A DNA stretch of 64,000 nucleotides from Labrenzia sp. THAF82 (GTDB lineage: Bacteria; Pseudomonadota; Alphaproteobacteria; Rhizobiales; Stappiaceae). This document shows positions 1-64,000 of the stretch, in pieces. Where the stretch lies: the NCBI RefSeq assembly GCF_009363435.1, contig NZ_CP045354.1, positions 562,001 through 626,000 on the forward strand, given 5' to 3'. A model generated the notes under the pieces. The model saw nothing but the letters and a program-made list of their open reading frames with translations. It searched no databases and had not been told where the DNA came from. Position 1 is the first letter of the stretch. Every line of letters starts with the position of its first letter. A program made the position numbers and the translations under genes.

Positions 1-57
1 AAACCAAGCAAGATCCTTGGTGCTGAAAGACGAAGCAATCGTCGCAGGGAGGAAGAG

Positions 58-1068
58 ATGACATTGAAATACACAAGACGAGCCGTTGTTGCGGCATCAC
101 TTGCCGTCGGACTGATGGCGGGAGCGATGGGAAGCAGTGCTGCATCTGATCGCATTACGCTGCGTCTTGCGACGGCCGGTTCTGAAACCGACCAGCGGTC
201 TGTGGCGATGGCAGAAGTCTTTGCACCCATGGTCAAGGACTTTGCAGACTACCAGCCGGGATACAACGCGACCCTGTTTGCGCAAGGTACGGAATTGGAA
301 GCGATCAGTCGCGGCAATCTCGAGATGTCGATTGCCTCCGCCCAGGAGCTGGCTCAGTTTTTCCCGGAGTTTTCGATTTTTGCCACAGGATATGTGCATC
401 AGGATGCCGAACATCAGGTGCGGGTCTTCAACGATCCACTGATGGATCCTTTCAAAAAGAAGGTCGAGGATGAACTCGGCGTTAAACTGCTCTCCGTCAT
501 GTATCTGGGCCGACGGCACGTGAACCTGCGTCAGACCAAGGACGAGCTCACCGTCAAAACACCAGCAGACCTTGCTGGCGTGAACCTGCGCATGCCAGGG
601 ACGGATGCATGGCAGTTTCTGGGATCAGCGCTGGGCGCTTCTCCAACGCCCATGTCGTTTGCCGAAGTCTATACGGCTCTGTCGACCGGTGCTGTCGATG
701 GTCAGGACAATCCTTTGCCGACCGTTGTGGATGCAAAGTTCTACGAGGTCACAAATCAGATTGTGCTGACTTCGCATCTGGTTGACCTGAATTACATCGC
801 CTTTTCAAAGGCCGTCTGGGACAGCCTGACGCCTGAACAGCAGGAGGTGGTTCAAAAGGCAGCCGATGCAGCTGCAGAAAGCGGCCGCAAGAAGCAGCTT
901 GAACTGGAAGACAGCCTTGCCAGTTTCATCACCGAGCAAGGTGTTGAGATCTACGAGCCGGACCTGGCTGCGTTCCGCGACCATGTCCAGGCTCAATATG
1001 TCGGCAGCGAATTCGCCGCAAGCTGGCCGGAAGGCGTGCTGGAAAAAATCAACGCACTTGGAAACTGA
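58..1068 (+). CDS. dctP: TRAP transporter substrate-binding protein (DctP family)
   Basis: Periplasmic solute receptor of a tripartite ATP-independent transporter, which hands its ligand to the DctQM membrane pair. The 336-residue product has an N-terminal signal peptide (basic MTLKYTRRAV, then an Ala/Gly/Leu core, cleavage near residue 29) and the family's central stretch with the carboxylate-binding Arg region (NLRMPGTDAWQFLGSALGA) followed by PMSFAEVYTALSTGAVDGQDN. Length is normal for DctP. A good ribosome site (GGGAGGAAGAG) sits just before the ATG. The linked dehydrogenase and dehydratase suggest a shikimate- or quinate-like ligand; that is inference from context. Confidence 0.93.
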   Translation: MTLKYTRRAVVAASLAVGLMAGAMGSSAASDRITLRLATAGSETDQRSVAMAEVFAPMVKDFADYQPGYNATLFAQGTELEAISRGNLEMSIASAQELAQFFPEFSIFATGYVHQDAEHQVRVFNDPLMDPFKKKVEDELGVKLLSVMYLGRRHVNLRQTKDELTVKTPADLAGVNLRMPGTDAWQFLGSALGASPTPMSFAEVYTALSTGAVDGQDNPLPTVVDAKFYEVTNQIVLTSHLVDLNYIAFSKAVWDSLTPEQQEVVQKAADAAAESGRKKQLELEDSLASFITEQGVEIYEPDLAAFRDHVQAQYVGSEFAASWPEGVLEKINALGN

Positions 1069-1102
1069 GCGCAACTGCGTTTGAACCAATTGGGGGACAG
1101 CG

Positions 1103-1663
1103 GTGCGGCAGTTTACCAGATTGTTCACCCATGGCACCGAGTTCATCGCCGCCACAATGCTGGCGGCGATGTTTCTGACGTTTCTCTTGCAAATCTTTTC
1201 CCGTTACGTGCTGCATGCACCGTTCGGTTGGACCCTTGAACTCTGTCTTATTCTCTGGGTCTGGATTGTCTTTTTCGGGAACGCGTTTCTGGTTCGTGAA
1301 CGAGATCACGTGACATTCGATATCTTGTATCTCGCGGCTCCGACCAGACTGCGGCGTGTATTGGCCCTGCTCTCAGCAGCCGCCATTGTTGTCGGTCTTG
1401 CCTGGTCGTTCCTGCCGACCTGGGACTACATCGACTGGATGAAAATCCGGAAGACGACGACGGTCAGAAACCCTTTTACGGGTGACAAGATCCCGATGCG
1501 GACAATCTTTTCGATCTATGCACTGTTCATGATCGTGGTCGCGGCCAGATATGCCTGGCGGTTCATCGATGTTCTTCGCTTTGGGCCGCCGGACAACGAT
1601 CACGAACTGCCGGGCCATGATCATGACCTTCCTGCCATTCAGGAAGGAGACGAAGCCGTATGA
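1103..1663 (+). CDS. dctQ: TRAP transporter small permease (DctQ family)
   Basis: Small membrane subunit of the TRAP transporter, 186 residues with four predicted membrane segments and the usual motif WTLELCLILWVWIVFFGNA in the first half. The start is GTG at 1103, preceded by a GGGGGA ribosome site. The C-terminus is an unusual His/Asp-rich tail (about residues 160-186) that may be disordered. It lies 34 bp after dctP, and its stop overlaps the start of dctM by four bases, so all three are one operon. Confidence 0.92.
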   Translation: MRQFTRLFTHGTEFIAATMLAAMFLTFLLQIFSRYVLHAPFGWTLELCLILWVWIVFFGNAFLVRERDHVTFDILYLAAPTRLRRVLALLSAAAIVVGLAWSFLPTWDYIDWMKIRKTTTVRNPFTGDKIPMRTIFSIYALFMIVVAARYAWRFIDVLRFGPPDNDHELPGHDHDLPAIQEGDEAV

Positions 1664-2955
1664 CGCTCGAGCTTGCCCTCTGCCTCCTGACCCTGTTTTT
1701 TCTGGCGGGCATCGGGACCCCGATCGGCTACGCGATCATTCTCGCATCGACCGTTTATTTGGCCGTTGGAGGGCTGGATATCGCTCTGACCGGCGAGAAG
1801 ATCCTTCAAGGCCTCTATAAGAGCTTTGTGCTCCTGGCTGTCCCGTTGTTCATCGTTGCGGCCAACATCATGAATGCCGGCACGATTTCAGAGCGATTGC
1901 TGAATTTCTGCGTCGCTGCCGTCGGCCGATTTCGCGGCGGGCTTGGGCATGTCAACGTAGTGGCATCGCTCATTTTTTCCGGAATGTCGGGATCGGCGGT
2001 CGCAGACGCTGCGGGCATCGGAAAAATCATCATCGAGATGATGACCAAGGAAGGCCGGTACAGCCGGGGATATGCTGCCGCAATCACGGCAGCTTCCGCA
2101 ACAATCGGGCCCATCATACCGCCGTCGATCCCGATGGTGCTTTACGCACTTGTCTCCAACGCGTCGATAGGTGCCCTGTTTCTCGCGGGCATATTGCCGG
2201 GACTTGTGATGGGGGCCGTCCTGATGGGAATGAATTCCTATCTGTCGGCCAAAAGAGGTTTTGCACTTGAGAAGCCGGTTCCGTTGCGCGAATTGCCGCG
2301 CCGCACAGCCAATGCATTTCCTGCGCTGCTCATGCCGGCCATATTGCTTTACGGTATCTATGGAGGCGTTACCACGCCCACGGAAGCTGCTGCTGTGGCG
2401 GCTTTTTATGCGCTTTTGCTGGCTGCTCTTTTTTACCGTGCGCTCACGTTCCATTCGCTCTACCGCATTTTCGTGGAGAGTGCGCGCTCGTCAGCAGCTG
2501 TCGGTATTGTTATTGGCGGAGCGCTGATCCTGAACTTCATCGTGGTTTCGGAAAACATTCCCGGCATGATGTCGGACTTTCTGACCGGCGTTGACGTTCA
2601 TCCGCTTGTGTTCCTGCTTCTGGTCAATCTGCTGGTGCTTTTGCTCGGATGCGTCCTGGACGCGACAACTATCATTCTTGTGATCGTTCCTCTGTTCATT
2701 CCGACATGCAAGGCGCTTGGCATAGACCTGGTGCATTTTGGCGTTTTGGTCGTCGTGAATTCCATGATCGGTCTGATCACGCCGCCTTACGGCATTCTGC
2801 TCTTTGTCATCAACGCGGTAACCGGGATCCCGCTCCGAGAGATCATCAGGGAAATCTGGCCGTTTCTCGGCGTCCTGGTGCTTGCTCTGCTGGTGCTGAT
2901 CGTCTTTCCGGATATTGTTTTGTTCCTGCCACGTTTGTTTGGGTACGTGGGATGA
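1660..2955 (+). CDS. dctM: TRAP transporter large permease (DctM family)
   Basis: Large, ion-coupled permease subunit of the TRAP transporter, 431 residues with about 12 hydrophobic segments. Typical DctM features are visible: GTPIGYAIILAS near the N-terminus, the SGSAVADAAGIG motif around residue 110, ITAASATIGPIIPPSIPMV around 145, and LITPPYGILLFVINAV near 370. Length is normal for the family. Its ATG overlaps the dctQ stop and its TGA overlaps the next gene's ATG (ATGA at 2952), indicating translational coupling through the operon. Confidence 0.94.
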   Translation: MTLELALCLLTLFFLAGIGTPIGYAIILASTVYLAVGGLDIALTGEKILQGLYKSFVLLAVPLFIVAANIMNAGTISERLLNFCVAAVGRFRGGLGHVNVVASLIFSGMSGSAVADAAGIGKIIIEMMTKEGRYSRGYAAAITAASATIGPIIPPSIPMVLYALVSNASIGALFLAGILPGLVMGAVLMGMNSYLSAKRGFALEKPVPLRELPRRTANAFPALLMPAILLYGIYGGVTTPTEAAAVAAFYALLLAALFYRALTFHSLYRIFVESARSSAAVGIVIGGALILNFIVVSENIPGMMSDFLTGVDVHPLVFLLLVNLLVLLLGCVLDATTIILVIVPLFIPTCKALGIDLVHFGVLVVVNSMIGLITPPYGILLFVINAVTGIPLREIIREIWPFLGVLVLALLVLIVFPDIVLFLPRLFGYVG

Positions 2956-3812
2956 GAGCCGGGCTGGTCGGATCCGGAATAGGCCCATCTTTGACCCCTG
3001 AGCTGCACGAGCGAGAAGGGCGCGCGCAGGAAATCGACTATCGTTATGAGCGTTTCGACACTTCGTCCGGCCGTTGGAAGGGCGTGTCCTTGTCCGAGAT
3101 CCTGGACCACGCCGAAAAACGCAGCTTTGCCGGACTGAACATTACCCATCCCTTCAAGGTTCATGCCTGCCAGCTCGTCGACCGGCTGGAAGGTGCCGCC
3201 GCGCACATCAAAACTGTGAACACGATCTTGTTCCGGGATGGGCACCGTATTGGCCATTCTACGGACTATTCCGGGTTCAGAGAAGCTATGAGGAACAGTT
3301 CGCTTCCCCTGCGCGGTCAGAGGATCGTGCAATTTGGTGCCGGAGGTGCAGGCGCGGCAACTGCACTGGCCCTGATCGATGAAAAGGTTTTGGCACTTCA
3401 GCTCGTCGATACGGACAAAGAACGAGCGGAGTGTCTGGTTGCTCAGTTGAAAGAAGCGCGACCAGACGCCGATACCAGTGCCGTAACTCCAGAAGATGTT
3501 GATTTCCAACGTTACCGCGGCGTCGTCAACGCGACGCCGGTTGGCATGTATTCCTATCCAGGATTGCCTTTCGACCTTTCTTCATTCAGTCCCACGGCCT
3601 GGGTTGCCGACATCGTTTACCGCCCATTGAAGACCGACCTTGTTTGCGCTGCGCGCCAACAGGGTCGTCAGGTTCTGGATGGCGGCGCAATGGCACTCAA
3701 TCAGGCCGTTCACGCTTTTAGGCTCCTGACAGATTGCCGACCGGATACTTCGCGAATGGGATCGGTATTTGCCTCATTGCTGGCCGACCAAGACTTGGAG
3801 GCAGAAGCATGA
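2952..3812 (+). CDS. Shikimate dehydrogenase family protein
   Basis: Predicted NAD(P)-dependent oxidoreductase interconverting shikimate (or quinate) and its 3-dehydro form. The 286-residue protein shows the substrate-binding N-terminus GSGIGPSLTPELHE, the catalytic NITHPFK motif with the Lys, VNTILFRDG and the STDYSGF aspartate, then a glycine-rich nucleotide loop (QFGAGGAGAA). The longer open frame begins inside dctM; ATG 2952, overlapping the dctM stop as ATGA, is the sensible start. Position between a TRAP transporter and a QuiC-like dehydratase points to catabolism rather than aromatic amino acid biosynthesis. Confidence 0.9.
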   Translation: MRAGLVGSGIGPSLTPELHEREGRAQEIDYRYERFDTSSGRWKGVSLSEILDHAEKRSFAGLNITHPFKVHACQLVDRLEGAAAHIKTVNTILFRDGHRIGHSTDYSGFREAMRNSSLPLRGQRIVQFGAGGAGAATALALIDEKVLALQLVDTDKERAECLVAQLKEARPDADTSAVTPEDVDFQRYRGVVNATPVGMYSYPGLPFDLSSFSPTAWVADIVYRPLKTDLVCAARQQGRQVLDGGAMALNQAVHAFRLLTDCRPDTSRMGSVFASLLADQDLEAEA

Positions 3813-4036
3813 AGGTACCTGGCAACGCTCAGTTCAGGCTGGTCTTCGAGTTCGCAGTTGCAATTGCCGCGTGGTGGGACAAGAGATCCATTCCACCCCG
3901 CTGGCTGCACTATCTGACCTTTGATGAGAAAGCCACGGGGGTTCATTTCGTGACGGCAACTGTGCGCTCGCGTGCTCTTCAGAGGGCATCGGTTCGTTGC
4001 GGGTCAGCCTGCAATCACGTTGGAGTGCGACCATGA
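3809..4036 (+). CDS. Small ORF coupled to both neighbours, function unknown
   Basis: A 75-residue reading frame that fills the gap between the dehydrogenase and the dehydratase. Its ATG overlaps the upstream stop (ATGA) and its TGA overlaps the downstream ATG (ATGA), the same arrangement used throughout this operon, which favours real translation. The sequence has an aromatic segment (WWDKRSIPPRWLHYLTF) and no recognisable domain, signal peptide or membrane segment. The C-terminal half has low-complexity Arg/Ser/Val composition and could be decayed. It may instead be a spacer that simply maintains coupling. Confidence 0.45.
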   Translation: MKVPGNAQFRLVFEFAVAIAAWWDKRSIPPRWLHYLTFDEKATGVHFVTATVRSRALQRASVRCGSACNHVGVRP

Positions 4037-5922
4037 AGGCGTCGATTGCAACTGTGTCCATCTCGGGCAATCTGGTTGAGAAACTGAAGGCGATTTCCAG
4101 CGCCGGTTTCTACGGTGTGGAGATCTTCGAACAGGATTTCATTGCCCATGACGGCACGCCGAGAGACGTTGGGAACATGGTTCGCGACTTTGGTCTGGAA
4201 ATAACGCTGTTTCAACCATTCCGGGACTTTGAATGCTTGCCGGAACCATTGCGCAGCAAAGCTTTCGACCGCATGGAACGCAAGTTCGATGTGATGCAGG
4301 AACTGGGGACAGACCTCGTGCTGATCTGCTCTTCCGTCCATCCGGCTTCCCTTGGTGGGATAGACCGTGCTGCCGATGATTTGAGAGAACTTGGCCAAAG
4401 AGCAGCTGAACGTGGCCTGCGTGTCGGCTATGAAGCTCTTGCGTGGGGACGTCATGTGAATGACCACCGCGATGCCTGGGAAATCGTTCGCCGCGCAAAT
4501 CATCCCAATACCGGTCTGATCCTGGACAGTTTTCATACGTTGGGAAGGAAACTGAGCCCGGAGTCCATTCGGTCAATTCCCGGCGATCGCATCTTCTTTG
4601 TTCAGGTTGCCGATGCCCCAGCAATCGAGATGGACCTGCTCTACTGGTCCCGTCACTTTCGCAACATGCCGGGTGAGGGCGATCTTGATGTGAAACATTT
4701 CATGCAGGCGGTTGCTGCCACCGGCTATGACGGCCCGGTGAGCCTTGAGATTTTCAATGATCAGTTTCGGGGCGGCAACCCATCGACTGTTGCATTGGAT
4801 GGTTACAGATCGCTGATGGCTTTGATGGACGATGTGCGGCGCGTCGAGCCGGAAGCATCAATCGACCTGCCTGATCTTCCAGAACGTGTTGTTGTGGAGG
4901 GTATCGAGTTCATCGAATTTGCGGCGCGCGGAGACGAGTTCACCTTCCTGTCCGATCTGCTCATGCAGTTGGGGTTCAGCCGGGTTGGCATTCACCGGAA
5001 CAAGGCTATCGCTCTATGGCAGCAGGGAAACATTAGAATTGTGGTCAATTCTGAAACAGCAGGACATGCCGGGGCCGTCTGGAGCGCCAAAGGTCTTTCG
5101 GTCTGCGATATAGGCTTGCGTGTGAACTCAGCCGGCGATGCCCTTCGGCGTGCCCGCACACTTGGTGCAAAGCCTTTTGCGCAGCCTCTGGGCCCTGGCG
5201 AACTGGACATACCGGCTATCCGAGGCCTTGGCGGTTCAGTCTTTCATTTTATCGATGCTGAAAGCGGCTTGGCGGAGGTCTGGCACCAGGAGTTTGAAGG
5301 TAAACCGACCGCTGCTGCTACAGAAGGTCCTTTGAAAGCATTCGATCACATTGCTCAAACGATGAATTATCAGGACATGCTTAGCTGGTCGCTGTTCTTC
5401 ACGTCGTTGTTTCAAATGAAAAAACTGCCCATGATCGACGTGGTCGACCCGGATGGGCTGGTGCGAAGCCAGGCAATTGAAAGCGAAGACCGCAAGACGA
5501 AAATCACTTTGAACGGCGCTGAAACCCATCGGACGCTCGCCGGCTCCTTTGCTGCGAAACACTTCGGCGCTGCCGTTCAACATCTGGCCTTTTCAACTGA
5601 AGACGTTTTTGATGCCGCTGAAGCTCTGTCGTCCAACGGTTTTGAAATTTTGCCAATACCCGGCAACTATTATGCCGACCTGGCTGCTAGGTTCGATTTT
5701 CCAGATGATCTGTTGGAGCGGCTGAGAGCTGCAAACATCCTTTACGACGAGGAAAACGGTGCACCGTTCTTTCAGTTCTATTCGCGTCAGACCGCCGGTG
5801 GCCTGTTTATCGAAATCGTGCAACGGGATGCCGCATATTCGGGCTTTGGTGCACCAAATGCACCGTTTCGCATCGCCGCTCAAAAACGAGCCGGGCTCGC
5901 CAAAGGCATGCCTGCCACGTAG
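4033..5922 (+). CDS. quiC: Two-domain 3-dehydroshikimate dehydratase (QuiC-like)
   Basis: Likely converts 3-dehydroshikimate to protocatechuate, the entry point of the beta-ketoadipate pathway. The N-terminal half (about residues 1-285) is a xylose-isomerase-like TIM barrel beginning MKASIATVSISGNL, with metal-ligand regions such as YEALAWGRHVND and SLEIFNDQF. The C-terminal half (about 295-620) is a tandem VOC/4-hydroxyphenylpyruvate-dioxygenase-like domain with FDHIAQTM and the final FIEIVQRD metal site. This fusion is characteristic of QuiC-type dehydratases. ATG 4033 is chosen because it overlaps the previous stop and starts the barrel. The gene ends with TAG. Confidence 0.85.
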   Translation: MKASIATVSISGNLVEKLKAISSAGFYGVEIFEQDFIAHDGTPRDVGNMVRDFGLEITLFQPFRDFECLPEPLRSKAFDRMERKFDVMQELGTDLVLICSSVHPASLGGIDRAADDLRELGQRAAERGLRVGYEALAWGRHVNDHRDAWEIVRRANHPNTGLILDSFHTLGRKLSPESIRSIPGDRIFFVQVADAPAIEMDLLYWSRHFRNMPGEGDLDVKHFMQAVAATGYDGPVSLEIFNDQFRGGNPSTVALDGYRSLMALMDDVRRVEPEASIDLPDLPERVVVEGIEFIEFAARGDEFTFLSDLLMQLGFSRVGIHRNKAIALWQQGNIRIVVNSETAGHAGAVWSAKGLSVCDIGLRVNSAGDALRRARTLGAKPFAQPLGPGELDIPAIRGLGGSVFHFIDAESGLAEVWHQEFEGKPTAAATEGPLKAFDHIAQTMNYQDMLSWSLFFTSLFQMKKLPMIDVVDPDGLVRSQAIESEDRKTKITLNGAETHRTLAGSFAAKHFGAAVQHLAFSTEDVFDAAEALSSNGFEILPIPGNYYADLAARFDFPDDLLERLRAANILYDEENGAPFFQFYSRQTAGGLFIEIVQRDAAYSGFGAPNAPFRIAAQKRAGLAKGMPAT

Positions 5923-5946
5923 AAGCCGCCAATTGCAGGATGCACC

Positions 5947-6708
5947 TCAAAACCGTGCCTTGAGCGTCGCGACAGCGTCTGCAAGCAGTGCGAGATCGAC
6001 GCCGACTGCTGTGAACGCGGTGCCTTGCGACATGTAGCTTCCGGCTGCATCGGGATCGAGCGTCAAGATACCGTAGGGAACGCCCATTGCCTTGAGGCGC
6101 TCAAACGCTTCTTTGATTGCGGATTGAACGTCGGGGTGGTTCATCTGACCAGGGATGCCCATACTGGCACTCAGGTCAGCAGGGCCAATGAAGACGGCAT
6201 CAACACCGTCGGTCTTGGCAATCGCTTCCAGATTGTCCAATGCGGTTTGGGTTTCGAGTTGGACGATCAGGCAGAGTTCTTCTTCCGCGATGTTGTAGTA
6301 ATCATCCACCTTGCCATAGCGGGTAGCACGCGTCATGCCGGCCATGCCGCGAATACCGCGCGGTGCGTAACGCATTGCACTGACGGCTGCCGCCGCCTCT
6401 TCCGCAGTTTGCACATAAGGGACCATAAGCGTCTGTGCGCCGAAATCGAGCAGCCTTTTGAAGAGGACTGGATCGTTGGCGGCAGGGCGGACAACGGCGC
6501 TTGTGGTCGGGTCGCCTGCGATTGCCTGGAGGGCGGGCAGAACATCCAGTGCTTCAACCGGAGAATGCTCGCAATCGATCAGGATCCAGTCAAATCCCGC
6601 GCCTCCAAGAAGTTCGGGGACGGCATTACCGCCAATCGTATTCCAGATGCCTAGCTGGTGTTTCTTTGCACGCAATGCGGCCTTGAAAAGGTTTTTCGGA
6701 TTTTTCAT
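5947..6708 (-). CDS. HpcH/HpaI aldolase/citrate lyase family protein
   Basis: Class II pyruvate aldolase of the HpaI type, 253 residues, expected to cleave 2-keto-3-deoxy acids to pyruvate and an aldehyde using a divalent metal. Visible motifs are GIWNTIGG, DWILIDCEHSPVE (active-site Asp/Glu/His), the PYVQTAEEA segment, GIRGMAG, QLETQTALDN (metal-ligand Glu) and VFIGPADLSASMG (metal-ligand Asp). It is convergent with the quiC operon and divergent from the PfkB kinase; the latter pairing suggests a keto-deoxy-sugar acid pathway. The exact substrate cannot be read from sequence. Confidence 0.88.
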   Translation of the reverse strand: MKNPKNLFKAALRAKKHQLGIWNTIGGNAVPELLGGAGFDWILIDCEHSPVEALDVLPALQAIAGDPTTSAVVRPAANDPVLFKRLLDFGAQTLMVPYVQTAEEAAAAVSAMRYAPRGIRGMAGMTRATRYGKVDDYYNIAEEELCLIVQLETQTALDNLEAIAKTDGVDAVFIGPADLSASMGIPGQMNHPDVQSAIKEAFERLKAMGVPYGILTLDPDAAGSYMSQGTAFTAVGVDLALLADAVATLKARF

Positions 6709-6780
6709 TTCAATTCAACCTGTTGCGCATGAGAAAAAGTGACAAACTGTCTGAAGTTAAGCCCATATTTTGTCATCTGG

Positions 6781-6794
6781 CCAGACATGTCTGG
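6781..6794. promoter_or_regulatory. Perfect 14-bp palindrome, possible operator
   Basis: CCAGACATGTCTGG is a perfect inverted repeat in the region between the divergent aldolase and kinase genes. It is well placed for a repressor controlling one or both. No matching regulator gene is in the neighbourhood, so the assignment is inference from symmetry and position. Confidence 0.4.
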
Positions 6795-6840
6795 GCGTCG
6801 ATCCATGGACAATCTTGAGACGAGGTTCTTTAATCCGGGC

Positions 6841-7767
6841 ATGACCACTGCACAGATACTTGCCCTTGGAGAGCCTTTGATCGAGATGGTTCGACTGGCA
6901 GACCAAATTGACGGGCGGCCTGCCTATCGGCAAAGTGTTGGAGGTGACACACTCAATGCTCTCGTGGCAGCAGCACGCCAGGGAGGGGCCACCGGATATC
7001 TTTCCGCAGTCGGCAGTGATCCGTTCGGCGAAGACATCCTGGCGCTCTGTGACCACGAAGGCATAGACAGGTCCAACATCCTTGTGCGGCCTGAAGATCC
7101 AACCGGCGTCAATTTTATCCATCCTCATCCGGAGGGGCGGCGGTTCTTCTATGCAAGGCGCGGTTCGGCTGCGAGCCACTATTCTGTTTCCGACTTGCCC
7201 CAGGGCGCCATCGCAAACGCGAGAATTCTCCATGTTTCGGCCGTTAGCCTTGCCATTAGCCCGGAAATGCGACGGGCCGTGCTTCAGGCGGCAAAGCTGG
7301 CAAAGGACAGTGAAACGCTTGTGTCGTTTGATTTGAATCTGCGCCTGAATCTATGGTCGCTCGACACAGCCCGGCAGACCATTGCAGCGTTTTTGCCCTT
7401 GGCCGACATAGTGCTGCCGTCAGATGATGAGGCGAACACTCTCCTGGGCACTTGCGATCCTAAGGCGCAAATCGCGCATTTTCAGCGTCACGGCGCAAGA
7501 TATGTTCTTCTCAAGCGTGGCCGCCAGGGGGCCGTCCTGGCAACATCAGTGGACCAGTTTGAGATCAGGGCACCGCAAGCGGATGCCGTCGATTCCACAG
7601 GGGCGGGCGACAGTTTTGCCGGTGCTTTTCTGGCGTATCTTCTGGAAACAGGAAATGAAACGGAAGCCGCAAGACGGGCTGCGATCGTCGCAGCCGGGAC
7701 AGTGAGCGGTTATGGCGCGATTGAAGCTATTCCGGACCGGACCACAGTTCTAAAAACTGCCGTTTGA
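6841..7767 (+). CDS. PfkB-family carbohydrate kinase (KdgK-like)
   Basis: Ribokinase/PfkB fold kinase of about 308 residues that phosphorylates a sugar or 2-keto-3-deoxy sugar acid with ATP. The N-terminal signature is present (GGDTLNALVAAARQGG, then YLSAVGSDPFGEDI) and so is the C-terminal catalytic signature DSTGAGDSFAGAF with the base Asp. The open frame extends upstream to 6739. ATG 6841 (MTTAQILALGEP) matches where the family fold begins, but 6805 is also possible. Pairing with the divergent HpaI aldolase fits 2-keto-3-deoxygluconate-type metabolism; this is inference. Confidence 0.88.
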   Translation: MTTAQILALGEPLIEMVRLADQIDGRPAYRQSVGGDTLNALVAAARQGGATGYLSAVGSDPFGEDILALCDHEGIDRSNILVRPEDPTGVNFIHPHPEGRRFFYARRGSAASHYSVSDLPQGAIANARILHVSAVSLAISPEMRRAVLQAAKLAKDSETLVSFDLNLRLNLWSLDTARQTIAAFLPLADIVLPSDDEANTLLGTCDPKAQIAHFQRHGARYVLLKRGRQGAVLATSVDQFEIRAPQADAVDSTGAGDSFAGAFLAYLLETGNETEAARRAAIVAAGTVSGYGAIEAIPDRTTVLKTAV

Positions 7768-7783
7768 TTAACCTCGGCAATCT

Positions 7784-8167
7784 TCACTTACCCGCAAGAT
7801 CGACGGATACGTTGAGCTTGTTTCCGTCAAGATCTCGGACATAGGCTCCGTAATAGTCTGGGTGATAGTGGCGTGGTCCCGGCGCACCCTCGTCCGTGCC
7901 CCCGCTCTCGAGTGCAGTTGCGTGGAACGCGTCTACGCCGTCGGCATCCGGCGCATAAAACATGATCTGTGTGCCATTGCCAAAGGTCGCAGGCTGCTCG
8001 TTAAAGGGGAGAACAACGAAAACTGTGGTCCGGCCATCGCTGCCTGCGTAGCCCAGTTCATGCGGCTCATCCAGCACACGCCGCATGCCCAACGTTGCCA
8101 GCACCTTGTCGTAAAAGGTGCCGGCGGCTTCGATGTCGTTGGTTCCAATACAGACGCCAGAGAGCAT
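7784..8167 (-). CDS. VOC/glyoxalase family protein
   Basis: A 127-residue single-module vicinal-oxygen-chelate protein beginning MLSGVCIGTNDIEAAGTFYDKVL and ending with DLDGNKLNVSVD, the usual first and last strands of the fold. His, Glu and related metal-site positions are partly kept (for example DPF/DPDADGVDAFH), but the reaction is not predictable. It converges with the kinase gene. It is the last ordinary gene before the tRNA-associated boundary at 8260. Confidence 0.82.
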   Translation of the reverse strand: MLSGVCIGTNDIEAAGTFYDKVLATLGMRRVLDEPHELGYAGSDGRTTVFVVLPFNEQPATFGNGTQIMFYAPDADGVDAFHATALESGGTDEGAPGPRHYHPDYYGAYVRDLDGNKLNVSVDLAGK

Positions 8168-8259
8168 TTTTTGATATCCGGGATTTGGGCGAGGTTTGCG
8201 TTCTCAAGCCATGTTGCCAGACTGTGGCAAACACAATGAAGAAATGGACTTCTGAAAAA

Positions 8260-8303
8260 TGGTGACCCCGACAGGATTCGAACCTGTGACCCTCAGATTA
8301 GGA
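8260..8303 (-). tRNA. 3' part of tRNA-Arg(CCT); probable attachment site
   Basis: Read on the minus strand, this stretch runs from the anticodon loop (CTCCTAA context, anticodon CCT) through the variable region, a perfect T arm (ACAGG-TTCGAAT-CCTGT) and acceptor strand to CCA. The 5' half of the tRNA is absent: sequence to the right of 8303 no longer pairs as D arm or acceptor. A tRNA 3' end cut at the anticodon loop is the classic footprint of tyrosine-recombinase integration, with the intact tRNA expected at the far end of the element. The 275 bp up to 8579 show no gene. Confidence 0.75.
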
Positions 8304-8579
8304 ATTCAAGAACCCAAGTTCGAGGCAATATCCGTAAGTCCTATGGGTCACTTTTTTACCTAGTCTTAGCTATTTAATTCAGTGTGTTATTGGGTTCGAG
8401 GCGTATTTGGCATAACCGAACTTTCAGATCCATCGTTTCGCCGGAACCGTTTCAAAAACCGTTTCAGTTTTCTTTGTGCCTTGACATTACCGACATTCGT
8501 GCTTTTTTAAGCGACAAAATGCTTGCTCTTTTGTCGGTAAACGAATTTGGCTGCTAAACTGGCCAGAATTTTTGTCTAA

Positions 8580-9555
8580 TCTGTCTCGATCCGCGTTGAA
8601 GCTGTGCCTCGACACGGGATAGCGACCATTTGGGATGCGGATGTTCTGAGTGGGCGTCGAGCCAGCTTGTGGAAGCCCATGACAAGGGGCTGCGCACCTC
8701 GCGCCTGATGACGGCGACCCCTTATGAAATCCTCACCTTCATTGGTCGTGGCACCTCCGCGCGCGATTATCAGCGTTTGAAAGCCGGGCTCGACCGGCTG
8801 CAATCCACCACTGTCTGCACATCAATCCGCCACCCGGTCAAAGGACGGCGTCACCGCTTTTCCTGGATCAATGAGTGGCGGGAGCAGATAAGTGAAACCG
8901 GGAGACCTAGCGGAATTGAACTGATCCTCCCGGACTGGCTCTATCGGGCGGTCCTCGACAATGCACTGATTCTGACCATCGACCGGGCCTATTTTTGATT
9001 GACCGGGGGGCTGGAACGCTGGTTATACCGGATCGTCCGCAAGCATGGCGGCAGCCAGCCGTCCGGATGGCTGTTTGAGCTCCGGCATCTTTATCGAAAG
9101 TCCGGGTCCCTCGCGCCGTTCAAACGGTTTGCCTTTGAGATAAGGGAGATGATCCGACGCCAACCGCTTCCCGGATACATCTTGTTTTTGGAGGCGGAAG
9201 CGAGCGGTCGAACACTGCTTTCCTTCGAGCCCTCCCGAGCCTGTGGACTACTGTGGAACCGTTCGTGCTATCGGGAACCCGAACTATCGTGCCATCAGGA
9301 ACCGGACTATCGTGCTATCGGGAACCCAAACAGGGCTTAAGTCACAGATCCGAAACACCTAATCGCGCCCTTAACTTAGAGTCTAACAAAGACTCTAACG
9401 TTTTTTTGGAAACTGGCACTAGGGACAACACGACCGACGGTGGGGCATTGCGCTCCAGAAGCGGCTCCCGAAAGGTCTGGAATTCCCGCTCCTCTGATGC
9501 CGACAGAGCTAACCCTAGCCAGTCGCCCAGCTCAGCTTTGGACGACGAGCAATGA
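8580..9555 (+). pseudogene. repA: Broken plasmid replication initiator RepA (RPA type)
   Basis: Remnant of an RPA-family plasmid replicase. Pieces in three frames align with one ancestral protein: ATIWDADVL near 8610-8645, then after a frameshift near 8650 WASSQLVEAHDKGLRTSRLM and TPYEILTFIGRGTSARDYQRL, then LPDWLYRAVLDNALILTIDRAYF interrupted by TGA at 8996-8998, continuing LTGGLERWLYRIVRKHGG. A further shift near 9290 leads into the tail (ALNLESNKDSN), whose stop overlaps the parA ATG at 9552. The N-terminus is missing. The order repA-parA with an ATGA overlap is the normal one for these plasmids, so a whole replication operon decayed here. Confidence 0.85.
9264..9327 (+). repeat. Three tandem 23-24-bp repeats inside the repA remnant
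   Basis: Units begin CGTGCTATCGGGAACC and occur at 9264, 9288 and 9311, with a degenerate unit before them. They could be replication iterons embedded in repA. The 24/23-bp spacing reveals a one-base indel that explains the frame change here. The core TGCTATCGG also appears, inverted, in the 10-bp arrays at 19075-19379. Confidence 0.5.
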
Positions 9556-9650
9556 TTGTCGCTTTCCTAAACCAGAAAGGGGGTGTTGGGAAAAAACCCT
9601 GGCTCTGAACCTTGCCGGTGCTTGGGGAAGAGACGGGAAACGGGTCGGAA
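9552..9650 (+). pseudogene. parA: 5' fragment of a plasmid ParA ATPase
   Basis: Starts MIVAFLNQKGGVGK, the deviant Walker A motif of ParA, and continues ALNLAGAWGRDGKRV in a shifted frame, showing a small deletion right after the P-loop (GGGAAAAAACCC). Homology is lost after about 9650. It overlaps the end of the repA remnant by ATGA. Confidence 0.8.
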
Positions 9651-9706
9651 AGGGTGCCAGGTGCTCGGTCCCGGTGAGGTCTTTCTTAAATGCTGCAAGA
9701 CCAGAC

Positions 9707-9775
9707 AGCCTCGACAGCCGATATTTTGGCCCCCTGCCGGTCAGAGCAATCACGGCACGACTGACGCCTCTTTAG
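9707..9775 (+). pseudogene. traF: C-terminal fragment of conjugal protein TraF
   Basis: About 22 codons read SLDSRYFGPLPVRAITARL, matching the SYDSRYFGPxPxxxIxGxA end of TraF, the S26-type peptidase of Ti-like transfer operons (compare the longer copy at 60129). It is fused to the parA fragment, another sign of illegitimate joining. The following 265 bp contain no recognisable gene. Confidence 0.6.
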
Positions 9776-10040
9776 GTCGAATGATGCGGTCGGTGCGGAA
9801 TTGAAGGTGCGCACTCTTAAGAAAGAGCAGCGGGCATAAGCGAAGGATTGGTCAGGGGAGAAGTGCTGCAGATGAGGGATGGCAAGATAAAAGGTGCACG
9901 CCGCAGGTCTCGCAAGTCATTGCAATGACTTTTGTTCCGGCGTGCCAGTCGGTCGGATCGCGTGCCGCCATCTGTTGTTTGATCAGGGAATTCAATGCTG
10001 TTTGCGGCACTGCGTCAAAGTTCGAAAATAGGAAGAGCCT

Positions 10041-10989
10041 ATGAAAGGTGGCAAGGAAGATGACATCCACGTGCGTCCCGGGCGTATTCGAAACACTCCT
10101 GCGCCACGTGTAAAAAGCTTCATCAACCAGGTCCTGTGGGCCGCCCAGAAATCCGGGTTCCCGTCAGGCAGAAAAGGCCATGGGACTTCCTTCAGTCGAT
10201 CAAACTTCGGGCAAGGCCGGACGCGTTACGCCCGTGACCGGCTGTTCAGCTCCACGAGGCGTGTTGTCGTCAAAGCCCGGATTGTGCGTCATCGAAGCAG
10301 TAGTCATCGGTCCGCCCCCTCAGCGCGCATATCGGCTAACTAAAACGGGACGGCGTGACCCGGGACGGAAATCGCGGCGTCCTCTTTGATACCACGTCGG
10401 ATCGGGTAGATGATCGCGCGTTTGCGGCCAGGTGCGAAGATGACCGGCATCACTTCCGCTTCATCGTGTCGCCAGAAGAGGCGGCCGACCTGGAAGATCT
10501 CAAAGCGTTTACCCGCGATCTTGCCGGCCAAATAGAAACTGATCTTGAAACCAAGCTCGACTGGATCGCGGTCGATCATTGGAACACAGACAATCCGCAT
10601 ATCCATCTCATTGTGCGCGGTGTCGATGAGACCGGTGCTGATCTGGTAATCTCGCGAGACTACATTAGCCAGGGACTGCGGTCACGCGGCGAGGAACTTG
10701 TGTCGCTCGAACTTGGTCCAAAATCTGAACAGGACATCCGCGGCAAACTCGAAAAAGACATCTCGGCGGAGCGGTGGACGAGCCTCGATCGTGAAATCCG
10801 CATTGCCACGGATGATGTCGGTGCCATCGATCTGCGCCCTGCAACGAGCGACAAGTCAGATCGCGCAATCCGCAGACTGATAATCGGCCGCTTGCGGTAT
10901 CTGGAAAAGCTGGGGCTGGCCACCAAGACCAGTTCCGGAGAATGGGTGATTGCTCTTGAAATGGAGAGCAGGCTGCGCGACTTGGGTAT
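10041..10989 (+). pseudogene. Broken relaxase with DUF3363-type architecture (RlxS-like)
   Basis: Remnant of a mobilisation relaxase. The first piece (10041-about 10315) gives RVKSFINQVLWAAQKSGFPSG and LFSSTRRVVVKARIVRH. After a one-base shift in a C-run near 10315 and a TAA at 10337-10339 (where Tyr is expected in HIG-LKRDGVTRDG), the second piece reads ADDRAFAARCEDDRHHFRFIVS-like sequence and the catalytic His-rich DHWNTDNPHIHLIVRG. The gene breaks at about 10989, where an IS630 fragment is joined. Nicking residues are still readable, but the frame is broken twice and the C-terminus is lost. Confidence 0.82.
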
Positions 10990-11118
10990 GCGCCTTGCGC
11001 TGCTCGTTGTTCAACTTCGACTGCCTGCCCGGTGCTGTACGGTCGATCAGACCAGCTGGACCTTCCGCGTTGAAACGCAAGACCCAATCCCGGATCACCT
11101 GAAGCGTCACGGGCGTCT
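10990..11118 (-). pseudogene. IS630-family transposase fragment (N-terminal HTH)
   Basis: Minus-strand reading VTLQVIRDWVLRFNAEGPAG then LIDRTAPGRQSKLNNEQRKA is the helix-turn-helix region of an IS630-type transposase. Both ends are cut: it abuts the relaxase remnant at 10989, and at the other side mixed sequence leads into a repC fragment. Confidence 0.7.
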
Positions 11119-11156
11119 ACATCATCACGCCCACGCCGTCGAGTGTCAGGGACAAT

Positions 11157-11308
11157 ATCTGGCGGCGGCCTGCCTCGTTGTTGTTGCCGAGAAGGCGTTG
11201 AGGGATCCGGAGCAGATTACATGCCCGGGTGGATACTTTCGCGCCATGATCGATAGGGCAGGCCCGGGCAAGGTCCGCCTCCACAAGTCGTTCCACGGGT
11301 TGGTGTAG
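11157..11308 (+). pseudogene. repC: 3' fragment of plasmid replicase RepC
   Basis: Reads LAAACLVVVAEKALRDPEQI then GGYFRAMIDRAGPGKVRLHK, clearly the C-terminal end of RepC; the fuller copy ending at 40635 has the corresponding AVVAEKALRDPEKISSPGGYF. Only about 50 codons remain and the reading runs to a stop at 11306-11308. It indicates a second, RepC-based replicon contributed to this mosaic. Confidence 0.78.
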
Positions 11309-11361
11309 TAGTACGGGTAGGAACTATGATTTTCCCAAGTGCTATTGCTGGCTGCTACACT

Positions 11362-11372
11362 TTGTGACACAA
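11362..11372. promoter_or_regulatory. Palindromic operator candidate of the ParDE-like pair
   Basis: TTGTGACACAA is a perfect 11-bp palindrome 24 bp before the antitoxin start. Antitoxins of this type usually bind such a site to repress their own operon; binding here is inferred. Confidence 0.4.
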
Positions 11373-11395
11373 TGCAATCAAACGAGATCTCAGGA

Positions 11396-11656
11396 ATGAT
11401 CATGACAAACGTTCGACTGAATGAGGACATCAAAAAGCGGCTCGACACTTTGAGCAAAGCAAGAGACAGGACACCTCATTATTTGATGAAACTCGCGATC
11501 GAGCGATTTTTGGATGAAGAGGAAGCGCTGGAGAAGGAACGCCGGCTCGTGTTGGACCGCTGGAAAAAGTACGAAATCACCGGTGAAGCGATTGGTCATG
11601 ATAAAGTTGCCGAGTGGGCGGCAAATCTTCGTACTAGCGGTACCAAGTTTGACTGA
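11396..11656 (+). CDS. Ribbon-helix-helix antitoxin (CopG/ParD-like)
   Basis: An 86-residue antitoxin beginning MIMTNVRLNEDIKKRLDTLS, a ribbon-helix-helix DNA-binding domain (strand TNVRLNEDI, helices KKRLDTLSKA and PHYLMKLAIERFL), followed by an acidic/basic helical tail that would wrap the toxin. ATG 11396 has CAGGA upstream; ATG 11402 is an alternative. Its stop overlaps the toxin start (TGATG), as expected for a coupled pair. Confidence 0.85.
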   Translation: MIMTNVRLNEDIKKRLDTLSKARDRTPHYLMKLAIERFLDEEEALEKERRLVLDRWKKYEITGEAIGHDKVAEWAANLRTSGTKFD

Positions 11657-11940
11657 TGGCAAATGTCCATTGGGTGCCCGATGCGCTGAAGGATCTGAAG
11701 CGACTCCATGCGTTTATCGAGCGGCACAGCCCAAGTGCAGCAGTTCGGGCAGTTGACACGCTAATTGAAGCCGCTGGTTCTCTCGACCGTTTCCTCGACA
11801 AAGGGCGTCCTTGGGATGTCGAAGATGAAATCCGTGAGTTGCCCGTCAGATTTGGTTCAAGCGGGTACATCGTTCGTTACCGCATTTCCGAGAAGCAAGT
11901 TATTATCCTTCGCGTGCGGCATGCACTTGAAGATCGATAG
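11656..11940 (+). CDS. ParE/RelE-family toxin
   Basis: A 94-residue toxin of the RelE/ParE fold: N-terminal WVPDALKDLKRLHAFIERHSP, central GRPWDVEDEIRELPV (the family's GR..ELR element) and C-terminal YIVRYRISEKQVIILRVRHALEDR with the conserved final Arg-His. The IRELPV...YRI...VRHA pattern favours a ParE-like over a RelE mRNase. With the adjacent antitoxin it forms an apparently intact type II addiction module amid decayed genes. It ends in TAG. The 240 bp downstream hold nothing recognisable. Confidence 0.87.
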   Translation: MANVHWVPDALKDLKRLHAFIERHSPSAAVRAVDTLIEAAGSLDRFLDKGRPWDVEDEIRELPVRFGSSGYIVRYRISEKQVIILRVRHALEDR

Positions 11941-12179
11941 GCACGGGGGCAATTCCGGTCGCATGGGTGGCGAGCACACCGGAAAGAAAGACAGCATCGC
12001 CACTGAATGCCTTTGTTTGACACATGTACTTTCAAGTCCACTCAGATTAGTCTTCTTCCTGCCGCTCTCTCCGCTTCCTGGTTGTTAACCCCAACTGGCG
12101 GACACATTTCGATGCTGTTTTGGAGAGGGCGGCAACAAACCAAATTTCCACCACCGTGCTCATTGCCATATGACGGGGC

Positions 12180-12625
12180 TTATTCAAGGATTCTTGCTGA
12201 TCGGCGACGGTTGCGGCTGGCCGCGTTGTAACAGCTTGAGGCCTGGGCAACGGAGCGATGCCGTGATTGCTGCATGGCGTCCTGAATGGGAATGCCTCGT
12301 TGAGCTGCCTCGGTCCGGAACCCGGAGCGCAAGCCGTGCACAGAGAAATCTTTTGGATCGAAGCCGGCCTCTCGATCCTTGCCTTAAGCACGGCGTTGAC
12401 CGATTGCGGCGAGAGCGCCCGGGCCTTCAAATTTCCCCATTGATCGATCGCGCGAAAAACAGAGCCTTCGGTGATGTCGGCAGCTTCTAGCCAGGTTTTG
12501 AGAGCGTCTACCGGCCGGCCGATGATGATCACATGATTGTCGTCACCTGAAGAATCTTCTGTCTTGGTGCGGCCGAGACGAATGGACGCGCAGGCCAAAA
12601 GGCCGCTTTCGGGGTCGCACCGCAA
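12180..12625 (-). pseudogene. Tyrosine recombinase (integrase) C-terminal remnant
   Basis: Two overlapping minus-strand frames give the catalytic domain of a phage-type integrase. The first is RLGRTKTEDSSGDDNHVIII then VDALKTWLEAADITEGSVFR; after a one-base shift near 12350 the second reads FSVHGLRSGFRTEAAQRGIP then QSRHRSVAQASSCYN, carrying HxxR, the second His and the nucleophile Tyr. The N-terminal core-binding domain is missing. Lying 4 kb from the tRNA-Arg(CCT) fragment, it may be the enzyme that once integrated the island. Confidence 0.78.
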
Positions 12626-12791
12626 GCAGCGCTCCGGCTTGTCGAAGAGCTCAATCTGAGGGAGTTGACTGGGCGAGGGCGGTTCAGGGTGTGGGGAATT
12701 TCTTTAGCCTTCGATTGTCCTGTTCCTGTACGTCTCTGAAAATGACCTTTTACCGTGAATCCGGACGTAAACCTTTAGCACGGAGATACTG

Positions 12792-12848
12792 ATGACCAAG
12801 CAAACAAGACGGCGGTTCACACCTGAGTACAAGGAGCAAGCGGTTGCG
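12792..12848 (+). pseudogene. IS3-family OrfA N-terminal fragment
   Basis: Starts MTKQTRRRFTPEYKEQAVAQL, the first helix of an IS3-type OrfA, and is cut after about 19 codons. Upstream non-coding sequence (about 12690-12790) is probably the matching IS end. It touches the end of the glucan synthase gene. Confidence 0.65.
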
Positions 12849-12886
12849 CAATTGGGCGCACGGGTTTTGAATTATGACGATTGGTA

Positions 12887-15046
12887 TTAGCCCGGCGGAA
12901 AACTAGTCCGAAAACTCGCGACCATCTCTGCCAACCAATCAGGCACGACTGGGTGGGCGGCATCCTGACTGACATTTTTATCCGAATTGGCGACTTTTTC
13001 TGAGGCCACAATACTTTTTAGCATGCTGACCCCTATCCTCCAATCATCCTGGCCATCGAACTTGCGCACCCGGTCCTTGGTAAACAGTTTGAGGATCAAA
13101 CGCCGCCGTAGCTGCGCGACGTCTTCAGCCTCCGCAGTGCACTCCGGGCTCGTTTCTTCCAAAGGCTCTGCCAGTTCCTCCGCCGCGGGCAAGACAAAGG
13201 ACAGCCCTGCGCGAAGGCTGCCACCTTCTCCTTCGAACACACGTTGAAGCAGTGCCGGCACTACGCCAACCTGTGCGACATCTACACCGATCCAGCCACC
13301 AGGCTCAGGTAGACAAGAGCAGCACGCATGTACCTCTACCTGTATACCGTTCAGCGATATGTCATGGCATTTGCCTACAACCTGCTCGCCTCCTTCTGTA
13401 CGCAAGACTACAGGCTCATTCAGTTCGAACCGAACTTCGCTGCGCAAACTCTGCGGCGTGATGGCTATTTTTGCCACCAGCAGCAGAACGACCATGTTGA
13501 CCGCCAACCAGAGGGCAACGACTGACATCAGGTGGCTGGAAGCGACGATCTGAAGGTTGAAGCTAGAGTTTATGACTAAGCCGGCAGTCATTAGGCCGCA
13601 AAGCATAAGGCAGATGGCAACTGTTGCTGTGTCTTGTATTTCGGTCCCTTCGCTACCTTTGGGGGTGACCTTGAACGCATGGCCGTGGGGTTTCAGCAGC
13701 GTGACAGCCACCACGGGCAGCAAGCGGAACGCTTGCAGAACGTTGAGCGCCATCCTTGCCAGCGGATGGTATTTTCCCGGCGCGAAATGCCGGACAGCGG
13801 CAATGGCTGCGACAACCGCAGGAAGCTGGAAAGACATTACCGTGTCCGTTGACGCATTGACCAGCGGCGGCATTCCCGTGAGCAGGAATATGACTGGCGT
13901 CACCATTGCAAAGGTGGCGCCAAATGACTGCGTAATCCAATGAAGCGGCAGGAAGAATAGGCGTTCATACCATTTCAACCCAGGACCGCCAAACGGACCT
14001 TCGCGAAGAAACATGATCTGGATGGCGCCGCGCGCCCACCGTGCTCGCTGAATGAAGAAGGCATTGATGTTCTCTGGGGCCAGGCCAAATGCCAGACGCT
14101 CATCCAGATAGCGCGTTATGTAGCCTTTCCGTTTGAGGGCGAGCGTCAGGAGCATGTCTTCGGTGATCGAGCTGCAGGGCAGCTTGTTGCCGATCTCCTC
14201 CAGTGCGCTGCGCCGAACGATGCCGTTGGACCCGCAGCAGAAGGCGCAATCATACCCGTCTCGCCCCGGCATAATCGTCTCGAAGAAAAACCGCTGATCA
14301 TCGGGCATAACCTTGCTCAAGTTCAGCGAAGCCTGCATCGGATCGGGATTGAAAAAGTTATGGGGAATCTGCACGATCCCGATTTTCGGGTCCTCGAAAA
14401 ATCCCATTGCCCGGTAGAGGAAATCGCGCTGCGGGATAAAATCCGCGTCAAGAACAAGGAAAAAAGGAGCGGAGGTGAGCGGAACCGCGGCATTGATATT
14501 GCCTGCCTTTGCGTGGGCATTGTCTGCACGTGTCAGATAGCCGACGCCCAGACGTTTACTCATGCGCTGCAGCCAGCCGCGCCGACCGTCATCTAGCACC
14601 CAGACATTGAGCTTTGCCTGCGGCCAGTCCAGCTCCATTGCACCAAAAATTGTCTTCTCCAACACTTCCGCGGGTTCGTTGTAGGTGGCGATGAAGATGT
14701 CTACCTCGGGCAAGTCTAACGGGGTAGTGCCGCGCAGCCGCGTTTCGTGCTTGTCCGCCTCCGGAGTGCGGTTGGTGCGGCGCAACATGTAGGCATAAAG
14801 CAACGCGGTGTCGAGCCAGACCAAGATCTCGATGATGAAGACGGTCCAGATAAACAGGCCGGTCACGCTGAAAATACCGACCGGCAGCACCGTTTCAACC
14901 AGCCGCCAGTTGAGGTAGCGCAGGATCACCACCGTCAAGCCCGCTACCACCAGCCGCTCTGCCCAAGCGTTATTCTGACATCTGTTGCCGAACAGCAGAA
15001 TTGCCGCGGTGATCAGCAGCAGGGGAACGAGGGATTCAGCCTGCAT
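12887..15046 (-). CDS. Membrane GT2 beta-glucan/cellulose synthase with PilZ-like domain
   Basis: Processive inverting glycosyltransferase polymerising UDP-glucose into an exported beta-glucan at the inner membrane. Motifs in order: N-terminal membrane helices, VDIFIATYNEP, VLDDGRR, LVLDADF (DxD), SITEDMLL (catalytic Asp) and QRARWARG (QxxRW), then several further membrane helices. About residues 550-600 carry RSEVR (RxxxR) and HDISLNG (DxSxxG), the c-di-GMP-binding signature of PilZ. ATG 15046 is preferred because an AGGAGG lies 9 nt upstream; the frame is open to 15085. Order adaptor-then-synthase resembles the mixed-linkage glucan bgsBA operon, but cellulose synthase BcsA is the other reading. 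Confidence 0.85.
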   Translation of the reverse strand: MQAESLVPLLLITAAILLFGNRCQNNAWAERLVVAGLTVVILRYLNWRLVETVLPVGIFSVTGLFIWTVFIIEILVWLDTALLYAYMLRRTNRTPEADKHETRLRGTTPLDLPEVDIFIATYNEPAEVLEKTIFGAMELDWPQAKLNVWVLDDGRRGWLQRMSKRLGVGYLTRADNAHAKAGNINAAVPLTSAPFFLVLDADFIPQRDFLYRAMGFFEDPKIGIVQIPHNFFNPDPMQASLNLSKVMPDDQRFFFETIMPGRDGYDCAFCCGSNGIVRRSALEEIGNKLPCSSITEDMLLTLALKRKGYITRYLDERLAFGLAPENINAFFIQRARWARGAIQIMFLREGPFGGPGLKWYERLFFLPLHWITQSFGATFAMVTPVIFLLTGMPPLVNASTDTVMSFQLPAVVAAIAAVRHFAPGKYHPLARMALNVLQAFRLLPVVAVTLLKPHGHAFKVTPKGSEGTEIQDTATVAICLMLCGLMTAGLVINSSFNLQIVASSHLMSVVALWLAVNMVVLLLVAKIAITPQSLRSEVRFELNEPVVLRTEGGEQVVGKCHDISLNGIQVEVHACCSCLPEPGGWIGVDVAQVGVVPALLQRVFEGEGGSLRAGLSFVLPAAEELAEPLEETSPECTAEAEDVAQLRRRLILKLFTKDRVRKFDGQDDWRIGVSMLKSIVASEKVANSDKNVSQDAAHPVVPDWLAEMVASFRTSFPPG

Positions 15047-16334
15047 CCGTCTGGCCCTCCTCATCGAGAGCGGGCGACGCGGCAAGCGAAGGTGATATAC
15101 CGCGAAGCAGGTCCTGAACCCAATGGCCGGCGACCGTCAGCTTGTTGCCCAATCTGCGGTCAAAGCGCACTTCGGCAGTGCGCCCGACATCGCAAAAATT
15201 TTGTGCTACTCCTGCTTTTGCAACATTTGCCGGGTCAAGGCGCAGCATGATATGCAAGCTGCCCTCTGTGAGGTTTTCCGGCTCAGCCGCGAGCAGCCCG
15301 GTAGCGCGCTTGGCGCCAGCGCCGCGCAACGCCTCGACAGCTGCGGGGAAGGTCTCATCCGAGCCGCGCAGCCGCACCTGCGCTGTGTCCCCGGGGCGGA
15401 TCGCATCAAACGCTGTTTCATGCACAAATACCTCGACGAACCTGCGGGAGCAATCGAGAAGCTGCAGGACTTCGTCTCCCGCTGCGATCATTGCGCCCTT
15501 GGCAGGGGTTGCGGACCAGACTACGGCGCCAGAGGGCAATTGCGGGGCAAACAAGTCAAGCCGTTCCACCTCCTCGCGCAAGGCCTCGGCTTCGTGAAGC
15601 AAACCGGTGCGCTGTGCGCTAACACGGGCCTTCCGGCCCTTGAGATCAGCCAGACGGATTGCAACCTCATCCCGGCGTTGCCGGGCATAGCTGCCATCCT
15701 CAGTTCCCAGTCCCGGCAAGATACCAACCTTGACCCCGGCCATGGTCCGCACCGTCTCTTCGACCGCTGCGGCCAGCCGGATCACCTCACCGTTCGCCTC
15801 GACCGCCAACGACGCCGCTGTCTCAGCCTTTGTCTGCGGCACCGACCCGCTAGCGTAAAGCCGCTCAAACCTTTGAGCATCTCGCGCCCGCCGGTCTTGG
15901 TGTTCGCGCGCTGCCGCCAGCTCCCCCCGCAAACCGCTCAGTTGCGTCTGCAGCACTTGCCGTGCAAGCGTTTGCACTTGTTCCATTCTTACCAGAAGTT
16001 GCTGATCCAACTGCGTAAGGGCGGCAATTTCAGTGCTGATGGAAACTTCCTCGCGAGCCAGGATGCCGATCCTAGCTTCCAGCCGCGCAAGCTCGGTCCG
16101 GCTGGAGCGCGATGCCTGAAGTTCTACAATCGCAGTGGCCGGCAGCACTGGCGTTGCGGGCGTGAGCGCGTCGGACATCAGAGCGCCGTCAAAGGGGCTT
16201 TTGATAGAAATGATGGGGGCGTTGACCACTGCAGATCGTGAAATATAACTCGTTGCGTGTGGTGCAAAAATCATGAACGCGGCACCAAGACAGGCAACGC
16301 CTGCTGCAATCCGCGCCGCTCGCCTCAGTTTCAT
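15036..16334 (-). CDS. HlyD-like membrane-fusion protein partnered with the glucan synthase
   Basis: Periplasmic adaptor of about 432 residues, anchored by one N-terminal membrane segment (AARIAAGVACLGAAFMIFA). It has a biotinyl-lipoyl-like half (ISIKSPFDGALMSDAL), a long coiled-coil region (about residues 85-260, rich in Leu/Glu/Arg heptads) and a second half-motif SGAVVWSATPAKGAMIAAGD. It overlaps the synthase gene by 11 bases, so the two form one operon. By analogy with BgsB and alginate/cellulose adaptors it probably guides the nascent polysaccharide through the periplasm. ATG 16334 (MKLRRAARI) fits better than the upstream 16364. Confidence 0.8.
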   Translation of the reverse strand: MKLRRAARIAAGVACLGAAFMIFAPHATSYISRSAVVNAPIISIKSPFDGALMSDALTPATPVLPATAIVELQASRSSRTELARLEARIGILAREEVSISTEIAALTQLDQQLLVRMEQVQTLARQVLQTQLSGLRGELAAAREHQDRRARDAQRFERLYASGSVPQTKAETAASLAVEANGEVIRLAAAVEETVRTMAGVKVGILPGLGTEDGSYARQRRDEVAIRLADLKGRKARVSAQRTGLLHEAEALREEVERLDLFAPQLPSGAVVWSATPAKGAMIAAGDEVLQLLDCSRRFVEVFVHETAFDAIRPGDTAQVRLRGSDETFPAAVEALRGAGAKRATGLLAAEPENLTEGSLHIMLRLDPANVAKAGVAQNFCDVGRTAEVRFDRRLGNKLTVAGHWVQDLLRGISPSLAASPALDEEGQTDAG

Positions 16335-16778
16335 GGTTGGATCCGGGCCTGAAAATAAATTCAATGGATTATCGAAATGCTGCGTTGATTGTTGACCACT
16401 AGGTGGCGGTTGCCAACTTCATTTTAGTAAAAATTCTGCCAACCTAACCAAATCCAGACAGCATTGGATGTCTACGCTTGTAGCGTAGAGAGGCTGAATT
16501 TCTATTTTAATAAGTTTCACCACCACAGTAGTTGGCAAACATCCTTTCTTGCGGACATCGACAGCATGAAACTGCCAAAGCAGTCTTGGAATACTAACGC
16601 AGCGAACGGGCAAAAATTAGCGTGTTTTTTTTGAGCTTCTTATGACCATTATCTATGCATGTTCGGTGCGCTTGGGCCTGTGACGCGCGACACTCCGAAA
16701 GCCTGTCCGTTTTGGGGTAGGTTGGATCTTGCACGTTTCGGCCGATGAACAAACCGGACGGATCTTGGCATTTCTCTA
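16335..16778. other. Upstream region of the glucan operon, no gene seen
   Basis: About 440 bp of lower-GC sequence that should hold the promoter of the adaptor/synthase operon. I see no convincing open frame, tRNA or strong terminator; the right edge is the inverted repeat of an IS5 element. Confidence 0.5.
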
Positions 16779-17575
16779 GGCCGTGTGGACGGATTTGATC
16801 AAGATGAAGGTCGCGGCGATTGCGACGATGGAGCGGAAGTTTCTGGCGGTTTTCTCGCAACGCAGGGCGACGCGTTTAAAGCGTTTGAGCTTCCCCATCA
16901 TTTGTTCGATGCGTGCGCGGCCCCGGTAGAGCGCTTTGGCGAAGTGCCTCGGAATGTCGCGCCGGTTTGATTTGTATGGAATGACCGGGACAGCCCCGGC
17001 CTTTCGCGTAACTTCGCGATTGGCGTTGCTGCCATAGCCCTTGTCGGCAACGATGGCCCGATGTTTGATGTCGAGGCCGGTTTCCACGAGTTCCGTAAAC
17101 TGCTAGCTGTCAGAGGCTTCGCCACCGGTCAGCTCAAAGCCAAGCGGCAGGCCGTTCCGATCCGTTTTCAGATGGATTTTGGTGCCGAACCCGCCGCGCG
17201 AACGCCCGAGCGCTTGACCTTCCTGCCCCCTTTGGCGCCTGCCGCAGAAACATGGGCGCGAATGACGGTGCTGTCGAACATGGCGATCAGATGCGCGCCT
17301 TCATCAAGCCCGGCCAGAATGGAAAAATAGTCCTCGAACATACCTGCCTTGCCAAGGCGGTCGAAGCGTTTCCAGACGCTGTTCCAGTTGCCGAACCGCT
17401 CGGGCAAAGCGCGCCAGGAGATGTTGTGAAGCGTAAAATAGTGCAGCGCCTCCAAAAACAGTCGGTCATTCTTTGCCTGCGCGCCAACCCGTGGCAAGCA
17501 AGCCTGGAAAACCTCCAGTGCCAGTTCGAAATCCCGGTCTGTCATCTTGGTACACATCGCCGACCTCCAAATCAC
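16776..17575 (-). pseudogene. IS5-family transposase, two frames, with an in-frame TAG
   Basis: First frame (from 17575) encodes DRLFLEALHYFTLHNISWRA and FDSTVIRAHVSAAGAKGG (first DDE Asp). The sequence then shifts frame near the G-run after AKGG, typical of programmed frameshifting in this IS group, and continues FGTKIHLKTDRNGLPLGFEL, IVADKGYGSNANRE and YRGRARIEQMMGKLKRFKR (the catalytic Glu region). A TAG at 17104-17106 (minus strand) interrupts the second frame between GEASDS and QFTELV, so the enzyme is probably inactive unless the codon is read through. Confidence 0.8.
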
Positions 17576-17653
17576 GTCGGCAACCTATGAATCACTTTAA
17601 AATCAAATTCAGAATCCCAAAACCGATACCTGAGTCAATCCGTCCACACGGCC
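16779..17653 (-). mobile_element. IS5-family element (IS427-like), about 875 bp
   Basis: Bounded by 17-bp inverted repeats: GGCCGTGTGGACGGATT at 16779 and its complement ending at 17653. Size and two-frame transposase organisation fit the IS427 group. No clear target duplication is visible. It separates the glucan operon from an IS630 fragment. Confidence 0.8.
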
Positions 17654-17665
17654 AGGGCCAAAGCT

Positions 17666-17773
17666 GAGCGAACAATACCCGCGCTTTGGGACGTAGTCGG
17701 TGATTTGATGGATGTCTTCAAGCCAGACGAATGCGCAAACTACTTCAAAGCCGCCGGATATGAACCGGATTAA
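17666..17773 (+). pseudogene. IS630-family transposase C-terminal fragment
   Basis: Thirty-five codons reading ERTIPALWDVVGDLMDVFKP then DECANYFKAAGYEPD and a stop, the conserved end of IS630-type transposases. The IS5 element is inserted immediately upstream. It may have belonged to the same element as the N-terminal piece at 10990-11118, though on the other strand. Confidence 0.75.
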
Positions 17774-17804
17774 TCTGGATGTGCTCTAGACTGAAGCCCT
17801 TTGA

Positions 17805-17850
17805 GCACTGTGTTGAGATCGCTTGATCAGTCATCGAATTGCATCCTTTT
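17805..17850 (-). repeat. Duplicate of the DUF1127 gene start
   Basis: Nearly identical to 24300-24344, which carries the start codon (CAT on the plus strand) and first codons of the DUF1127 gene. Here only the 5' end survives, so this is a segmental duplication or recombination scar. Confidence 0.55.
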
Positions 17851-17864
17851 CACTCCTGATTTGG

Positions 17865-18353
17865 CTAGTCAGGAGTAGTTTCAGCCTTTGCCTGTTCCAG
17901 CTCCTCAATGTTGTGCCGGTCACGTTCCTCGTTCTCGGCCCGCCGTCTCTCCGCTATCTCGGCGCGTTCCTGCTCCCGGAGTTCGGTAATCAATTTGTCC
18001 TGTTTCTCGCGCAACTGCTTTAGCAGCAGGCCCAGTTCAGGGTCCTCCAGATGTGCCATTGTATAACCCATCGGGTTTTGGTCCGCTTGCTCGATGCGTT
18101 CGTGCAGCCACTTGTAGCAAGTGGTCGTGAAATCGCTCGTTGTTTCGTCGGAAAAGTCCACATAAAAGCGCACTGCGTCATCTGAGATGAGATCAAGGCA
18201 CTCAATCATGTGAGAACTGATTAACGTGATCCCCATCTCTTCACGATCACCAAACAGCTTGAGCAGTTGCTCTTCAGTTGCATTTGGAAGATCCGAATTA
18301 CACGCCGCGAGCATGACACTCATCGCAACAGTGGCTAGAGATTTCTTGAACAA
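17865..18353 (-). CDS. Predicted lipoprotein with charged helical C-terminus
   Basis: A 162-residue protein with a lipoprotein signal: MFKKSLATVAMSVMLAACNS, lipobox LAAC at residues 15-18, so it should be lipid-anchored. Residue +2 is Asn, giving no clear inner-membrane Asp signal. The middle contains Cys residues and short helices; the last 50 residues (LREKQDKLITELREQERAEI and on) are a highly charged coiled-coil-like helix. No known domain recognised. It stands alone between IS debris and the repeat region. Confidence 0.6.
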   Translation of the reverse strand: MFKKSLATVAMSVMLAACNSDLPNATEEQLLKLFGDREEMGITLISSHMIECLDLISDDAVRFYVDFSDETTSDFTTTCYKWLHERIEQADQNPMGYTMAHLEDPELGLLLKQLREKQDKLITELREQERAEIAERRRAENEERDRHNIEELEQAKAETTPD

Positions 18354-19074
18354 TTTCTCCTCCTGACTTTACTTCTCTGTCTGATTAGCGCGGCACTCTG
18401 GCGTTGACCTGTGCCATTTGACACAGCTTCGCAACACGTCGCGCTCTGGCGCAGGTGAGACCAGCTCCAGCAAATCAAGTGTTGCCGTTGTTACCGTATT
18501 GGGTGTCTGGGAGTGTTTTGAAGAGCCTTCAGCACCGGGTCTTTGGGCACCCTGCTGGAGCCGTCTTTGCTCTCGTTTTGTTGAGAGCGCTCTCTGGCCA
18601 CCGTTTGCAAGGGTAGCACGGGATGATGTGGCTGCCCTTGCTGTGGATGGTCAGGCGGCCAGAGAGCTGACTGTCTTTGTTCACAAGGGGTGGGTAAGTG
18701 TGGGGCCCTGTGAAGACAGCACTCCCGGAACTTGGATATGGTGTGCTATAGACACGCCATGCGGGTACCAAGCTACGGTTGGTTACTCGTTAGGGGTGGG
18801 TGGTCCTCAGGTTCCAAACTTTGGCCACTCGCCCCGAAAGCGAGTTTTTTGGTTGTATCAGCCAAAGTTGCGCTCGCGAAGCCCCTTTTTTGTTTTCCGA
18901 CCAAATTGTTGTGTCTTGTCAGGGGATTGCCCGGTAAACCTCTGCCCCCCGTGCTTCTGCCGGCAGGACGCAGGCCCTGAGTTGGCTTTGACGCCTTGGG
19001 GCTGAGGCCAGAGGCGCCTTGCACTCGACGTCCCGCCGATTTTCGAGGACTGAGCGCCTGTCCAATTCCAAGAG

Positions 19075-19234
19075 CCGATAGCAGGCAACACCAGCCGATT
19101 GCAGGCAATGTCAACCGTTAGCGGGCGATAGCAGCCGATACCATGCGTTAGCAGCCGACAAGAGCGGATAGGAGCCGATTGCATTGGATGGCAGCTGACA
19201 AGAGCCGTGAGCAGATTTTGGCAGCCGATAGCAG
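19075..19234 (+). repeat. Array A1: 16 phased 10-bp units, consensus CCGATAGCAG
   Basis: Cut every 10 bases from 19075, successive units include CCGATAGCAG, CCGATTGCAG, GCGATAGCAG, GCGTTAGCAG, CCGACAAGAG, CCGTGAGCAG and again CCGATAGCAG. Spacing is strictly 10 bp, one helical turn, so a protein would bind one face. The strict period with degenerate units argues for tandem binding sites rather than coding. Confidence 0.8.
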
Positions 19235-19329
19235 ACACCGGCTTGGAACATGGTCCTCGGCCGGGGTATGGCGCGGTGCGCGCTCCTCTGGAACTCTTTG
19301 AGTTGAAACATGTTCGGCCCGTTCATCAG

Positions 19330-19379
19330 CCGATAGCAGTCGTTAGCAGACGATAACAGTCGACAAGAGCCGATAGCAG
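19330..19379 (+). repeat. Array A2: five more CCGATAGCAG-type 10-bp units
   Basis: Units are CCGATAGCAG, TCGTTAGCAG, ACGATAACAG, TCGACAAGAG and CCGATAGCAG. Same family and period as A1 but offset by half a turn relative to it (105 bp from the last A1 unit). Confidence 0.78.
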
Positions 19380-19476
19380 AACGAGACGCGAAAGATCGCA
19401 AAACGAAGGTTTTGTGCGGGTGTTCCGCGTCTCTCAAGAGAGCGAGCGCTCTGCGCTGCCCGAATGGGCACGCATG

Positions 19477-19556
19477 TGATCTTGTATGATCCCATATGAT
19501 CTTTTGTGATTTTTTGTGACTCACCTTGAGATTTTATGATCTCATATGATCCCGGC
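19477..19556 (+). repeat. Array B1: eight 10-bp units, consensus TGATCNNNTA
   Basis: Units from 19477: TGATCTTGTA, TGATCCCATA, TGATCTTTTG, TGATTTTTTG, TGACTCACCT, TGAGATTTTA, TGATCTCATA, TGATCCCGGC. A second, AT-rich family with the same 10-bp period and a TpA step at most unit junctions. Confidence 0.8.
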
Positions 19557-19617
19557 TCAAAAGGCGCTGTTCTCCAAGGGCATGCACCAGATTGCTGCTC
19601 GCCACCCCCTTCAGACG

Positions 19618-19727
19618 TAATCCTGTATGATTTTATAAGAGATTGTATGATCCTATGTGAAATTCCATTGTTCCGTATGATACTATCAGATCCCGTATGA
19701 ACTTATATGAGATTTTATGAGATCGCC
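19618..19727 (+). repeat. Array B2: eleven 10-bp units of the TGATC family
   Basis: Units from 19618 include TAATCCTGTA, TGATTTTATA, TGATCCTATG, TGATACTATC, AGATCCCGTA, TGAACTTATA and TGAGATTTTA, in an unbroken 10-bp register. B1 and B2 are separated by 61 bp of non-repeat sequence. Confidence 0.78.
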
Positions 19728-20129
19728 GCCTCGATCAAACACACTCAAATATATACCCGCGCAAAACGTCTGTTTGCTGCCGTTTTCCCACAGGCTGGCG
19801 CTGTGAACACCTACACAGCCGTATTTGAAGCATTCACAGACGAAACGACCTTGAACGCCGTTGCCGGACGAGAGGTGACAGCCCCTTCGTTTGGCCTCTG
19901 ATATCGGCATCGCGCATGACCTTCGGCCTCTGAACAGCTCGGGATTCAGCTAATTTCTTTAGAAACGGCTGCCTTCAAGGCTGTATGGCGCTGCGCGCCC
20001 ATCGAGGTTTCTTCGGCTCCTTTTTTGTTTTGTCGTTTTTCCTGTCCGCTCCGGCGGATCTTCCAAACGGCGTTTGGTGTGTTATGGCTTCGGCCTGCCG
20101 CGGGCGCCAGACCGACGGAGAATTTTTGC

Positions 20130-20186
20130 CTGGAAAAATTTGACAAGGGCGCACTCTCGAGTTGTGAGACAACTCATTGCTTGATA
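20130..20186. other. Putative oriT next to the first traA
   Basis: AAGGGCGCACT (complement AGTGCGCCCTT) matches the core of IncQ/Ti-type nic regions, and immediately beside it GAGTTGT-GAG-ACAACTC forms a hairpin. It lies just upstream of a MOBQ-type traA start, the normal place for this oriT class. Nicking is inferred from the motif. Confidence 0.55.
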
Positions 20187-20212
20187 GACACACCAGACGG
20201 AAGGATATCCCC

Positions 20213-21172
20213 CTGGCAATCTATCATTGCTCCATCAAGCCCATCTCCCGATCGTCCGGACGCAGTGCTGTCGCCGCAAGTGCCTACCGCGCCGGCGCAT
20301 GCCTGCTCAATCAGCGCGATGGCCTCCTTCATGACTTCACCAAGAAGCAGGGCATCGAGCACGCCGAGATCGTTCTTTCCGAAGGATCATCGGCAGACTA
20401 GGCCCGCGATCGCTCGGCTTTGTGGAATGCCGCCGAGTTAGCCGAAAAGCGCAAGGCTGCCCGTGTCGCCCGCGAGTTTGAACTGGCCCTTCCCCATGAG
20501 CTTTCCCCTGAAGGGCGCATCGAGGCGGTTCGCGTGTTTGCCGCAGAGCTGTGCGAGCGCTATGGCACGGCCGTTGATTTTGCCATTCACGCCCCGCATG
20601 TGGCCGGCGACATTCGCAACGTCCATGCCCATGTGATGATGACCACCCGGGTGCTTGAGGACACTGGCCTGGGTGAGAAGACGGTTTTTGAGCGCGAGAA
20701 CAAATGGCTGTTGGCCAACGGATTGCCGTTGTCCCAGATCCAGCTTCGGGATTTGCGCCAGTCCTGGGAAACCATTGCCAATGCCCAGCTCGCCCGTGAG
20801 GGCCATGACATCCGGATCGACCATCGCTCCCATGTGGAGCGCGGGCTGGAAATCATTCCGACCGAGCATGTCGGGGTGCAGGCCACCCAGATGCAGCGCC
20901 AGGGCCTGCCGGTTGATCAGGTCGCCATGGATGATGCCTCGGCCAAGCTCAATGGCGAGCATATTCTTGAGCATCCTGAGGATCTTTTGACCCTGGTCAG
21001 CGGCGAGAAGAGTGTTTTTGGGCGGCATGATATTGCCCGCGCGCTGCATCGCTACATCTCAAGCGATGTGCGCCTGTTCCAGAATGCCTTTGCTGCGGTC
21101 ATGGCCTCCCCGGCGCTGGTCATGCTTCAGGGCGAGCAGGTTGATCCCCTGACCGGCGAGGTCAGCCCGGAG
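20213..21172 (+). pseudogene. traA: traA relaxase N-terminal part, TAG-interrupted and IS-truncated
   Basis: MOBQ/Ti-type relaxase domain: AIYHCSIKPISRSSGRSAVA with the catalytic-Tyr region SAYRAG, later VHAHVMMTTRVL with the metal His motif, and IRIDHRSHVERGLEIIPTEH. The expected ATG appears as CTG at 20213 (LAIYH). A TAG at 20399-20401 stands where Trp is expected (AD-ARDRSALWNAAE), and the frame is otherwise intact on both sides. An IS6 element cuts the gene at 21172. The helicase C-terminus of a very similar traA is found at 30169-31943 on the opposite strand. Confidence 0.87.
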
Positions 21173-22061
21173 GGCTCTGTTGCAAAAGTCGACTGATTTT
21201 TCGATGAGGCAGCTTTCAACTTTGTTTTGGTGATTTTATGAATGCGTTTAAGGGCCGTCATTTCACGGGCGAAGTCGTGTTGTGGGCTGTTCGCTGGTAT
21301 TGCCGTTACGGGGTCAGTTAGCGGGATCTTGAACAGATGATGGCCGAGCGCGGTGTTCGGGTCGATCATTCCACGATCTACCGGTGGGTGCAGACCTATG
21401 CACCTGAAATGGAAAAACGGTTGCGCTGGCAATGGCGCCGGCCAGTTTCGGGGAGTTGGCGGGTCGATGAGACCTACATCAAGGTCCGCGGAAAATGGAC
21501 CTATCTCTACCGGGCGGTGGACAAGTTCGGCAACACCATCGATTTCTATCTCTCGGCCACCCGAAACACCAAGGCGGCGAAGCGGTTCCTGGGCAAAACC
21601 TTAAGGGGACTGAAAGACTGGGAGAAGCCCCATGCGATCAATACCGATAAGGCTCCCACCTACGGCGTGGCCATTTCCGAGCTGAAAGCGGAGGGCAAAT
21701 GCCCACAAGACACTGAGCACCGCCAGGTCAAATATCTAAACAACGTCGTTGAAGCCGATCACGGCAAGCTGAAGCAGCTGATCCGGCCGGTGCACGGGTT
21801 CAAAACCCTAAAGTCTGCCTATGCGACCATCAAAGGATTTGAAGTGATGCGTGCCCTGCGCAAGGGGCAGGCCAGCATCTTCAACTTCACAAATGACATT
21901 GTCGGCGAGGCTCGCATCGTCGAACGAGCGTTCGGCATCGGTCCCTGTGCTCTGGCCGAAGCGATGACCATGCTTGAAAACCATCTTCAAGATGCCGAAG
22001 CTTGAACTGGAGTGCCGGGAAAGGTCGAGATCTGTCGGGACGCAATGTTTGCAATAGGGCC
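21173..22061 (+). mobile_element. IS6-family insertion sequence, about 890 bp
   Basis: Left end GGCTCTGTTGCAAA at 21173 and right end TTTGCAATAGGGCC finishing at 22061 are imperfect inverted repeats of the IS6/IS26 kind. One side interrupts traA, the other a GntR regulator, with no target duplication, so the element joins two unrelated segments, as IS6 cointegrates and deletions do. Confidence 0.82.
21240..22005 (+). pseudogene. IS6-family transposase with an in-frame TAG
   Basis: DDE transposase: MNAFKGRHFTGEVVLWAVRW, RVDETYIKVRGKWTYLYRAV (first Asp), INTDKAPTYG (second Asp) and NNVVEADHGKLKQLIRP (Glu region). TAG at 21319-21321 replaces the Tyr of the conserved YGVSYRDLEQ. Downstream the frame is open to 22005, so a protein starting at the next ATG (21337) would lack the N-terminal HTH. 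Confidence 0.85.
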
Positions 22062-22414
22062 GCATTTAATCTATCGGGATCATTGTCTTCGGCTGGGTAA
22101 CCTCGTCGCCACCGCTGAACCTCCGGTGAAGGACGGCTCCTCTCGATGGAAAACACCATAATCTGATGGAGAATATCTAGAAGTTCCGAGGCTTCATAAT
22201 CTGGTGTGGTTGCAACAAAAAATCCCCGCCCGTTCACTCGATCAATTAGCCCTCTTTCTGAAAGCTTTATCAGCGCGTCTCTTACGGGTGCATTGCTCAC
22301 ACCGAGATCGTCAGCAACGTCAGAAATATTTACTGCGGATCCAGAACGAAGTTCGCCCATAAAGAGGCGCCTTCTGAGTTCAGTTACAACCAGCGTATCG
22401 CTTGATAAACGCAT
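22062..22414 (-). pseudogene. GntR-family regulator, 3' truncated by IS6
   Basis: Retains the winged helix-turn-helix (ELRRRLFMGELRSGSAVNIS then DVADDLGVSNAPVRDALIKL, ERGLIDRVNGRGFFV), the signature of the FadR/VanR branch. The ligand-binding FCD domain is cut at the IS6 end after about 115 residues. Upstream the palindrome at 22472 is a plausible operator. Confidence 0.8.
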
Positions 22415-22471
22415 CAGGAGACCTCGCTTTCGACAAATCGAAGTGTGTCAGTCAAATCCCTGCTTTTTTGA

Positions 22472-22485
22472 GTACTAAATAGTAC
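22472..22485. promoter_or_regulatory. Palindrome GTACTAAATAGTAC, probable GntR operator
   Basis: Perfect 14-bp inverted repeat 57 bp upstream of the truncated GntR gene start. GntR/FadR regulators bind short palindromes at their own promoter; assignment rests on position. Confidence 0.45.
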
Positions 22486-22626
22486 ACAACATTCGATTAT
22501 TTGAATTAAGGAGAGGCTCTCTTTTGGTTGCGTCGTCAGTCTAAAGAGAAATTTTCAGGCGTGTTTGTTCTTCTGAGAACTGTTTGGGCTTATGGAAGCC
22601 TCAAAGTGAAAAATGGCAACATACTT

Positions 22627-22791
22627 ATGATTCGAATATCGTTATTAATTATAACGTCTTTCTTCTTAGCTATGACCTTCTTGGCATTAATCGTTTTTGT
22701 TTCAGGCAAGGGAGCCGAAAGCAAGACCTTTCAGTCTTCATGGCCTAGTCCTTTAATGGAAATGGAATCTGAACGACAGTTGTTTCCATAG
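22627..22791 (+). CDS. Small single-membrane-segment protein, doubtful
   Basis: A 54-residue frame beginning MIRISLLIITSFFLAMTFLA, one hydrophobic segment, then a short polar tail. It is divergent from the GntR remnant and could be the start of the gene that regulator once controlled, or a chance frame. No family recognised. The region 22792-23065 after it holds nothing convincing. Confidence 0.25.
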   Translation: MIRISLLIITSFFLAMTFLALIVFVSGKGAESKTFQSSWPSPLMEMESERQLFP

Positions 22792-23065
22792 GTGTAGAAG
22801 ATGACCTCAATCCGCTGATCAGCCCCACCTGAGTGGTCGGGGTAGCAACTGCAATAGGGTAGGTGCGGTCGCAGGCTTGCCGAGCCTCGGCCCTATTGGG
22901 GTCCATTCCCTTCGCCATATTCATGCCTTTGCCGTCCACTTACCGTCAGCGTGTTTCCGGCAGCTCCGACTTTAATCGGTAGGTTTTGTTTGCCACTTGG
23001 AGCCTTTAAAGGCCGTAGGCTATGGCTTTTTGTCTGCTTCTCTTGATTTAGAAAAAGGACCATCA

Positions 23066-23900
23066 ATGTCGGTTGTCTCAGAGCCTGTCAGGCGTCGTTT
23101 TGCTGTAGATGTAAGAAAGGCTTCCGGACTACCCGCCACACCTGCCGAAGAACGGATTTTAGGGCCTTTTCGAAGGTGCAACGGGAGCGTTTCGTCGGTA
23201 AGGGCCCCTGGCAACTGACTGATCCGCACCAGGGTGTCTTATTGCGAACCAACGACAGCAATCCAGATCAGCTTTACCGTGATGTGCTTGTAATGCTTGA
23301 TGAGCAGCGCGGCATTGCCATTGGTCTGCCGTCAATGTGGGCGAAGTTTCTCTGGTCTGCCAACCCATTGAACGGTGAACGTGTTCTGCAAGTAGGGGCT
23401 GGGTCTGGCTATTATACGGCCATCTTGTCGGAATTGGTGGGGAACAAAGGTTCTGTTGTGGCGACTGAAATCGAGCCACACCTTTGCGTGCTGGCGAGCA
23501 AAGCGTTGGCCGACTGTCACAATGTTTCCGTTCTTAATCAGGATGCCACCTCGGGTTTTGAGATCGAAAAAGACCAGTTTGACCTGATCGTAGCTTTTGC
23601 CGGCGCAACCCATCCATTGCCGCATTGGCAATCATCGCTAAAACCCGATGGACGCATCCTTCTATCACGGACGATGAAGGTTGTGGTGCGATGGTTCTGT
23701 TCAGACAGTCGCCGAATGGTTTTGTCGGAGAGATTATTGGCACTTGCAGGTTCTACCCGTGCCTTGGCGCACGACACCCCGATATCGAGGCTGACTTGAA
23801 GCAGCTTCGAGCGGCCGGAGAGCTGCGCGCTGGCGTTCAGCTCAAACTTCACATGAATGAAGATAGAGCAACCTACGAAGTCATCGCTCAGTCTGAGTGA
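23066..23900 (+). pseudogene. Protein-L-isoaspartate O-methyltransferase-like, two frameshifts
   Basis: SAM-dependent methyltransferase remnant. Frame 1: EPVRRRFAVDVRKASGLPAT; after a shift near 23170 frame 2: LYRDVLVMLDEQRGIAIGLP, the SAM-binding motif ERVLQVGAGSGYYTAILSEL and FDLIVAFAGATHPLPHWQSS; after a shift near 23680 frame 3: GAMVLFRQSPNGFVGEIIGT and the C-terminus. All three read continuously as one methyltransferase of this type, so it is a recent pseudogene. Confidence 0.78.
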
Positions 23901-23908
23901 ACCACCAC

Positions 23909-23953
23909 CTGCTGCAACACGGTGCCATCCGCGTGTTCGAAGACGTGATTTCC
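23909..23953 (+). pseudogene. Fragment of a Tn3-type resolvase
   Basis: Reads LLQHGAIRVFEDVIS, identical to residues of the resolvase at 41594-42163. Only 15 codons survive. It marks a lost transposon copy or recombination scar. Confidence 0.7.
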
Positions 23954-24053
23954 CCGCTCAGAGAGCGAGGGCCAGATGCATGTAGTCACTCAGCGTTTGT
24001 TATCGGACTGATTGTTTCCGGTTCCGCACAGATAGTAGCCTGCAAAGGAGCGC

Positions 24054-24329
24054 TCAGCTCCAAGCGCAGGGCTGAAGCACCCCTGCCTGCGGTTTTCGTA
24101 GGGGAACATTTCCGCCGACCGATCTCAGTGCAGCAACAATCTCTTCGCGGGACAGGCCAATGTCTGCCCGGCGGCTATCGGGTTCGCACAACAAATCGCG
24201 GTAGATCTGCTGTTTGCGATGATTTGAGAAAAATGCTTTCAGCTGCCGGATCCCAGGGGCCATGGGCATGGGGAAGGTCTTACTGTGGGACGTGGTGTGG
24301 CACTGAGTTGAGATCGCTTGATCAGTCAT
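24054..24329 (-). CDS. DUF1127-like small protein
   Basis: About 91 residues starting MTDQAISTQC. The central YRDLLCEPDSRRADIGLSRE resembles the Arg-rich DUF1127 motif (LSDRELxDIGLSRxDI), found in small regulatory proteins of alphaproteobacteria, some of which affect RNA turnover and phosphate or carbon metabolism. The C-terminal part (LRKPQAGVLQPCAWS) is not typical and may be altered. Its 5' end is duplicated at 17805-17850. Confidence 0.5.
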   Translation of the reverse strand: MTDQAISTQCHTTSHSKTFPMPMAPGIRQLKAFFSNHRKQQIYRDLLCEPDSRRADIGLSREEIVAALRSVGGNVPLRKPQAGVLQPCAWS

Positions 24330-24796
24330 CGAATTGCACCTTTTTGCGGACATGAAACCGTCAGCCATAGAGCCTTCAGACGGTCTTGCATCGGATCTGT
24401 TCCTTTGGCGTCGCATTCACTTTCTGCAAGCGCCACTTGACCTAATGTGGGTCATGCGATGCTGTCCGCGTGTGACTGCGGTCACAGCCGCATTATTGCA
24501 GCACTGCTGCGACGGCCTAAATTTCTGGGCATTTCGGCAGCGCGCGTCGAAACCGACGCGCGCTTTACCGGCGGCATTGGACGCTTTCCTCCCTCAGCAT
24601 GCGACGCCACTTCTTCCGTTAAGTTGCTTTGAAAAAAGAAACAATCATAAATAGTACTGATAAAGACTTCCAGACCGGAAGCATACAATACTCCGAGCAA
24701 GTCAAAGGTTCTCATCGAACCGAGCGCCAAATAGCACACGGCCAGCCTCTGTTTGTTTGTACTGGTGTGGTATCATAACAGGATGGTAATATTGAC
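24330..24796. other. Intergenic region, no gene recognised
   Basis: About 470 bp. The only structure is a near-perfect hairpin at 24540-24563 (GCGCGCGTCG with its complement) lacking a strong T-run. The AT-rich stretch from 24620 probably contains the promoter of the pentapeptide-repeat gene. Confidence 0.4.
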
Positions 24797-25840
24797 ATGG
24801 AAGTAAAATCCACAGGTGCCGAATTCGGTGTTCAGCATTTTATTGATCAAATCAAAAAAAACAGGTCAAATTTGACCAAGACGGTTGAAAAGGCCGCGAA
24901 GATTCGTCCGAACGGCGGCGGTGCGCCAAAAGTGATCGAACATATTAAAGCTTCAAACGGCAATACGCCTCAATTCAATAAAGTCTCTTTGCTTAGCAAA
25001 ATCTATATGAAAACTAAGGACTTTAGCGGACAAGACCTTCAAGGAGCGGATTTCAGAGGGAAAGATCTTAGAGGAGCCATCTTCGATAATTGCGATCTAA
25101 CAGATGCAATGTTTGATGGCGCTCGCTTGGAAGGGGCAAGTTTCCAAGGGGCCACCTTGAAGGGAGCCAGCTGTAAAGGGGCCACCTTGAAGGGAGCCAG
25201 CTGTAAAGGGGCCATCTTCGATGGCAGTGATTTGACAAACGCGATGTTTGACGGTGCCCTCTTGGAGCGTTCAAGCTTTAAAAATGTGATAGCCATTACC
25301 GCTACGTTCATTGAGGCAAAAATGAACGATGCGGATCTGTCTGGTAGCGATTTCCGCAACTCTGATTTTACCAAAGCAAAAATGCAGCGCTCCACTCTTT
25401 CCGAGGCCACGTTCCGCGAGGCAGACCTTGAGAATGCCGACGCACGTGATGCAAACTTTGATGGCACCCAACTCGGTGATGGTTACATGAGAGGGTTTAA
25501 TATGGAAGGAGCTAAAATTGGCAATGTCCACGTCTTTGGCAATTTCAAAAATGCCTTTGATGGCGCAATTATGAAACCCGATGATGAAGATTATCTCAAA
25601 GCACTTCTGGACCCGGACTATGTTCCAGGAGCACAGCCCAAACGTAAGAGGGGCGAATATGAATTTGAGCCTAAAGCGAAACGTCAAAGCGATGACAAAA
25701 TGAGCTTTGGCACGCGTCAGTCAGGGGATAGTGATAGCCTTGTGCAACCCGAAAATTCTGCTGTGACAAGCGACCACTCTTATTCAGAGGTCGAAGAATC
25801 AGCTGGTGCTAATGACAAAAACACATCTCCAATGATGTGA
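24797..25840 (+). CDS. Pentapeptide-repeat protein with NLS-like basic tail
   Basis: A 347-residue protein of low GC compared with its surroundings. Residues 1-72 are polar and unassigned. Residues about 73-260 are pentapeptide repeats (A(D/N)LXX pattern, e.g. LQGADFRGKDLRGAIFDNCD), forming a right-handed quadrilateral beta-helix. A perfect 30-bp tandem duplication near 25147-25206 encodes two identical TLKGASCKGA units. The tail (about 280-347) carries PKRKRG and EPKAKRQ, resembling a bipartite nuclear-localisation signal, followed by a Ser/Glu-rich end. It could be a secreted effector or a DNA-mimic; both are inference. It is monocistronic. Confidence 0.75.
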   Translation: MEVKSTGAEFGVQHFIDQIKKNRSNLTKTVEKAAKIRPNGGGAPKVIEHIKASNGNTPQFNKVSLLSKIYMKTKDFSGQDLQGADFRGKDLRGAIFDNCDLTDAMFDGARLEGASFQGATLKGASCKGATLKGASCKGAIFDGSDLTNAMFDGALLERSSFKNVIAITATFIEAKMNDADLSGSDFRNSDFTKAKMQRSTLSEATFREADLENADARDANFDGTQLGDGYMRGFNMEGAKIGNVHVFGNFKNAFDGAIMKPDDEDYLKALLDPDYVPGAQPKRKRGEYEFEPKAKRQSDDKMSFGTRQSGDSDSLVQPENSAVTSDHSYSEVEESAGANDKNTSPMM

Positions 25841-25940
25841 TTTCGATCTCCCCTTCAAAGAGCAAGGGCCAGATGTATGTAGTCACTATGACTTTGTTAA
25901 TTGACTGATGGTTTCTTCTGGCCCCGGCTTTCTGGGTGCC

Positions 25941-26097
25941 GCACGTCACAGGGCTCTGGCGTTTCGATGGGCTATCTAAAGACCAGCAGCGAGGCGAGGC
26001 TCGATTGAGCCGAAAGTTTCCTCCCAAGACCGTCTTGCTGCTGCTCCATCTTGGATTAAACTTTGAGCGCCCGTTCCTCGTGAGCGGGCGTTTTTTT
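25941..26097 (+). ncRNA. Candidate small RNA, copy A
   Basis: Highly similar to 27641-27795 over about 150 bp although neither copy encodes a protein. Shared parts: GATGGGCTATCTAAAGA, GCAGCGAGGCGAGGCTCG, a CU-rich segment TTTCCTCCCAAG that could pair with ribosome-binding sites, a CTTGCTGCTG partner for the first CAGCAGC, and a strong terminator (GAGCGCCCGTTC-CTC-GTGAGCGGGCG followed by seven T). The layout resembles alphaproteobacterial anti-Shine-Dalgarno sRNAs such as AbcR. Promoter not identified. Confidence 0.6.
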
Positions 26098-26204
26098 AGG
26101 CGGCACCTCTTCACGCGCGGATTGCTCTCGCCTCCCCGAAATTCTTTTCGCCGGAATGGGTACGGTAACGGCAACCGTCTGCACTCAGAGGTCAGCGTCA
26201 GATT

Positions 26205-26290
26205 TGGTGCGGACAGCGGGACTCGAACCCGCACAGCTCAAGGCTTCCGGATTTTAAGTCCGGTATGTCTACCAGTTCCCTCATGTCCGC
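26205..26290 (-). tRNA. tRNA-Leu(TAA), copy 1
   Basis: An 86-nt cloverleaf on the minus strand: acceptor GCGGACA pairs with TGTCCGC, anticodon arm ACCGG-ACTTAAAA-TCCGG with anticodon TAA, short variable arm, T arm GCGGG-TTCGAGT-CCCGC and encoded ACCA end. The D arm (ATGAGGGAACTGGTAGACAT) differs from copy 2 (59947) at about four positions. Its 5' end overlaps the 3' end of mucR copy 1 by 10 bases. Confidence 0.9.
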
Positions 26291-26709
26291 GTTTTAGCGC
26301 CTTTTGAGCGCCCGTATTTTGTCCCCAAGCCCGATTTCTTTGCGAGCTCAGCGCGCAAAGCCGCATAGTTTGGTGCCACCATCGGGTAGCTTTCTTTAAG
26401 ATCCCACTTGGCCCGGTAGTCTTCCGGGGTCATGCCATAATAGGCCTTCAGATGGCGCTTGAGGGATTTGAACCTTTTGCCGTCTTCCAGACAGATAATG
26501 TAGTCCGAATGGACCGATTTGTTGATGGGCACCGCCGGTTCCTGGGGCGCTTCGTCCAAGGTCCCGTCACTGTTCTTGCGAAGAGCCTCGTGAACGGAGC
26601 TGATCAGACCTGTCAGGTCCGACGTGTTGACTGTGTTGTTGCTGACATAGGCCGCCACAATGTCAGCGGTGCAATCGATGAGGCTGGTTTCGGCGTTGAT
26701 GTCGTTCAT
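26281..26709 (-). CDS. mucR: MucR/Ros-family transcriptional regulator, copy 1
   Basis: A 142-residue nucleoid-associated-type regulator starting MNDINAETSLIDCTADIVAA. The DNA-binding region CLEDGKRFKSLKRHLKAYYG corresponds to the Ros zinc finger but has Asp in place of the second Cys and Tyr in place of the second His, as in zinc-less members. MTPEDYRAKW follows. MucR proteins bind AT-rich DNA with TpA steps. Nearly identical to copy 2 (59528) except for the C-terminus (SKGAKTRT), which runs into the tRNA-Leu gene. ATG 26709 is chosen by comparison with copy 2. Confidence 0.92.
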   Translation of the reverse strand: MNDINAETSLIDCTADIVAAYVSNNTVNTSDLTGLISSVHEALRKNSDGTLDEAPQEPAVPINKSVHSDYIICLEDGKRFKSLKRHLKAYYGMTPEDYRAKWDLKESYPMVAPNYAALRAELAKKSGLGTKYGRSKGAKTRT

Positions 26710-26820
26710 AAGGTTCCTGCATGTGTTCAAACGGGTGAGGAGAGCTGGCAACATTCCTCTTCTCAAGAGCGGCACAGCCACCATTCTGAATTGCGTTATT
26801 CAGTAATGCATACAAGAATG

Positions 26821-26869
26821 GTCGACAGTGCCGTTTGACACTGCCGACCTGTCTGCGATCGAAGTTATA
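26821..26869 (-). promoter_or_regulatory. mucR copy 1 promoter and leader hairpin
   Basis: On the minus strand a TATAAC box (26864-26869) is followed by GTCGGCAGTGTCAAACGGCACTGTCGAC (written here as the inverted repeat at 26821-26848), a strong stem-loop in the mucR leader. The same layout precedes copy 2. No T-run follows in this copy. Confidence 0.5.
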
Positions 26870-27022
26870 GCGGGCAATGCGAATGCTTCGACTTCGACCG
26901 CACCTGATGTTCAAACACATGTTGAGTGGGTATGCCTGAATACCAGGTCTTCGGCTGACATCATGCCAGCAGACGGAGAACTATAGCTGTCCCTGCCTGT
27001 TTTCAATTCTGACCTCTGTCGG

Positions 27023-27277
27023 TCAGTCAAACATAGTCCTCTGTTGAGGCTCGGCCCAATATCCACGTGCACGTTTGGAAGCCTCCAGGGCCATCAGCGC
27101 TGCGACCGCCTGGCTTTCGTGTTCGTAGCAGTCCAGCCGGACCTGCCCACCCTGACCGATGCGGCCCCATTCCCGGTAGAGTGTCCATTCCCCAAACAGG
27201 TTCGGCAGAACCGCCATCCGGTAGAACCGGGCGGCATTGTTCGGGGGATCGAGTTTTTCCAGATAGGTTTGCAACAT
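27023..27277 (-). CDS. WGR-domain protein
   Basis: About 84 residues starting MLQTYLEKLDPPNNAARFYR, with the WGR core YREWGRIGQGGQVRLDCYEH (Trp-Gly-Arg) and a helical end EASKRARGYW. WGR domains occur in PARP enzymes and, alone, in many rhizobial plasmid proteins, and probably bind nucleic acid. The frame is open to 27322; the internal ATG 27277 matches the domain start. Stand-alone, next to a tRNA-Arg gene. Confidence 0.82.
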   Translation of the reverse strand: MLQTYLEKLDPPNNAARFYRMAVLPNLFGEWTLYREWGRIGQGGQVRLDCYEHESQAVAALMALEASKRARGYWAEPQQRTMFD

Positions 27278-27356
27278 CCGTGTGCCCACGATAGCCCTCC
27301 ACGCCCGGGCGCTTGCGCACATCGTTCACCTGGACCAAGACGCCAGTTCACGAAGC

Positions 27357-27433
27357 TGGCGACCCCAACAGGATTCGAGCCTGTGGCCATTCGCTTAGAA
27401 GGTGAGTGCTCTCTCCAGCTGAGCTACGGGGCC
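27357..27433 (-). tRNA. tRNA-Arg(TCT) with weakened anticodon stem
   Basis: A 77-nt cloverleaf on the minus strand: acceptor GGCCCCG, D arm TAGCTCAGCTGGAGAGAGCA, anticodon loop CTTCTAA (anticodon TCT), T arm ACAGG-CTCGAAT-CCTGT and encoded GCCA. The anticodon stem CTCAC/GCGAA has two mismatches, so it may be decaying or slightly odd. It would read AGA and AGG, rare codons in high-GC hosts but used in the AT-rich genes nearby. Confidence 0.8.
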
Positions 27434-27640
27434 ATGTTTTGCGTCAGATCATGAACAGGATCTGCACCCTTGCGGCGATGAAGATACAAATCCTGTCCAC
27501 AATCTGGGGATCGAAGAGGCCGGGGGGCCAGCCAAGCCGCTCCAGGGGACAGGCATAGCTCAAAACCTTCCAGGCTTGAAGCCTTGGCGTTGACAATGCC
27601 GTCATTCGCTGGCCGAAAGCAGGCAGGCTTTCAAGGTGTC

Positions 27641-27795
27641 GCGCGTCACAGGTGTGTGGTGTTTTGATGGGCTATCTAAAGATCAGCAGCGAGGCGAGGC
27701 TCGTTCGAGCCGAAGGTTCCTCCCAAGACGTCTTGCTGCTGTCCTTTGGTCCCGATATTGAGCGCCCGTTCCTCGTGAGCGGGCGCTCTTTTTTG
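27641..27795 (+). ncRNA. Candidate small RNA, copy B
   Basis: Second copy of the element at 25941-26097: same GATGGGCTATCTAAAGATCA core, stem GAGGCTCG-TTCG-AGCC, exposed GGTTCCTCCCAAG, and terminator GAGCGCCCGTTC...GAGCGGGCGCTC followed by six T. Substitutions between copies often fall outside the stems. It lies between a tRNA-Arg gene and the convergent traG. Confidence 0.6.
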
Positions 27796-27863
27796 GAGCA
27801 CTCGATGGCAACGCGGGGGGCCTCACCGAGACATGCCTTTGTTTCAATTTGCAAACTATTTGT

Positions 27864-29729
27864 CTACGCGATGATGTAGGGGTTTGGGTCTGCGTGTTTT
27901 TTGCAGTCTGGCCTGAGGAAATAGCGCGGTTGCCACAGGTGCATGGGGGCTTTTTCGACGTTTCTGGTGCGGGCCAGAACGATCTGTTTGCGATAGTCCA
28001 TGTTTCTGAGGTCTTCCGGTGTGACGAGGGGCCTTTGAATGAGGCGCTCCGAGTTTTCCGTTTCGGCCTTGAACGTGGCCTGGCCGATTAGGTCGAAGAC
28101 TTCCTCGCTGAACCTTTTTGCGGTTGGCGGGATTTCAAAGAATTGCACGAAGTCGGCGTTGTCGCGGATATCCTCAAAGGCTTCGCGTCCGTATTCGTCG
28201 ATGAGGCCGGCGAAGGTCTGTGTGAAGCCCCACACGGACAGCCCTTTGCCTGCGGCCATTCTGTAGGCCTGAAGGACAGGTGTCAGTCGGCCAATGGCGG
28301 GCATTTCGTCGAGCATGAGCAGGACGCGTTTTTCGGGTGTCTGACGGCTGACCTGGGCCATTGGCAGGGTGACCCACAGACGCAGGTACATGCGGACTTT
28401 TTCCAGCAATTCGGACGGCACGACAATGAACAGGTCAAGGTCATTGGTGGATAGGCCGTCGAGCGAGAACCCGGATTTGCTCATATGGTGCTGGATCTGC
28501 CGATATTGCAGGAAAGCGAGGGCGTTGGTAACGGTGGACAGGAAGGAGCCGCGCTCCTTTTCCCCGACCGAGAGCAGCAGCCTGGCCCCGTCTGCTGCCA
28601 AACCAAAGGCTGCATCGCTTGCAGCCATCTTCTCCAGCTGGGGCCCCAGAACGGCCCATTCCTGATTGAGCAGGTCTCTGACAGCCATCAGATTGCGTTG
28701 AGGCTGTGGAACGGTGGCGATGATCCAGCAGATTGAGCTTGCGATCACGCGCCGCGCACCATCGGCAAAGTGCGCGCCGGACGCATTGGCGTCTTTTGCC
28801 GGAACAACGAGCGCGTCCAGGATGACGTTGATATCGGCGATCATCCGCTCGTCCTGGCGTACGAAGTCGAGAGGATTGAAGTCCCAGCTGTCGGCACCGG
28901 CCATGTCGAGGTCTTTGTGCGCGTCAGCTTTTTCCTTCACAACGGCAAAGGGGTCCAACAGGACAACACGCCGGCCGAGCTCACGGCGGCGGCGTGCTGC
29001 GATCATATAGGCCTCACCCTTTGGGTCGATGACAACGACCGGGCCTTGCCAGCTTCTGGTGTTTGGAGCGAGCAGATTGGCGGCGATCACGAGCCCCTTG
29101 CCGGAGCGGGACGGGGCACAGGTGAGGCCATGGGCCTGCAACGGGAATTGCATAAGAGGCGAACGTGTCGTTCTGGTCTCATGGGGCTTGTCGAACTGGC
29201 CCAAAATAATGCCGCCCTTCCTGGACAGCTTTGCCATGATCCGTCTTCTCATCCAGCGGGCATCGCCGAACAGGTCGCTTTTGGATTGCTTGCGGCTGTC
29301 AGGATTGAGACTTGTCCGCGCAATTGCAGCGAGCGCGGCAATTCCAGCCAGGCCGTTGGCGCAGCCAAGAACCAGGAACTGAACGTCTGCTTCTGTCAAC
29401 AAGCCGAAGACCTGATTGAGGTAGCGCAGGTGTTGAACCGCGTTGCCGTCAGGCATGGCGGCCAGGTGTGGTTGGTACCAAGCCCAATAAAGGGCGATGA
29501 TATCGTCGGACTTCCAAAAACACAGAACCGCCGCGCCGCCCGCAATGAACCGGGCAGCCCCGTTGACGCTTAGGAATGCAACAGCCCCACCCAGAAGCAC
29601 AACACAGACCAGCCCCTTGACCAATTCCCCGTTGTTGCCTGGCAAGAACAGAGCAGCAAGCCCGGCCATGACCGCGTAGACGAGAATGGGCGATACAACG
29701 GCCAGTCCCTTGACCAGAAGAGACCTCAT
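27864..29729 (-). CDS. traG: Type IV coupling protein TraG/VirD4 (first transfer region)
   Basis: Inner-membrane ATPase that hands the relaxase-DNA complex to a type IV secretion channel; 621 residues. N-terminal membrane helices (about 1-110), Walker A region LTCAPSRSGKGLVIAANLL, VVVIDPKGEAYMIAA, Walker B KRVLLMLDEMPAIG and the C-terminal VWGFTQTFAGLIDEYG segment. Full length, ending in TAG. It overlaps the DUF6118 gene by four bases. The adjacent traA is broken, so this coupling protein may be an orphan or serve another relaxase. Confidence 0.92.
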   Translation of the reverse strand: MRSLLVKGLAVVSPILVYAVMAGLAALFLPGNNGELVKGLVCVVLLGGAVAFLSVNGAARFIAGGAAVLCFWKSDDIIALYWAWYQPHLAAMPDGNAVQHLRYLNQVFGLLTEADVQFLVLGCANGLAGIAALAAIARTSLNPDSRKQSKSDLFGDARWMRRRIMAKLSRKGGIILGQFDKPHETRTTRSPLMQFPLQAHGLTCAPSRSGKGLVIAANLLAPNTRSWQGPVVVIDPKGEAYMIAARRRRELGRRVVLLDPFAVVKEKADAHKDLDMAGADSWDFNPLDFVRQDERMIADINVILDALVVPAKDANASGAHFADGARRVIASSICWIIATVPQPQRNLMAVRDLLNQEWAVLGPQLEKMAASDAAFGLAADGARLLLSVGEKERGSFLSTVTNALAFLQYRQIQHHMSKSGFSLDGLSTNDLDLFIVVPSELLEKVRMYLRLWVTLPMAQVSRQTPEKRVLLMLDEMPAIGRLTPVLQAYRMAAGKGLSVWGFTQTFAGLIDEYGREAFEDIRDNADFVQFFEIPPTAKRFSEEVFDLIGQATFKAETENSERLIQRPLVTPEDLRNMDYRKQIVLARTRNVEKAPMHLWQPRYFLRPDCKKHADPNPYIIA

Positions 29730-30157
29730 GGGGCAACCTCGATCCGGCAGGCTATGGGCAGGCCTTGCTGGCGCGCCTGCTCATGACAGGCCTGGAGGTT
29801 CTGGCCGTGCTGCTGCCAGATATAGTCTTTCCAACCGTTCGTGGTGTCGTTCGTCGCCAGAAGTGCTTCGCCAAGACCACTTGAGGCAAGGCTGGCAATG
29901 GCTGCGCCCACGAGGGCAGCGCTCAGCAAGGCTCCGGCATAAACCACTGCGTTGCGGTTTTGTCGCTTCACCAGGTTGGCAACGTCTGCATAAAGGGTCC
30001 GGGTCTCCTTCGACAGGGCGTCGAGTTGCGCAGCATCAACACTGGCGGGAGATTGTCCGGCTGCGCCGGCATTCCTGATTGCTGTGGCAATGGTTTCTTC
30101 TGCCAGAGTCAGGCGTTCGTCGATGACGGTGAACAGGTCGTCGGTGGTCTTGTTCAA
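29726..30157 (-). CDS. DUF6118-like membrane protein of the traA-traG operon
   Basis: A 143-residue protein with an N-terminal helical part (MNKTTDDLFTVIDERLTLAE, ETIATAIRNAGAAG), one membrane segment (AVVYAGALLSAALVGAAIAS) and a C-terminal segment with two Cys (LQACHEQARQQGLPIACRIE) that could be disulphide-linked in the periplasm. Position between traA and traG matches a conserved but uncharacterised family of Rhizobiales transfer operons. ATGA overlap with traG indicates coupling. Confidence 0.75.
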   Translation of the reverse strand: MNKTTDDLFTVIDERLTLAEETIATAIRNAGAAGQSPASVDAAQLDALSKETRTLYADVANLVKRQNRNAVVYAGALLSAALVGAAIASLASSGLGEALLATNDTTNGWKDYIWQQHGQNLQACHEQARQQGLPIACRIEVAP

Positions 30158-30168
30158 CGGATGGGGTC

Positions 30169-31943
30169 CTATCGTTCGATGTCAGTGTCGCGCGCGGCGG
30201 CGATGGACTTGTCCACGGCCTGTGCCAGGTGTTGTGTGTGTTCGCCAGCGGCCAATTGCGAGCTGACTTGCTGCCAGACCTGTGGGTAGATCCTGGCTTT
30301 TGCCTCAAGTTTGTATTGCATTTCTTTTTCCCGGCCTGTCTGTGCTGTTTTGTGCAGTGTTGCGCGTTCAGCTATGGCCCACATGGCTTGTTCCTGGTTG
30401 TCGCTGCGACTTTCGATCTCCAGCCGCCTGTCCCTGATGCTGTCACGGGCGGAAAGTTGGGGCTCGCCGTCCTCGTGCTGGCGCTGATCGCGCAATGCCT
30501 GCGCCTTTGCCCTCCATTCCTGCGCCTTGGCTTTCCACTTGTCAGAGGGCGCCGCCCACTGGTCGTCGCTTCCAGCCGCTCGCGCCGTATCTTGCCCTTG
30601 GGTCTCCTGGCTCCGGCCACCGGCAACGGCCCCTGTCGGTGCTTGTTGCCTGCCCACAAGGGGAGACGTCTGCTCTATCGGTTTTTCCAGCCCGCGGTCG
30701 AGCCCTGTTTCTTTTTTCCTGTCGTTTTCCTCCACAGACCCACCCCAGTGTTCGTCAATGCTGCCGTTGTCCATGGAGAACACGCGCTTTTCCGGCGCGT
30801 TGTCGTGCCGAGCCGCCAAGCCGCCCTCAAGCCCCTTGACCTCAATCTCGCTGTTGATGCCAAGGGTGCTGGCAATCCCGCGCCGCTCGGCAAAGGCGGC
30901 GGTGTAGTCGAGGGTGGTTTCTTTTGCACCCGAACGCGACAGCTGCTCTGCCAGCTTGTCATATGCGAGCTCTTCGCCGCTCTGCACGGCCCAGGCATTG
31001 CGCTCCACCGTGCGCCCGTCGGGAAGACGAACGCTCTGTGATCCCTCACGCCGAAGCCCGATCATGTCGCCAATCTTCGGCCTGGCCTCACCAAGCGCCC
31101 GCTCCAGATCAACACCCCATGTGGTGTGCTGCGCGCCCTGGGCCGTTTCCAGGGTGACAAAGTAGCTCTTGGCGTTGCCTTGCTTGTGCTCGAACGGAGC
31201 AGCGCCATGAGCGACCAGACGCCCAGAAGTGTGCCCAGACGACTGACCTGAAGCGTGGCTGGCTGAACGGCCGGCAAACGCGCTTGCGTCGGCATAGAGC
31301 TGAACGTCCTTGCGATGCCGGGTCATGGCGACATAGGTCAGGTGCCGGTCCATGGTGCTGGAGGCCAGCACAAAGGCCCGGTCCACGGTCGCCCCCTGGC
31401 TCTTGTGGATCGTGGTCGCATAGCCATGGTCGATGGCCTTGTAGGTGTCCAGATCAACCTGGACGCTTCTGCCGTTCTCGCCGTCAAGCCGGGCGACGAG
31501 CCGGGGTGCAAGGTTGTCCCCGGACGTTTCGATGCGTTCCACCGTGCCAAGCATTCCATTCTTGACACCGAGCTCGCGGTTGTTTTCAAGGAAGACGATC
31601 CGGTCTCCGCTCGCAAAGGACCGCGTGCCGTCATTGGTTTCAGCCACGACCTCGCCGGCCTCCGCGCCCTTTGTCAGTGCCCCCCACTCTTGCAGCGTGG
31701 ACCGGATCGCCTCATTCAAAGCCTTCACATCCGCCCGGCGATGCGCCAGCACCACGCGGCTGGCCTGCGGGTTGCCGTCCATGTCGGCCAGATAATCCCG
31801 AACAACAGCGCTGCGGGCAGCCTCGCCACCCTGTTCAAGATGAACAGAGCCGTTGTCGCGGTAGGCAGCCAGGGCCTCCCCGGTCTTCTGGGTGGCAAAG
31901 GCAACAGAGACCTGGCGCTGCCAGTCCACCTTCTGCCGGCGGA
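30169..31943 (-). pseudogene. traA: traA C-terminal half, cut at its 5' side
   Basis: Continuous 590-residue frame covering the latter helicase part and C-terminal domain of a Ti-type TraA: DWQRQVSVAFATQKTGEALA, GDRIVFLENNRELGVKNGML, DHGYATTIHKSQGATVDRAF and LASSTMDRHLTYVAMTRHRK (helicase motifs V-VI), then a long charged tail. The relaxase domain and Walker A/B motifs are absent. Homology stops at about 31943 (IRRQKVDW) where a repC fragment begins. The relaxase half at 20213-21172 may be the missing other end. Confidence 0.85.
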
Positions 31944-32138
31944 TACAGGGACAGCCCCAATGGCGAGCGTTATGTGACGAGAAAGGAGGCCTATGGTCTC
32001 GATTTTACCCCGGCCTGCTTCAACCTGGAAGACTTTGAAAAGCTGGCAGAGCAAGCCCAGGCAGGTCGAAAGCCAAGCCGCGACCGCCTCGGCAAAATCA
32101 CAAAACGCGGTCAAGCTGAAAACAATCCGGCCGTCTGA
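31944..32138 (+). pseudogene. repC: Internal fragment of RepC
   Basis: Reads YRDSPNGERYVTRKEAYGLD then FTPACFNLEDFEKLAEQA, matching YRDSPTGRRYV...EAYGLDFTPACFNL of the repC at 39163. It starts exactly where traA homology ends and drifts into unrelated sequence before the stop, so it is a junction fragment. Confidence 0.78.
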
Positions 32139-32322
32139 ACTCTTTACACGTACTTTCAATCTACCCCAAAAAGGCCCAAATGTGCACGTTCGGGCCTCTT
32201 AGGCCTACCTTGAACCGTGAATCCACTGACGCGAAGAAAGTGTTCTAAATGTCACGACCTGCAACGGGTAAATTTGGTAATCGGGATCTATATATTGGTA
32301 CTGGTTAAAGGCATATAGTGTT

Positions 32323-33660
32323 ATGGGTGAAATATTAAATAGGACTACTGCAACAAGAGGCATTCCTGAGGCTCGTATAGAGCTAAGCACACCCAACCGT
32401 ATGAGGGAATTCGCCGGTAAGGTTGTCAAATTTCGACCTAAAGGAAATCCTCGTGACAGGAGTGGCCCGGGTGTCGGAGCCAATATGGCTAAGTTCATGC
32501 GAGATAGGGCGCGAAAGCAACTCGCCCTAGAGCCGCTGCGCATTCGCGAGCCACGAGAAGCCGTGCGCATACTCTCTGCACGGGTTATCACCTACTTCCA
32601 GAGCAAGGCGGCTAGGTTTAAGGCTTGGCGTATGAATGACCCGACGATCTATAATCTTGCGGCAACAAAATACCTTGAAAATTTGGCTTGCAAACTCGAG
32701 AGTGGGGAAGACGCTTACAAGCAAAGCCTTTTCAATCAATCTCCACGTGCCAAGCTTGATGAATTACTCAAAGAAGCTAGCGATTTATATGAAGATATAC
32801 TTGCTAGGGAGGTTAAGGAACTTAGTGCGAAGAAGGCATTGACTGAAAACAAGAAAAACTTGGCTTGTAACAAGCTAGTAAATGCACAAAATTTTACTGA
32901 GAATACGTCAGAACTGCAGAAAATAAAGGAAGAAGCTCAGCAAGTAAAGGATTCCGCTGGAAAAGAGATTGACGCTATTCAAGCAAAAATAGATGAATGC
33001 GAAGAAGTGAAAAATCTTGGCAAAGCGGCTAACGAAGGTATTAAGGAAGAATTTAACAAGAGGATTGCGAAGAATATTCGAGATTTTTTGAAAAATAACG
33101 AAAATATCTCACCATCCAATGCCCGTCTTGCGGTTAAGAGAGCGTGGTATGAAAATGGAAAGAAACTTTCAGAAGCAATGTGCACTATCGTTTCCCAAGA
33201 GATAGCAAGGCTGAAGCTCATAGGTGACAACTATGGAGAAGGTATAATAGATGCTGATGTTGTTATTAAACATATTGAACAGTGGAAAAGAATGTCAGCA
33301 ACAATTGGCTTGATCATTAACGTCAATGAGCTAAACTCTGGAAATGGTCAGGTGGCGCAGTCCCCCCCAAACAGCCCGCTGCTGTGGGACGGCGAATTTC
33401 ATGAAGACGCTGCGAGCACAGCTCTCCACAAACTCCCTCGGCAGCACTCTGAAGTCTCTAACAGCAATGCCGCGAAGAATGATCCTGATACCGAACTGAA
33501 AGAGCTCGTGGATAACTGGGACCCGAAAGACGATCATCACGATGTGGCGGTACTTGATGCGCTTGTGGCTTTGAATACTCCCAAAAAGACAAATGATGAA
33601 GAATTTGATCAGCTTGTTGCGGAAGCAACTAAAAATATCGACGTCGACAGGTTGATATAA
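32323..33660 (+). CDS. AT-rich coiled-coil protein, function unknown
   Basis: A 445-residue protein of much lower GC than its neighbours, with TTA, AGG and AGA among the first 12 codons. Residues 1-60 are basic and polar; about 120-260 are Lys/Glu-rich helices likely to form a coiled coil (LLKEASDLYEDILAREVKEL, ELQKIKEEAQQVKDSAGKEI). The C-terminal 110 residues are acidic and probably disordered. No signal peptide or membrane segment. It is followed by a good terminator, so monocistronic. Composition and domain layout suggest a horizontally acquired effector or structural protein; function not recognised. Confidence 0.65.
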   Translation: MGEILNRTTATRGIPEARIELSTPNRMREFAGKVVKFRPKGNPRDRSGPGVGANMAKFMRDRARKQLALEPLRIREPREAVRILSARVITYFQSKAARFKAWRMNDPTIYNLAATKYLENLACKLESGEDAYKQSLFNQSPRAKLDELLKEASDLYEDILAREVKELSAKKALTENKKNLACNKLVNAQNFTENTSELQKIKEEAQQVKDSAGKEIDAIQAKIDECEEVKNLGKAANEGIKEEFNKRIAKNIRDFLKNNENISPSNARLAVKRAWYENGKKLSEAMCTIVSQEIARLKLIGDNYGEGIIDADVVIKHIEQWKRMSATIGLIINVNELNSGNGQVAQSPPNSPLLWDGEFHEDAASTALHKLPRQHSEVSNSNAAKNDPDTELKELVDNWDPKDDHHDVAVLDALVALNTPKKTNDEEFDQLVAEATKNIDVDRLI

Positions 33661-33709
33661 CCGGACCCCAACCTGAGCAGCTTCTGCTGGGTCTATACAT
33701 AACTGCAAA

Positions 33710-33735
33710 GCGACACCTGAACAGGTGTCGCTTTT
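33710..33735 (+). terminator. Rho-independent terminator after the coiled-coil gene
   Basis: GCGACACCTG-AA-CAGGTGTCGC is a 10-bp stem followed by CTTTT, 50 bp after the stop codon at 33660. The following 190 bp to 33922 contain no recognised gene. Confidence 0.85.
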
Positions 33736-33922
33736 AGGTGTATCCATCAGTGACAATCCAATGTGACACGCAAACGATGTCACAAATGAGTGGTATTCCG
33801 TATTAAGTGACGTTACACGAGGGCAACCACCCTAATGTGACGGGATCCTCCATGGCTCGCATCGGATATCGGGCGCTCAAGGCCGAAGCGGAACATCTTC
33901 AAGCGTTTGCCCTGCCTATTTC

Positions 33923-34231
33923 TCAGCGATTTTCATTGCCTAGAAGGCGCTCAATGGCTTCGCAGTAGGATAGGCCTTCTAGGTCGCAGTAAGCCTTGAG
34001 TTGGTCTATCGTGTGTTTGCGGCCGGTGACAGTAATCTTGTCCTGAGCTTCGGTGCGTTTTGGCCCCGGCTTACGGCGAGTATTAGGCTCACGAGAGACA
34101 AATCCAAGCTCTTGTCCGTTCTGAAGAACACCGGCGATGTTAGAGACCGGAACAGCAGGTTTAGCGCTGCTCTGGGGAAGCTTTAGCGTATCGACCGTTA
34201 CTTTTTTTGACCCAAATCCGTAATTTGTCAT
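33923..34231 (-). CDS. Small partition partner protein of ParA
   Basis: A 102-residue basic protein (MTNYGFGSKKVTVDTLKLPQ at the start, then RRKPGPKRTEAQDKITVTGR) ending in a short helical domain (TIDQLKAYCDLEGLSYCEAI). It overlaps the parA stop by ATGA. Such small DNA-binding partners replace ParB in many small ParA loci. The related partner at 46500 also ends in a similar helical domain (YNRFVAWAIENRLSYPEALK). Confidence 0.65.
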   Translation of the reverse strand: MTNYGFGSKKVTVDTLKLPQSSAKPAVPVSNIAGVLQNGQELGFVSREPNTRRKPGPKRTEAQDKITVTGRKHTIDQLKAYCDLEGLSYCEAIERLLGNENR

Positions 34232-34959
34232 GCCGCAGCCTCCTGCCCGGGAAGGTTGTTGACGACCTTTTGGGCAAATGTCTTAGCGTTCTTGATGGCC
34301 GAGGCAACGGGTTTTAACGCTCGTTCTTGCTGTGAATTGCTACTGTCCTTCACTTCGTTACTAGCCTGGTCGTACAATTCCCGCAGGAGGTACCCTTCGC
34401 GGACAATTCGAGTGTAGGGCGCACGGCGCACGATGGCCGTTTCCAGTACCGGCACATCGCCAGCTTCCATGTCCTTGCGCACGTCTTTTTCGTCGCTTGT
34501 TTGGAAAGCGGCGTTCACGCGGGTGAGGACAAGGGCGTGGCCGATGGTCTTGTTCATTGCCCGGCTGGTGCTTCGAACCAACTGAACAGCGCGGGCCGCT
34601 TGTCGGGCTTCCATCGGTGTTGGTTCGAAAGGAACAAGTACTAGGTCGGACTGGCTGATAGCGAAGGTTACGAGCGTGGATGCCGTACCCTCAAGGTCGA
34701 TAATCAAGTAGTCGGCTTTGGTTTGGATGCTTTCTACCGTGTCTAGAAAGGCAGCTTCGCTGGGGAGGGGAGTTACCTGGAATGGAACTCCCCTCCTCTC
34801 GTCCTGGCGCTGTCTGGCCCATTGAACGATGTTTTGGTTGGGGTCACAGTCAAGAATGGCAACCTGGCCGCCTGCTTCGTGGATTTGTTCGGCCAGAAGC
34901 ATGGCTGAAGTGGTCTTGCCGGATCCCCCTTTCGGGTTGGCAAAGGTGATGGTGAACAT
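34228..34959 (-). CDS. parA: ParA-family partition ATPase
   Basis: A 243-residue Walker-type ATPase segregating plasmid DNA: deviant Walker A ANPKGGSGKTTSAMLLAEQI at residues 8-27, AILDCDPNQNIVQWA (switch I), YLIIDLEGTAS (Walker B) and VLVPFEPTPMEARQA. No N-terminal DNA-binding domain, so it belongs to the short type Ib/VirC1-like group, whose operator and centromere are usually bound by the small partner. Two matched palindromes lie just upstream. Confidence 0.92.
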   Translation of the reverse strand: MFTITFANPKGGSGKTTSAMLLAEQIHEAGGQVAILDCDPNQNIVQWARQRQDERRGVPFQVTPLPSEAAFLDTVESIQTKADYLIIDLEGTASTLVTFAISQSDLVLVPFEPTPMEARQAARAVQLVRSTSRAMNKTIGHALVLTRVNAAFQTSDEKDVRKDMEAGDVPVLETAIVRRAPYTRIVREGYLLRELYDQASNEVKDSSNSQQERALKPVASAIKNAKTFAQKVVNNLPGQEAAA

Positions 34960-35010
34960 GGCTGGTTCCTAATTTGATTGAGAGAATCATAGACGCCAAT
35001 GCTAAAAAAT

Positions 35011-35070
35011 ATCATTAACTTTGATGTTAATGATAGAGCCAATGGTAACTTTAACTCTAACGTTAAAGTT
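35011..35070. repeat. Two 24-bp inverted repeats upstream of parA, likely parS/operator
   Basis: ATCATTAAC-N6-GTTAATGAT (35011-35034) and AACTTTAAC-N6-GTTAAAGTT (35047-35070): both have perfect 9-bp arms and 6-bp spacers, share the TTAAC/GTTAA core and are centred 36 bp apart. Position 50-110 bp upstream of parA fits the centromere and operator of a type Ib partition locus. Confidence 0.7.
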
Positions 35071-35368
35071 AAAGTGATTGTTGGTGTGTGCTGGATAACT
35101 GAGAGATTTGCTCTTTGTTTGCCCTGGTGGGCCGGGGAGGGTGTTTATCGATATGCTTGTTCGGCGTGCAGGCTGCCGATTCCGGACCATTGCGTACAGT
35201 GGCGTGGGACGAATTGTCTTCGGCGGTTTTTGCTAAGCTTCGGTATATTTAAAGCAACAGCAATTGGGCTTCATTAGTCGTTGCTTCGGATACGCGAAAA
35301 AGAATGTCCTTGGAGATTTGTCAACCTATGTTATCAGAAAGTTTGAAGCAGAGGAGTTCGCTACCGCC

Positions 35369-36067
35369 ATGAGGGACGATCTATTCGGCATAGGTCTCTA
35401 CACTCCGGTCGAAGCAGAAAGGCTTCTGAAGGTCCCTTCCCGCAAGATTTCTCGCTGGCTTCGCGGCCATCAGATCAAGGGCAAAGGAAACTATGAGCCG
35501 CTCTGGACGCCCGAGGTCGATCTGGAAGATGGCAAGGTCTTCTTGGGGTTTCGAGATCTTATGGAAGTGCGTGTCGCTTCTGCATTTATAGAATGCGGCC
35601 TCTCCGCTAGGCGCGTTCGTACGGCTATCGACGAAGCCCGGCGTATCATCGGTCAAGATCATCCTTTGGCAACCAACCGTTTCCGAACCGATGGCCGGGA
35701 GATTTTTCTGCATGTTATCGAAACAGGCGAGGACGGTGAACAGCGCGAGCGGCTGCTGAACCTTTTCAAGAAACAATACGAGTTCAAGGGATTTATCGAG
35801 CCCATCTTAAAAACCGTTGATCTCGGTGAGGACGGGACCCCGTCCGCGTGGTGGCCAGCTGGTCGTCGTTTTCTAATTGTTATTGACCCGGCACGAGCCT
35901 TTGGCGCCCCCATAGATTCCGCCTCATCAGTGCCGACATCTGTTTTGGCAAATGCAGCCCGCGAAATGGGCTTACGCGAGGCGGCGCGAGCATATGAAGT
36001 CAGTGAATCCTCGGTGCGTAATGCGCTAGAGTTTGAAACATCCATGGAATATCGACAAGCAGCGTGA
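35369..36067 (+). CDS. VapB45-like antitoxin (DUF433-type)
   Basis: About 232 residues from MRDDLFGIGLYTPVEAERLL, a MerR-like N-terminal helix-turn-helix (TPVEAERLLKVPSRKISRWL) followed by a DUF433-like region with EVRVASAFIECGLSARRVRT and a C-terminal helix-turn-helix (GLREAARAYEVSESSVRNAL). The frame is open from a TTG at 35264, but ATG 35369 has GAGGAG upstream and matches the family start. Overlaps the toxin by four bases. Confidence 0.72.
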   Translation: MRDDLFGIGLYTPVEAERLLKVPSRKISRWLRGHQIKGKGNYEPLWTPEVDLEDGKVFLGFRDLMEVRVASAFIECGLSARRVRTAIDEARRIIGQDHPLATNRFRTDGREIFLHVIETGEDGEQRERLLNLFKKQYEFKGFIEPILKTVDLGEDGTPSAWWPAGRRFLIVIDPARAFGAPIDSASSVPTSVLANAAREMGLREAARAYEVSESSVRNALEFETSMEYRQAA

Positions 36068-36498
36068 AGGTCTTCTTCGACAATTGTACAGCGCCGGTCT
36101 TGGCTGAGACGCTAAATGCCTTTGTCCAAAAAGAGGGACTTGCTGCTTTTCACATATCAAAAGTTCCTGGGTTGCCTAACGGTCGCCACTCAAAGGATGT
36201 GGAGTGGATTGAGTTTCTTCGCAGAAACCCGCAAACGTGGATGTTCATCACAGGTGACGGACGTTTAATGAAAAACCGAGCAGAGCGGGCCGCACTTAGA
36301 AGTGCCGGGCTTCATGGATTTGTTCTCGCTCCGGGCTATCAAAAGACGCCACTCCACCAAGTTGCTGCAGCTCTAATCTGGAAATGGCCGGAGATGCTTA
36401 AACTCACAGAGTTACTCTCGCCGCCCACTATGCACGAGATACCGATCAGGATCGGAACGAAGCCTAGCCCTACTTTGGCAGGTTTTTGTGAGTTTTGA
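36064..36498 (+). CDS. VapC45-like PIN-fold toxin, C-terminus altered by IS701
   Basis: PIN-like RNase toxin: MKVFFDNCTAPVLAETLNAF (first Asp), HSKDVEWIEFLRRNPQ (Asp/Glu) and WMFITGDGRLMKNRAERAAL (GDGR acidic site). The IS701 element begins at 36459, so the last 13 codons are supplied by the IS. The catalytic part is complete, so activity may persist. Transcriptionally coupled to the upstream antitoxin (GTGA overlap). Confidence 0.75.
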   Translation: MKVFFDNCTAPVLAETLNAFVQKEGLAAFHISKVPGLPNGRHSKDVEWIEFLRRNPQTWMFITGDGRLMKNRAERAALRSAGLHGFVLAPGYQKTPLHQVAAALIWKWPEMLKLTELLSPPTMHEIPIRIGTKPSPTLAGFCEF

Positions 36499-37908
36499 TT
36501 TTGGAGGATTCCCCGACGGAGTTTTCGGTGCTTCATATAAGACCGGCTTTAGGAGGTGTCGGTCATGGATGGGAATTGGCAAAGTGATCTCGAAGGTTGG
36601 TTAGCGCCGTTTTTGGTAGCGCTTCGTCACAAGACGCGTGCCCGGATGTGCCCGGCCTATATTGAAGGTTTGATCGGTCCAGGAGACCGCAAGAGCATTC
36701 AGCCGATGGCGGAGAGGACGGGCGCAGCCAGTTACGATCAGTTTCACCATTTCATTGCGAGCAGTCCCTGGGATCCTGCTCCAGTCGAAGCCGCATTGCT
36801 CAGCGAAGCTGACCGACAGGTTGGCGGGAACGATGCATGGCTGATTATCGACGACACCGCACTGCCCAAAAAGGGGAACCACTCGGTCGGCGTGGCCCCG
36901 CAATATGCTTCGGCATTGGGGAAACGGGCGAACTGCCAGACGCTGGTATCCGTGACGCTGGCTTCGAATGAAGTGCCTGTCATGGTCGGCTTGCGGCTCT
37001 TTCTGCCGGAGAGCTGGATCTGCGATACCGCCCGGCTTGATCACGCCAGAGTTCCTGATGATGTTCGTGACTACAAGACCAAGCCCGAGATCGCCTTGGC
37101 GGAAATCGACCGGGTTCGTGCAGCAGGTGTGCGTTTTGGTTGCGTCCTTGCCGATGCCGGATATGGCTTGAGTGCTCCTTTCCGGCAGGCTTTGAGCGCA
37201 CGCGGGTTGACCTGGGCCGTTGGCATCCCGTTCAAGCAAAAGGTTTATCCCGCAGACGTGAAGATGATCTTCCCTGTCGCCAAACGCGGCCGCCCGCGCC
37301 AGCGGCACATTCCCGATACAAAGTCGATCACAGCGCAGGCCATGTTGGAAACCGCAAAGTGGCAGAAGGTCAGTTGGCGGCGCGGGACCAAGGGAGCCCT
37401 TTCGGCACGCTTTGCAGCTGTGCGGGTCCGGATCGCAGACGGTCCACCTCAGCGCATTCGCGACATGGGTGCCCAGCACCTGCCGGGAGAGGAGGTCTGG
37501 GTCGTCGGCGAGCACCGCTCGACCGGCGAGCGCAAATACTATCTGTCCAACTTTCCCGCAGAAGCGACACTCAAACAACTTGCCGGCGCCATCAAGGCGC
37601 GTTGGATCTGCGAACAGGCACATCAACAGCTCAAAGAGGAACTCGGTCTGGATCACTTTGAAGGACGATCGTGGACTGGGCTTCACCGGCACGCATTAAT
37701 GACGATGATCGCCTTTGCCTTCCTGCAATCCCGACGCCTTAAGCAAGCGACAGGGGAAAAAAAGAATCTCCGGACCTCCGCCGCAACCAACACTGCCTGC
37801 CGTCCGGACGGAAATCCTGAAAATCATTCAAAAACCTCCGCCCGAAAGATGCCCTCATTGCCGGAAATCTATCTTTGAGAAAAACCTGCCAAAGTAGTGC
37901 TAGGCTTC
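36459..37908 (+). mobile_element. IS701-family insertion sequence, about 1.45 kb
   Basis: Inverted repeats GAAGCCTAGCCCTACTTTGG (36459 onward) and the complement of GAAGCCTAGCACTACTTTGG ending at 37908 flank one transposase gene. It was inserted into the 3' end of the vapC45-like gene. The right side abuts a degenerate IS5 element. Confidence 0.82.
36565..37878 (+). CDS. IS701-family transposase
   Basis: About 437 residues, DDE-type: DAWLIIDDTALPKKGNHSVG (first Asp), FGCVLADAGYGLSAPFRQAL (second Asp) and RWICEQAHQQLKEELGLDHF (Glu region). ATG 36565 has AGGAGG nine bases upstream. Full length, apparently intact, unlike most mobile genes in this window. Confidence 0.9.
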   Translation: MDGNWQSDLEGWLAPFLVALRHKTRARMCPAYIEGLIGPGDRKSIQPMAERTGAASYDQFHHFIASSPWDPAPVEAALLSEADRQVGGNDAWLIIDDTALPKKGNHSVGVAPQYASALGKRANCQTLVSVTLASNEVPVMVGLRLFLPESWICDTARLDHARVPDDVRDYKTKPEIALAEIDRVRAAGVRFGCVLADAGYGLSAPFRQALSARGLTWAVGIPFKQKVYPADVKMIFPVAKRGRPRQRHIPDTKSITAQAMLETAKWQKVSWRRGTKGALSARFAAVRVRIADGPPQRIRDMGAQHLPGEEVWVVGEHRSTGERKYYLSNFPAEATLKQLAGAIKARWICEQAHQQLKEELGLDHFEGRSWTGLHRHALMTMIAFAFLQSRRLKQATGEKKNLRTSAATNTACRPDGNPENHSKTSARKMPSLPEIYL

Positions 37909-37912
37909 AGAC

Positions 37913-38671
37913 TCATAACCAGTAGCATACGGTTGCCGCGAGGCAGAGGGACGGCAGAAAGTTCCTGGCATTGCGGTCATGGCGTGTTGCGATCCTGCGA
38001 AACTCCTTGAGCCTGCCGAACATCCTCTCGATAACGTTTCTGCTCTTGTAAAGGTATGGCGAGAAACAGTTTTTCCATTTGCGTGTTTTGCGGGGCGGGA
38101 TATTTGGCAGCGAACTGCGCGCCTCGACGGCTCGGCGGATCCGGTCACTGTCGTAGCCTTTATCGCCATGCAGAACGCCGTTTGCCGGAACGAGCGGCAA
38201 GAGTGCCTAAGCTCCCGTGAAATCCGAGACATTGGCTCCCGTCAGGTGGAAGGCGATTGGGCGTCCCTTGTTGTCGCTCAGGGCATGGAATTTTGTTCCC
38301 GGACCACCACGAGCTCGGCCCAGGGCGTGGGCTTGAGCCCCCCTTTGCCGCTGTGGGCGACCCGGTGCGCCCGAACGGCTGTGCTTTCGATCATCACTTC
38401 CAGAACAGGACCGCCGGTTTGGGACAATGTGTCGAAGATCCCTGTCAAGACACCTTTCTCCGACCAGCGGACAAAGCGATTGTAGAGGGTTTTCCTACGG
38501 CCCGTAGACCTCCGGCGCATCGACCCGCCGACCGCCCGACTTCAGAACATGAATGATGCCACCGATCACCCGCCGGTCATCGACACGGGCCTTGCCCCGC
38601 GTGTCGGTCGGCAACAGCGACTGCAACTTCGAAAACTGCTCATCGCTGAGCCAGAACAAACTATCGGACAT
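37913..38671 (-). pseudogene. IS5-family transposase, frameshifted
   Basis: Minus-strand frames together give a complete IS5-type transposase: MSDSLFWLSDEQFSKLQSLL start at 38671, RKTLYNRFVRWSEKGVLTGI, VMIESTAVRAHRVAHSGKGG (Asp replaced by Glu in this reading), HGDKGYDSDRIRRAVEARSS and SRNVIERMFGRLKEFRRIAT. At least two frame changes occur (near 38500 and 38270), so it is inactive. Confidence 0.78.
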
Positions 38672-39162
38672 CGCCCAACTACTGTTTAGGAGCTTGAAGC
38701 AGACTTCAACTGATTTGCATACTCATTTTATGGGTCTGAAGCCTAAACTGGCGGCTTTGTCTGGCGAATTTGGTGCTCCGAGCAAGCGCGATGCAGATCG
38801 GCGCCTGCGGGTCGATTGAACACGTCAGTGGCCTCTTTCCACATGACATTGCGCCAATTCGGTGAATCAGGTCTATTCAACCTTGCCTCGCAAAAATGAC
38901 TAGGCATGATCTGCGGTCACGCGATTCGACCCTTTTGAGAGCTGAAGCAGCCCGACGGATCTGACCCGGCAATTTCCGGCATCGCCCAGAACAGAAAGGA
39001 AAACGGAGCCCTAGAACGCAACCCGTCATCGGAACGAACCGACAACGGCAGATGCGCTTCAAGAACTTTAGCACCTTTCTTGTAGTGCATCCCCGACATT
39101 GCTGTCAATCCTGATCACCGTTTCGGTGAACCGATTTTTGTTGCCTGGTCTCAGTGAAAAAC
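38672..39162. other. repC upstream region, no gene recognised
   Basis: About 490 bp with no convincing open frame. In RepABC plasmids the region before repC carries a counter-transcribed RNA; a short hairpin (39115-39129) followed by a T-run is the only such structure I see. No repA or repB precedes repC. Confidence 0.45.
39115..39139 (+). terminator. Terminator-like hairpin just before repC
   Basis: TCACCG-TTT-CGGTGA followed by ACCGATTTTT, ending 23 bp before the repC start. It could attenuate repC transcription or belong to an incompatibility RNA. Confidence 0.4.
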
Positions 39163-40635
39163 ATGGACCAAGACAAATCGTTCTCACAGCGTGCGAGCGC
39201 GCGCCCTGCCGCTCGTCCGCACATCGCCAGTTTCCGCAAACTGTCCGATGGAATTCTCGCCAGCGCCACCCTGGCTGCGCACGATGACCGACCGGAGGTC
39301 GCCAAGGCGGAACTCGCCCGAACGCTCAAACGTGCAGCATCGGTCCTCGGCATCCGGCGCACGGCCTATTAGATCCTTGATATCCTGCTCGGCCTGGTCC
39401 GGCCGGAAGACTTTGCACCCGGCAAGCGTCCTGTCGTCGCGATCTCGAATGACCGCCTGATGCAATACACCGGCGCGTCTATCAAGACCGTCTCGCGCTG
39501 TTTGAAATCCCTGGTCGAAGCCGGCATCCTTGCTTATCGGGACAGCCCGACCGGTCGTCGCTATGTCTACCGGAAGAATGACGGCACGCCGGACGAGGCT
39601 TACGGGCTTGATTTCACGCCCGCCTGTTTCAATCTCGCGACCTTTGCGGTCTTGGCTGATGACTATCGGGAAGCGCTCAACCGGGAGCGCAACGCGAAGC
39701 GTGCTGTCACGCGGCTCTCCCGAGCCATCATCGATCTGGTGGAGGCAGCAGGATCGGACTTTTCAGACTATGCCACTCATGCCGAGAAGCTGGTGGCCGA
39801 GCTGCGACATGATCCGGAGGCCTGTACTGAGTGGCTTCAGGCGCTTTATGACGATGCTCTTATGGCTGTGGAAAGTCTGCGTCAGAAAACATCGGAAAAA
39901 GCCTCAAAGCAGGCTGAAATGTCCCCCGCGGGCGGTCAGAATGTCCCCCGCTTATATAATACAACCCAATCACCTTCTGTATTTATTGGTAACAAGCGGA
40001 CTTGCTCTAACGAGCAAGAAGTCAACCTGAAAACTGACAACGGCTGCGCCGTTGAAATGGCTCTTGACGAAGAGCCTTGCGGAGCGGGCAGGGAAGCGCA
40101 ACATCTGAATGAACAAGCGGAAACGTCAGAAAACAGCCGTTCCGGTAGGCGTGTGGGCGATACACTCGCTCAATCGGATACTGACGTCGCCTACGGCGCC
40201 GAGAAAGCTCCTGAAAAGGAGCAAGCGGAGCCGGGTGGGGGCAAATTGGCCTCCAAACACCCGCAGAAGCGCCCAAGTGGAGCGAATTTCCTGAGTTCTG
40301 CATCTTTGGATGCAGTTTCGATCTCCTTGCTGGAAAGCGCCTGTACGGCCGTTCAAAGCGATTTTGGACTGTCTCTGGCAAGCTGGCCGGAATTGGTGTC
40401 TGCGGCTGAAGTCATGCTGGTGGGGATAGGTCTCAGTGAACCCGCCTACGCCCAGGCTTTCGGCCGGCTTGGAAGGCAGGCTGCCGCAGCTATTCTGGCG
40501 GTCGTTGCCGAAAAGGCCTTGCGAGACCCCGAAAAGATCAGCTCGCCTGGCGGATATTTCAGGGCGTGCTGCGACCGGGCTGCGGAAGGAAAGTTGGCGC
40601 TCGCAAAGTCCCTGTTCGGTCTGGCTGCGAAATGA
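39163..40635 (+). pseudogene. repC: Plasmid replicase RepC, full length but with one in-frame TAG
   Basis: RepC initiates replication at an origin inside its own gene. The frame starts MDQDKSFSQRASARPAARPH, runs LKRAASVLGIRRTAY, meets TAG at 39370-39372 where Gln is expected, then continues unbroken through ILDILLGLVRPEDFAPGKRP, ASIKTVSRCLKSLVEAGILA and AYGLDFTPACFNL to AEKALRDPEKISSPGGYFRA. Apart from the single TAG the gene looks normal in length (about 490 codons). An internal start would give a protein lacking about 70-100 residues. The low-GC stretch near 39950-40050 may mark the embedded origin. Confidence 0.82.
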
Positions 40636-40726
40636 GCTCTGTCAGGTAAATGTGATGGCTAGCCGTCATCTGCCATCTTGATGGCAATTCGATTGTTCGC
40701 TATATTTAGAACGAAGGAGACCTCTC

Positions 40727-40975
40727 GTGGCTGAACCTCAACTTTCCGTACGCAGTGCCAAGGCGCGGGACCTGGCACATCGCCTTGCTCGCCGTGAACA
40801 CCGTTCGATCGCCGACATCGTCGAACGTGCCCTCGAGGCATACGAAGTGCGTGAGGCCGGCAAGGAACCGGCCGCGGACTTTTACGCCCGTGTTGCAGAA
40901 AGCTCGGGCACCGATATCGATCTTGAAGAAGTGATTCGCGAAAATCGCAAAGTCCATCTGGGACCGGAGCTTTGA
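40727..40975 (+). CDS. vapB: VapB-family antitoxin
   Basis: An 82-residue antitoxin: MAEPQLSVRSAKARDLAHRL and HRSIADIVERALEAYE form a short ribbon-helix-helix/Phd-like DNA-binding part, with an acidic C-terminus for toxin binding. GAAGGAG precedes the start. Its stop overlaps the toxin start. Confidence 0.85.
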   Translation: MAEPQLSVRSAKARDLAHRLARREHRSIADIVERALEAYEVREAGKEPAADFYARVAESSGTDIDLEEVIRENRKVHLGPEL

Positions 40976-41385
40976 TTTTCCTCGACACAAATGTGATCTC
41001 GGAAACGTTGAAAAAAACTCCTGAACCGGGAGTGATCGCGTGGTTGGTACGGCACGACGCAGAATTGGCGCTTTCGACGGTTGTCATCGCCGAGATAGCA
41101 TTCGGTATACAGAAAATCCGGCCGGATCAGCGTGCCGATCGTCTGGAACAAGGCCTTTCAGACTGGCGGCGCAGGTTTGCCGATCGGATTTTTGGCCTGA
41201 CTGAAACGGCGGCATTGGCATATGGCAACCTCATGGGCGAGGCGGCTCGCAAAGGCCGCGGAATGTCTGCGCCGGACGGAATGATTGCCGCGATCGCACG
41301 TATCAATGGCGGTCGACTGGCCACCCGCAATCTGAACGACTTCCAGACGACCGGCCTCGAGCTCATTTCGCCCTGGGAAATCTAA
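40972..41385 (+). CDS. vapC: VapC PIN-domain toxin
   Basis: PIN-domain ribonuclease of about 137 residues: MIFLDTNVISETLKKTPEPG (first Asp), STVVIAEIAFGIQKI (Glu), SAPDGMIAAIARINGGRLAT (third acidic) and TRNLNDFQTTGLELISPWEI. TTG start overlapping the vapB TGA. All four acidic positions are present, so the pair appears functional and would stabilise the linked repC replicon. Confidence 0.9.
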   Translation: MIFLDTNVISETLKKTPEPGVIAWLVRHDAELALSTVVIAEIAFGIQKIRPDQRADRLEQGLSDWRRRFADRIFGLTETAALAYGNLMGEAARKGRGMSAPDGMIAAIARINGGRLATRNLNDFQTTGLELISPWEI

Positions 41386-41430
41386 TTCTGTCAGCAGGGC
41401 ACTGCACCATGCTGAAGGAAATTGGAAGGT

Positions 41431-41535
41431 TTACCCCTCCGCTACAGTCAAAAGACCGGATCTGCGAGCCCGGTCGATGAGGTTCTTGACGGAAGACGGC
41501 GACCATTTCGTTCCGCCTCGCGGCGTACGCTCGTG
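41431..41535 (-). pseudogene. C-terminal fragment of a serine recombinase
   Basis: Minus-strand reading ERTPRGGTKWSPSSVKNLID then RARRSGLLTVAEG and a stop, the recombinase zinc-ribbon/HTH end. Cut at 41535 by the Tn3-family transposon; the rest of the gene is not on the other side. Confidence 0.68.
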
Positions 41536-41593
41536 GGCCCCATCGGAAGGTTTGTGCGTAGGATTACTCCAAGGTGGAACTTTCCGCGAACAC

Positions 41594-42163
41594 TCATAGT
41601 GGGTTGTTGTTTCTGATCATCTTGTAAGCGGTTGATCTGCCTATGCCGAGGTGTTTTGCGGCCTGAGCGACGGATTTTCCGGCACTGACGAGATCCTGGA
41701 GGGCTGAGATTGTCTCGGGCTGCAATGGCGGCCGCCCCGGGGTGCGGCCATGCTTTCGGGCGTTGATCAGGCCATCTTTGGTGCGTTCAGAGATCAGACG
41801 GCGCTCGAAATGAGCGATGGCCCCGAAGACATGGAACACGAGTTCACCGGCAGCGGATGTCGTGTCGATCCGTTCCTCGAGACTGATCAGATTGATCTCT
41901 CTGGCCTTGAGGTCATCGACGGTTTCCAGAAGCTCTTTGAGTGAGCGTCCCAATCGATCGAGGCGGATGACGGCGAGGGTGTCGTTGGGCCGTGCCTGCT
42001 CAAGCAGGTCTGCCAAACCGGGCCGGTTGAACGTCTTGCCGGAGATCACATCCTCGAACACGCGAATAGCACCGTGCTGCAGCAACCGGTCTCTCTGGCC
42101 GGACAGGTCTTGATCGGCGGTCGAGACCCTTGCGTATCCGAGAATGTCGCCAGTGCGTGGCAT
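41594..42163 (-). CDS. tnpR: Tn3-family resolvase TnpR
   Basis: Serine recombinase of about 189 residues: GYARVSTADQDLSGQRDRLL (catalytic Ser in RVST), ISGKTFNRPGLADLL, VIRLDRLGRSLKELLETVDD and a C-terminal helix-turn-helix (SVAQAAKHLGIGRSTAYKMI). ATG 42163 (MPRTGDILGYARVS) is the natural start although the frame is open further upstream. Confidence 0.93.
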   Translation of the reverse strand: MPRTGDILGYARVSTADQDLSGQRDRLLQHGAIRVFEDVISGKTFNRPGLADLLEQARPNDTLAVIRLDRLGRSLKELLETVDDLKAREINLISLEERIDTTSAAGELVFHVFGAIAHFERRLISERTKDGLINARKHGRTPGRPPLQPETISALQDLVSAGKSVAQAAKHLGIGRSTAYKMIRNNNPL

Positions 42164-42302
42164 GATGTCTCCAAAACGAACGGTTTGAGGACATCTTCCC
42201 AGAAGGTGGGAAATCATCCTTCCGAGTATCGATATCTGTCTATTTAATAGTCTCCATATTAAGGCGTGTCCAGAAAACTTCAATACCGTTTTGAGGACAC
42301 CT
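42164..42302. promoter_or_regulatory. res site and divergent promoters of the Tn3 element
   Basis: The 139-bp gap between tnpR and tnpA contains related motifs (GGTTTGAGGACAT near 42182 and GTTTTGAGGACACC near 42290) beside both starts, as expected for resolvase-binding subsites that also repress both genes. Confidence 0.6.
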
Positions 42303-45257
42303 ATGCCCCCTCGCTCACTGCTTTCCGCCCGTGCTCGCGCAGACCTCTTCGTCATCCCGACAGACCCTGATGACCTGATACGCCATTACCTGTTTTTGCC
42401 GTCGGATCTGGACCTGATCCGCACCCGCCGTCGCGATGAAAACCGGCTTGGCCTGGCAGTCCATGTCTCTCTTCTTCGCTATCCTGGCCAAGGTTGGCGC
42501 GATGGAGTGGTATTGCCGACAGCCCTCCTGGACTGGCTTGGGGATCAACTTCATCTCTCGGCGTCACATCTTCAGAATTACGCCAGCCGCGGGGCGACAC
42601 GGGCGGCGCATCAAGCTCTTGCGTTGCAGCATTTGGATCTGCCCCCGTTCTCCAAAGCGCATATGGCGATGGCAGAGGATATCGCCACGAGGGCGGCCTT
42701 CGCGACGGATCACGGCGTGAAGATTGTTGAGACGCTGGTTGCGGAGCTGCGTAAGAAGCATCTGTTGTTGCCGAGCGTGGACACGCTTGAGCGCCTTGCG
42801 CTTAAAGGGCGGGCACGCGCCCGGCGCGAGGCTGCCGCGGCGCTGTTTGATGCTCTCTCACCTGACGAACGGGTCCAGTTGCAGGCGCTCTTGGTCAAGG
42901 ATCCGTTTGTCGGGCAAACGCGGCTCACATGGTTGCGGGGCTATCCGCACTCCGCCAGCCCGGCCAACATGAGCGCGCTTCTGGATCGCCTGAAATATCT
43001 GCGATCGCTGAATTTACCGCCAAACCTTGGGCACGGCCTTCACCCGGACCGGCTGCTCAAGTTTGCGCGCGAGGGCGCTGTGGCGCCTGTGAGCTTGCTG
43101 AACGATTTTGGTGAACGGAGGCGGATCGCCACGCTCGCGGCGCAGATGGCGGATTTATCCATCACACTCACCGATGCTACGATCGCCATGTTCGAGCGGC
43201 TGACAGGCCAGCTCTTCTCACGATCCCGCAATCGCCAGGAGGAGGTCTGGCGCATGGGCAAGACCAAGGTTGGCAAACTGATGCAGCTCTTCGGCGCGTC
43301 CATTGATGCCATGGCCCGCGCACAAGATTTGGGGCAAGATCCCTTTGCTGCGTTGGATGCGGATGTCGGGTGGGAACCACTCTTGGGCAAGCGTGACGAA
43401 ATCGCTGGCTTTGGGGAGCTGGCAACCAGTGATCCGCTCGCGCTGGCGGCGGAACGCTATACCTATATGCGCAAGTTCGCTCCTGCCTTCCTTGATGCGT
43501 TCGAGTTCAAGGCTTCCGACGCAGGGGATGACCTCAAGGACGCAATCACCTTGCTGCGCGACCAGAACCGCACAGGCAAACGCAAGTTGCCCGACGATCC
43601 ACCGATGCCGTTTGCGGCCAAGCATTGGCAGTCGCTGATCATCCAGGATGGTCAGCCACAACGGCGCGTGTATGAGACCGCCGTTGTCTCAACCTTGCGA
43701 GAGCGCCTGCGCGCCGGGGGTGTTTGGGTCGACGGCAGTCGAGAATATCGGCGGTTCGACAGCTACCTGAAGCCCAGGGACACAGCCGAAATCATCATGC
43801 GGGATGCGGGCTTCGAAACCGATCCAGACGCATGGTTGTCTGACCGGCGAGCAACGATGGCGAATCGCCTTGAGCAGGTGGAACGTGCCCTGAAGCACAA
43901 TGCGCTCCCTGGTGCCCGCATTGAACGCGGGCGGTTGAAGATTACGCCGCATGACGCGGTCACACCGCCCGCTGCTGTTCGCTTGGAACGGGCGATCGAT
44001 GCCGTGATGCCGCGCATCCGCATCACGGAATTGCTCTGGGAGGTGGATGCGCAGACCGGGTTCCTCAATGCCTTCACCGACCTGCGGTCTGGCAAGCAGC
44101 ATGATGAACCCGCAGCCGTTCTGGCTACGATCCTGGTCGGGGCCACCAATCTTGGTCTGGAACGGATGGCACATGCTTCATCGCGCATCAGCCATGCGCA
44201 GTTGACCTGGGCGCAGACATGGTACCTTCGGCCGGAGACATTCGCGGATGCCCTGGGCCGCATTGTCGATGCCCATCATAGTCTGCCCTTTGCGCAGCAC
44301 TGGGGCACGGCGGAGCACAGCTCATCGGATGGGCAGTTCTTCGCGGCCAGTCGCGGCAGCGGGCTCATCAACGCCAAATATGGACCAGATCCCGGTCTGA
44401 AGATCTACTCCTTCTTGTCGGGTCAGTACGGATCATTCCATTCCAATGTCATCGGCGCGACCGCAGGCGAAGCCCCCTTCGTGCTTGATAGCCTCCTGAG
44501 CAACCCAGCCAGCTTTGACCCGCTTGTGCATTACACCGATACCGGCGGCGTGTCGGACCACGTCTTCGCCCTGTTCCATCTCTTGGGGATGACGTTTGCC
44601 CCGCGCTTGCGCGACTTTCCCGATCGGCGGCTGGCATGCTTCGGAAGCACGAAGGCATGGCCCACCCTGGCCCCCCTCATCGGGAAGCCCATCAACGAAG
44701 AGGTGATCCGGCAGCATTGGGGCGACATCATGCGGCTCGCGGCCAGCATCCGCGACAAGTCTCTGAAACCGTCTGAAATCTTGCGCAAGCTTGGAGCGTA
44801 CCGCCAGCAAAACCGGCTCTACCTTGCTTTGGGTGAAATCGGCCGGATCGAGCGCACGCTCTTCATGCTCGACTGGATCGAAAATGCCGACCTGCGCATG
44901 GAATGCCACGCAGGCCTCAACAAGAGTGAAGCGCGACACTCGCTGGCGCGGGCCGTCTTTGCCCACTCACAAGGGCGTATTCATGATAGCTCTGAAGCCG
45001 CCCAACAGAAGCGGGCCATGGCGCTCAACCTCGTCATCACCGCCATCACGTTCTGGAACACGCTCTACATGGACAAGGCCGCCAAGCACCTCGCGCAAAC
45101 CAGCCCGCTCTACGATGCCAAGCTGCTTGCCCACACATCACCCCTCGGGTGGGAGCATGTCAGCCTATCCGGCGATTTCGATTGGCATTCTGGAGCCGCA
45201 GACCGCAAAATTGCGCGACCCCTGAACATCAGGCCAGCCAGAGACTGGGGAACCTGA
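42303..45257 (+). CDS. tnpA: Tn3-family transposase TnpA
   Basis: Full-length 984-residue Tn3 transposase: N-terminal DUF4158 region (DLIRHYLFLPSDLDLIRTRR), and the catalytic DDE domain with HWGTAEHSSSDGQFFAASRG (first Asp region), VSDHVFALFHLLGMTFAPRL (second Asp) and ARHSLARAVFAHSQGRIHDS (Glu and the conserved end). ATG 42303; a TTG at 42291 is possible. No frameshift seen, so the transposon is probably active. Confidence 0.95.
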   Translation: MPPRSLLSARARADLFVIPTDPDDLIRHYLFLPSDLDLIRTRRRDENRLGLAVHVSLLRYPGQGWRDGVVLPTALLDWLGDQLHLSASHLQNYASRGATRAAHQALALQHLDLPPFSKAHMAMAEDIATRAAFATDHGVKIVETLVAELRKKHLLLPSVDTLERLALKGRARARREAAAALFDALSPDERVQLQALLVKDPFVGQTRLTWLRGYPHSASPANMSALLDRLKYLRSLNLPPNLGHGLHPDRLLKFAREGAVAPVSLLNDFGERRRIATLAAQMADLSITLTDATIAMFERLTGQLFSRSRNRQEEVWRMGKTKVGKLMQLFGASIDAMARAQDLGQDPFAALDADVGWEPLLGKRDEIAGFGELATSDPLALAAERYTYMRKFAPAFLDAFEFKASDAGDDLKDAITLLRDQNRTGKRKLPDDPPMPFAAKHWQSLIIQDGQPQRRVYETAVVSTLRERLRAGGVWVDGSREYRRFDSYLKPRDTAEIIMRDAGFETDPDAWLSDRRATMANRLEQVERALKHNALPGARIERGRLKITPHDAVTPPAAVRLERAIDAVMPRIRITELLWEVDAQTGFLNAFTDLRSGKQHDEPAAVLATILVGATNLGLERMAHASSRISHAQLTWAQTWYLRPETFADALGRIVDAHHSLPFAQHWGTAEHSSSDGQFFAASRGSGLINAKYGPDPGLKIYSFLSGQYGSFHSNVIGATAGEAPFVLDSLLSNPASFDPLVHYTDTGGVSDHVFALFHLLGMTFAPRLRDFPDRRLACFGSTKAWPTLAPLIGKPINEEVIRQHWGDIMRLAASIRDKSLKPSEILRKLGAYRQQNRLYLALGEIGRIERTLFMLDWIENADLRMECHAGLNKSEARHSLARAVFAHSQGRIHDSSEAAQQKRAMALNLVITAITFWNTLYMDKAAKHLAQTSPLYDAKLLAHTSPLGWEHVSLSGDFDWHSGAADRKIARPLNIRPARDWGT

Positions 45258-45317
45258 TTGTGTTCGCGGATAGTTCTTCCTTAGAGTAATCCTACGCACA
45301 AACCTTCCGATGGGGCC

Positions 45318-45970
45318 ATCTCGGTCCGAGTGGCAGCCCCGTCATAGGCACCATCTGCAAGAAAGCGGTGCACGGGTTCGTCAATCTGGTCCAAAAGATT
45401 CGGCACGGTCGATGGATCACCGATGTCGTCTGTCGTCAGCTCACTGCATTCGATCTGACCTGTCTCCAGATCCAGCCCCAGGTGAAGCTTGCGCCACGAG
45501 CGGCGCTTGGACGTCTTGCCGTGCTTGGTTTCCAGCCATTCCCCGGCCCCAAAGACCTTCAGGCCGGTGCTGTCCAATACCAGGTCAAGGGATACTGGCG
45601 TCTCCGATCTTACCCGCGGCAAAGGCTCAAGCCCGCCGGCTCGGCGCGAGAGCGTGGTAAAGTCGGGAACGTCCAGTTCCAGCTTCATCAGCCTGAACAC
45701 AGAGCGCAGGAACCCTTGGGTTTGCCGCAGGGCCAAATGGAAAACGATCCGGAGCTCCAGACAAGCCGTGATCGCCAGATCGGAGTATGTCCCCGGCCGA
45801 CCCCGCTTGCCGGTGTGTGCCACGCCCCAGTTATGCGCCACGCTCTCATCAACCCAGACCGTGACATCCCCGCGCTGGCGCATGCTCTCATTATACTCGG
45901 GCCAGTTCGTCACACGATGCTTGGATTTCGCAAACTTGTGGCGGCGGGAGGCGTGGTGTTTGAACGGCAT
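45318..45970 (-). pseudogene. IS5-family transposase, 3' end removed by the Tn3 element
   Basis: IS5/IS903-type DDE transposase: VTNWPEYNESMRQRGDVTVW, AITACLELRIVFHLALRQTQ, SLDLVLDSTGLKVFGAGEWL (first Asp) and VHRFLADGAYDGAAT (second Asp). Homology stops at 45317 at the Tn3 inverted repeat, so the Glu-containing C-terminus is lost. To the right it joins a parA fragment. Confidence 0.85.
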
Positions 45971-46071
45971 TCACAAAACTTCACAAGGGACACAACAACG
46001 CCGAGCAAGTAGGGCACAAATCAGATTAATGCAACAACGCCGACTACCACCGCCAGCACAAACAATTTGTC

Positions 46072-46503
46072 TTCATAGACCTTGAGGGGACGGCTAACCG
46101 CTTAATGTCCCGGGCGTTATTCCGCTCTCACCTGGTTATAATTCCAATTCAGGCCAGTCCTACGGACGCGGAATTGGCAGCCCGCGCTATTCATCTCATC
46201 AAAGACGAGGGTGAATCCTTTGACAAGGTAATTCCCTACCGCGTCCTATTCACCCGAACTTCACAAGCTATTCCCACGAAACTGGAAAAGGCTATTCTCG
46301 CGCAACTCAAGGGCGGCGACATCCCGCATTTTACGACACATCTAAACGAGCGAGCGGCCTTCAAAAGCATGTTCTATCATCAACTGGATCTGCAAGAGCT
46401 GAATCAAACTGAAGTGAACGGGCTGCCACAAGCACGCGACAACGCCCTTCGTCTAACGGAAGAACTTGTGAACCTTGTCGCCGACCAGGAGGTCGCCGCA
46501 TGA
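46072..46503 (+). pseudogene. parA: ParA-like ATPase, 5' truncated and frameshifted
   Basis: C-terminal half of a partition ATPase: LEGTANRLMSRALFRSHLVI, IQASPTDAELAARAIHLIKD and PYRVLFTRTSQAIPTKLEKA. Immediately before, FID is in another frame because of an extra C at 46079-46082. The Walker A part is missing. Its end overlaps the next gene by ATGA. It is only distantly similar to the parA at 34228. Confidence 0.8.
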
Positions 46504-46787
46504 AAGATCTAGGATTCCAGAGCCGCCTTGCGACTATCAGGCCAGACAGCAAGAAAGATAAAGATACTGTCCCGGACCATGCTATTGACCAGGTAGCCGA
46601 ACGTCACGGTTTTTTACCTCGTGAACCTGTCAAAAAGATCGTTCGCCGAAAAGAAGCAGAGCCATCTGCTAAGCTCAACATTCGCCCACCAGTTTCAGTT
46701 TATAATCGCTTTGTCGCGTGGGCGATCGAAAATCGGCTGAGCTACCCAGAAGCTCTAAAAGAGCTAATGGATCGAGCGAAAATCTAG
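46500..46787 (+). CDS. Small partition partner protein (second par locus)
   Basis: A 95-residue basic protein starting MKDLGFQSRLATIRPDSKKD, with VKKIVRRKEAEPSAKLNIRP and a C-terminal helical domain RFVAWAIENRLSYPEALKEL. Architecture matches the partner at 33923: basic linker then short helical module. Without its ATPase it is an orphan, but may still bind its centromere. Confidence 0.6.
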   Translation: MKDLGFQSRLATIRPDSKKDKDTVPDHAIDQVAERHGFLPREPVKKIVRRKEAEPSAKLNIRPPVSVYNRFVAWAIENRLSYPEALKELMDRAKI

Positions 46788-47054
46788 CCTTTCTATTTGT
46801 AGCGACTTGCAATCCGAGCCATGGATAAATGCAAGTCGCTACAGCTACAGGTAGGGAAGTTATCGACATTCTTGTGCGCTGTGCGTGTAGTCGCTTTCGG
46901 CCCTCAGCAGTCATTCAAGGTGAGTGCAATGCCACACCACAGCGTCACCGAAACCGCCATTCATTCCGGCCGCAGCATTCCCACTGATCCGAGGTCAGTA
47001 GGGCGGGACCGAGGCGCCCGTTCGCTGCGTCCAATCCGATTGTCAGTAATCGGC

Positions 47055-47534
47055 TCAGAAATATACGCCGTGCTGCCGGAGCATTTGATAGGGCGTTATC
47101 GTCGAAATCCCATGCGCGTTGGCAGCGTCTGGGATCTTTATCTTGCTTTTCGCCGCCGGAGCGCCGACTTCGAGCGTGACTATCTGGTGCCCTCCAAGCA
47201 TTGCGTAAGCCACCAGATAAGAGTCGGCCTTGCCTAGGAACTCGGCGACCGCCGCAGGGGTGTACCCATTAGAGCCCGCCCATGTCGCGACCTGCGCCAT
47301 GGTGTTCGTAACCGCAGAGTCATCAGGCATGAAAATGTCGGAACCGTGCATGTCGATCCAGTTCCGAATTTGATCGTCCTTCTGTCGAAGCTCCCGCTTC
47401 ACCGGGGAAATGCTTTTAACGTCACCCGTGGCTGCCGCTTGAGCGATCCACGACCAGTAGCTGCCGCAAATATCGAACGCGTAATACGTCATCGCAGGCG
47501 TGAGGAATGTGTTGGAGTCCGGAAGCAGGGTCAA
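47055..47534 (-). CDS. DUF4411 PIN-like toxin candidate
   Basis: A 159-residue PIN-related protein: LLPDSNTFLTPAMTYYAFDI (acidic start of the fold), QIRNWIDMHGSDIFMPDD, EFLGKADSYLVAYAMLGGHQ (second acidic region KADSYLVA) and IKIPDAANAHGI. It overlaps the upstream ImmA-like gene by four bases. The pairing of DUF4411 with an Xre-ImmA protein is a predicted toxin-antitoxin arrangement. Confidence 0.8.
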   Translation of the reverse strand: MTLLPDSNTFLTPAMTYYAFDICGSYWSWIAQAAATGDVKSISPVKRELRQKDDQIRNWIDMHGSDIFMPDDSAVTNTMAQVATWAGSNGYTPAAVAEFLGKADSYLVAYAMLGGHQIVTLEVGAPAAKSKIKIPDAANAHGISTITPYQMLRQHGVYF

Positions 47535-48697
47535 CTTGTCACTCCAAGGTGCCGAGCTTCCTGCCGGAAGGTGGTCGAATTCTTGATATTTAGAAGTTCA
47601 AACGCATCGCCCATGAGCATCTGGCCTTCGAGCGCCGCCGAGATAACTGCGGATGCGAAGTGGGGGTCAACACGGGCGCCCATCGTATTGTAGAAATCCC
47701 CGCCGCTGGATTTCTTCTGTTTGGCTTTCCTCTTGAGAAAGTCCAGCTCGGCGTCATAGGCATCCTGGAAATCGTCATAAGACAGGCGTCCCAGATCCTT
47801 CATGCGGCGGAGTGCAACCAGCGTGCTTACCCTGAAGGTCCGCGCAATCATCGCCTTTGCCTGGTCAACATCCCACGGCAGGTCCATATTGGATAGCTGC
47901 GCCATCGGAACAAGAACCTCAGCCGCAACCGCATTACAGAAGCGCTCCACCCTGGAATCGGGACCAAGCTGCTCAGGCAAGTCGTCAACGGCGCTATTGC
48001 TCACACCGTCCTCGCCGATCCAAATATGGGCGAGTTCGTGCGCGAGCGTGAAGATTTGCCCGGACTTGGTATCTGCACCATTGATAAACACCAGCGGGGC
48101 GAAGGGATCGGCAATCGCAAATCCCCTGAACTCTCGGGGGTTTAAGGGGCGATGGGTATTATTTCCGACCACGCCGTTGATCATCACCAGAACACCTGCC
48201 TCGCGCGCGAGTGCGATGAACTGACGTAAGAACTCTTCCCAAGTCGCCGCTTCGTTGCGGCTTCCGACTTCGAGCTTCAAAACTGTCCGGATGTGCCCCG
48301 CCACTACTGCGGGTTGATCGCCAACGTCGACTGCGCCGACGAAGGGAAGAGTGTCGGCACGAGAACCGGCAACATGTTCACGATACAACCTCTGTCGCCG
48401 CTGGCAGATATGGATCGTGTCGATCAACTCCGTGCTAGGTCTTTGAACCACGCCGTCCGCCATACGCCTGAAGTCTGGAAGCGGCAGCTTCTCCTCCGGC
48501 GGCTCCCGAAGGAAAAACATACCCACAGGCAGTTGAAGGATGCTGGCAAGGGTTTCGAGCTGCTGGAACGTAGGGCCGCCTTGCCCGTCCAGCCAGAATG
48601 GATATTTCTTGAAGCGCTTAGACAGAGTTTCAAACGGCACGCCGGCGCGCTCTCGCGCCCACTCCAGGACGTCAGGCGATATTGTTACCTGTGCCAT
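47531..48697 (-). CDS. Xre-ImmA/IrrE-family metallopeptidase, likely antitoxin
   Basis: About 388 residues from MAQVTISPDVLEWARERAGV: N-terminal helix-turn-helix (residues 1-70), a linker, and the ImmA/IrrE zinc protease domain with IFTLAHELAHIWIG (HELAH) around residue 230 and downstream ERFCNAVAAEVLVP (third ligand Glu). In phage and ICE systems ImmA proteases cleave repressors; fused to Xre and paired with DUF4411 it is more likely an antitoxin. A GTG at 48727 is the alternative start. Confidence 0.85.
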   Translation of the reverse strand: MAQVTISPDVLEWARERAGVPFETLSKRFKKYPFWLDGQGGPTFQQLETLASILQLPVGMFFLREPPEEKLPLPDFRRMADGVVQRPSTELIDTIHICQRRQRLYREHVAGSRADTLPFVGAVDVGDQPAVVAGHIRTVLKLEVGSRNEAATWEEFLRQFIALAREAGVLVMINGVVGNNTHRPLNPREFRGFAIADPFAPLVFINGADTKSGQIFTLAHELAHIWIGEDGVSNSAVDDLPEQLGPDSRVERFCNAVAAEVLVPMAQLSNMDLPWDVDQAKAMIARTFRVSTLVALRRMKDLGRLSYDDFQDAYDAELDFLKRKAKQKKSSGGDFYNTMGARVDPHFASAVISAALEGQMLMGDAFELLNIKNSTTFRQEARHLGVTS

Positions 48698-48727
48698 ATG
48701 ATACTGCTCTCTGCTTCCTAGCTTCAC

Positions 48728-49089
48728 TATGTGAGCTTAGCCACGGGAGTGTAAATAAAAATATTCGCGCGCTACATATACGGGCAAGGCCCCGCCGACA
48801 ATGCCAACTGCGGCTGGGATCCGGTCATCCGAAAGTGGGTACTTTGCTACCCGCATTCTCCCCGGCGGCGAGCGTCAGCTAATGGGCTATTCGCGCCCGA
48901 AGGCATGGCGCTAGACCGCGCTCACCGAATGACCGCTTATTATACCGCCGAGCTTACCATGCCGCGCTGCCGCATGTCTGCTACCCGCCCATCCTGGGCG
49001 TTCTACCGATTTGCAGCGAATGTCAGCTCCCGAGTCCAAGCCCGTCATTCTGAACTGACAAAACGCCGGCGCCGGAGCATATTGCCAGT
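48728..49089. other. Intergenic region, nothing recognised
   Basis: About 360 bp between the divergent ImmA and GNAT genes. No tRNA, terminator or plausible conserved frame is apparent. Confidence 0.5.
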
Positions 49090-49665
49090 ATGACCAGAAA
49101 TCTCACAAAAATCAGGGTGGCGGCATTGGCGGACGCAGAAGCGATCGCCAGTGTTCACGTGACTTCGTGGCAAGAAGCATATGCAGGCATCCTCCCGGAT
49201 CAGATGCTGTCTGACCTGAATGTCGCGGACCGCACAAAAAGGTGGACCTCGGTCATCTTTAGGAAAGCCGGTGGTCGTGAAGGTTCAGTGTTTTTGGCCT
49301 TGAACGAGCGCAGAGCCGTGGGGTTCGTTTAGGTCGGCCCACAAAGGGATGTCGCGTTGCGCGATAAGGGTTTTACTGGCGAGATCGAAGCGCTTTACGC
49401 ACTGGCAGCTGTTCAACGCAATGGCATTGGGGGGGATCTCATTCGCCAGGGTGCGCAACATCTATTGGCACTGGAGCAAAAAGCTGCCGCCTTGTGGGTC
49501 CTGGAAGACAATCATCCGGCACGCTCGTTCTACGAGACGATAGGAGCACGTGTGATTGGATTTCGCGAAGATGTGAGAACGGACGCTACATTGAACGAAG
49601 TTGCATATGGTTGGGAGGATCTCTCAAAAGATTTGCGGATCCCAGACGGGTCGCTCGTCAGCTAA
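49090..49665 (+). pseudogene. GNAT N-acetyltransferase with one in-frame TAG
   Basis: The frame reads IRVAALADAEAIASVHVTSW and QEAYAGILPDQMLSDL, then ALNERRAVGFV, TAG at 49330-49332, VGPQRDVALRDKGFTGEIEA, LYALAAVQRNGIGGDLIRQG (acetyl-CoA-binding Q-x-x-G-I-G) and WVLEDNHPARSFYETIGARV. Without the stop it is a normal 191-residue GNAT enzyme of the YobR/SWQEAYxG type. No other frame damage is visible. Confidence 0.82.
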
Positions 49666-49729
49666 TGGAAGCGTTGTCCATATTGAAGATCTGGTCATGA
49701 TCGTCTCACGTGTCCTAAAAGGATCGCTT

Positions 49730-49867
49730 CCGGACATGTCCGGTAAATTCGAGCCCGATAATTATCGGACGCTGTCCGGCGCAGAAATCCGCCATGTGTC
49801 CGAAACCGAAAACTGTCCTTTATTCGACTTGTCTGAAATCACTTGGCGTGATTAATTCCGGACATGA
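49730..49867. promoter_or_regulatory. Palindromic res/operator sites before the resolvase
   Basis: CCGGACATGTCCGG (49730-49743, perfect), CGGACGCTGTCCG (49766-49778), GTGTCCGAA (near 49796) and TTCCGGACATG (49857, overlapping the start codon) share a TCCGGACA half-site. Spacing suggests binding sites for the adjacent serine recombinase or an autoregulator. Confidence 0.55.
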
Positions 49868-50430
49868 AAATCGGATATATAAGAACATCAACCGGTGACC
49901 AGACCGGCGCCGGTCAACGGGAAGCTCTCAAGGCGGCCGGCTGCGAGCGAATTTTCCATGACAAGGGAGTTTCTGGAGGGGCGGTTTGCAAGCCGCAGCT
50001 CGAGCGCGCATTGAACGCGGCCTCGGAAGGGGGCGCTCTGGTCGTGACGCGGCTTGACCGGCTGGCGCGATCGATGAAATTCCTGATCGAGGATGTCGAG
50101 CGGATCGGGCGCTTTGGCATTGACTTTGTGTCGCTGCACGAGGCGATCGACACGACGACGCCGGGCGGGCGGCTGTTCTTCCATATCAGCGCGGCCTACG
50201 CGGAATTCGAACGGGATGTGATCCGACAGCGAACAAAAGAGGGAATGGCGGCCGCGAAGAGGGCAGGGCGGCCGGTTGGCCGGCCACCGGCGATCACTGA
50301 TGCACGCTGGCCCGGTATTCGCCACTTGCTTGATGGCGGCATGACGATCGCGGCGGCGGCGCGAACCGCCGGCGTCCCGCGCCAGGCGATCTATCGGCGG
50401 CTTCAGGCGGATGCCGGAGCGAGCAGCTGA
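49864..50430 (+). CDS. Serine recombinase (resolvase/invertase family)
   Basis: A 188-residue small serine recombinase: MKIGYIRTSTGDQTGAGQRE (catalytic Ser in RTST), VVTRLDRLARSMKFLIEDVE, TPGGRLFFHISAAYAEFERD, VIRQRTKEGMAAAKRAGRPV and a C-terminal helix-turn-helix (MTIAAAARTAGVPRQAIYRR). Typical plasmid multimer-resolution enzyme. Preceded by palindromic sites. Confidence 0.93.
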   Translation: MKIGYIRTSTGDQTGAGQREALKAAGCERIFHDKGVSGGAVCKPQLERALNAASEGGALVVTRLDRLARSMKFLIEDVERIGRFGIDFVSLHEAIDTTTPGGRLFFHISAAYAEFERDVIRQRTKEGMAAAKRAGRPVGRPPAITDARWPGIRHLLDGGMTIAAAARTAGVPRQAIYRRLQADAGASS

Positions 50431-50584
50431 AGGTTTTTATGTTCATTGAGCCCTTGCCCGTTCATGTGCCTGTTGTGGAACGGCTCGCTACCGCGATCAT
50501 TATTACTTGGGTGCAGGGGAGGGGCCGCGCGGCTTCCCCTCTCCCACAAGGGAAAAATCAGGTCTCCCCATCCTTCCGCACTGC

Positions 50585-50947
50585 ATGAACCGGCTGCGCC
50601 GGCTCCTTCCGTTTGTGCAGGACCAGGCACGTATCCGCGCGGGCGCGAACCCGCACCGGGCCGTCCCGGTGGGAGATCCCCCTCCTGATTTTCCCCTTGT
50701 CCCTCACGCCGTTGCTAAAATCCGTCTGTTGAGCGCTGAAGAGCAGATTCGCGTTCTTGCCAAAAAGCACGACATCTCGGTGGCGCGCACTGCCCTTGAT
50801 GATTGGGCCGATGATGTCACGCGGCTGGCTGGTGATGACGTTCGGTTTGACGAGGTTCAAGAATTGGTCGTCGCGCTTCGTCGTGCTCGCGTGGTGGACG
50901 GCGTCGAGCTGACGCGCCTCCATTCACGATATTTGGACGAGCGCTAA
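50585..50947 (+). CDS. Putative antitoxin partner of the FIC-BID protein
   Basis: A 120-residue protein ending 7 bp before the FIC gene. After a basic N-terminus (MNRLRRLLPFVQDQARIRAG) comes a helical region: EEQIRVLAKKHDISVARTAL, DDWADDVTRLAGDDVRFDEV, QELVVALRRARVVDGVELTR. Position matches VbhA-type antitoxins that block FIC active sites through a (S/T)xxxE(G/N) helix, but I do not see an exact copy of that motif, so the role is inferred from context. The frame is open to 50507. Confidence 0.6.
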   Translation: MNRLRRLLPFVQDQARIRAGANPHRAVPVGDPPPDFPLVPHAVAKIRLLSAEEQIRVLAKKHDISVARTALDDWADDVTRLAGDDVRFDEVQELVVALRRARVVDGVELTRLHSRYLDER

Positions 50948-50954
50948 GCCATAA

Positions 50955-52319
50955 ATGACGTTTGATCCGTTTGGTGATTTTGCCGTCCGAGGCTATCTGA
51001 GAAACCACGCGGCGCAAAAAGATCCTGCCAAGATCAAAGATCTCGAGCACGATTCTTTTCGCGCAAATGTCGGGCGCGCTCTTAAGTATTTGAGCCAAAG
51101 TGACATGCTCACGTTCGATGACGTGAAAGCGGTTCATAAAACACTATTCGAGGACGTTTATCCATGGGCAGGGCAGGATCGATCGCAGAATGCGCTAGAG
51201 ATTCATGTCACCAAAGGCAACGTTGAGTTTATGTTCGCAAACCATGTTGGGCGAGGGGTAGAATACGCCCTTCAGCAAGGCAATGACGTTTCGTCGATGC
51301 GCGTGAGGCCGGGCGAGGTGATGGGCCACCTCGCCTATGCCCACCCATTCCTTGACGGCAATGGCCGTACGATCATGACCGTGCATTCGGAATTGTGTCG
51401 GCGAGCTGGTTTTCATATTGATTAGGGAAGGACGGAAAAGAATGCCTATCTGGAGGCGTTAACAGCTGAAATCGACGCGCCAGGAAAAGGGTATCTGGAC
51501 GCTTATCTCAAACCCTTCATGCTAGAAGGGGCTTTGCAACTTGTTGCAATTTCCGCAAACCTTCAGCAACTCCCCGGCCTCGGGCCCCAGGCGATGGTTG
51601 GCGACAGTGTTCAACGGGAAATCATGGTTCCTTCTGCGACGCTGAGCCCGGAGGTTTCCCGTGCTGAACTTCAGGATCGGCTTGCCGCTTCCAAGGCGGT
51701 GCAGACCTCGACCGCCAAGCTTGAGAAACAGGTCGGCATCGTCTTCTCCAACCCCAAGCCTGTGCTGGCTGCGATCAGGGAGGTTGCCGAGACTGGCAAG
51801 CTCGACGATCTGTCTATTGTCGGGGAATTGTCGCAGATTAGCGGGCTTGCAGGTAAGAGTGGGGTGCTCGTTGCGCGCCAGGATCGTCTTTCCCGACAGA
51901 ATGCCATCGAAGGCCAGCGCGGCCTTCACTCTCTTGTGGGGACGCACATCAACGTGGTGCACGGGATCCGCAAGACGATGGCTCAGGAACGCCAGGCCGT
52001 TGTCGACAAGGCGCGGGTAGAGGTAAGTGCGCCAAGCCAATCGCTGACGCAAGCCATTCAGGAAGCTGGACCGCTGAGCGAGGCGCACAAGTCCGAACTG
52101 CGGCACGTGATGGCCAGGCTGGAAAAACGCTTCGGCTCGGACTTGGGGGAGATGCGCGCAGGCGTAAAGCCAAAGAGATTTGAGGAACTCTCCCGGAAAC
52201 ATGGCCTTGATCCGAAGCAGATGGAACGGTTGGAGAGCACTTTGAAGGTGCTGGACAAAGGTCAAACCCGCGTTCGTCAGCAAGCCCGCAAGCTGGACCA
52301 GACGAAGGCGGCCGAGTAG
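50955..52319 (+). pseudogene. FIC-BID toxin (VbhT-like) with one in-frame TAG
   Basis: FIC domain protein, predicted AMP-transferase toxin. FIC core: VYPWAGQDRSQNALEIHVTK (flap), then HPFLDGNGRTIM at about residues 130-141, the HxFx(D/E)GNGR catalytic motif, though the usual final Arg is not seen. TAG at 51423-51425 replaces an expected Trp (FHID-GRTEKNAYLEAL); the frame then continues without damage into a C-terminal BID domain (LSQISGLAGKSGVLVARQDR, LSRQNAIEGQRGLHSLVGTH) with a basic tail. BID domains are type IV secretion signals, so this would be a toxin delivered to recipients by conjugation. Total about 454 codons. Confidence 0.82.
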
Positions 52320-52436
52320 GGCAGGGGCGGGCCGATTCGCTAGTCAAGCGGCCCATATTGCGGCACAGGGTAACGGATGAACGTCAGACCTACGGTGTTC
52401 ACGACATGCATGCTCTGCTTACCGCAGCGTTTCCTC

Positions 52437-52466
52437 AAAAAAAACCCGCTGTCGAACAGCGGGTTG
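52437..52466 (-). terminator. Strong terminator for the traCDG operon
   Basis: AACCCGCTGT-TCG-ACAGCGGGTT-type stem; on the minus strand it is followed by eight T (plus-strand AAAAAAAA at 52437-52444). It lies 130 bp after the traG stop. It may also stop transcription from the FIC gene on the plus strand. Confidence 0.85.
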
Positions 52467-52598
52467 TTTGCCTAACAGAGAGGCAAAGTAGGGATATGCA
52501 ACTAGATCGTCTTGAAGACGAGCCACCCAGGCTGCACACTTGGGCGGCGCTATGTCAGTAGCTTCTACGCAGGGTTGGCTGGGTATCATTCAGTACAC

Positions 52599-54509
52599 TC
52601 ATTCTTTGAATCTGGAATTTCTGACTTTCCCGCTCATGTCGCGCCTTCTGAAGAAAATTGCTCTGCCGCATCTAAGAGGCCTGTTTCCACTTGTGAAGAT
52701 GATCTGTTCGTCGGACCGCATTTGGAGAATTTCATGTGGCTGGATGAGGGGCCGCTGAGAGAGCTGCCTGGAGCGGTTTCGTGTTAGGCTTCCGGCGCGC
52801 GAGGACCGACTGACCTGTTCGACCTCGACGGTTGTCATGCCGCATCGCTCGCAGATGTAGCGCGCGGTGTCGGTATCGTTGATTGCAGCGAATGAGACCC
52901 AGGAGGCGGATTCGAACCATTTGGAGGTTGCGTCCCGGCCGCCGAAAGCCTCTCGCATTTGTCCGAGCGACTGGAAGAGCATGAGAAGGGAGATGCGGTA
53001 TTTCCGGCCGGCGTCGCGTGCCGTTTCGATGATGCGCATGTAGCCGAGGCGGGCAGCTTCATCGAGCATGAAGAGGACCCGGCCCTTGATGTCGCCATCG
53101 CGATTGTAGACGGCTTTCAGGAATGCGCCGATGATCACGCGCGCCATGCCTGGGTGGTTTTCCAGGGTGGACAGATCGATGTTGAGGAAAACGGTCGTGT
53201 GTCCGTTGGCGATGATATCGGTCTTGAAGGTGTTGCCGGAGACGAGAGCGGCATAGTTCTCGTAAGAGAGCCAGTGTGTTTCCTTGGCGGCGGTGGCATA
53301 GACGCCGGAGAAGGTTTGGGGCGTCATGTCGATGAACGGGCCGACGAGCTCTTTCACGAACTCGTTCGGGGCCGTGTCGTGGATGTCGGCCAGGAACTCT
53401 TTCAGGTTCTCTTCCGGCTTGGTGAGAATGCTGCGCACAGCACGCAGCGATCTTTGTCTGGAACTGTTTTTGGAATTGGAAAAGACGACGTGGGCGATCA
53501 CGCTGGTGATGAGCTGCTCTGCGCTGGTGCGGAAGAAGTCGTCGGCACCGGATGCGAGGCGCGGCTTTTCCGACATGAGCCAAGCCGCGACCGTTGCAAT
53601 ATCCTCTTCGATTGACGCTCCGAACTGGCCGATCCAATCCAGGACGTTAAATCCAATCTCCGGGTGTTTGGGATCCAGGCAATAAATGTCCTGATCGAGA
53701 GAGTGGCGGCTTTGGCTCACCATCGGCGCAATCTCGGTTGACGGATCAAGCACAACCATGGAGCCGGGATATGTGAGGCAGGTGGGAATGACGACGGAGG
53801 TGGTCTTGTATCCGCCTGACCCGGCAAAGACGATGCCATGGGTGGATCCAAAGCCTTGATCGAAGGCAATGAGGGGAGCCTTTCCGCCCGGGCCCCAGGT
53901 CTCTTTGTGCCTGGGATCGAAATTGACTTGCGCCACGGTGTCGTTATCGACCCGGTAGCGCTCTCCTATGATGATGCCGGCCTGTTCGGGAAAGATCCTT
54001 GCTGCTGTGGCATTGTCCATCCAGTCGCTTTCGCCATGGATGGCTCTGCGGCCGGACACCCGTTTTGGCTGGTTGAGGCCGAAGGCGCTGTTGCCATTCA
54101 TGCCAACCTTGAGCCCGAAGAGGGCGACCAGGAATGCAGTTGTCGCTCCGGCGAGGGAATGGATATCTGTATAGTTCTGGATGGTTCCAGGTTGCACCTG
54201 GGCGACGAACGAGTTGAGGCGGAGCAGTTCATGAAGCGCTCCGACGGCAAAGACCATGACGCCACCGAAGAGAACGCCGAAGCCTGCCCATTTGACATCG
54301 AGACTTCCGCGCACTGAGAAGAGAACGATGAGACCGAGGCCTGCGGAGCAGAGGAAGGGAAGGGCAAGGCCGATCCTGCCGAGGGTGATGTAGGCTTTCT
54401 GGTTGGTGGCAAAGGCCGCCAGTTTTGTCTCAATCCCGCTCAAGCCCCATAGGCTTATGAGCATGAGGGCTATGGGGATCACCATGAAGATTGCTCTCTT
54501 GGGTGTCAT
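52599..54509 (-). CDS. traG: Type IV coupling protein TraG (second transfer region)
   Basis: A 636-residue VirD4-type ATPase: [20 protein letters not shown] and further membrane helices up to about residue 130, Walker [21 protein letters not shown] (GSGGYKTT), [13 protein letters not shown], Walker [21 protein letters not shown] and the end [23 protein letters not shown] 54509 is preferred over the 54581 frame start because the membrane segment begins there. Overlaps traD by 80 bases. Only distantly similar to the traG at 27864, so it comes from a different plasmid. Confidence 0.92.
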
Positions 54510-54687
54510 CGTTGAATGCGGCCTTTCCGATTGCGCGCCATCTGTCGCGCTCGTTCCTCTCGCCAAGGCGTTTCGCAGCATCGGTGAGGATGCCGAGAAG
54601 GATGGCCTTGTCGGTTTCTCGAAGTCCGGCTTTGACGATGAGGCCGCCGAGCTGGATCTTCTGTCTTGCGTCTTTCTTGCGGTCCAT
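54430..54687 (-). CDS. traD: Conjugal transfer protein TraD
   Basis: An 85-residue or slightly longer protein: [40 protein letters not shown] and [16 protein letters not shown], the RKxDTRxKIxLGGLxxKAGL pattern of Ti-type TraD, an accessory factor for relaxosome or coupling. The frame is open upstream of the ATG toward the traC stop ([20 protein letters not shown]), and the true start may be a non-ATG codon there. Confidence 0.85.
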
Positions 54688-54733
54688 GAGCTGGTTGCGC
54701 TTTATCCGGTTTTCAAGGGTTCGGAACTGGCCT

Positions 54734-54985
54734 TCAATTCTGCGGAGCTGGAGTGTTAGTTTGTGGAGCGGCCGCGTTTTGAAATCGGGCGGCGACTTCG
54801 CTCAATGCTTTTGAGAGTTCGGTTTCGTTGATATTGAGCTCGGCCAGTCCGCTTTCCATGACGAGCTTGGCAACGCGTTCGGACTGCTTCTTGAGCACTT
54901 CTTTTTTGCGCTGTTGCAGCTTTGCGATCTGTGCTTCGATGTCATCGATCTGTTCAGATGCGGATTTGGAATTGCGGGGAGCCAT
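54734..54985 (-). CDS. traC: Conjugal transfer protein TraC
   Basis: An 83-residue coiled-coil protein: [60 protein letters not shown], the standard TraC pattern. TraC assists TraA at oriT in Ti-type plasmids. First gene of the traCDG operon, divergent from traA, as on Ti and rhizobial plasmids. Confidence 0.9.
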
Positions 54986-55517
54986 CAGGTTTTCCTTATT
55001 CCGGGAATGGGTTTTTTAATAGACGGGGCGCGCTCATAGCGTGTCGTTGAAAGCAAGTCGAGATTGGTTGTGAAACTTGTCGTGGATACAACTTAAGCGG
55101 AGTTCGGCCATAGGAAAGGGAGTTGCCCATCGGCGCGTGGAAGCGTTCATTGAAGACCCGGTTTTCCAGCCCGAAGGGCCGGAGTTCGGTTTTAGGGAAA
55201 AGCGGACGGAGCGGGCGGAGGCTCGAACGCGCTGGTCATGAAGCGCTGAAGAGAAAGCCGTAGCCTGTGGTAAACCGGGTCTGGGCTTTTTAAGCATTTT
55301 TTCTTTGAAAGGGTGAGCTTGAGAAGGGGTGCTTTGCAAAGTTTGTATTGAGTCTTGGTCTTGCGCCCCGTCGCTAAAGGCGACGGCTCATTGGAAGGAC
55401 TGCCAAAAGCAGGATTTCTATGGGCACTTATAGGATTGTGATTACAATCCTTGCGTGTTATCCGGCACAGACTATCGCAATTGCCATCCTCGTCGGCTTC
55501 AGAAAATTCCTTCTTCC
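54986..55517. other. traC-traA divergent intergenic region, putative oriT
   Basis: In Ti-type plasmids oriT lies between divergent traC and traA. Here a candidate is near 55351-55387: CTTGCGCCCC, similar to the nic core GTGCGCCCT, next to the inverted repeat CCGTCGC-TAAA-GGCGACGG. The rest (54986-55340) has no credible gene. The two promoters must also lie here. Confidence 0.55.
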
Positions 55518-58500
55518 ATGTCGATATACCACTTCAGCGCTCAGGTGATCTCGCGCAGCCAAGGCCGTTCGGCAGTGGCAGCAAGCGCCTATCGGCATCG
55601 CACGCAGATGACGGTGTCGAATGAGATGGACCACAGGAAGTTCGACTATTCGGATCGGGACACGGATTTGGTTCACGAGGAACTTGCGCTGCCCGACCAA
55701 CCACCGGAATGGTTCCGAGCATTGACCGATGGTCGCAGCGTTGCCGGTTCCAGCGAGGCGCTTTGGAATGCGGTTGAAGCGCATGAGACGCGGGCGAATG
55801 GGCAGCTTGCCCGGGAAATTGTCATTGCATTGCCGAGCGAATTGAGCCGGACTGAGAATATTGCTCTGATGCAGGGCTATATCCGCGAAGCCTTCACGTC
55901 GCGGGGCATGATTGCGGATTGGGTCTATCACGACAAAGAGAACAATCCGCATGTCCATATCATGCTGACGTTGGCGCCGATGACGGAGAAAGGGTTCGGT
56001 TCCAAATGGGAAACGGTTTTGGACGAGCGCGGCAATCCAGTTCGAGCGGGCGGTCAGAGTAACGGCAAGATCCAGTATCGCGCCTGGGCGGGTGACAAGC
56101 AGACGCTGAAGGCGTGGCGGGAGCTTTGGGCATGTCATGCGAACAAGAGCCTGGAGCTTGCCGGTCATGATGCGCGGATTGATCATCGCAGCTATGCGGC
56201 TCAGGGGATTGATCTTCAGCCGACGACGAAAATCGGTGTTCAGGCACGCAACATTGAAAGGAAGGCGAAGGCGCGGGGGCGGGAGATCGATCTTGAGCGC
56301 ATGGAGTGGCACGCTGCTGCGTGCCGGGAAAATGTCACACGGATCACGCGCCGTCCGGAAATCGTCATCGATGCGGTTACGCGTGAGAAGAGCGTGTTCG
56401 ATGAGCGGGATATTGCAAAATACCTTCATCGGTATGTGGACGATCCGGGACAGTTCCAGGACTTGCTTGCGCGCGTTTTGACGTCTGCGGATGTGGTGAA
56501 GCTTGCGGTCGAAGTGATTGATCCGGTCACGGGTGAACAGGTGCCTGCAAAGTTTACCAGCCGGGAGATGTTGTGGCTTGAGGCTGAGATGGGGCGCCGT
56601 GCAGATGACCTTGTGTCGGCAACCTCGCATAATGTTGGTGTGCGCTCACGCGCCGAGATCCTTTCCAGGGTCCAGCAGCTTTCTGATGAGCAGCGCGTTG
56701 CGATTGAGCGGATCACGGGTGGGGAGCGGATGGCGTCGGTCGTTGGTCGGGCTGGGGCAGGCAAGACCACGATGATGAAAGCTGCGCGTGAGGTTTGGGA
56801 GGCAGATGGCTATCGGGTTGTCGGTAGCGCGCTTGCGGGCAAGGCGGCTGAAGGGTTGGAAAAGGAGGCCGGGATCGCATCGCGCACCTTGGCGTCCTGG
56901 CAGTTGTCATGGAGCAGAGGCGAGGAGCTTCCCGATAGAAAGACCGTCTTTGTGATCGATGAGGCGGGTATGGTCGACAGTCGTCAGATGAGCGTCTTTG
57001 TGGAGACGATTGCGAAGACCGGCGGCAAGTTGGTTTTGATTGGGGATGCGGAGCAGCTTCAGCCGATTGAAGCGGGAGCTGCGTTCCGGTCTCTGACCGG
57101 CCGGACCGGTTATGCCGAGCTTGGCACGATCTACCGGCAGCGCGATGAGTGGATGCGCAAAGCGTCGATGGATCTTGCGCGTGGAGAAGTCGCCAAAGCG
57201 CTCGATGTTTATCAGGCGAACGGTCATGTTGTCGGCCTGCTGCTCAAGGATCAGGTTTTTGGTGCCATGATCGAGGACTGGTCAGCCGACTATGATCCTT
57301 CGAAGTCAATGTTGATGCTGGCGCATTTGCGCAAAGATGTGCACCGGCTGAACCGGATGGCGCGGCAAGTTCTGATCGAGCGCGGAGTGATTGGGGCTGG
57401 CGACAAATTCCGCACCGAGGAGGGCGAGCGGTTTTTTGCAGCTGGCGATCAGATCGTGTTTTTGAAGAACGATCGGGAGCTGAACGTCAAGAACGGCATG
57501 TTGGCCCGTGTGGTTGAAGCGGGCGAGGGGCGCTTTGTTGCCGAGATCGGCGAGCCGGGTTCGGATCAGGCGCGTCGCGTGGCGGTCGATCAGAAGAGCT
57601 ATCGCAATGTTGATCATGGCTATGCGACGACGATCCACAAATCGCAAGGAGCGACGGTCGATCGTGTGAAGGTTTTGGCGACGCGCACCTTGGACCGACA
57701 TCTTGCCTATGTGGCGATGACCCGGCACCGGAGCGATATGAAGCTCTATGCGTCGCAGGAGGAATTCAGCGATCGCCGTTCCGGTGAACTTGTTGCGCAT
57801 GGTAAAGCGCGGTTTGAAAACAAGGTGACCAACAGCGACAGCTATTTTGTGACGCTCCAGAACTCGAAAGGTGAGCATCACACGACCTGGGGCGTAGACT
57901 TGGAGCGAGCGTTGAGCGAAGCCGGTTGCCAGCCTAGCGACAAGATTGGCCTTCATCACGTTGGCAAGGTGGCACTCCAGCTGTCGAACGGCCAGCAAGC
58001 GCACCGCAATGAGTGGAAGGTGAACACCTCCGCGGAGCTGCTATCGGGCCAGTTGAAGTTCTTCTTGTCGCGCTCCGGAGCGAAGGAAACAACGCTCGAC
58101 TACGCGAACTCGGAGCTTTACGCGCAGGCGTTCGCCTATGCCAACAACCGTGGCCTCTATGGGCTTCGGGTCGCCAAGGCGATGATCCAGAACCAACGCC
58201 GTTGGTTTGGTGAGCAGAGGGCGAAGCTCGCGATCCTCGGGGAACGGCTCGCCGCGCTCGGCGCAAAGCTCGGCATGGGGTCACGCGGCCTTGCCACATC
58301 TGCGAATACGGTCCAAACCGACGCGCGTGAATATGTCGCCCCGCCGCAACCCTGGATCAGGGGCGTGCAGGCTTGGCCGATGCCGGTCAAACAAGATGTG
58401 GAGGCCAAGTTGCAGTCGGACGCATCCCTTACCCCGCAATGGGAAGCGCTTGAGAACCGCGTCTCGCACATCTACCGCCAGCCGGAAAAAGCCATGCAAG

Positions 58501-59153
58501 CGATGCGGCTTGACGATGTGGTGAAGAATGGCGAGGCCGCTCATGCGGAAGATCGTGAGCGGCTGCTTCAGGACCTCAGCACCAACCCGGAGCAGTTCGG
58601 GGAGCTTAAAGGCAAGACTGGTTTGCTCGCCGGTGGGCAAGCCAAAGAGGCTCGGTATACGGCCCTGAGGAACGTGAACGGTCTTATTCGGAACATTAAT
58701 TCCTATGTCACGCTTCGTGCCGAGATCGCAGACCTGCGCACCTTGGAGCTGGAACGCGAGCGGGATCTGTCGCGCGTCGATGTGCCGGGGCTGTCGCCAG
58801 CGGCCAAAACGGTTCTGACGCGGATCCGCGATGCCATCGACCGCAACGACCTAAATGCAGGTTTGTCCTTCTTTCTGGCGGACAGACACGTGGAGGCCGA
58901 GCTCGGTGAAGTCGCCGCGAAGCTGGACCAGCGATTTGGAGAGCGGGCCTTTATGGCCGGCATCAAGCCGGAGGGACCTGCCTTCGAAAGAGCGGCCGTT
59001 CGGGTTGCCAGCGAAGACAAAGCCAAGCTTGCGGAGGCTTGGCCGAAGTTCAACGCGATCCAGAAGATCGCTGCGAACAGGCGTTCCCGGAACCAAGCCC
59101 AAGAACGCGCCTTGAAAAAAGACTGGTCCAAGGATCAAGGCATGGTTCGGTGA
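55518..59153 (+). CDS. traA: Relaxase/helicase TraA, full length
   Basis: A 1211-residue Ti-type TraA. N-terminal MOBQ relaxase: MSIYHFSAQVISRSQGRSAV, SAYRHR (Tyr region), NNPHVHIMLTLAPM (metal His motif). Helicase: VVGRAGAGKTTMMKAAREVW (Walker A), TVFVIDEAGMVDSRQMSVFV (Walker B) and DHGYATTIHKSQGATVDRVK. The C-terminal part (PEQFGELKGKTGLLAGGQAK, LRNVNGLIRNINSYV) resembles a BID domain, giving the relaxase its own secretion signal. ATG 55518 matches the family start. Its TGA overlaps the traF-type GTG start within the first 49-bp repeat. This is the intact relaxase of the window. Confidence 0.94.
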   Translation: MSIYHFSAQVISRSQGRSAVAASAYRHRTQMTVSNEMDHRKFDYSDRDTDLVHEELALPDQPPEWFRALTDGRSVAGSSEALWNAVEAHETRANGQLAREIVIALPSELSRTENIALMQGYIREAFTSRGMIADWVYHDKENNPHVHIMLTLAPMTEKGFGSKWETVLDERGNPVRAGGQSNGKIQYRAWAGDKQTLKAWRELWACHANKSLELAGHDARIDHRSYAAQGIDLQPTTKIGVQARNIERKAKARGREIDLERMEWHAAACRENVTRITRRPEIVIDAVTREKSVFDERDIAKYLHRYVDDPGQFQDLLARVLTSADVVKLAVEVIDPVTGEQVPAKFTSREMLWLEAEMGRRADDLVSATSHNVGVRSRAEILSRVQQLSDEQRVAIERITGGERMASVVGRAGAGKTTMMKAAREVWEADGYRVVGSALAGKAAEGLEKEAGIASRTLASWQLSWSRGEELPDRKTVFVIDEAGMVDSRQMSVFVETIAKTGGKLVLIGDAEQLQPIEAGAAFRSLTGRTGYAELGTIYRQRDEWMRKASMDLARGEVAKALDVYQANGHVVGLLLKDQVFGAMIEDWSADYDPSKSMLMLAHLRKDVHRLNRMARQVLIERGVIGAGDKFRTEEGERFFAAGDQIVFLKNDRELNVKNGMLARVVEAGEGRFVAEIGEPGSDQARRVAVDQKSYRNVDHGYATTIHKSQGATVDRVKVLATRTLDRHLAYVAMTRHRSDMKLYASQEEFSDRRSGELVAHGKARFENKVTNSDSYFVTLQNSKGEHHTTWGVDLERALSEAGCQPSDKIGLHHVGKVALQLSNGQQAHRNEWKVNTSAELLSGQLKFFLSRSGAKETTLDYANSELYAQAFAYANNRGLYGLRVAKAMIQNQRRWFGEQRAKLAILGERLAALGAKLGMGSRGLATSANTVQTDAREYVAPPQPWIRGVQAWPMPVKQDVEAKLQSDASLTPQWEALENRVSHIYRQPEKAMQAMRLDDVVKNGEAAHAEDRERLLQDLSTNPEQFGELKGKTGLLAGGQAKEARYTALRNVNGLIRNINSYVTLRAEIADLRTLELERERDLSRVDVPGLSPAAKTVLTRIRDAIDRNDLNAGLSFFLADRHVEAELGEVAAKLDQRFGERAFMAGIKPEGPAFERAAVRVASEDKAKLAEAWPKFNAIQKIAANRRSRNQAQERALKKDWSKDQGMVR

Positions 59154-59175
59154 CCACAGCGGTCAGACGTGAGGG
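59127..59175 (+). repeat. 49-bp direct repeat, left copy (traA end/traF start)
   Basis: Identical over 49 bp to 60106-60154. It contains the last codons of traA, its TGA overlapping GTG, and the first codons of traF. The 930 bp between the copies carry mucR and tRNA-Leu. Confidence 0.9.
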
Positions 59176-59360
59176 CAACTGCATGACTCATGAGGGTTTG
59201 GCGTGTGATTTACGACACAGGTGAAATGTCCGCAAACCTTATATTCTTCGTTCGTTGGTGCTTAATTCGCTTGCAAAGTTGATTTGAAAGAACAGACCCT
59301 GCTCAATGTTTGTTCCTGAAAATCGATTGCGTTCGAAGTCGAATGTTTAGCATTGCCCGC

Positions 59361-59419
59361 TATAACTTCGAACGTAAACAAGCCGCAGGTGTCATTTGAC
59401 ACTTGCGGCTTCGCTTTTT
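59361..59419 (+). promoter_or_regulatory. mucR copy 2 promoter with terminator-like leader hairpin
   Basis: TATAAC at 59361-59366 (sequence GCATTGCCCGCTATAACTTCG shared with copy 1) is followed at 59381-59410 by AGCCGCAGGTGTCA-TT-TGACACTTGCGGCT and then TCGCTTTTT. This is a good intrinsic terminator located 110 bp before the mucR start, so it may act as an attenuator or make a short leader RNA. Confidence 0.6.
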
Positions 59420-59527
59420 CTCCCACCAGGTTGCTCGGCCGGACGCGAGCAGGTAACGAGAAGGCCGCTTCTGAGTGTTTTTCAGCGAATTGCACTCGCA
59501 TAATAATTCACAGACTACAGGCACCCT

Positions 59528-59938
59528 ATGAACGACATCAACGCCGAAACCAGCCTCATCGATTGCACCGCTGACATTGTGGCGGCCTATGTCAGCAACA
59601 ACACAGTCAACACGTCGGACCTGACAGGGCTGATCAGCTCCGTTCACGAGGCTCTTCGCAAGAACAGTGACGGGACCTTGGACGAAGCGCCCCAGGAACC
59701 GGCGGTGCCCATCAACAAATCGGTCCATTCGGACTACATTATCTGTCTGGAAGACGGCAAAAGGTTCAAATCCCTCAAGCGCCATCTGAAGGCCTATTAT
59801 GGCATGACCCCGGAAGACTACCGGGCCAAGTGGGATCTTAAAGAAAGCTACCCGATGGTGGCACCAAACTATGCGGCTTTGCGCGCTGAGCTCGCAAAGA
59901 AATCGGGCTTGGGGACAAAATACGGGCGCACCAGGTGA
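59528..59938 (+). CDS. mucR: MucR/Ros-family transcriptional regulator, copy 2
   Basis: A 136-residue protein identical to copy 1 (26281-26709) through LAKKSGLGTKYGR, then ending TR. Same zinc-less finger CLEDGKRFKSLKRHLKAYYG. Located inside the 930-bp segment inserted at the traA/traF junction and followed after 8 bp by tRNA-Leu. As a global regulator of AT-rich and transfer genes it could control conjugation from this position. Confidence 0.92.
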   Translation: MNDINAETSLIDCTADIVAAYVSNNTVNTSDLTGLISSVHEALRKNSDGTLDEAPQEPAVPINKSVHSDYIICLEDGKRFKSLKRHLKAYYGMTPEDYRAKWDLKESYPMVAPNYAALRAELAKKSGLGTKYGRTR

Positions 59939-59946
59939 ACCCGAAC

Positions 59947-60032
59947 GCGGACATGATGAAATTGGTAGACATACCGGACTTAAAATCCGGAAGCCTTGAG
60001 CTGTGCGGGTTCGAGTCCCGCTGTCCGCACCA
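59947..60032 (+). tRNA. tRNA-Leu(TAA), copy 2
   Basis: An 86-nt cloverleaf: acceptor GCGGACA/TGTCCGC, D arm ATGATGAAATTGGTAGACAT, anticodon arm ACCGG-ACTTAAAA-TCCGG (TAA), variable arm, T arm GCGGG-TTCGAGT-CCCGC, ACCA end. All stems pair. It forms a conserved unit with mucR, as in copy 1. Confidence 0.92.
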
Positions 60033-60105
60033 AATCTGGCGCTGAGCGCAGGCGCGTACTATTCTATTTCTAGCCCTAATTGTGCTGAACCGGAAACAAA
60101 TTCTC

Positions 60106-60154
60106 TCCAAGGATCAAGGCATGGTTCGGTGACCACAGCGGTCAGACGTGAGGG
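60106..60154 (+). repeat. 49-bp direct repeat, right copy
   Basis: Exact duplicate of 59127-59175. It restores the 5' end of traF so that the inserted mucR/tRNA cassette disrupts neither traA nor traF. Confidence 0.9.
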
Positions 60155-60710
60155 GCGACGCGCGGCGCTTGTGATCTTGTTGCTTGCAGCCGTGACGGTC
60201 GCCGGCATTGGTGCTGCCGGCGTTCTCGGCGGTTACCGGATCAACACCACGCCGAGTTTTGCGCTTGGGCTGTGGCGGATCGATGCCTTAACCCGTGAGG
60301 TCCGGGTGGGGGACACCGTGTTTATTTGCCCGCCGGCACATTTGCCGGCAATCAAGCTTGCGCGCGAGCGTCTCTATCTTCCCGCCGGCTTGTGTGAGGG
60401 CGGCATCGCGCCGCTCATTAAGACGGTTGCAGCTCTGCCGGGACAGACGGTTTGCACAAAAGAGGGCTTTGCAGTCATAGATAGCATTCGGCTCAGCCTT
60501 TCAACCGTTCATAAGAGGGATGGGCAAGGACGCGCTTTGCCCGGATATGGCGGGGGCCGCATCGCTTCCGGCATGGTCTACGTCCATTCCGACTATATGG
60601 CTTCTTATGACTCCCGATATTTTGGTCCGATCCCGGCAAGCGGCATTCTCGGCCTGGCGCGAGAGGTATTCACCATCGGTAATCATCCCATTTTTCGCGG
60701 GGTCGATAAC
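60129..60710 (+). CDS. traF: Conjugal transfer protein TraF (S26-type peptidase), C-terminus cut by IS3
   Basis: Signal-peptidase-like protein that in Ti plasmids processes the pilin. GTG start at 60129 overlapping the duplicated traA end. N-terminal membrane segment (AALVILLLAAVTVAGIGAAG), NTTPSFALGLWRI with the catalytic Ser region, VAALPGQTVC with the Lys region displaced (KTVAALPG), and SYDSRYFGPIPASGILGLAR near the end. The IS3 element at 60711 replaces the last residues; the frame continues about 29 codons into the IS (to 60797). No traB follows. Confidence 0.8.
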
Positions 60711-60716
60711 TGGACT

Positions 60717-61541
60717 TCAGGCTGCAGCTGTCAGTTTCATTTTCGGCGTAACGCCGCCGATGGCCATATTTGGCCGCTCATTGTTGTATGTCCATAGCCA
60801 GCGTGTGGCGTGATCCTGTGCCTCCTTGATCGTGTTGAATATGTATTGTCCGAGCCATTCATGGCGGACGGTTCGGTTGTAGCGCTCGATATAGGCGTTC
60901 TGTTGCGGTTTGCCGGGCTGGATGTATTGCAGCCCGATCCCGCGCCGTGAAGCCCACATTTGCAACGCCGCACTGACGTTTTCCGGGCCATTGTCCACCC
61001 TGATGTTAAGGGGCTTGCCGCGCCATTCGATGATCCGCTCCAGCGTACGGATTACCCGTAGGGCCTGAATGGAGATGTCCACCTCAATGCCCAACCCCTC
61101 CCGGTTGAAGTCGTCCAGCACGTTCAGAGTCCTGAAGCTACGCCCATCGGCCAACTGATCCGACATGAAGTCCATTGACCAGGTGACATTTGCCTCGTTT
61201 GGCACAACCAACGGCTCCGGCTTTTCCCGAACCAGACGCTTCTTCGGTTTGATGCGCAGGTTTAACTCCAGAGCACGATAAATCCGCCGGACGCGCTTGT
61301 GGTTCCAAGCAAAGCCTTTGACATTGCGCAGGTAAAGGAAACACAAGCCGAAGCCCCAGGTACGGTGTGTTGTCGTCAGCCGCACCAGCCAGTCTGCGAT
61401 CTCGGCATTCTCGTCGCCCAGTTTGCGTTCATAGCGATAGCAGCTTTCGCTGATCTGGAAAGTCCGGCAAGCAAGCGCAATGCTCACGCCACGCAGACGG
61501 ATTGCATTCATGGCCATCTCTCTACGTTGAGACGGCCTCAA
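60717..61541 (-). CDS. IS3-family transposase OrfB
   Basis: About 275 residues with the rve integrase core: [20 protein letters not shown] (first Asp), [20 protein letters not shown] (second Asp) and [20 protein letters not shown] (Glu), typical of the IS407 subgroup. Made as an OrfAB fusion by frameshifting; overlaps orfA by four bases. Confidence 0.9.
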
Positions 61542-61804
61542 GGCTTTTTTCCCAGAGCATCCTTCAGCAGTTCGTTCTGCATTGCCATCTCGGCATACAT
61601 CTTCTTCAGTCGGCGGTTCTCCTCGGCCATCGCCTTCATCTCAGACATCAACGAAGCGTCCATCCCGCCATATTTGGAACGCCAGTTGTAATACGTCGCG
61701 TTGCTGATCCCGTGCTCCCGGCAAAGATCGGCGACTGGGACCCCGCTCTCACCCTGCTTCAAAACTGCCAGGATCTGGCTTTCCGTAAATCTTGATTTCT
61801 TCAT
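61538..61804 (-). CDS. IS3-family OrfA
   Basis: An 88-residue protein [20 protein letters not shown] with helix-turn-helix ([20 protein letters not shown]) and leucine zipper ([20 protein letters not shown]). ATG 61804. Confidence 0.9.
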
Positions 61805-61996
61805 GTCGTTCTCCAAGCGCATCAAAGGCCGGAGAAGTCCAATTTTCAACCCGTTGGTTTTTGGGGACGATTACCAGCAGGTCACAGCCGCTTGGGCTCA
61901 TGCCCCTTGCTGCAGGGGACAAGGCAATCTTCCATTCCTCTTTTCACAATGCATTCCAGTCATATGCCCCCCGGGCCATCCGGGACGAGGCGCACC

Positions 61997-62233
61997 ATAG
62001 GTTTCATCCATTTTCCAGGACGAACACACGGGCCGCTTTCTGGCTTTGACCTTTGCAGCAATTGCCGGGCTGTAGCGAATGACCCAGCGGTTCAGTGTTG
62101 TGTGGTCCAGATCAACACCGCGCTCTTCCATGATTTCTTCCAAATCCCGGTAGGAAACCCCATAGCGGACATAGAAGAAAACGGCGAACACAACCACGAC
62201 TTTCGGGAACTGGCTGCCGTTGAAACGGATCAA
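61997..62233 (-). pseudogene. IS6-family transposase 5' fragment
   Basis: Reads MIRFNGSQFPKVVVVFAVFF, YVRYGVSYRDLEEIMEERGV and SSWKMDETY, where homology ends just after the first catalytic Asp. Here the YGVSYRDLE Tyr is intact, unlike the TAG copy at 21240. Right of 62233 and left of 61997 are unrelated sequences. Confidence 0.78.
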
Positions 62234-62376
62234 CGCTAAATACCTGGAAAAATCTGAACGGAGGACCGCCTCCTAAACCGAGATACGCAAAAAGGAAACC
62301 GACAGATTAAATGTTTGCGGCAGAACCCCTCAAGGCGGACCCAGTCCACAACAACACGGTGCTCCTCGGCTATCGT

Positions 62377-62463
62377 CTTGCGGGGAAGAGTGGGGCGCTG
62401 GTTGCGCGCCAGGATTGTTTCGCTCGGCAGAATGCGATTACGGGCCAGCGTTGCCTTCGTTAA
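62377..62463 (+). pseudogene. BID-domain fragment
   Basis: LAGKSGALVARQDCFARQNA then ITGQRCLR and a stop, nearly the same as the BID segment LAGKSGVLVARQDRLSRQNA of the FIC gene at 50955. A remnant of a second BID-containing effector or TraA. The preceding codons are probably also related. Confidence 0.7.
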
Positions 62464-62496
62464 CTTGGCCATATCGCCCCAAAAATTCCAAGATGG

Positions 62497-63312
62497 CTAG
62501 GTAATTTCCCAGGCGCATGCAGCCTGAAGCTGCGGCGTAAGGCACAAACTGTCAAGTTGCCATAGTCTAGAATCGGCATAAACAGATGGGCTAAAAACGC
62601 CCTTGGCTTCAAGTACCGAGAAACTGTTCGGCTGCAACGCGAAGCCGAGGCCAGTCGCCTTTATAACGGCCTCCTTAGCGCGCCAGATAGCCAAAAAGCG
62701 TTCAAGGCGCGTTTCATATGCATCCGGTTCGCTTATAAAGGCGGCTTCGTTGTGCGTGAAAACTTGATAAAGCGTTTGCTGACAATTCGCGTCAATATTC
62801 GTTGACAATTCTATATCGACGCCGATAGCCAGTCGATCGGCGAGTGCCAATACTACCTGATTGCACGAGTGCGATATGTTGAATTGAGGGAGGACTGGGG
62901 CTTGCAGAATTGTCGGCGAAATGATCTCGGGTTTAAGGTTCTCTTGTATTGTGACGCCGATCTCGAAGGCTGAGCAACCAATCCAGCTAGCAAAGAATTG
63001 CTTAACTAGTCGCCTACCAGTCACGAACAATCGGGCAGCTTGCTTTGAGACGTAGGCATCGAATCTCAGACGTTCTTGAGGACTGAGATACTGCAAATTA
63101 GTCATCTCTTTGGTATCAGCCATCAGACTCGAGTGGATTAAAACGATCTTTCCTGATTGGACTAGTGCCGCCGCTTTTTGGAAGGCTGCACAAGACTTAT
63201 CATCTACAGAGACCAGACGACCGGACCGGTTCGAAGTTGCACTTAGGTCTGAGAGCTTCTGATCGAAAGTGGCGCTATGTCGGGCCAGTTCCGGTTGATC
63301 CATTTGAGGCAC
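62497..63312 (-). CDS. 4'-phosphopantetheinyl transferase (Sfp type)
   Basis: Transfers phosphopantetheine from CoA to carrier proteins of non-ribosomal peptide or polyketide synthases. A 271-residue protein with FNISHSCNQVVLALADRLAI (P1), IGVDIE (magnesium-binding Asp/Glu) and FLAIWRAKEAVIKATGLGF (WxxKEAxxK). About 55 extra residues precede the usual start (KIVLIHSS); the start at 63312 overlaps mbtH by 70 bases, and ATG 63303 is also possible. No synthetase lies in the window. Confidence 0.88.
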   Translation of the reverse strand: MPQMDQPELARHSATFDQKLSDLSATSNRSGRLVSVDDKSCAAFQKAAALVQSGKIVLIHSSLMADTKEMTNLQYLSPQERLRFDAYVSKQAARLFVTGRRLVKQFFASWIGCSAFEIGVTIQENLKPEIISPTILQAPVLPQFNISHSCNQVVLALADRLAIGVDIELSTNIDANCQQTLYQVFTHNEAAFISEPDAYETRLERFLAIWRAKEAVIKATGLGFALQPNSFSVLEAKGVFSPSVYADSRLWQLDSLCLTPQLQAACAWEIT

Positions 63313-63458
63313 TCCTGCTTAGCCCCGATAGGCCCTACTTGGCGCCAGCCCTCTGGAATAGGCTGTGCGGAAGGCCAAAGTGAGTACTGTTCTTCGTCAT
63401 TGACGAGCACCATGAACTCGTCGCCGTCGATACTCCAGTTTTTTTCCAAGTCAATCAC
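63243..63458 (-). CDS. MbtH-family protein
   Basis: A 71-residue MbtH-like chaperone of NRPS adenylation domains: DDEFMVLVNDEEQYSLWPSA-type strand, then PIPEGWRQVGPIGAKQECLK and WINRNWPDIAP, containing the NxExQxSLWP and W/NW/D signature. GTG start at 63458. Operon with the phosphopantetheinyl transferase; together they indicate a siderophore or peptide cluster that is incomplete or continues beyond the window. Confidence 0.9.
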   Translation of the reverse strand: MIDLEKNWSIDGDEFMVLVNDEEQYSLWPSAQPIPEGWRQVGPIGAKQECLKWINRNWPDIAPLSIRSSQT

Positions 63459-63774
63459 CTCGTCTGTTCATATTTGCGCGACGCATTTAGACAGTCTCGC
63501 CCAGTAATATTCGATGGTATCGATAATAAAAATGCAACTCATCATCGAAATTTCTATCAAGTCAACACAATTTCTTCAATAGGAAGAATGTCGTTGCCCA
63601 GCTCCGATTGCGAACATTGAATTTATGATGTCGCGAGGTTTTGAATTGGTCAAGACACAAGGCTCGTTTAAAATAGGGTTGTGTCGGTATTTGCAAAACT
63701 TCATAAGCGTGGAGACGCTAATCAAGTAGAGAGGGAACCGGACCCATTCAATAATGACCCATGTCATGGTAATC
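63459..63774. other. AT-rich intergenic region, no gene recognised
   Basis: About 315 bp upstream of mbtH, low GC, expected to hold the mbtH promoter. No Fur-box-like repeat or open frame stands out. Confidence 0.45.
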
Positions 63775-63838
63775 ATCCCCGAAAACCAATGGGTTGAAAA
63801 TTAGACTTCTCCGGCCTTTGATGCGCTTGGAGAACGAG

Positions 63839-63957
63839 ATGAAGAAATCAAGATTCACGGAAAGCCAGATCCTGGCAATTTTAAAGCAGGGTGAGAGCGG
63901 CGTGCCGGTTGCCGATCTGTGCCGGGCGCACCAGCACCGTTCTGGTGACGCCGGATA
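63839..63957 (+). pseudogene. IS3 OrfA 5' fragment
   Basis: [20 protein letters not shown] then GVPVADLCR, matching the IS3 OrfA at 61538-61804 on the other strand, cut at about 63927. The 64 bp upstream also match the flank of that IS (61842-61880). Confidence 0.82.
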
Positions 63958-64000
63958 GATGTTGGCACCCAGATACCGGCTTCGATCAGATCTCAAAAAC

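Follow-up and report, generated by a model that had tools for sequence, protein, structure and literature searches.

What kind of element is formed by four arrays of short direct repeats, all with a period of 10 bp, that lie within about 650 bp of one another beside a transfer origin? The arrays were noticed from the sequence alone in the window, the stretch of 64,000 nucleotides analyzed here (positions 562001-626000 of a single 6,395,015-bp contig, a 6.4-Mb chromosome), and were proposed to be the centromere or origin of a lost or trans-acting system, or else a platform for a polymerizing nucleoid protein. Here, the statistics of the arrays, their genomic setting, and their relation to partition (par) loci were used to weigh these readings.

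Organization and periodicity of the arrays

The arrays fall into two sequence families, a GC-rich and an AT-rich one, each present as two clusters:

19075..19234, + strand, GC-type array 1: 16 units of 10 bp, consensus CCGATAGCAG
19330..19379, + strand, GC-type array 2: 5 units of 10 bp, phase shifted relative to GC-type array 1
19475..19554, + strand, AT-type array 1: 8 units of 10 bp, consensus TRTGATCYYR
19626..19725, + strand, AT-type array 2: 10 units of 10 bp of the TRTGATCYYR type, with an eleventh, weak unit at 19616

The unit counts of the original prediction (16 + 5 and 8 + 11) agree with this delineation, provided that the weak eleventh unit is counted. The 10-bp period was likewise confirmed: mean self-identity at lags of 10, 20, and 30 was 0.59 (19073-19236), 0.73 (19327-19380), 0.53 (19470-19556), and 0.51 (19620-19727), as compared to best shuffle values of 0.37, 0.57, 0.50, and 0.45, respectively, and for each of the four arrays none of 2000 first-order Markov shuffles of the stretch, with free choice of a period from 7 to 13, was as periodic as the real sequence. 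The four top 10-bp windows listed for the 64 kb are all inside the arrays, and the 95th percentile of sampled 10-mers from the window was surpassed by 20 of 21 GC units and 16 of 18 AT units when these were scored by leave-one-out. The arrays are far beyond chance, and their size and composition from two families are unusual. In GC-type array 1, self-identity at lag 20 (0.62) is slightly higher than at lag 10 (0.55).

Two geometric claims held only in part. The 10-bp register, described as unbroken over about 650 bp, is kept within each array but not between arrays, since the GAT cores fall at 7, 2, 8, and 9 modulo 10, leaving the four arrays mutually out of phase. Placement of all units on one face of the DNA applies over short runs but not longer ones, because a unit of 10.0 bp is not quite one turn of B-DNA; in a wedge model, each unit of GC-type array 1 and of both AT-type arrays turns by 340-342 degrees, so that 16 units would drift by roughly three-quarters of a turn. 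As to bent DNA, the curvature predicted for AT-type array 1 by this model exceeds that of 99.6% of same-size segments sampled from the window, whereas the other three arrays, at the 30.5th, 23.8th, and 9.9th percentiles, do not stand out. With this property confined to one array of four, it is very improbable that the locus as a whole is intrinsically bent DNA or a platform for a polymerizing nucleoid protein.

Sequence constraint and a hairpin between the families

The two families differ in how their units vary. In the AT units a TNTGA core is kept and other positions are variable (chi2 35.2, p = 0.0001), a pattern that looks like a binding site; in the GC units, variation is spread evenly over positions (chi2 12.4, p = 0.19), which is also compatible with neutral decay. 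Unit similarity does not fall with distance in GC-type array 1 and AT-type array 2, the two arrays measured. Between the families lies an inverted repeat:

19383..19433, no strand assigned: inverted repeat with 11-bp arms, 91% complementary

Folded as single-stranded DNA, the segment 19376-19440 has z scores of -2.4 (+ strand) and -3.0 (- strand). An Rfam scan gave a single match (E 0.7), below the gathering score.

Genomic setting and repeated copies

The arrays occupy a block between two landmarks that recur in the genome, within a region that a Pfam scan of the window ORFs depicts as IS-riddled plasmid debris with several transposases:

17879..18934, no strand assigned: left flank, a 162-aa ORF plus a non-coding segment, three copies in the genome at 98.8-100% identity
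18935..20140, no strand assigned: block of about 1.2 kb with all four arrays, no gene recognized, right edge set by eye
10355 and 39460: RepC-like pieces
27864-29729 and 52599-54581: coupling-protein genes (Pfam scan)

The RepC-like pieces bring up the possibility that the repeats are iterons from the replication origin of a lost replicon. No rep gene adjoins the arrays, however, and the iterons bound by replication initiators usually exceed 10 bp. RepABC plasmids carry a 16-bp palindromic parS, GTTN4GCN4AAC, the sole window match to which, at 49290, is outside the arrays. An origin thus appears quite improbable.

Several other features of this region were recorded. The 162-aa ORF of the left flank (17865-18353, - strand) is lipoprotein-like by eye and has distant homologs on a Roseibium plasmid and an Agrobacterium pAt plasmid. 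A long open TraA-type relaxase-helicase (55455-59153, + strand; MobA_MobL and helicase domains) carries a C-terminal BID domain (Pfam Bep_C_terminal, E = 1e-22). Genes for tRNA-Leu(TAA) and tRNA-Arg(TCT) are repeated in the mobile-element debris (26205-26290, 27357-27433, 59947-60032, and C1:671078-680475), and the ORF at 24797-25840, for a pentapeptide-repeat protein, contains a 15/30-bp tandem repeat at 25146-25218.

Self-comparison of 240 kb revealed how the block is joined to its neighbors. The left flank together with both GC-type arrays (17879-19469) is duplicated at 100% identity, in inverted orientation, at C1:657030-658620, 76 kb away; this second copy has the GC family only, the AT-type arrays being absent. 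The third copy comprises the left flank alone (C1:715308-716363) and is 99.7% identical to the window copy, while the second and third flank copies are 98.8% identical over a slightly longer stretch. In the third copy, as in contig C22 of the same-genus genome G002, the flank is followed directly by traG (coupling-protein domain, E 2e-54 and 1e-78, respectively). The third copy continues in the order flank, traG (broken across frames), a 95-aa ORF without a family match, oriT, and traA, the last with 76% DNA identity to the traA remnant in the window; in the window, the array block replaces traG and the 95-aa ORF between the same two landmarks. The GC-type arrays of the inverted copy run into traG, of which 33 residues correspond to positions 47-79 of the 600-aa traG product of G002 (85%); a GCCCGAATGGGC stretch that is found at both sites marks the join.

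Since the left flanks are near-identical and the traA copies differ by a quarter, we infer from these identity levels a recent origin of the junction at 18934 and an arrival of the arrays together with the oriT and traA on their right. The pairing of a GC and an AT family, highlighted in the original prediction, is suggested by the flanks; the second copy holds the GC family only.

The adjoining oriT and traA remnant

To the right of the block are the following elements:

20145..20178, + strand: oriT core, 5′ of the traA remnant
20213..21172, + strand: traA relaxase remnant (MobA_MobL), with an in-frame stop at 20399 and its 3′ side cut at 21172 by a repeated IS

The oriT core, which we take to be of the MOBQ type, bears out the proposed position of the arrays beside an oriT, while the traA named alongside it proved to be broken. 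At the place of CTCTCG in this core, CTTACG is found in nine relative loci and in the paralog in the same genome. From this core, the arrays end 420 bp and begin 1070 bp away, with no recognized gene in between.

This proximity is an argument for an alternative in which the arrays are a stability and transfer-control site on the oriT side, where a protein coats direct repeats, stabilizes the plasmid, and restrains conjugation without a ParA. Such an arrangement is described for R388, in which two sets of five 9-bp repeats with 2-bp spacers surround the stbABC promoter adjacent to oriT, are bound by StbA, and are needed for stability (PMC3098194). Comparison with other transfer loci points the other way. 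A close traA occurs in 9 of the 397 genomes of the order, and in none of 10 loci (nine relative loci from eight genomes, plus the paralog in the same genome) do the 1.5 kb that precede the matched part of traA contain a 10-bp array, the best k10 score being 0.38 versus 0.64 in the window. Scans of whole loci found no 10-bp array beside traA in 29 other loci of the genus (k10 at most 0.42) or in four plasmid loci (k10 at most 0.48, and that value by parA). Furthermore, neither a small DNA-binding gene nor an stbABC operon was recognized by the arrays among the window ORFs and their Pfam matches. A site of the R388 kind is therefore rather unlikely.

Search for relatives of the arrays

A nucleotide search of related plasmids, proposed as a check on the arrays, was run, but found no counterpart: blastn of 18400-20220 had no match in PLSDB, nor did blastn of 18900-20220 among phages. 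In DNA searches, the sole match among 101 genomes was the genome itself, and among 87 genomes of the family all matches outside it were confined to the left flank or further left. Sequence models of the GC family (R1) and the AT family (R2) were scanned against 61 genomes, where strong matches (E < 1e-4) were restricted to the known copies in the same genome; weak matches occurred in 14 other genomes for R1 (best E 0.0026, inspected) and in 11 for R2 (best E 0.11). The R1 model was also applied to the 397 genomes of the order, with filters in these larger scans that lose weak matches, and the weak matches in seven other genomes all lacked 10-bp periodicity (0 of 7). A GC pattern with two mismatches yielded two short runs elsewhere in the 397 genomes, taken as chance, and among viral contigs the match counts of three pattern scans were 0, 0, and 1, the single match being a short three-unit run. 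Repeats in contig C22 of G002 at 19.8-20.2 kb were considered as related arrays and rejected as coding. Among the open-access papers listed for 10-bp arrays with centromeres or oriT, none describes such arrays in its title or the opening of its abstract, and the word iteron is absent from a report on new Rhodobacterales plasmid types (PMC9025767).

A scan of genome contigs for four consecutive TRTGAY units identified at least 118 stretches; the 80 loci scanned (L128-L207) are mostly simple tandem repeats. At least six degenerate 10-bp arrays with a TATGAY core occur in two Victivallales MAGs (L128, L138, L169, L175, L177, and L190), and no ParA motif is present in the stretch read at those loci.

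That degenerate arrays with such a core arise in unrelated genomes, the Victivallales loci among them, is one reason to consider that the window arrays may be decayed minisatellites, i.e., two 10-bp tandem repeats that expanded, drifted, and have no function. The even variation of the GC units and the IS-ridden surroundings would agree with this. Against it stand the occurrence of two distinct families, both of exactly 10.0 bp, in one 650-bp stretch; the kept core of the AT units; the fact that adjacent units are no more alike than distant ones in GC-type array 1 and AT-type array 2; and the failure of the family models to find any further array in the genome beyond the known copies. Minisatellite decay is consequently unlikely, though it deserves serious consideration.

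Partition loci in the window as candidate partners

The par loci recognized in the window are two in number, both of the ParA type, and neither adjoins the arrays, the distances to the parA genes being 14.5 kb (34228-34959) and 26.3 kb (46036-46503):

34228..34959, - strand: complete parA, VirC1/ParA type
33923..34231, - strand: small partner gene of the complete parA, 102 aa
35000..35085, no strand assigned: hexamer (6/12-bp) array upstream of the complete parA, presumed to be its own centromere
46036..46503, + strand: type Ib parA, adjacent to an IS, with its first ~65-70 codons missing
46500..46787, + strand: intact 95-aa small gene after the truncated parA, candidate partner of the arrays

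The small proteins of both loci had been named as potential binders, and they fared differently. For the first locus, relatives on Neorhizobium and Phaeobacter plasmids have a 6/12-bp array upstream in both cases examined; given its own 6/12-bp array upstream of the parA at 34228, that locus has no need of a 10-bp array, which makes the 33923 product a poor candidate. The 46500 product stands as a candidate, belonging to a group in which 10- or 11-bp arrays occur frequently. It is 74% identical to its Agrobacterium counterpart and matches RHH_10 at E = 0.018, under the Pfam cut-off, with no NCBIfam match. The missing 5′ part of its parA was sought by eye beside the IS copy at C1:648217-648930 and was not seen there.

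The ParMRC systems of R1 and pB171, which had been offered as the model, appear to be the wrong model: both par loci seen in the window are ParA-type, and type Ib is the more fitting one. A search with PF06406 (ParM) had no match in the genome, as was the case in all 14 control genomes. The par2 locus of pB171 has a centromere of the type Ib kind.

Phased arrays upstream of related parA genes

Of the six closest distinct plasmid homologs of the 46036 locus, five have 10 or 20 as their strongest period upstream of parA; z>3 was reached in three of the six, and the upstream repeats of close homologs extend over roughly 100-130 bp by eye. In the Bosea megaplasmid pANAM02 (L109, ~1967-2704), phasing at 5/10/15/20 bp spans roughly 600-700 bp 5′ of parA, where 548 of 910 windows exceed the 99th percentile of the remaining locus; in Bosea pBSY19_1 (L112, upstream of 2719), the 10-bp signal is shorter and patchier (79 of 910 windows). 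The ParA proteins of these two plasmids are 50% and 45% identical, respectively, to that of L102, which in turn is 76% identical to the window remnant.

A ParA search of the order returned 31 matches in 26 of 397 genomes, corresponding to 30 loci; with the truncated locus of the genome itself (L248) excluded, 29 loci were counted, including one second locus of that genome. A phased array at z>3 precedes parA in 9 of these 29 loci, the other 20 being without a significant array. The nine comprise three with phasing at multiples of 5 or 10 bp (L247, L274, and L275), four with 11-bp phasing (L249, L251, L255, and L273), one in which 11-bp phasing is second to 6 bp (L259), and one with 17-bp phasing (L265). 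Helically phased arrays upstream of such parA genes are common but not universal.

Sequence likeness between the window units and par-clade arrays

The unit matrices were scored in 10-bp runs upstream of these parA genes against column permutations, which keep the periodicity; an earlier positive GC result, obtained with shuffles that did not keep it, is superseded by them. In a group of 14 loci classed as having a 10-bp array, a group assembled after the periodicity results and including weak or displaced arrays (L108, L113, and L114), the GC matrix was equaled by 7 of 1000 permutations and the AT matrix by 475; in the remaining 29 loci (three plasmid and 26 genome), the corresponding numbers were 719 and 975. 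L104 was left out because its upstream region is identical to that of L048. The GC signal is carried by L103, L108, L109, L112, and L114 (each p<0.03), and over the six closest homologs summed, 94 of 400 permutations were as good for GC and 224 of 400 for AT. As compared to other segments of the respective record, the score upstream of parA was the highest of 61 in 5 of 14 loci for GC and 3 of 14 for AT (Fisher p 7e-5 and 3e-4, respectively), in a control that ignores periodicity and is given no weight here.

Approached from the homologs, the evidence is against a link. With a 10-bp motif trained on the six close homologs, the arrays are absent from the 12 best listed sites in 240 kb, and 92 of 200 column-permuted versions of that motif rank an array first. 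The hexamer CGATAG, which with CTATCG forms the cores in L109, ranks only approximately 138th among 405 hexamers when these are ordered by their enrichment 5′ of these parA genes. The idea that the AT units are the centromere of the 46500 family, taken up when TATGAY was seen by eye in two plasmids, was rejected by permutation. Overall, sequence likeness lends weak support to a connection of the GC family with the wider par clade, and no support to one of the AT family.

An orphan centromere as the favored reading

We tentatively favor the reading that the arrays are an orphan plasmid centromere of the type Ib kind, in which a ParA acts with a small binding protein, and that the 46500 product is its most plausible surviving partner (probability roughly 0.45). 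The centromere of a lost or trans-acting system, as originally suggested, is the best-supported class, given the periodicity and the par clade with arrays, short of proof. In such a centromere, dimers of the small binding protein, probably of the ribbon-helix-helix fold, would occupy successive 10-bp units and assemble cooperatively into a nucleoprotein helix along each array; the complex would engage the ParA ATPase, by which sister plasmids would be moved apart, and the same binding could repress nearby promoters. The site would now be an orphan in the chromosome, bound in trans by at most the surviving 95-aa protein, since there is no parA beside it, the start of the candidate cognate parA at a distance of 26 kb is lost, and the oriT/traA unit is broken. 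With both the candidate parA and the adjoining transfer gene broken, present function is doubtful, and the locus itself is probably a relic.

A more elaborate version of the orphan centromere would give each family a role. In this bipartite design, the two 10-bp families, in two clusters each with the hairpin between them and beside oriT, would be served by two proteins or binding modes that build a single complex for partition and transfer control, and binding of the 46500 product to the orphan site would lead to incompatibility with incoming plasmids of the family or offer them a docking site. Such a design is improbable.

If the arrays are a centromere, it would be one of unusual size and make-up, with 39 units of two families beside an oriT and without a relative in the collections searched. 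The comparison also points to a mostly alphaproteobacterial group of ParA/small-protein systems that frequently have phased 10- or 11-bp arrays 5′ of parA, one of them, in a Bosea megaplasmid, roughly 600-700 bp long. In such a group it becomes testable by what means a very small protein assembles a partition complex along an array in helical phase, and in what way the arrays change in length and sequence during evolution.

Comparison with known systems

The R388 stbDRs resemble the window arrays as clusters of direct repeats next to oriT. They differ in having a period of 11, as two sets of five beside stbABC, whereas the window has a period of 10, clusters of 16 + 5 and 8 + 10 units, and no such operon recognized. 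The parC sites of R1 and pB171 (ParMRC, type II) are likewise direct repeats, with ParR repeats of 11 bp in R1 and 10 bp in pB171 (PMC9426499) and two repeat regions in R1 parC; they belong to ParMRC-type systems, in contrast to the ParA-type par genes of the window.

Type Ib systems offer a further comparison. Their centromeres consist of repeats upstream of the par operon that are bound by small proteins, as in the three parS sites of pSM19035 with 9, 7, and 10 iterons (PMC5016525). Short phased repeat clusters are a feature that TP228 ParFGH, pSM19035, and pCXC100 have in common with the window, as are several sites in the case of pSM19035, and par loci combining a small binding protein with a ParA are also present in the window. 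The type Ib repeats lie upstream of their par operon, however, whereas the window arrays have no adjoining parA, and the latter reach 39 units of two families over ~650 bp, as compared to the roughly 100-130 bp estimated by eye in the close homologs. In pANAM02 and pBSY19_1 the phased region is, unlike that of the window, directly upstream of parA; these two plasmids share with the window a 5/10-bp phasing, in pANAM02 with its CGATAG/CTATCG cores, and a likeness to the GC units that is weak, though beyond permutation.
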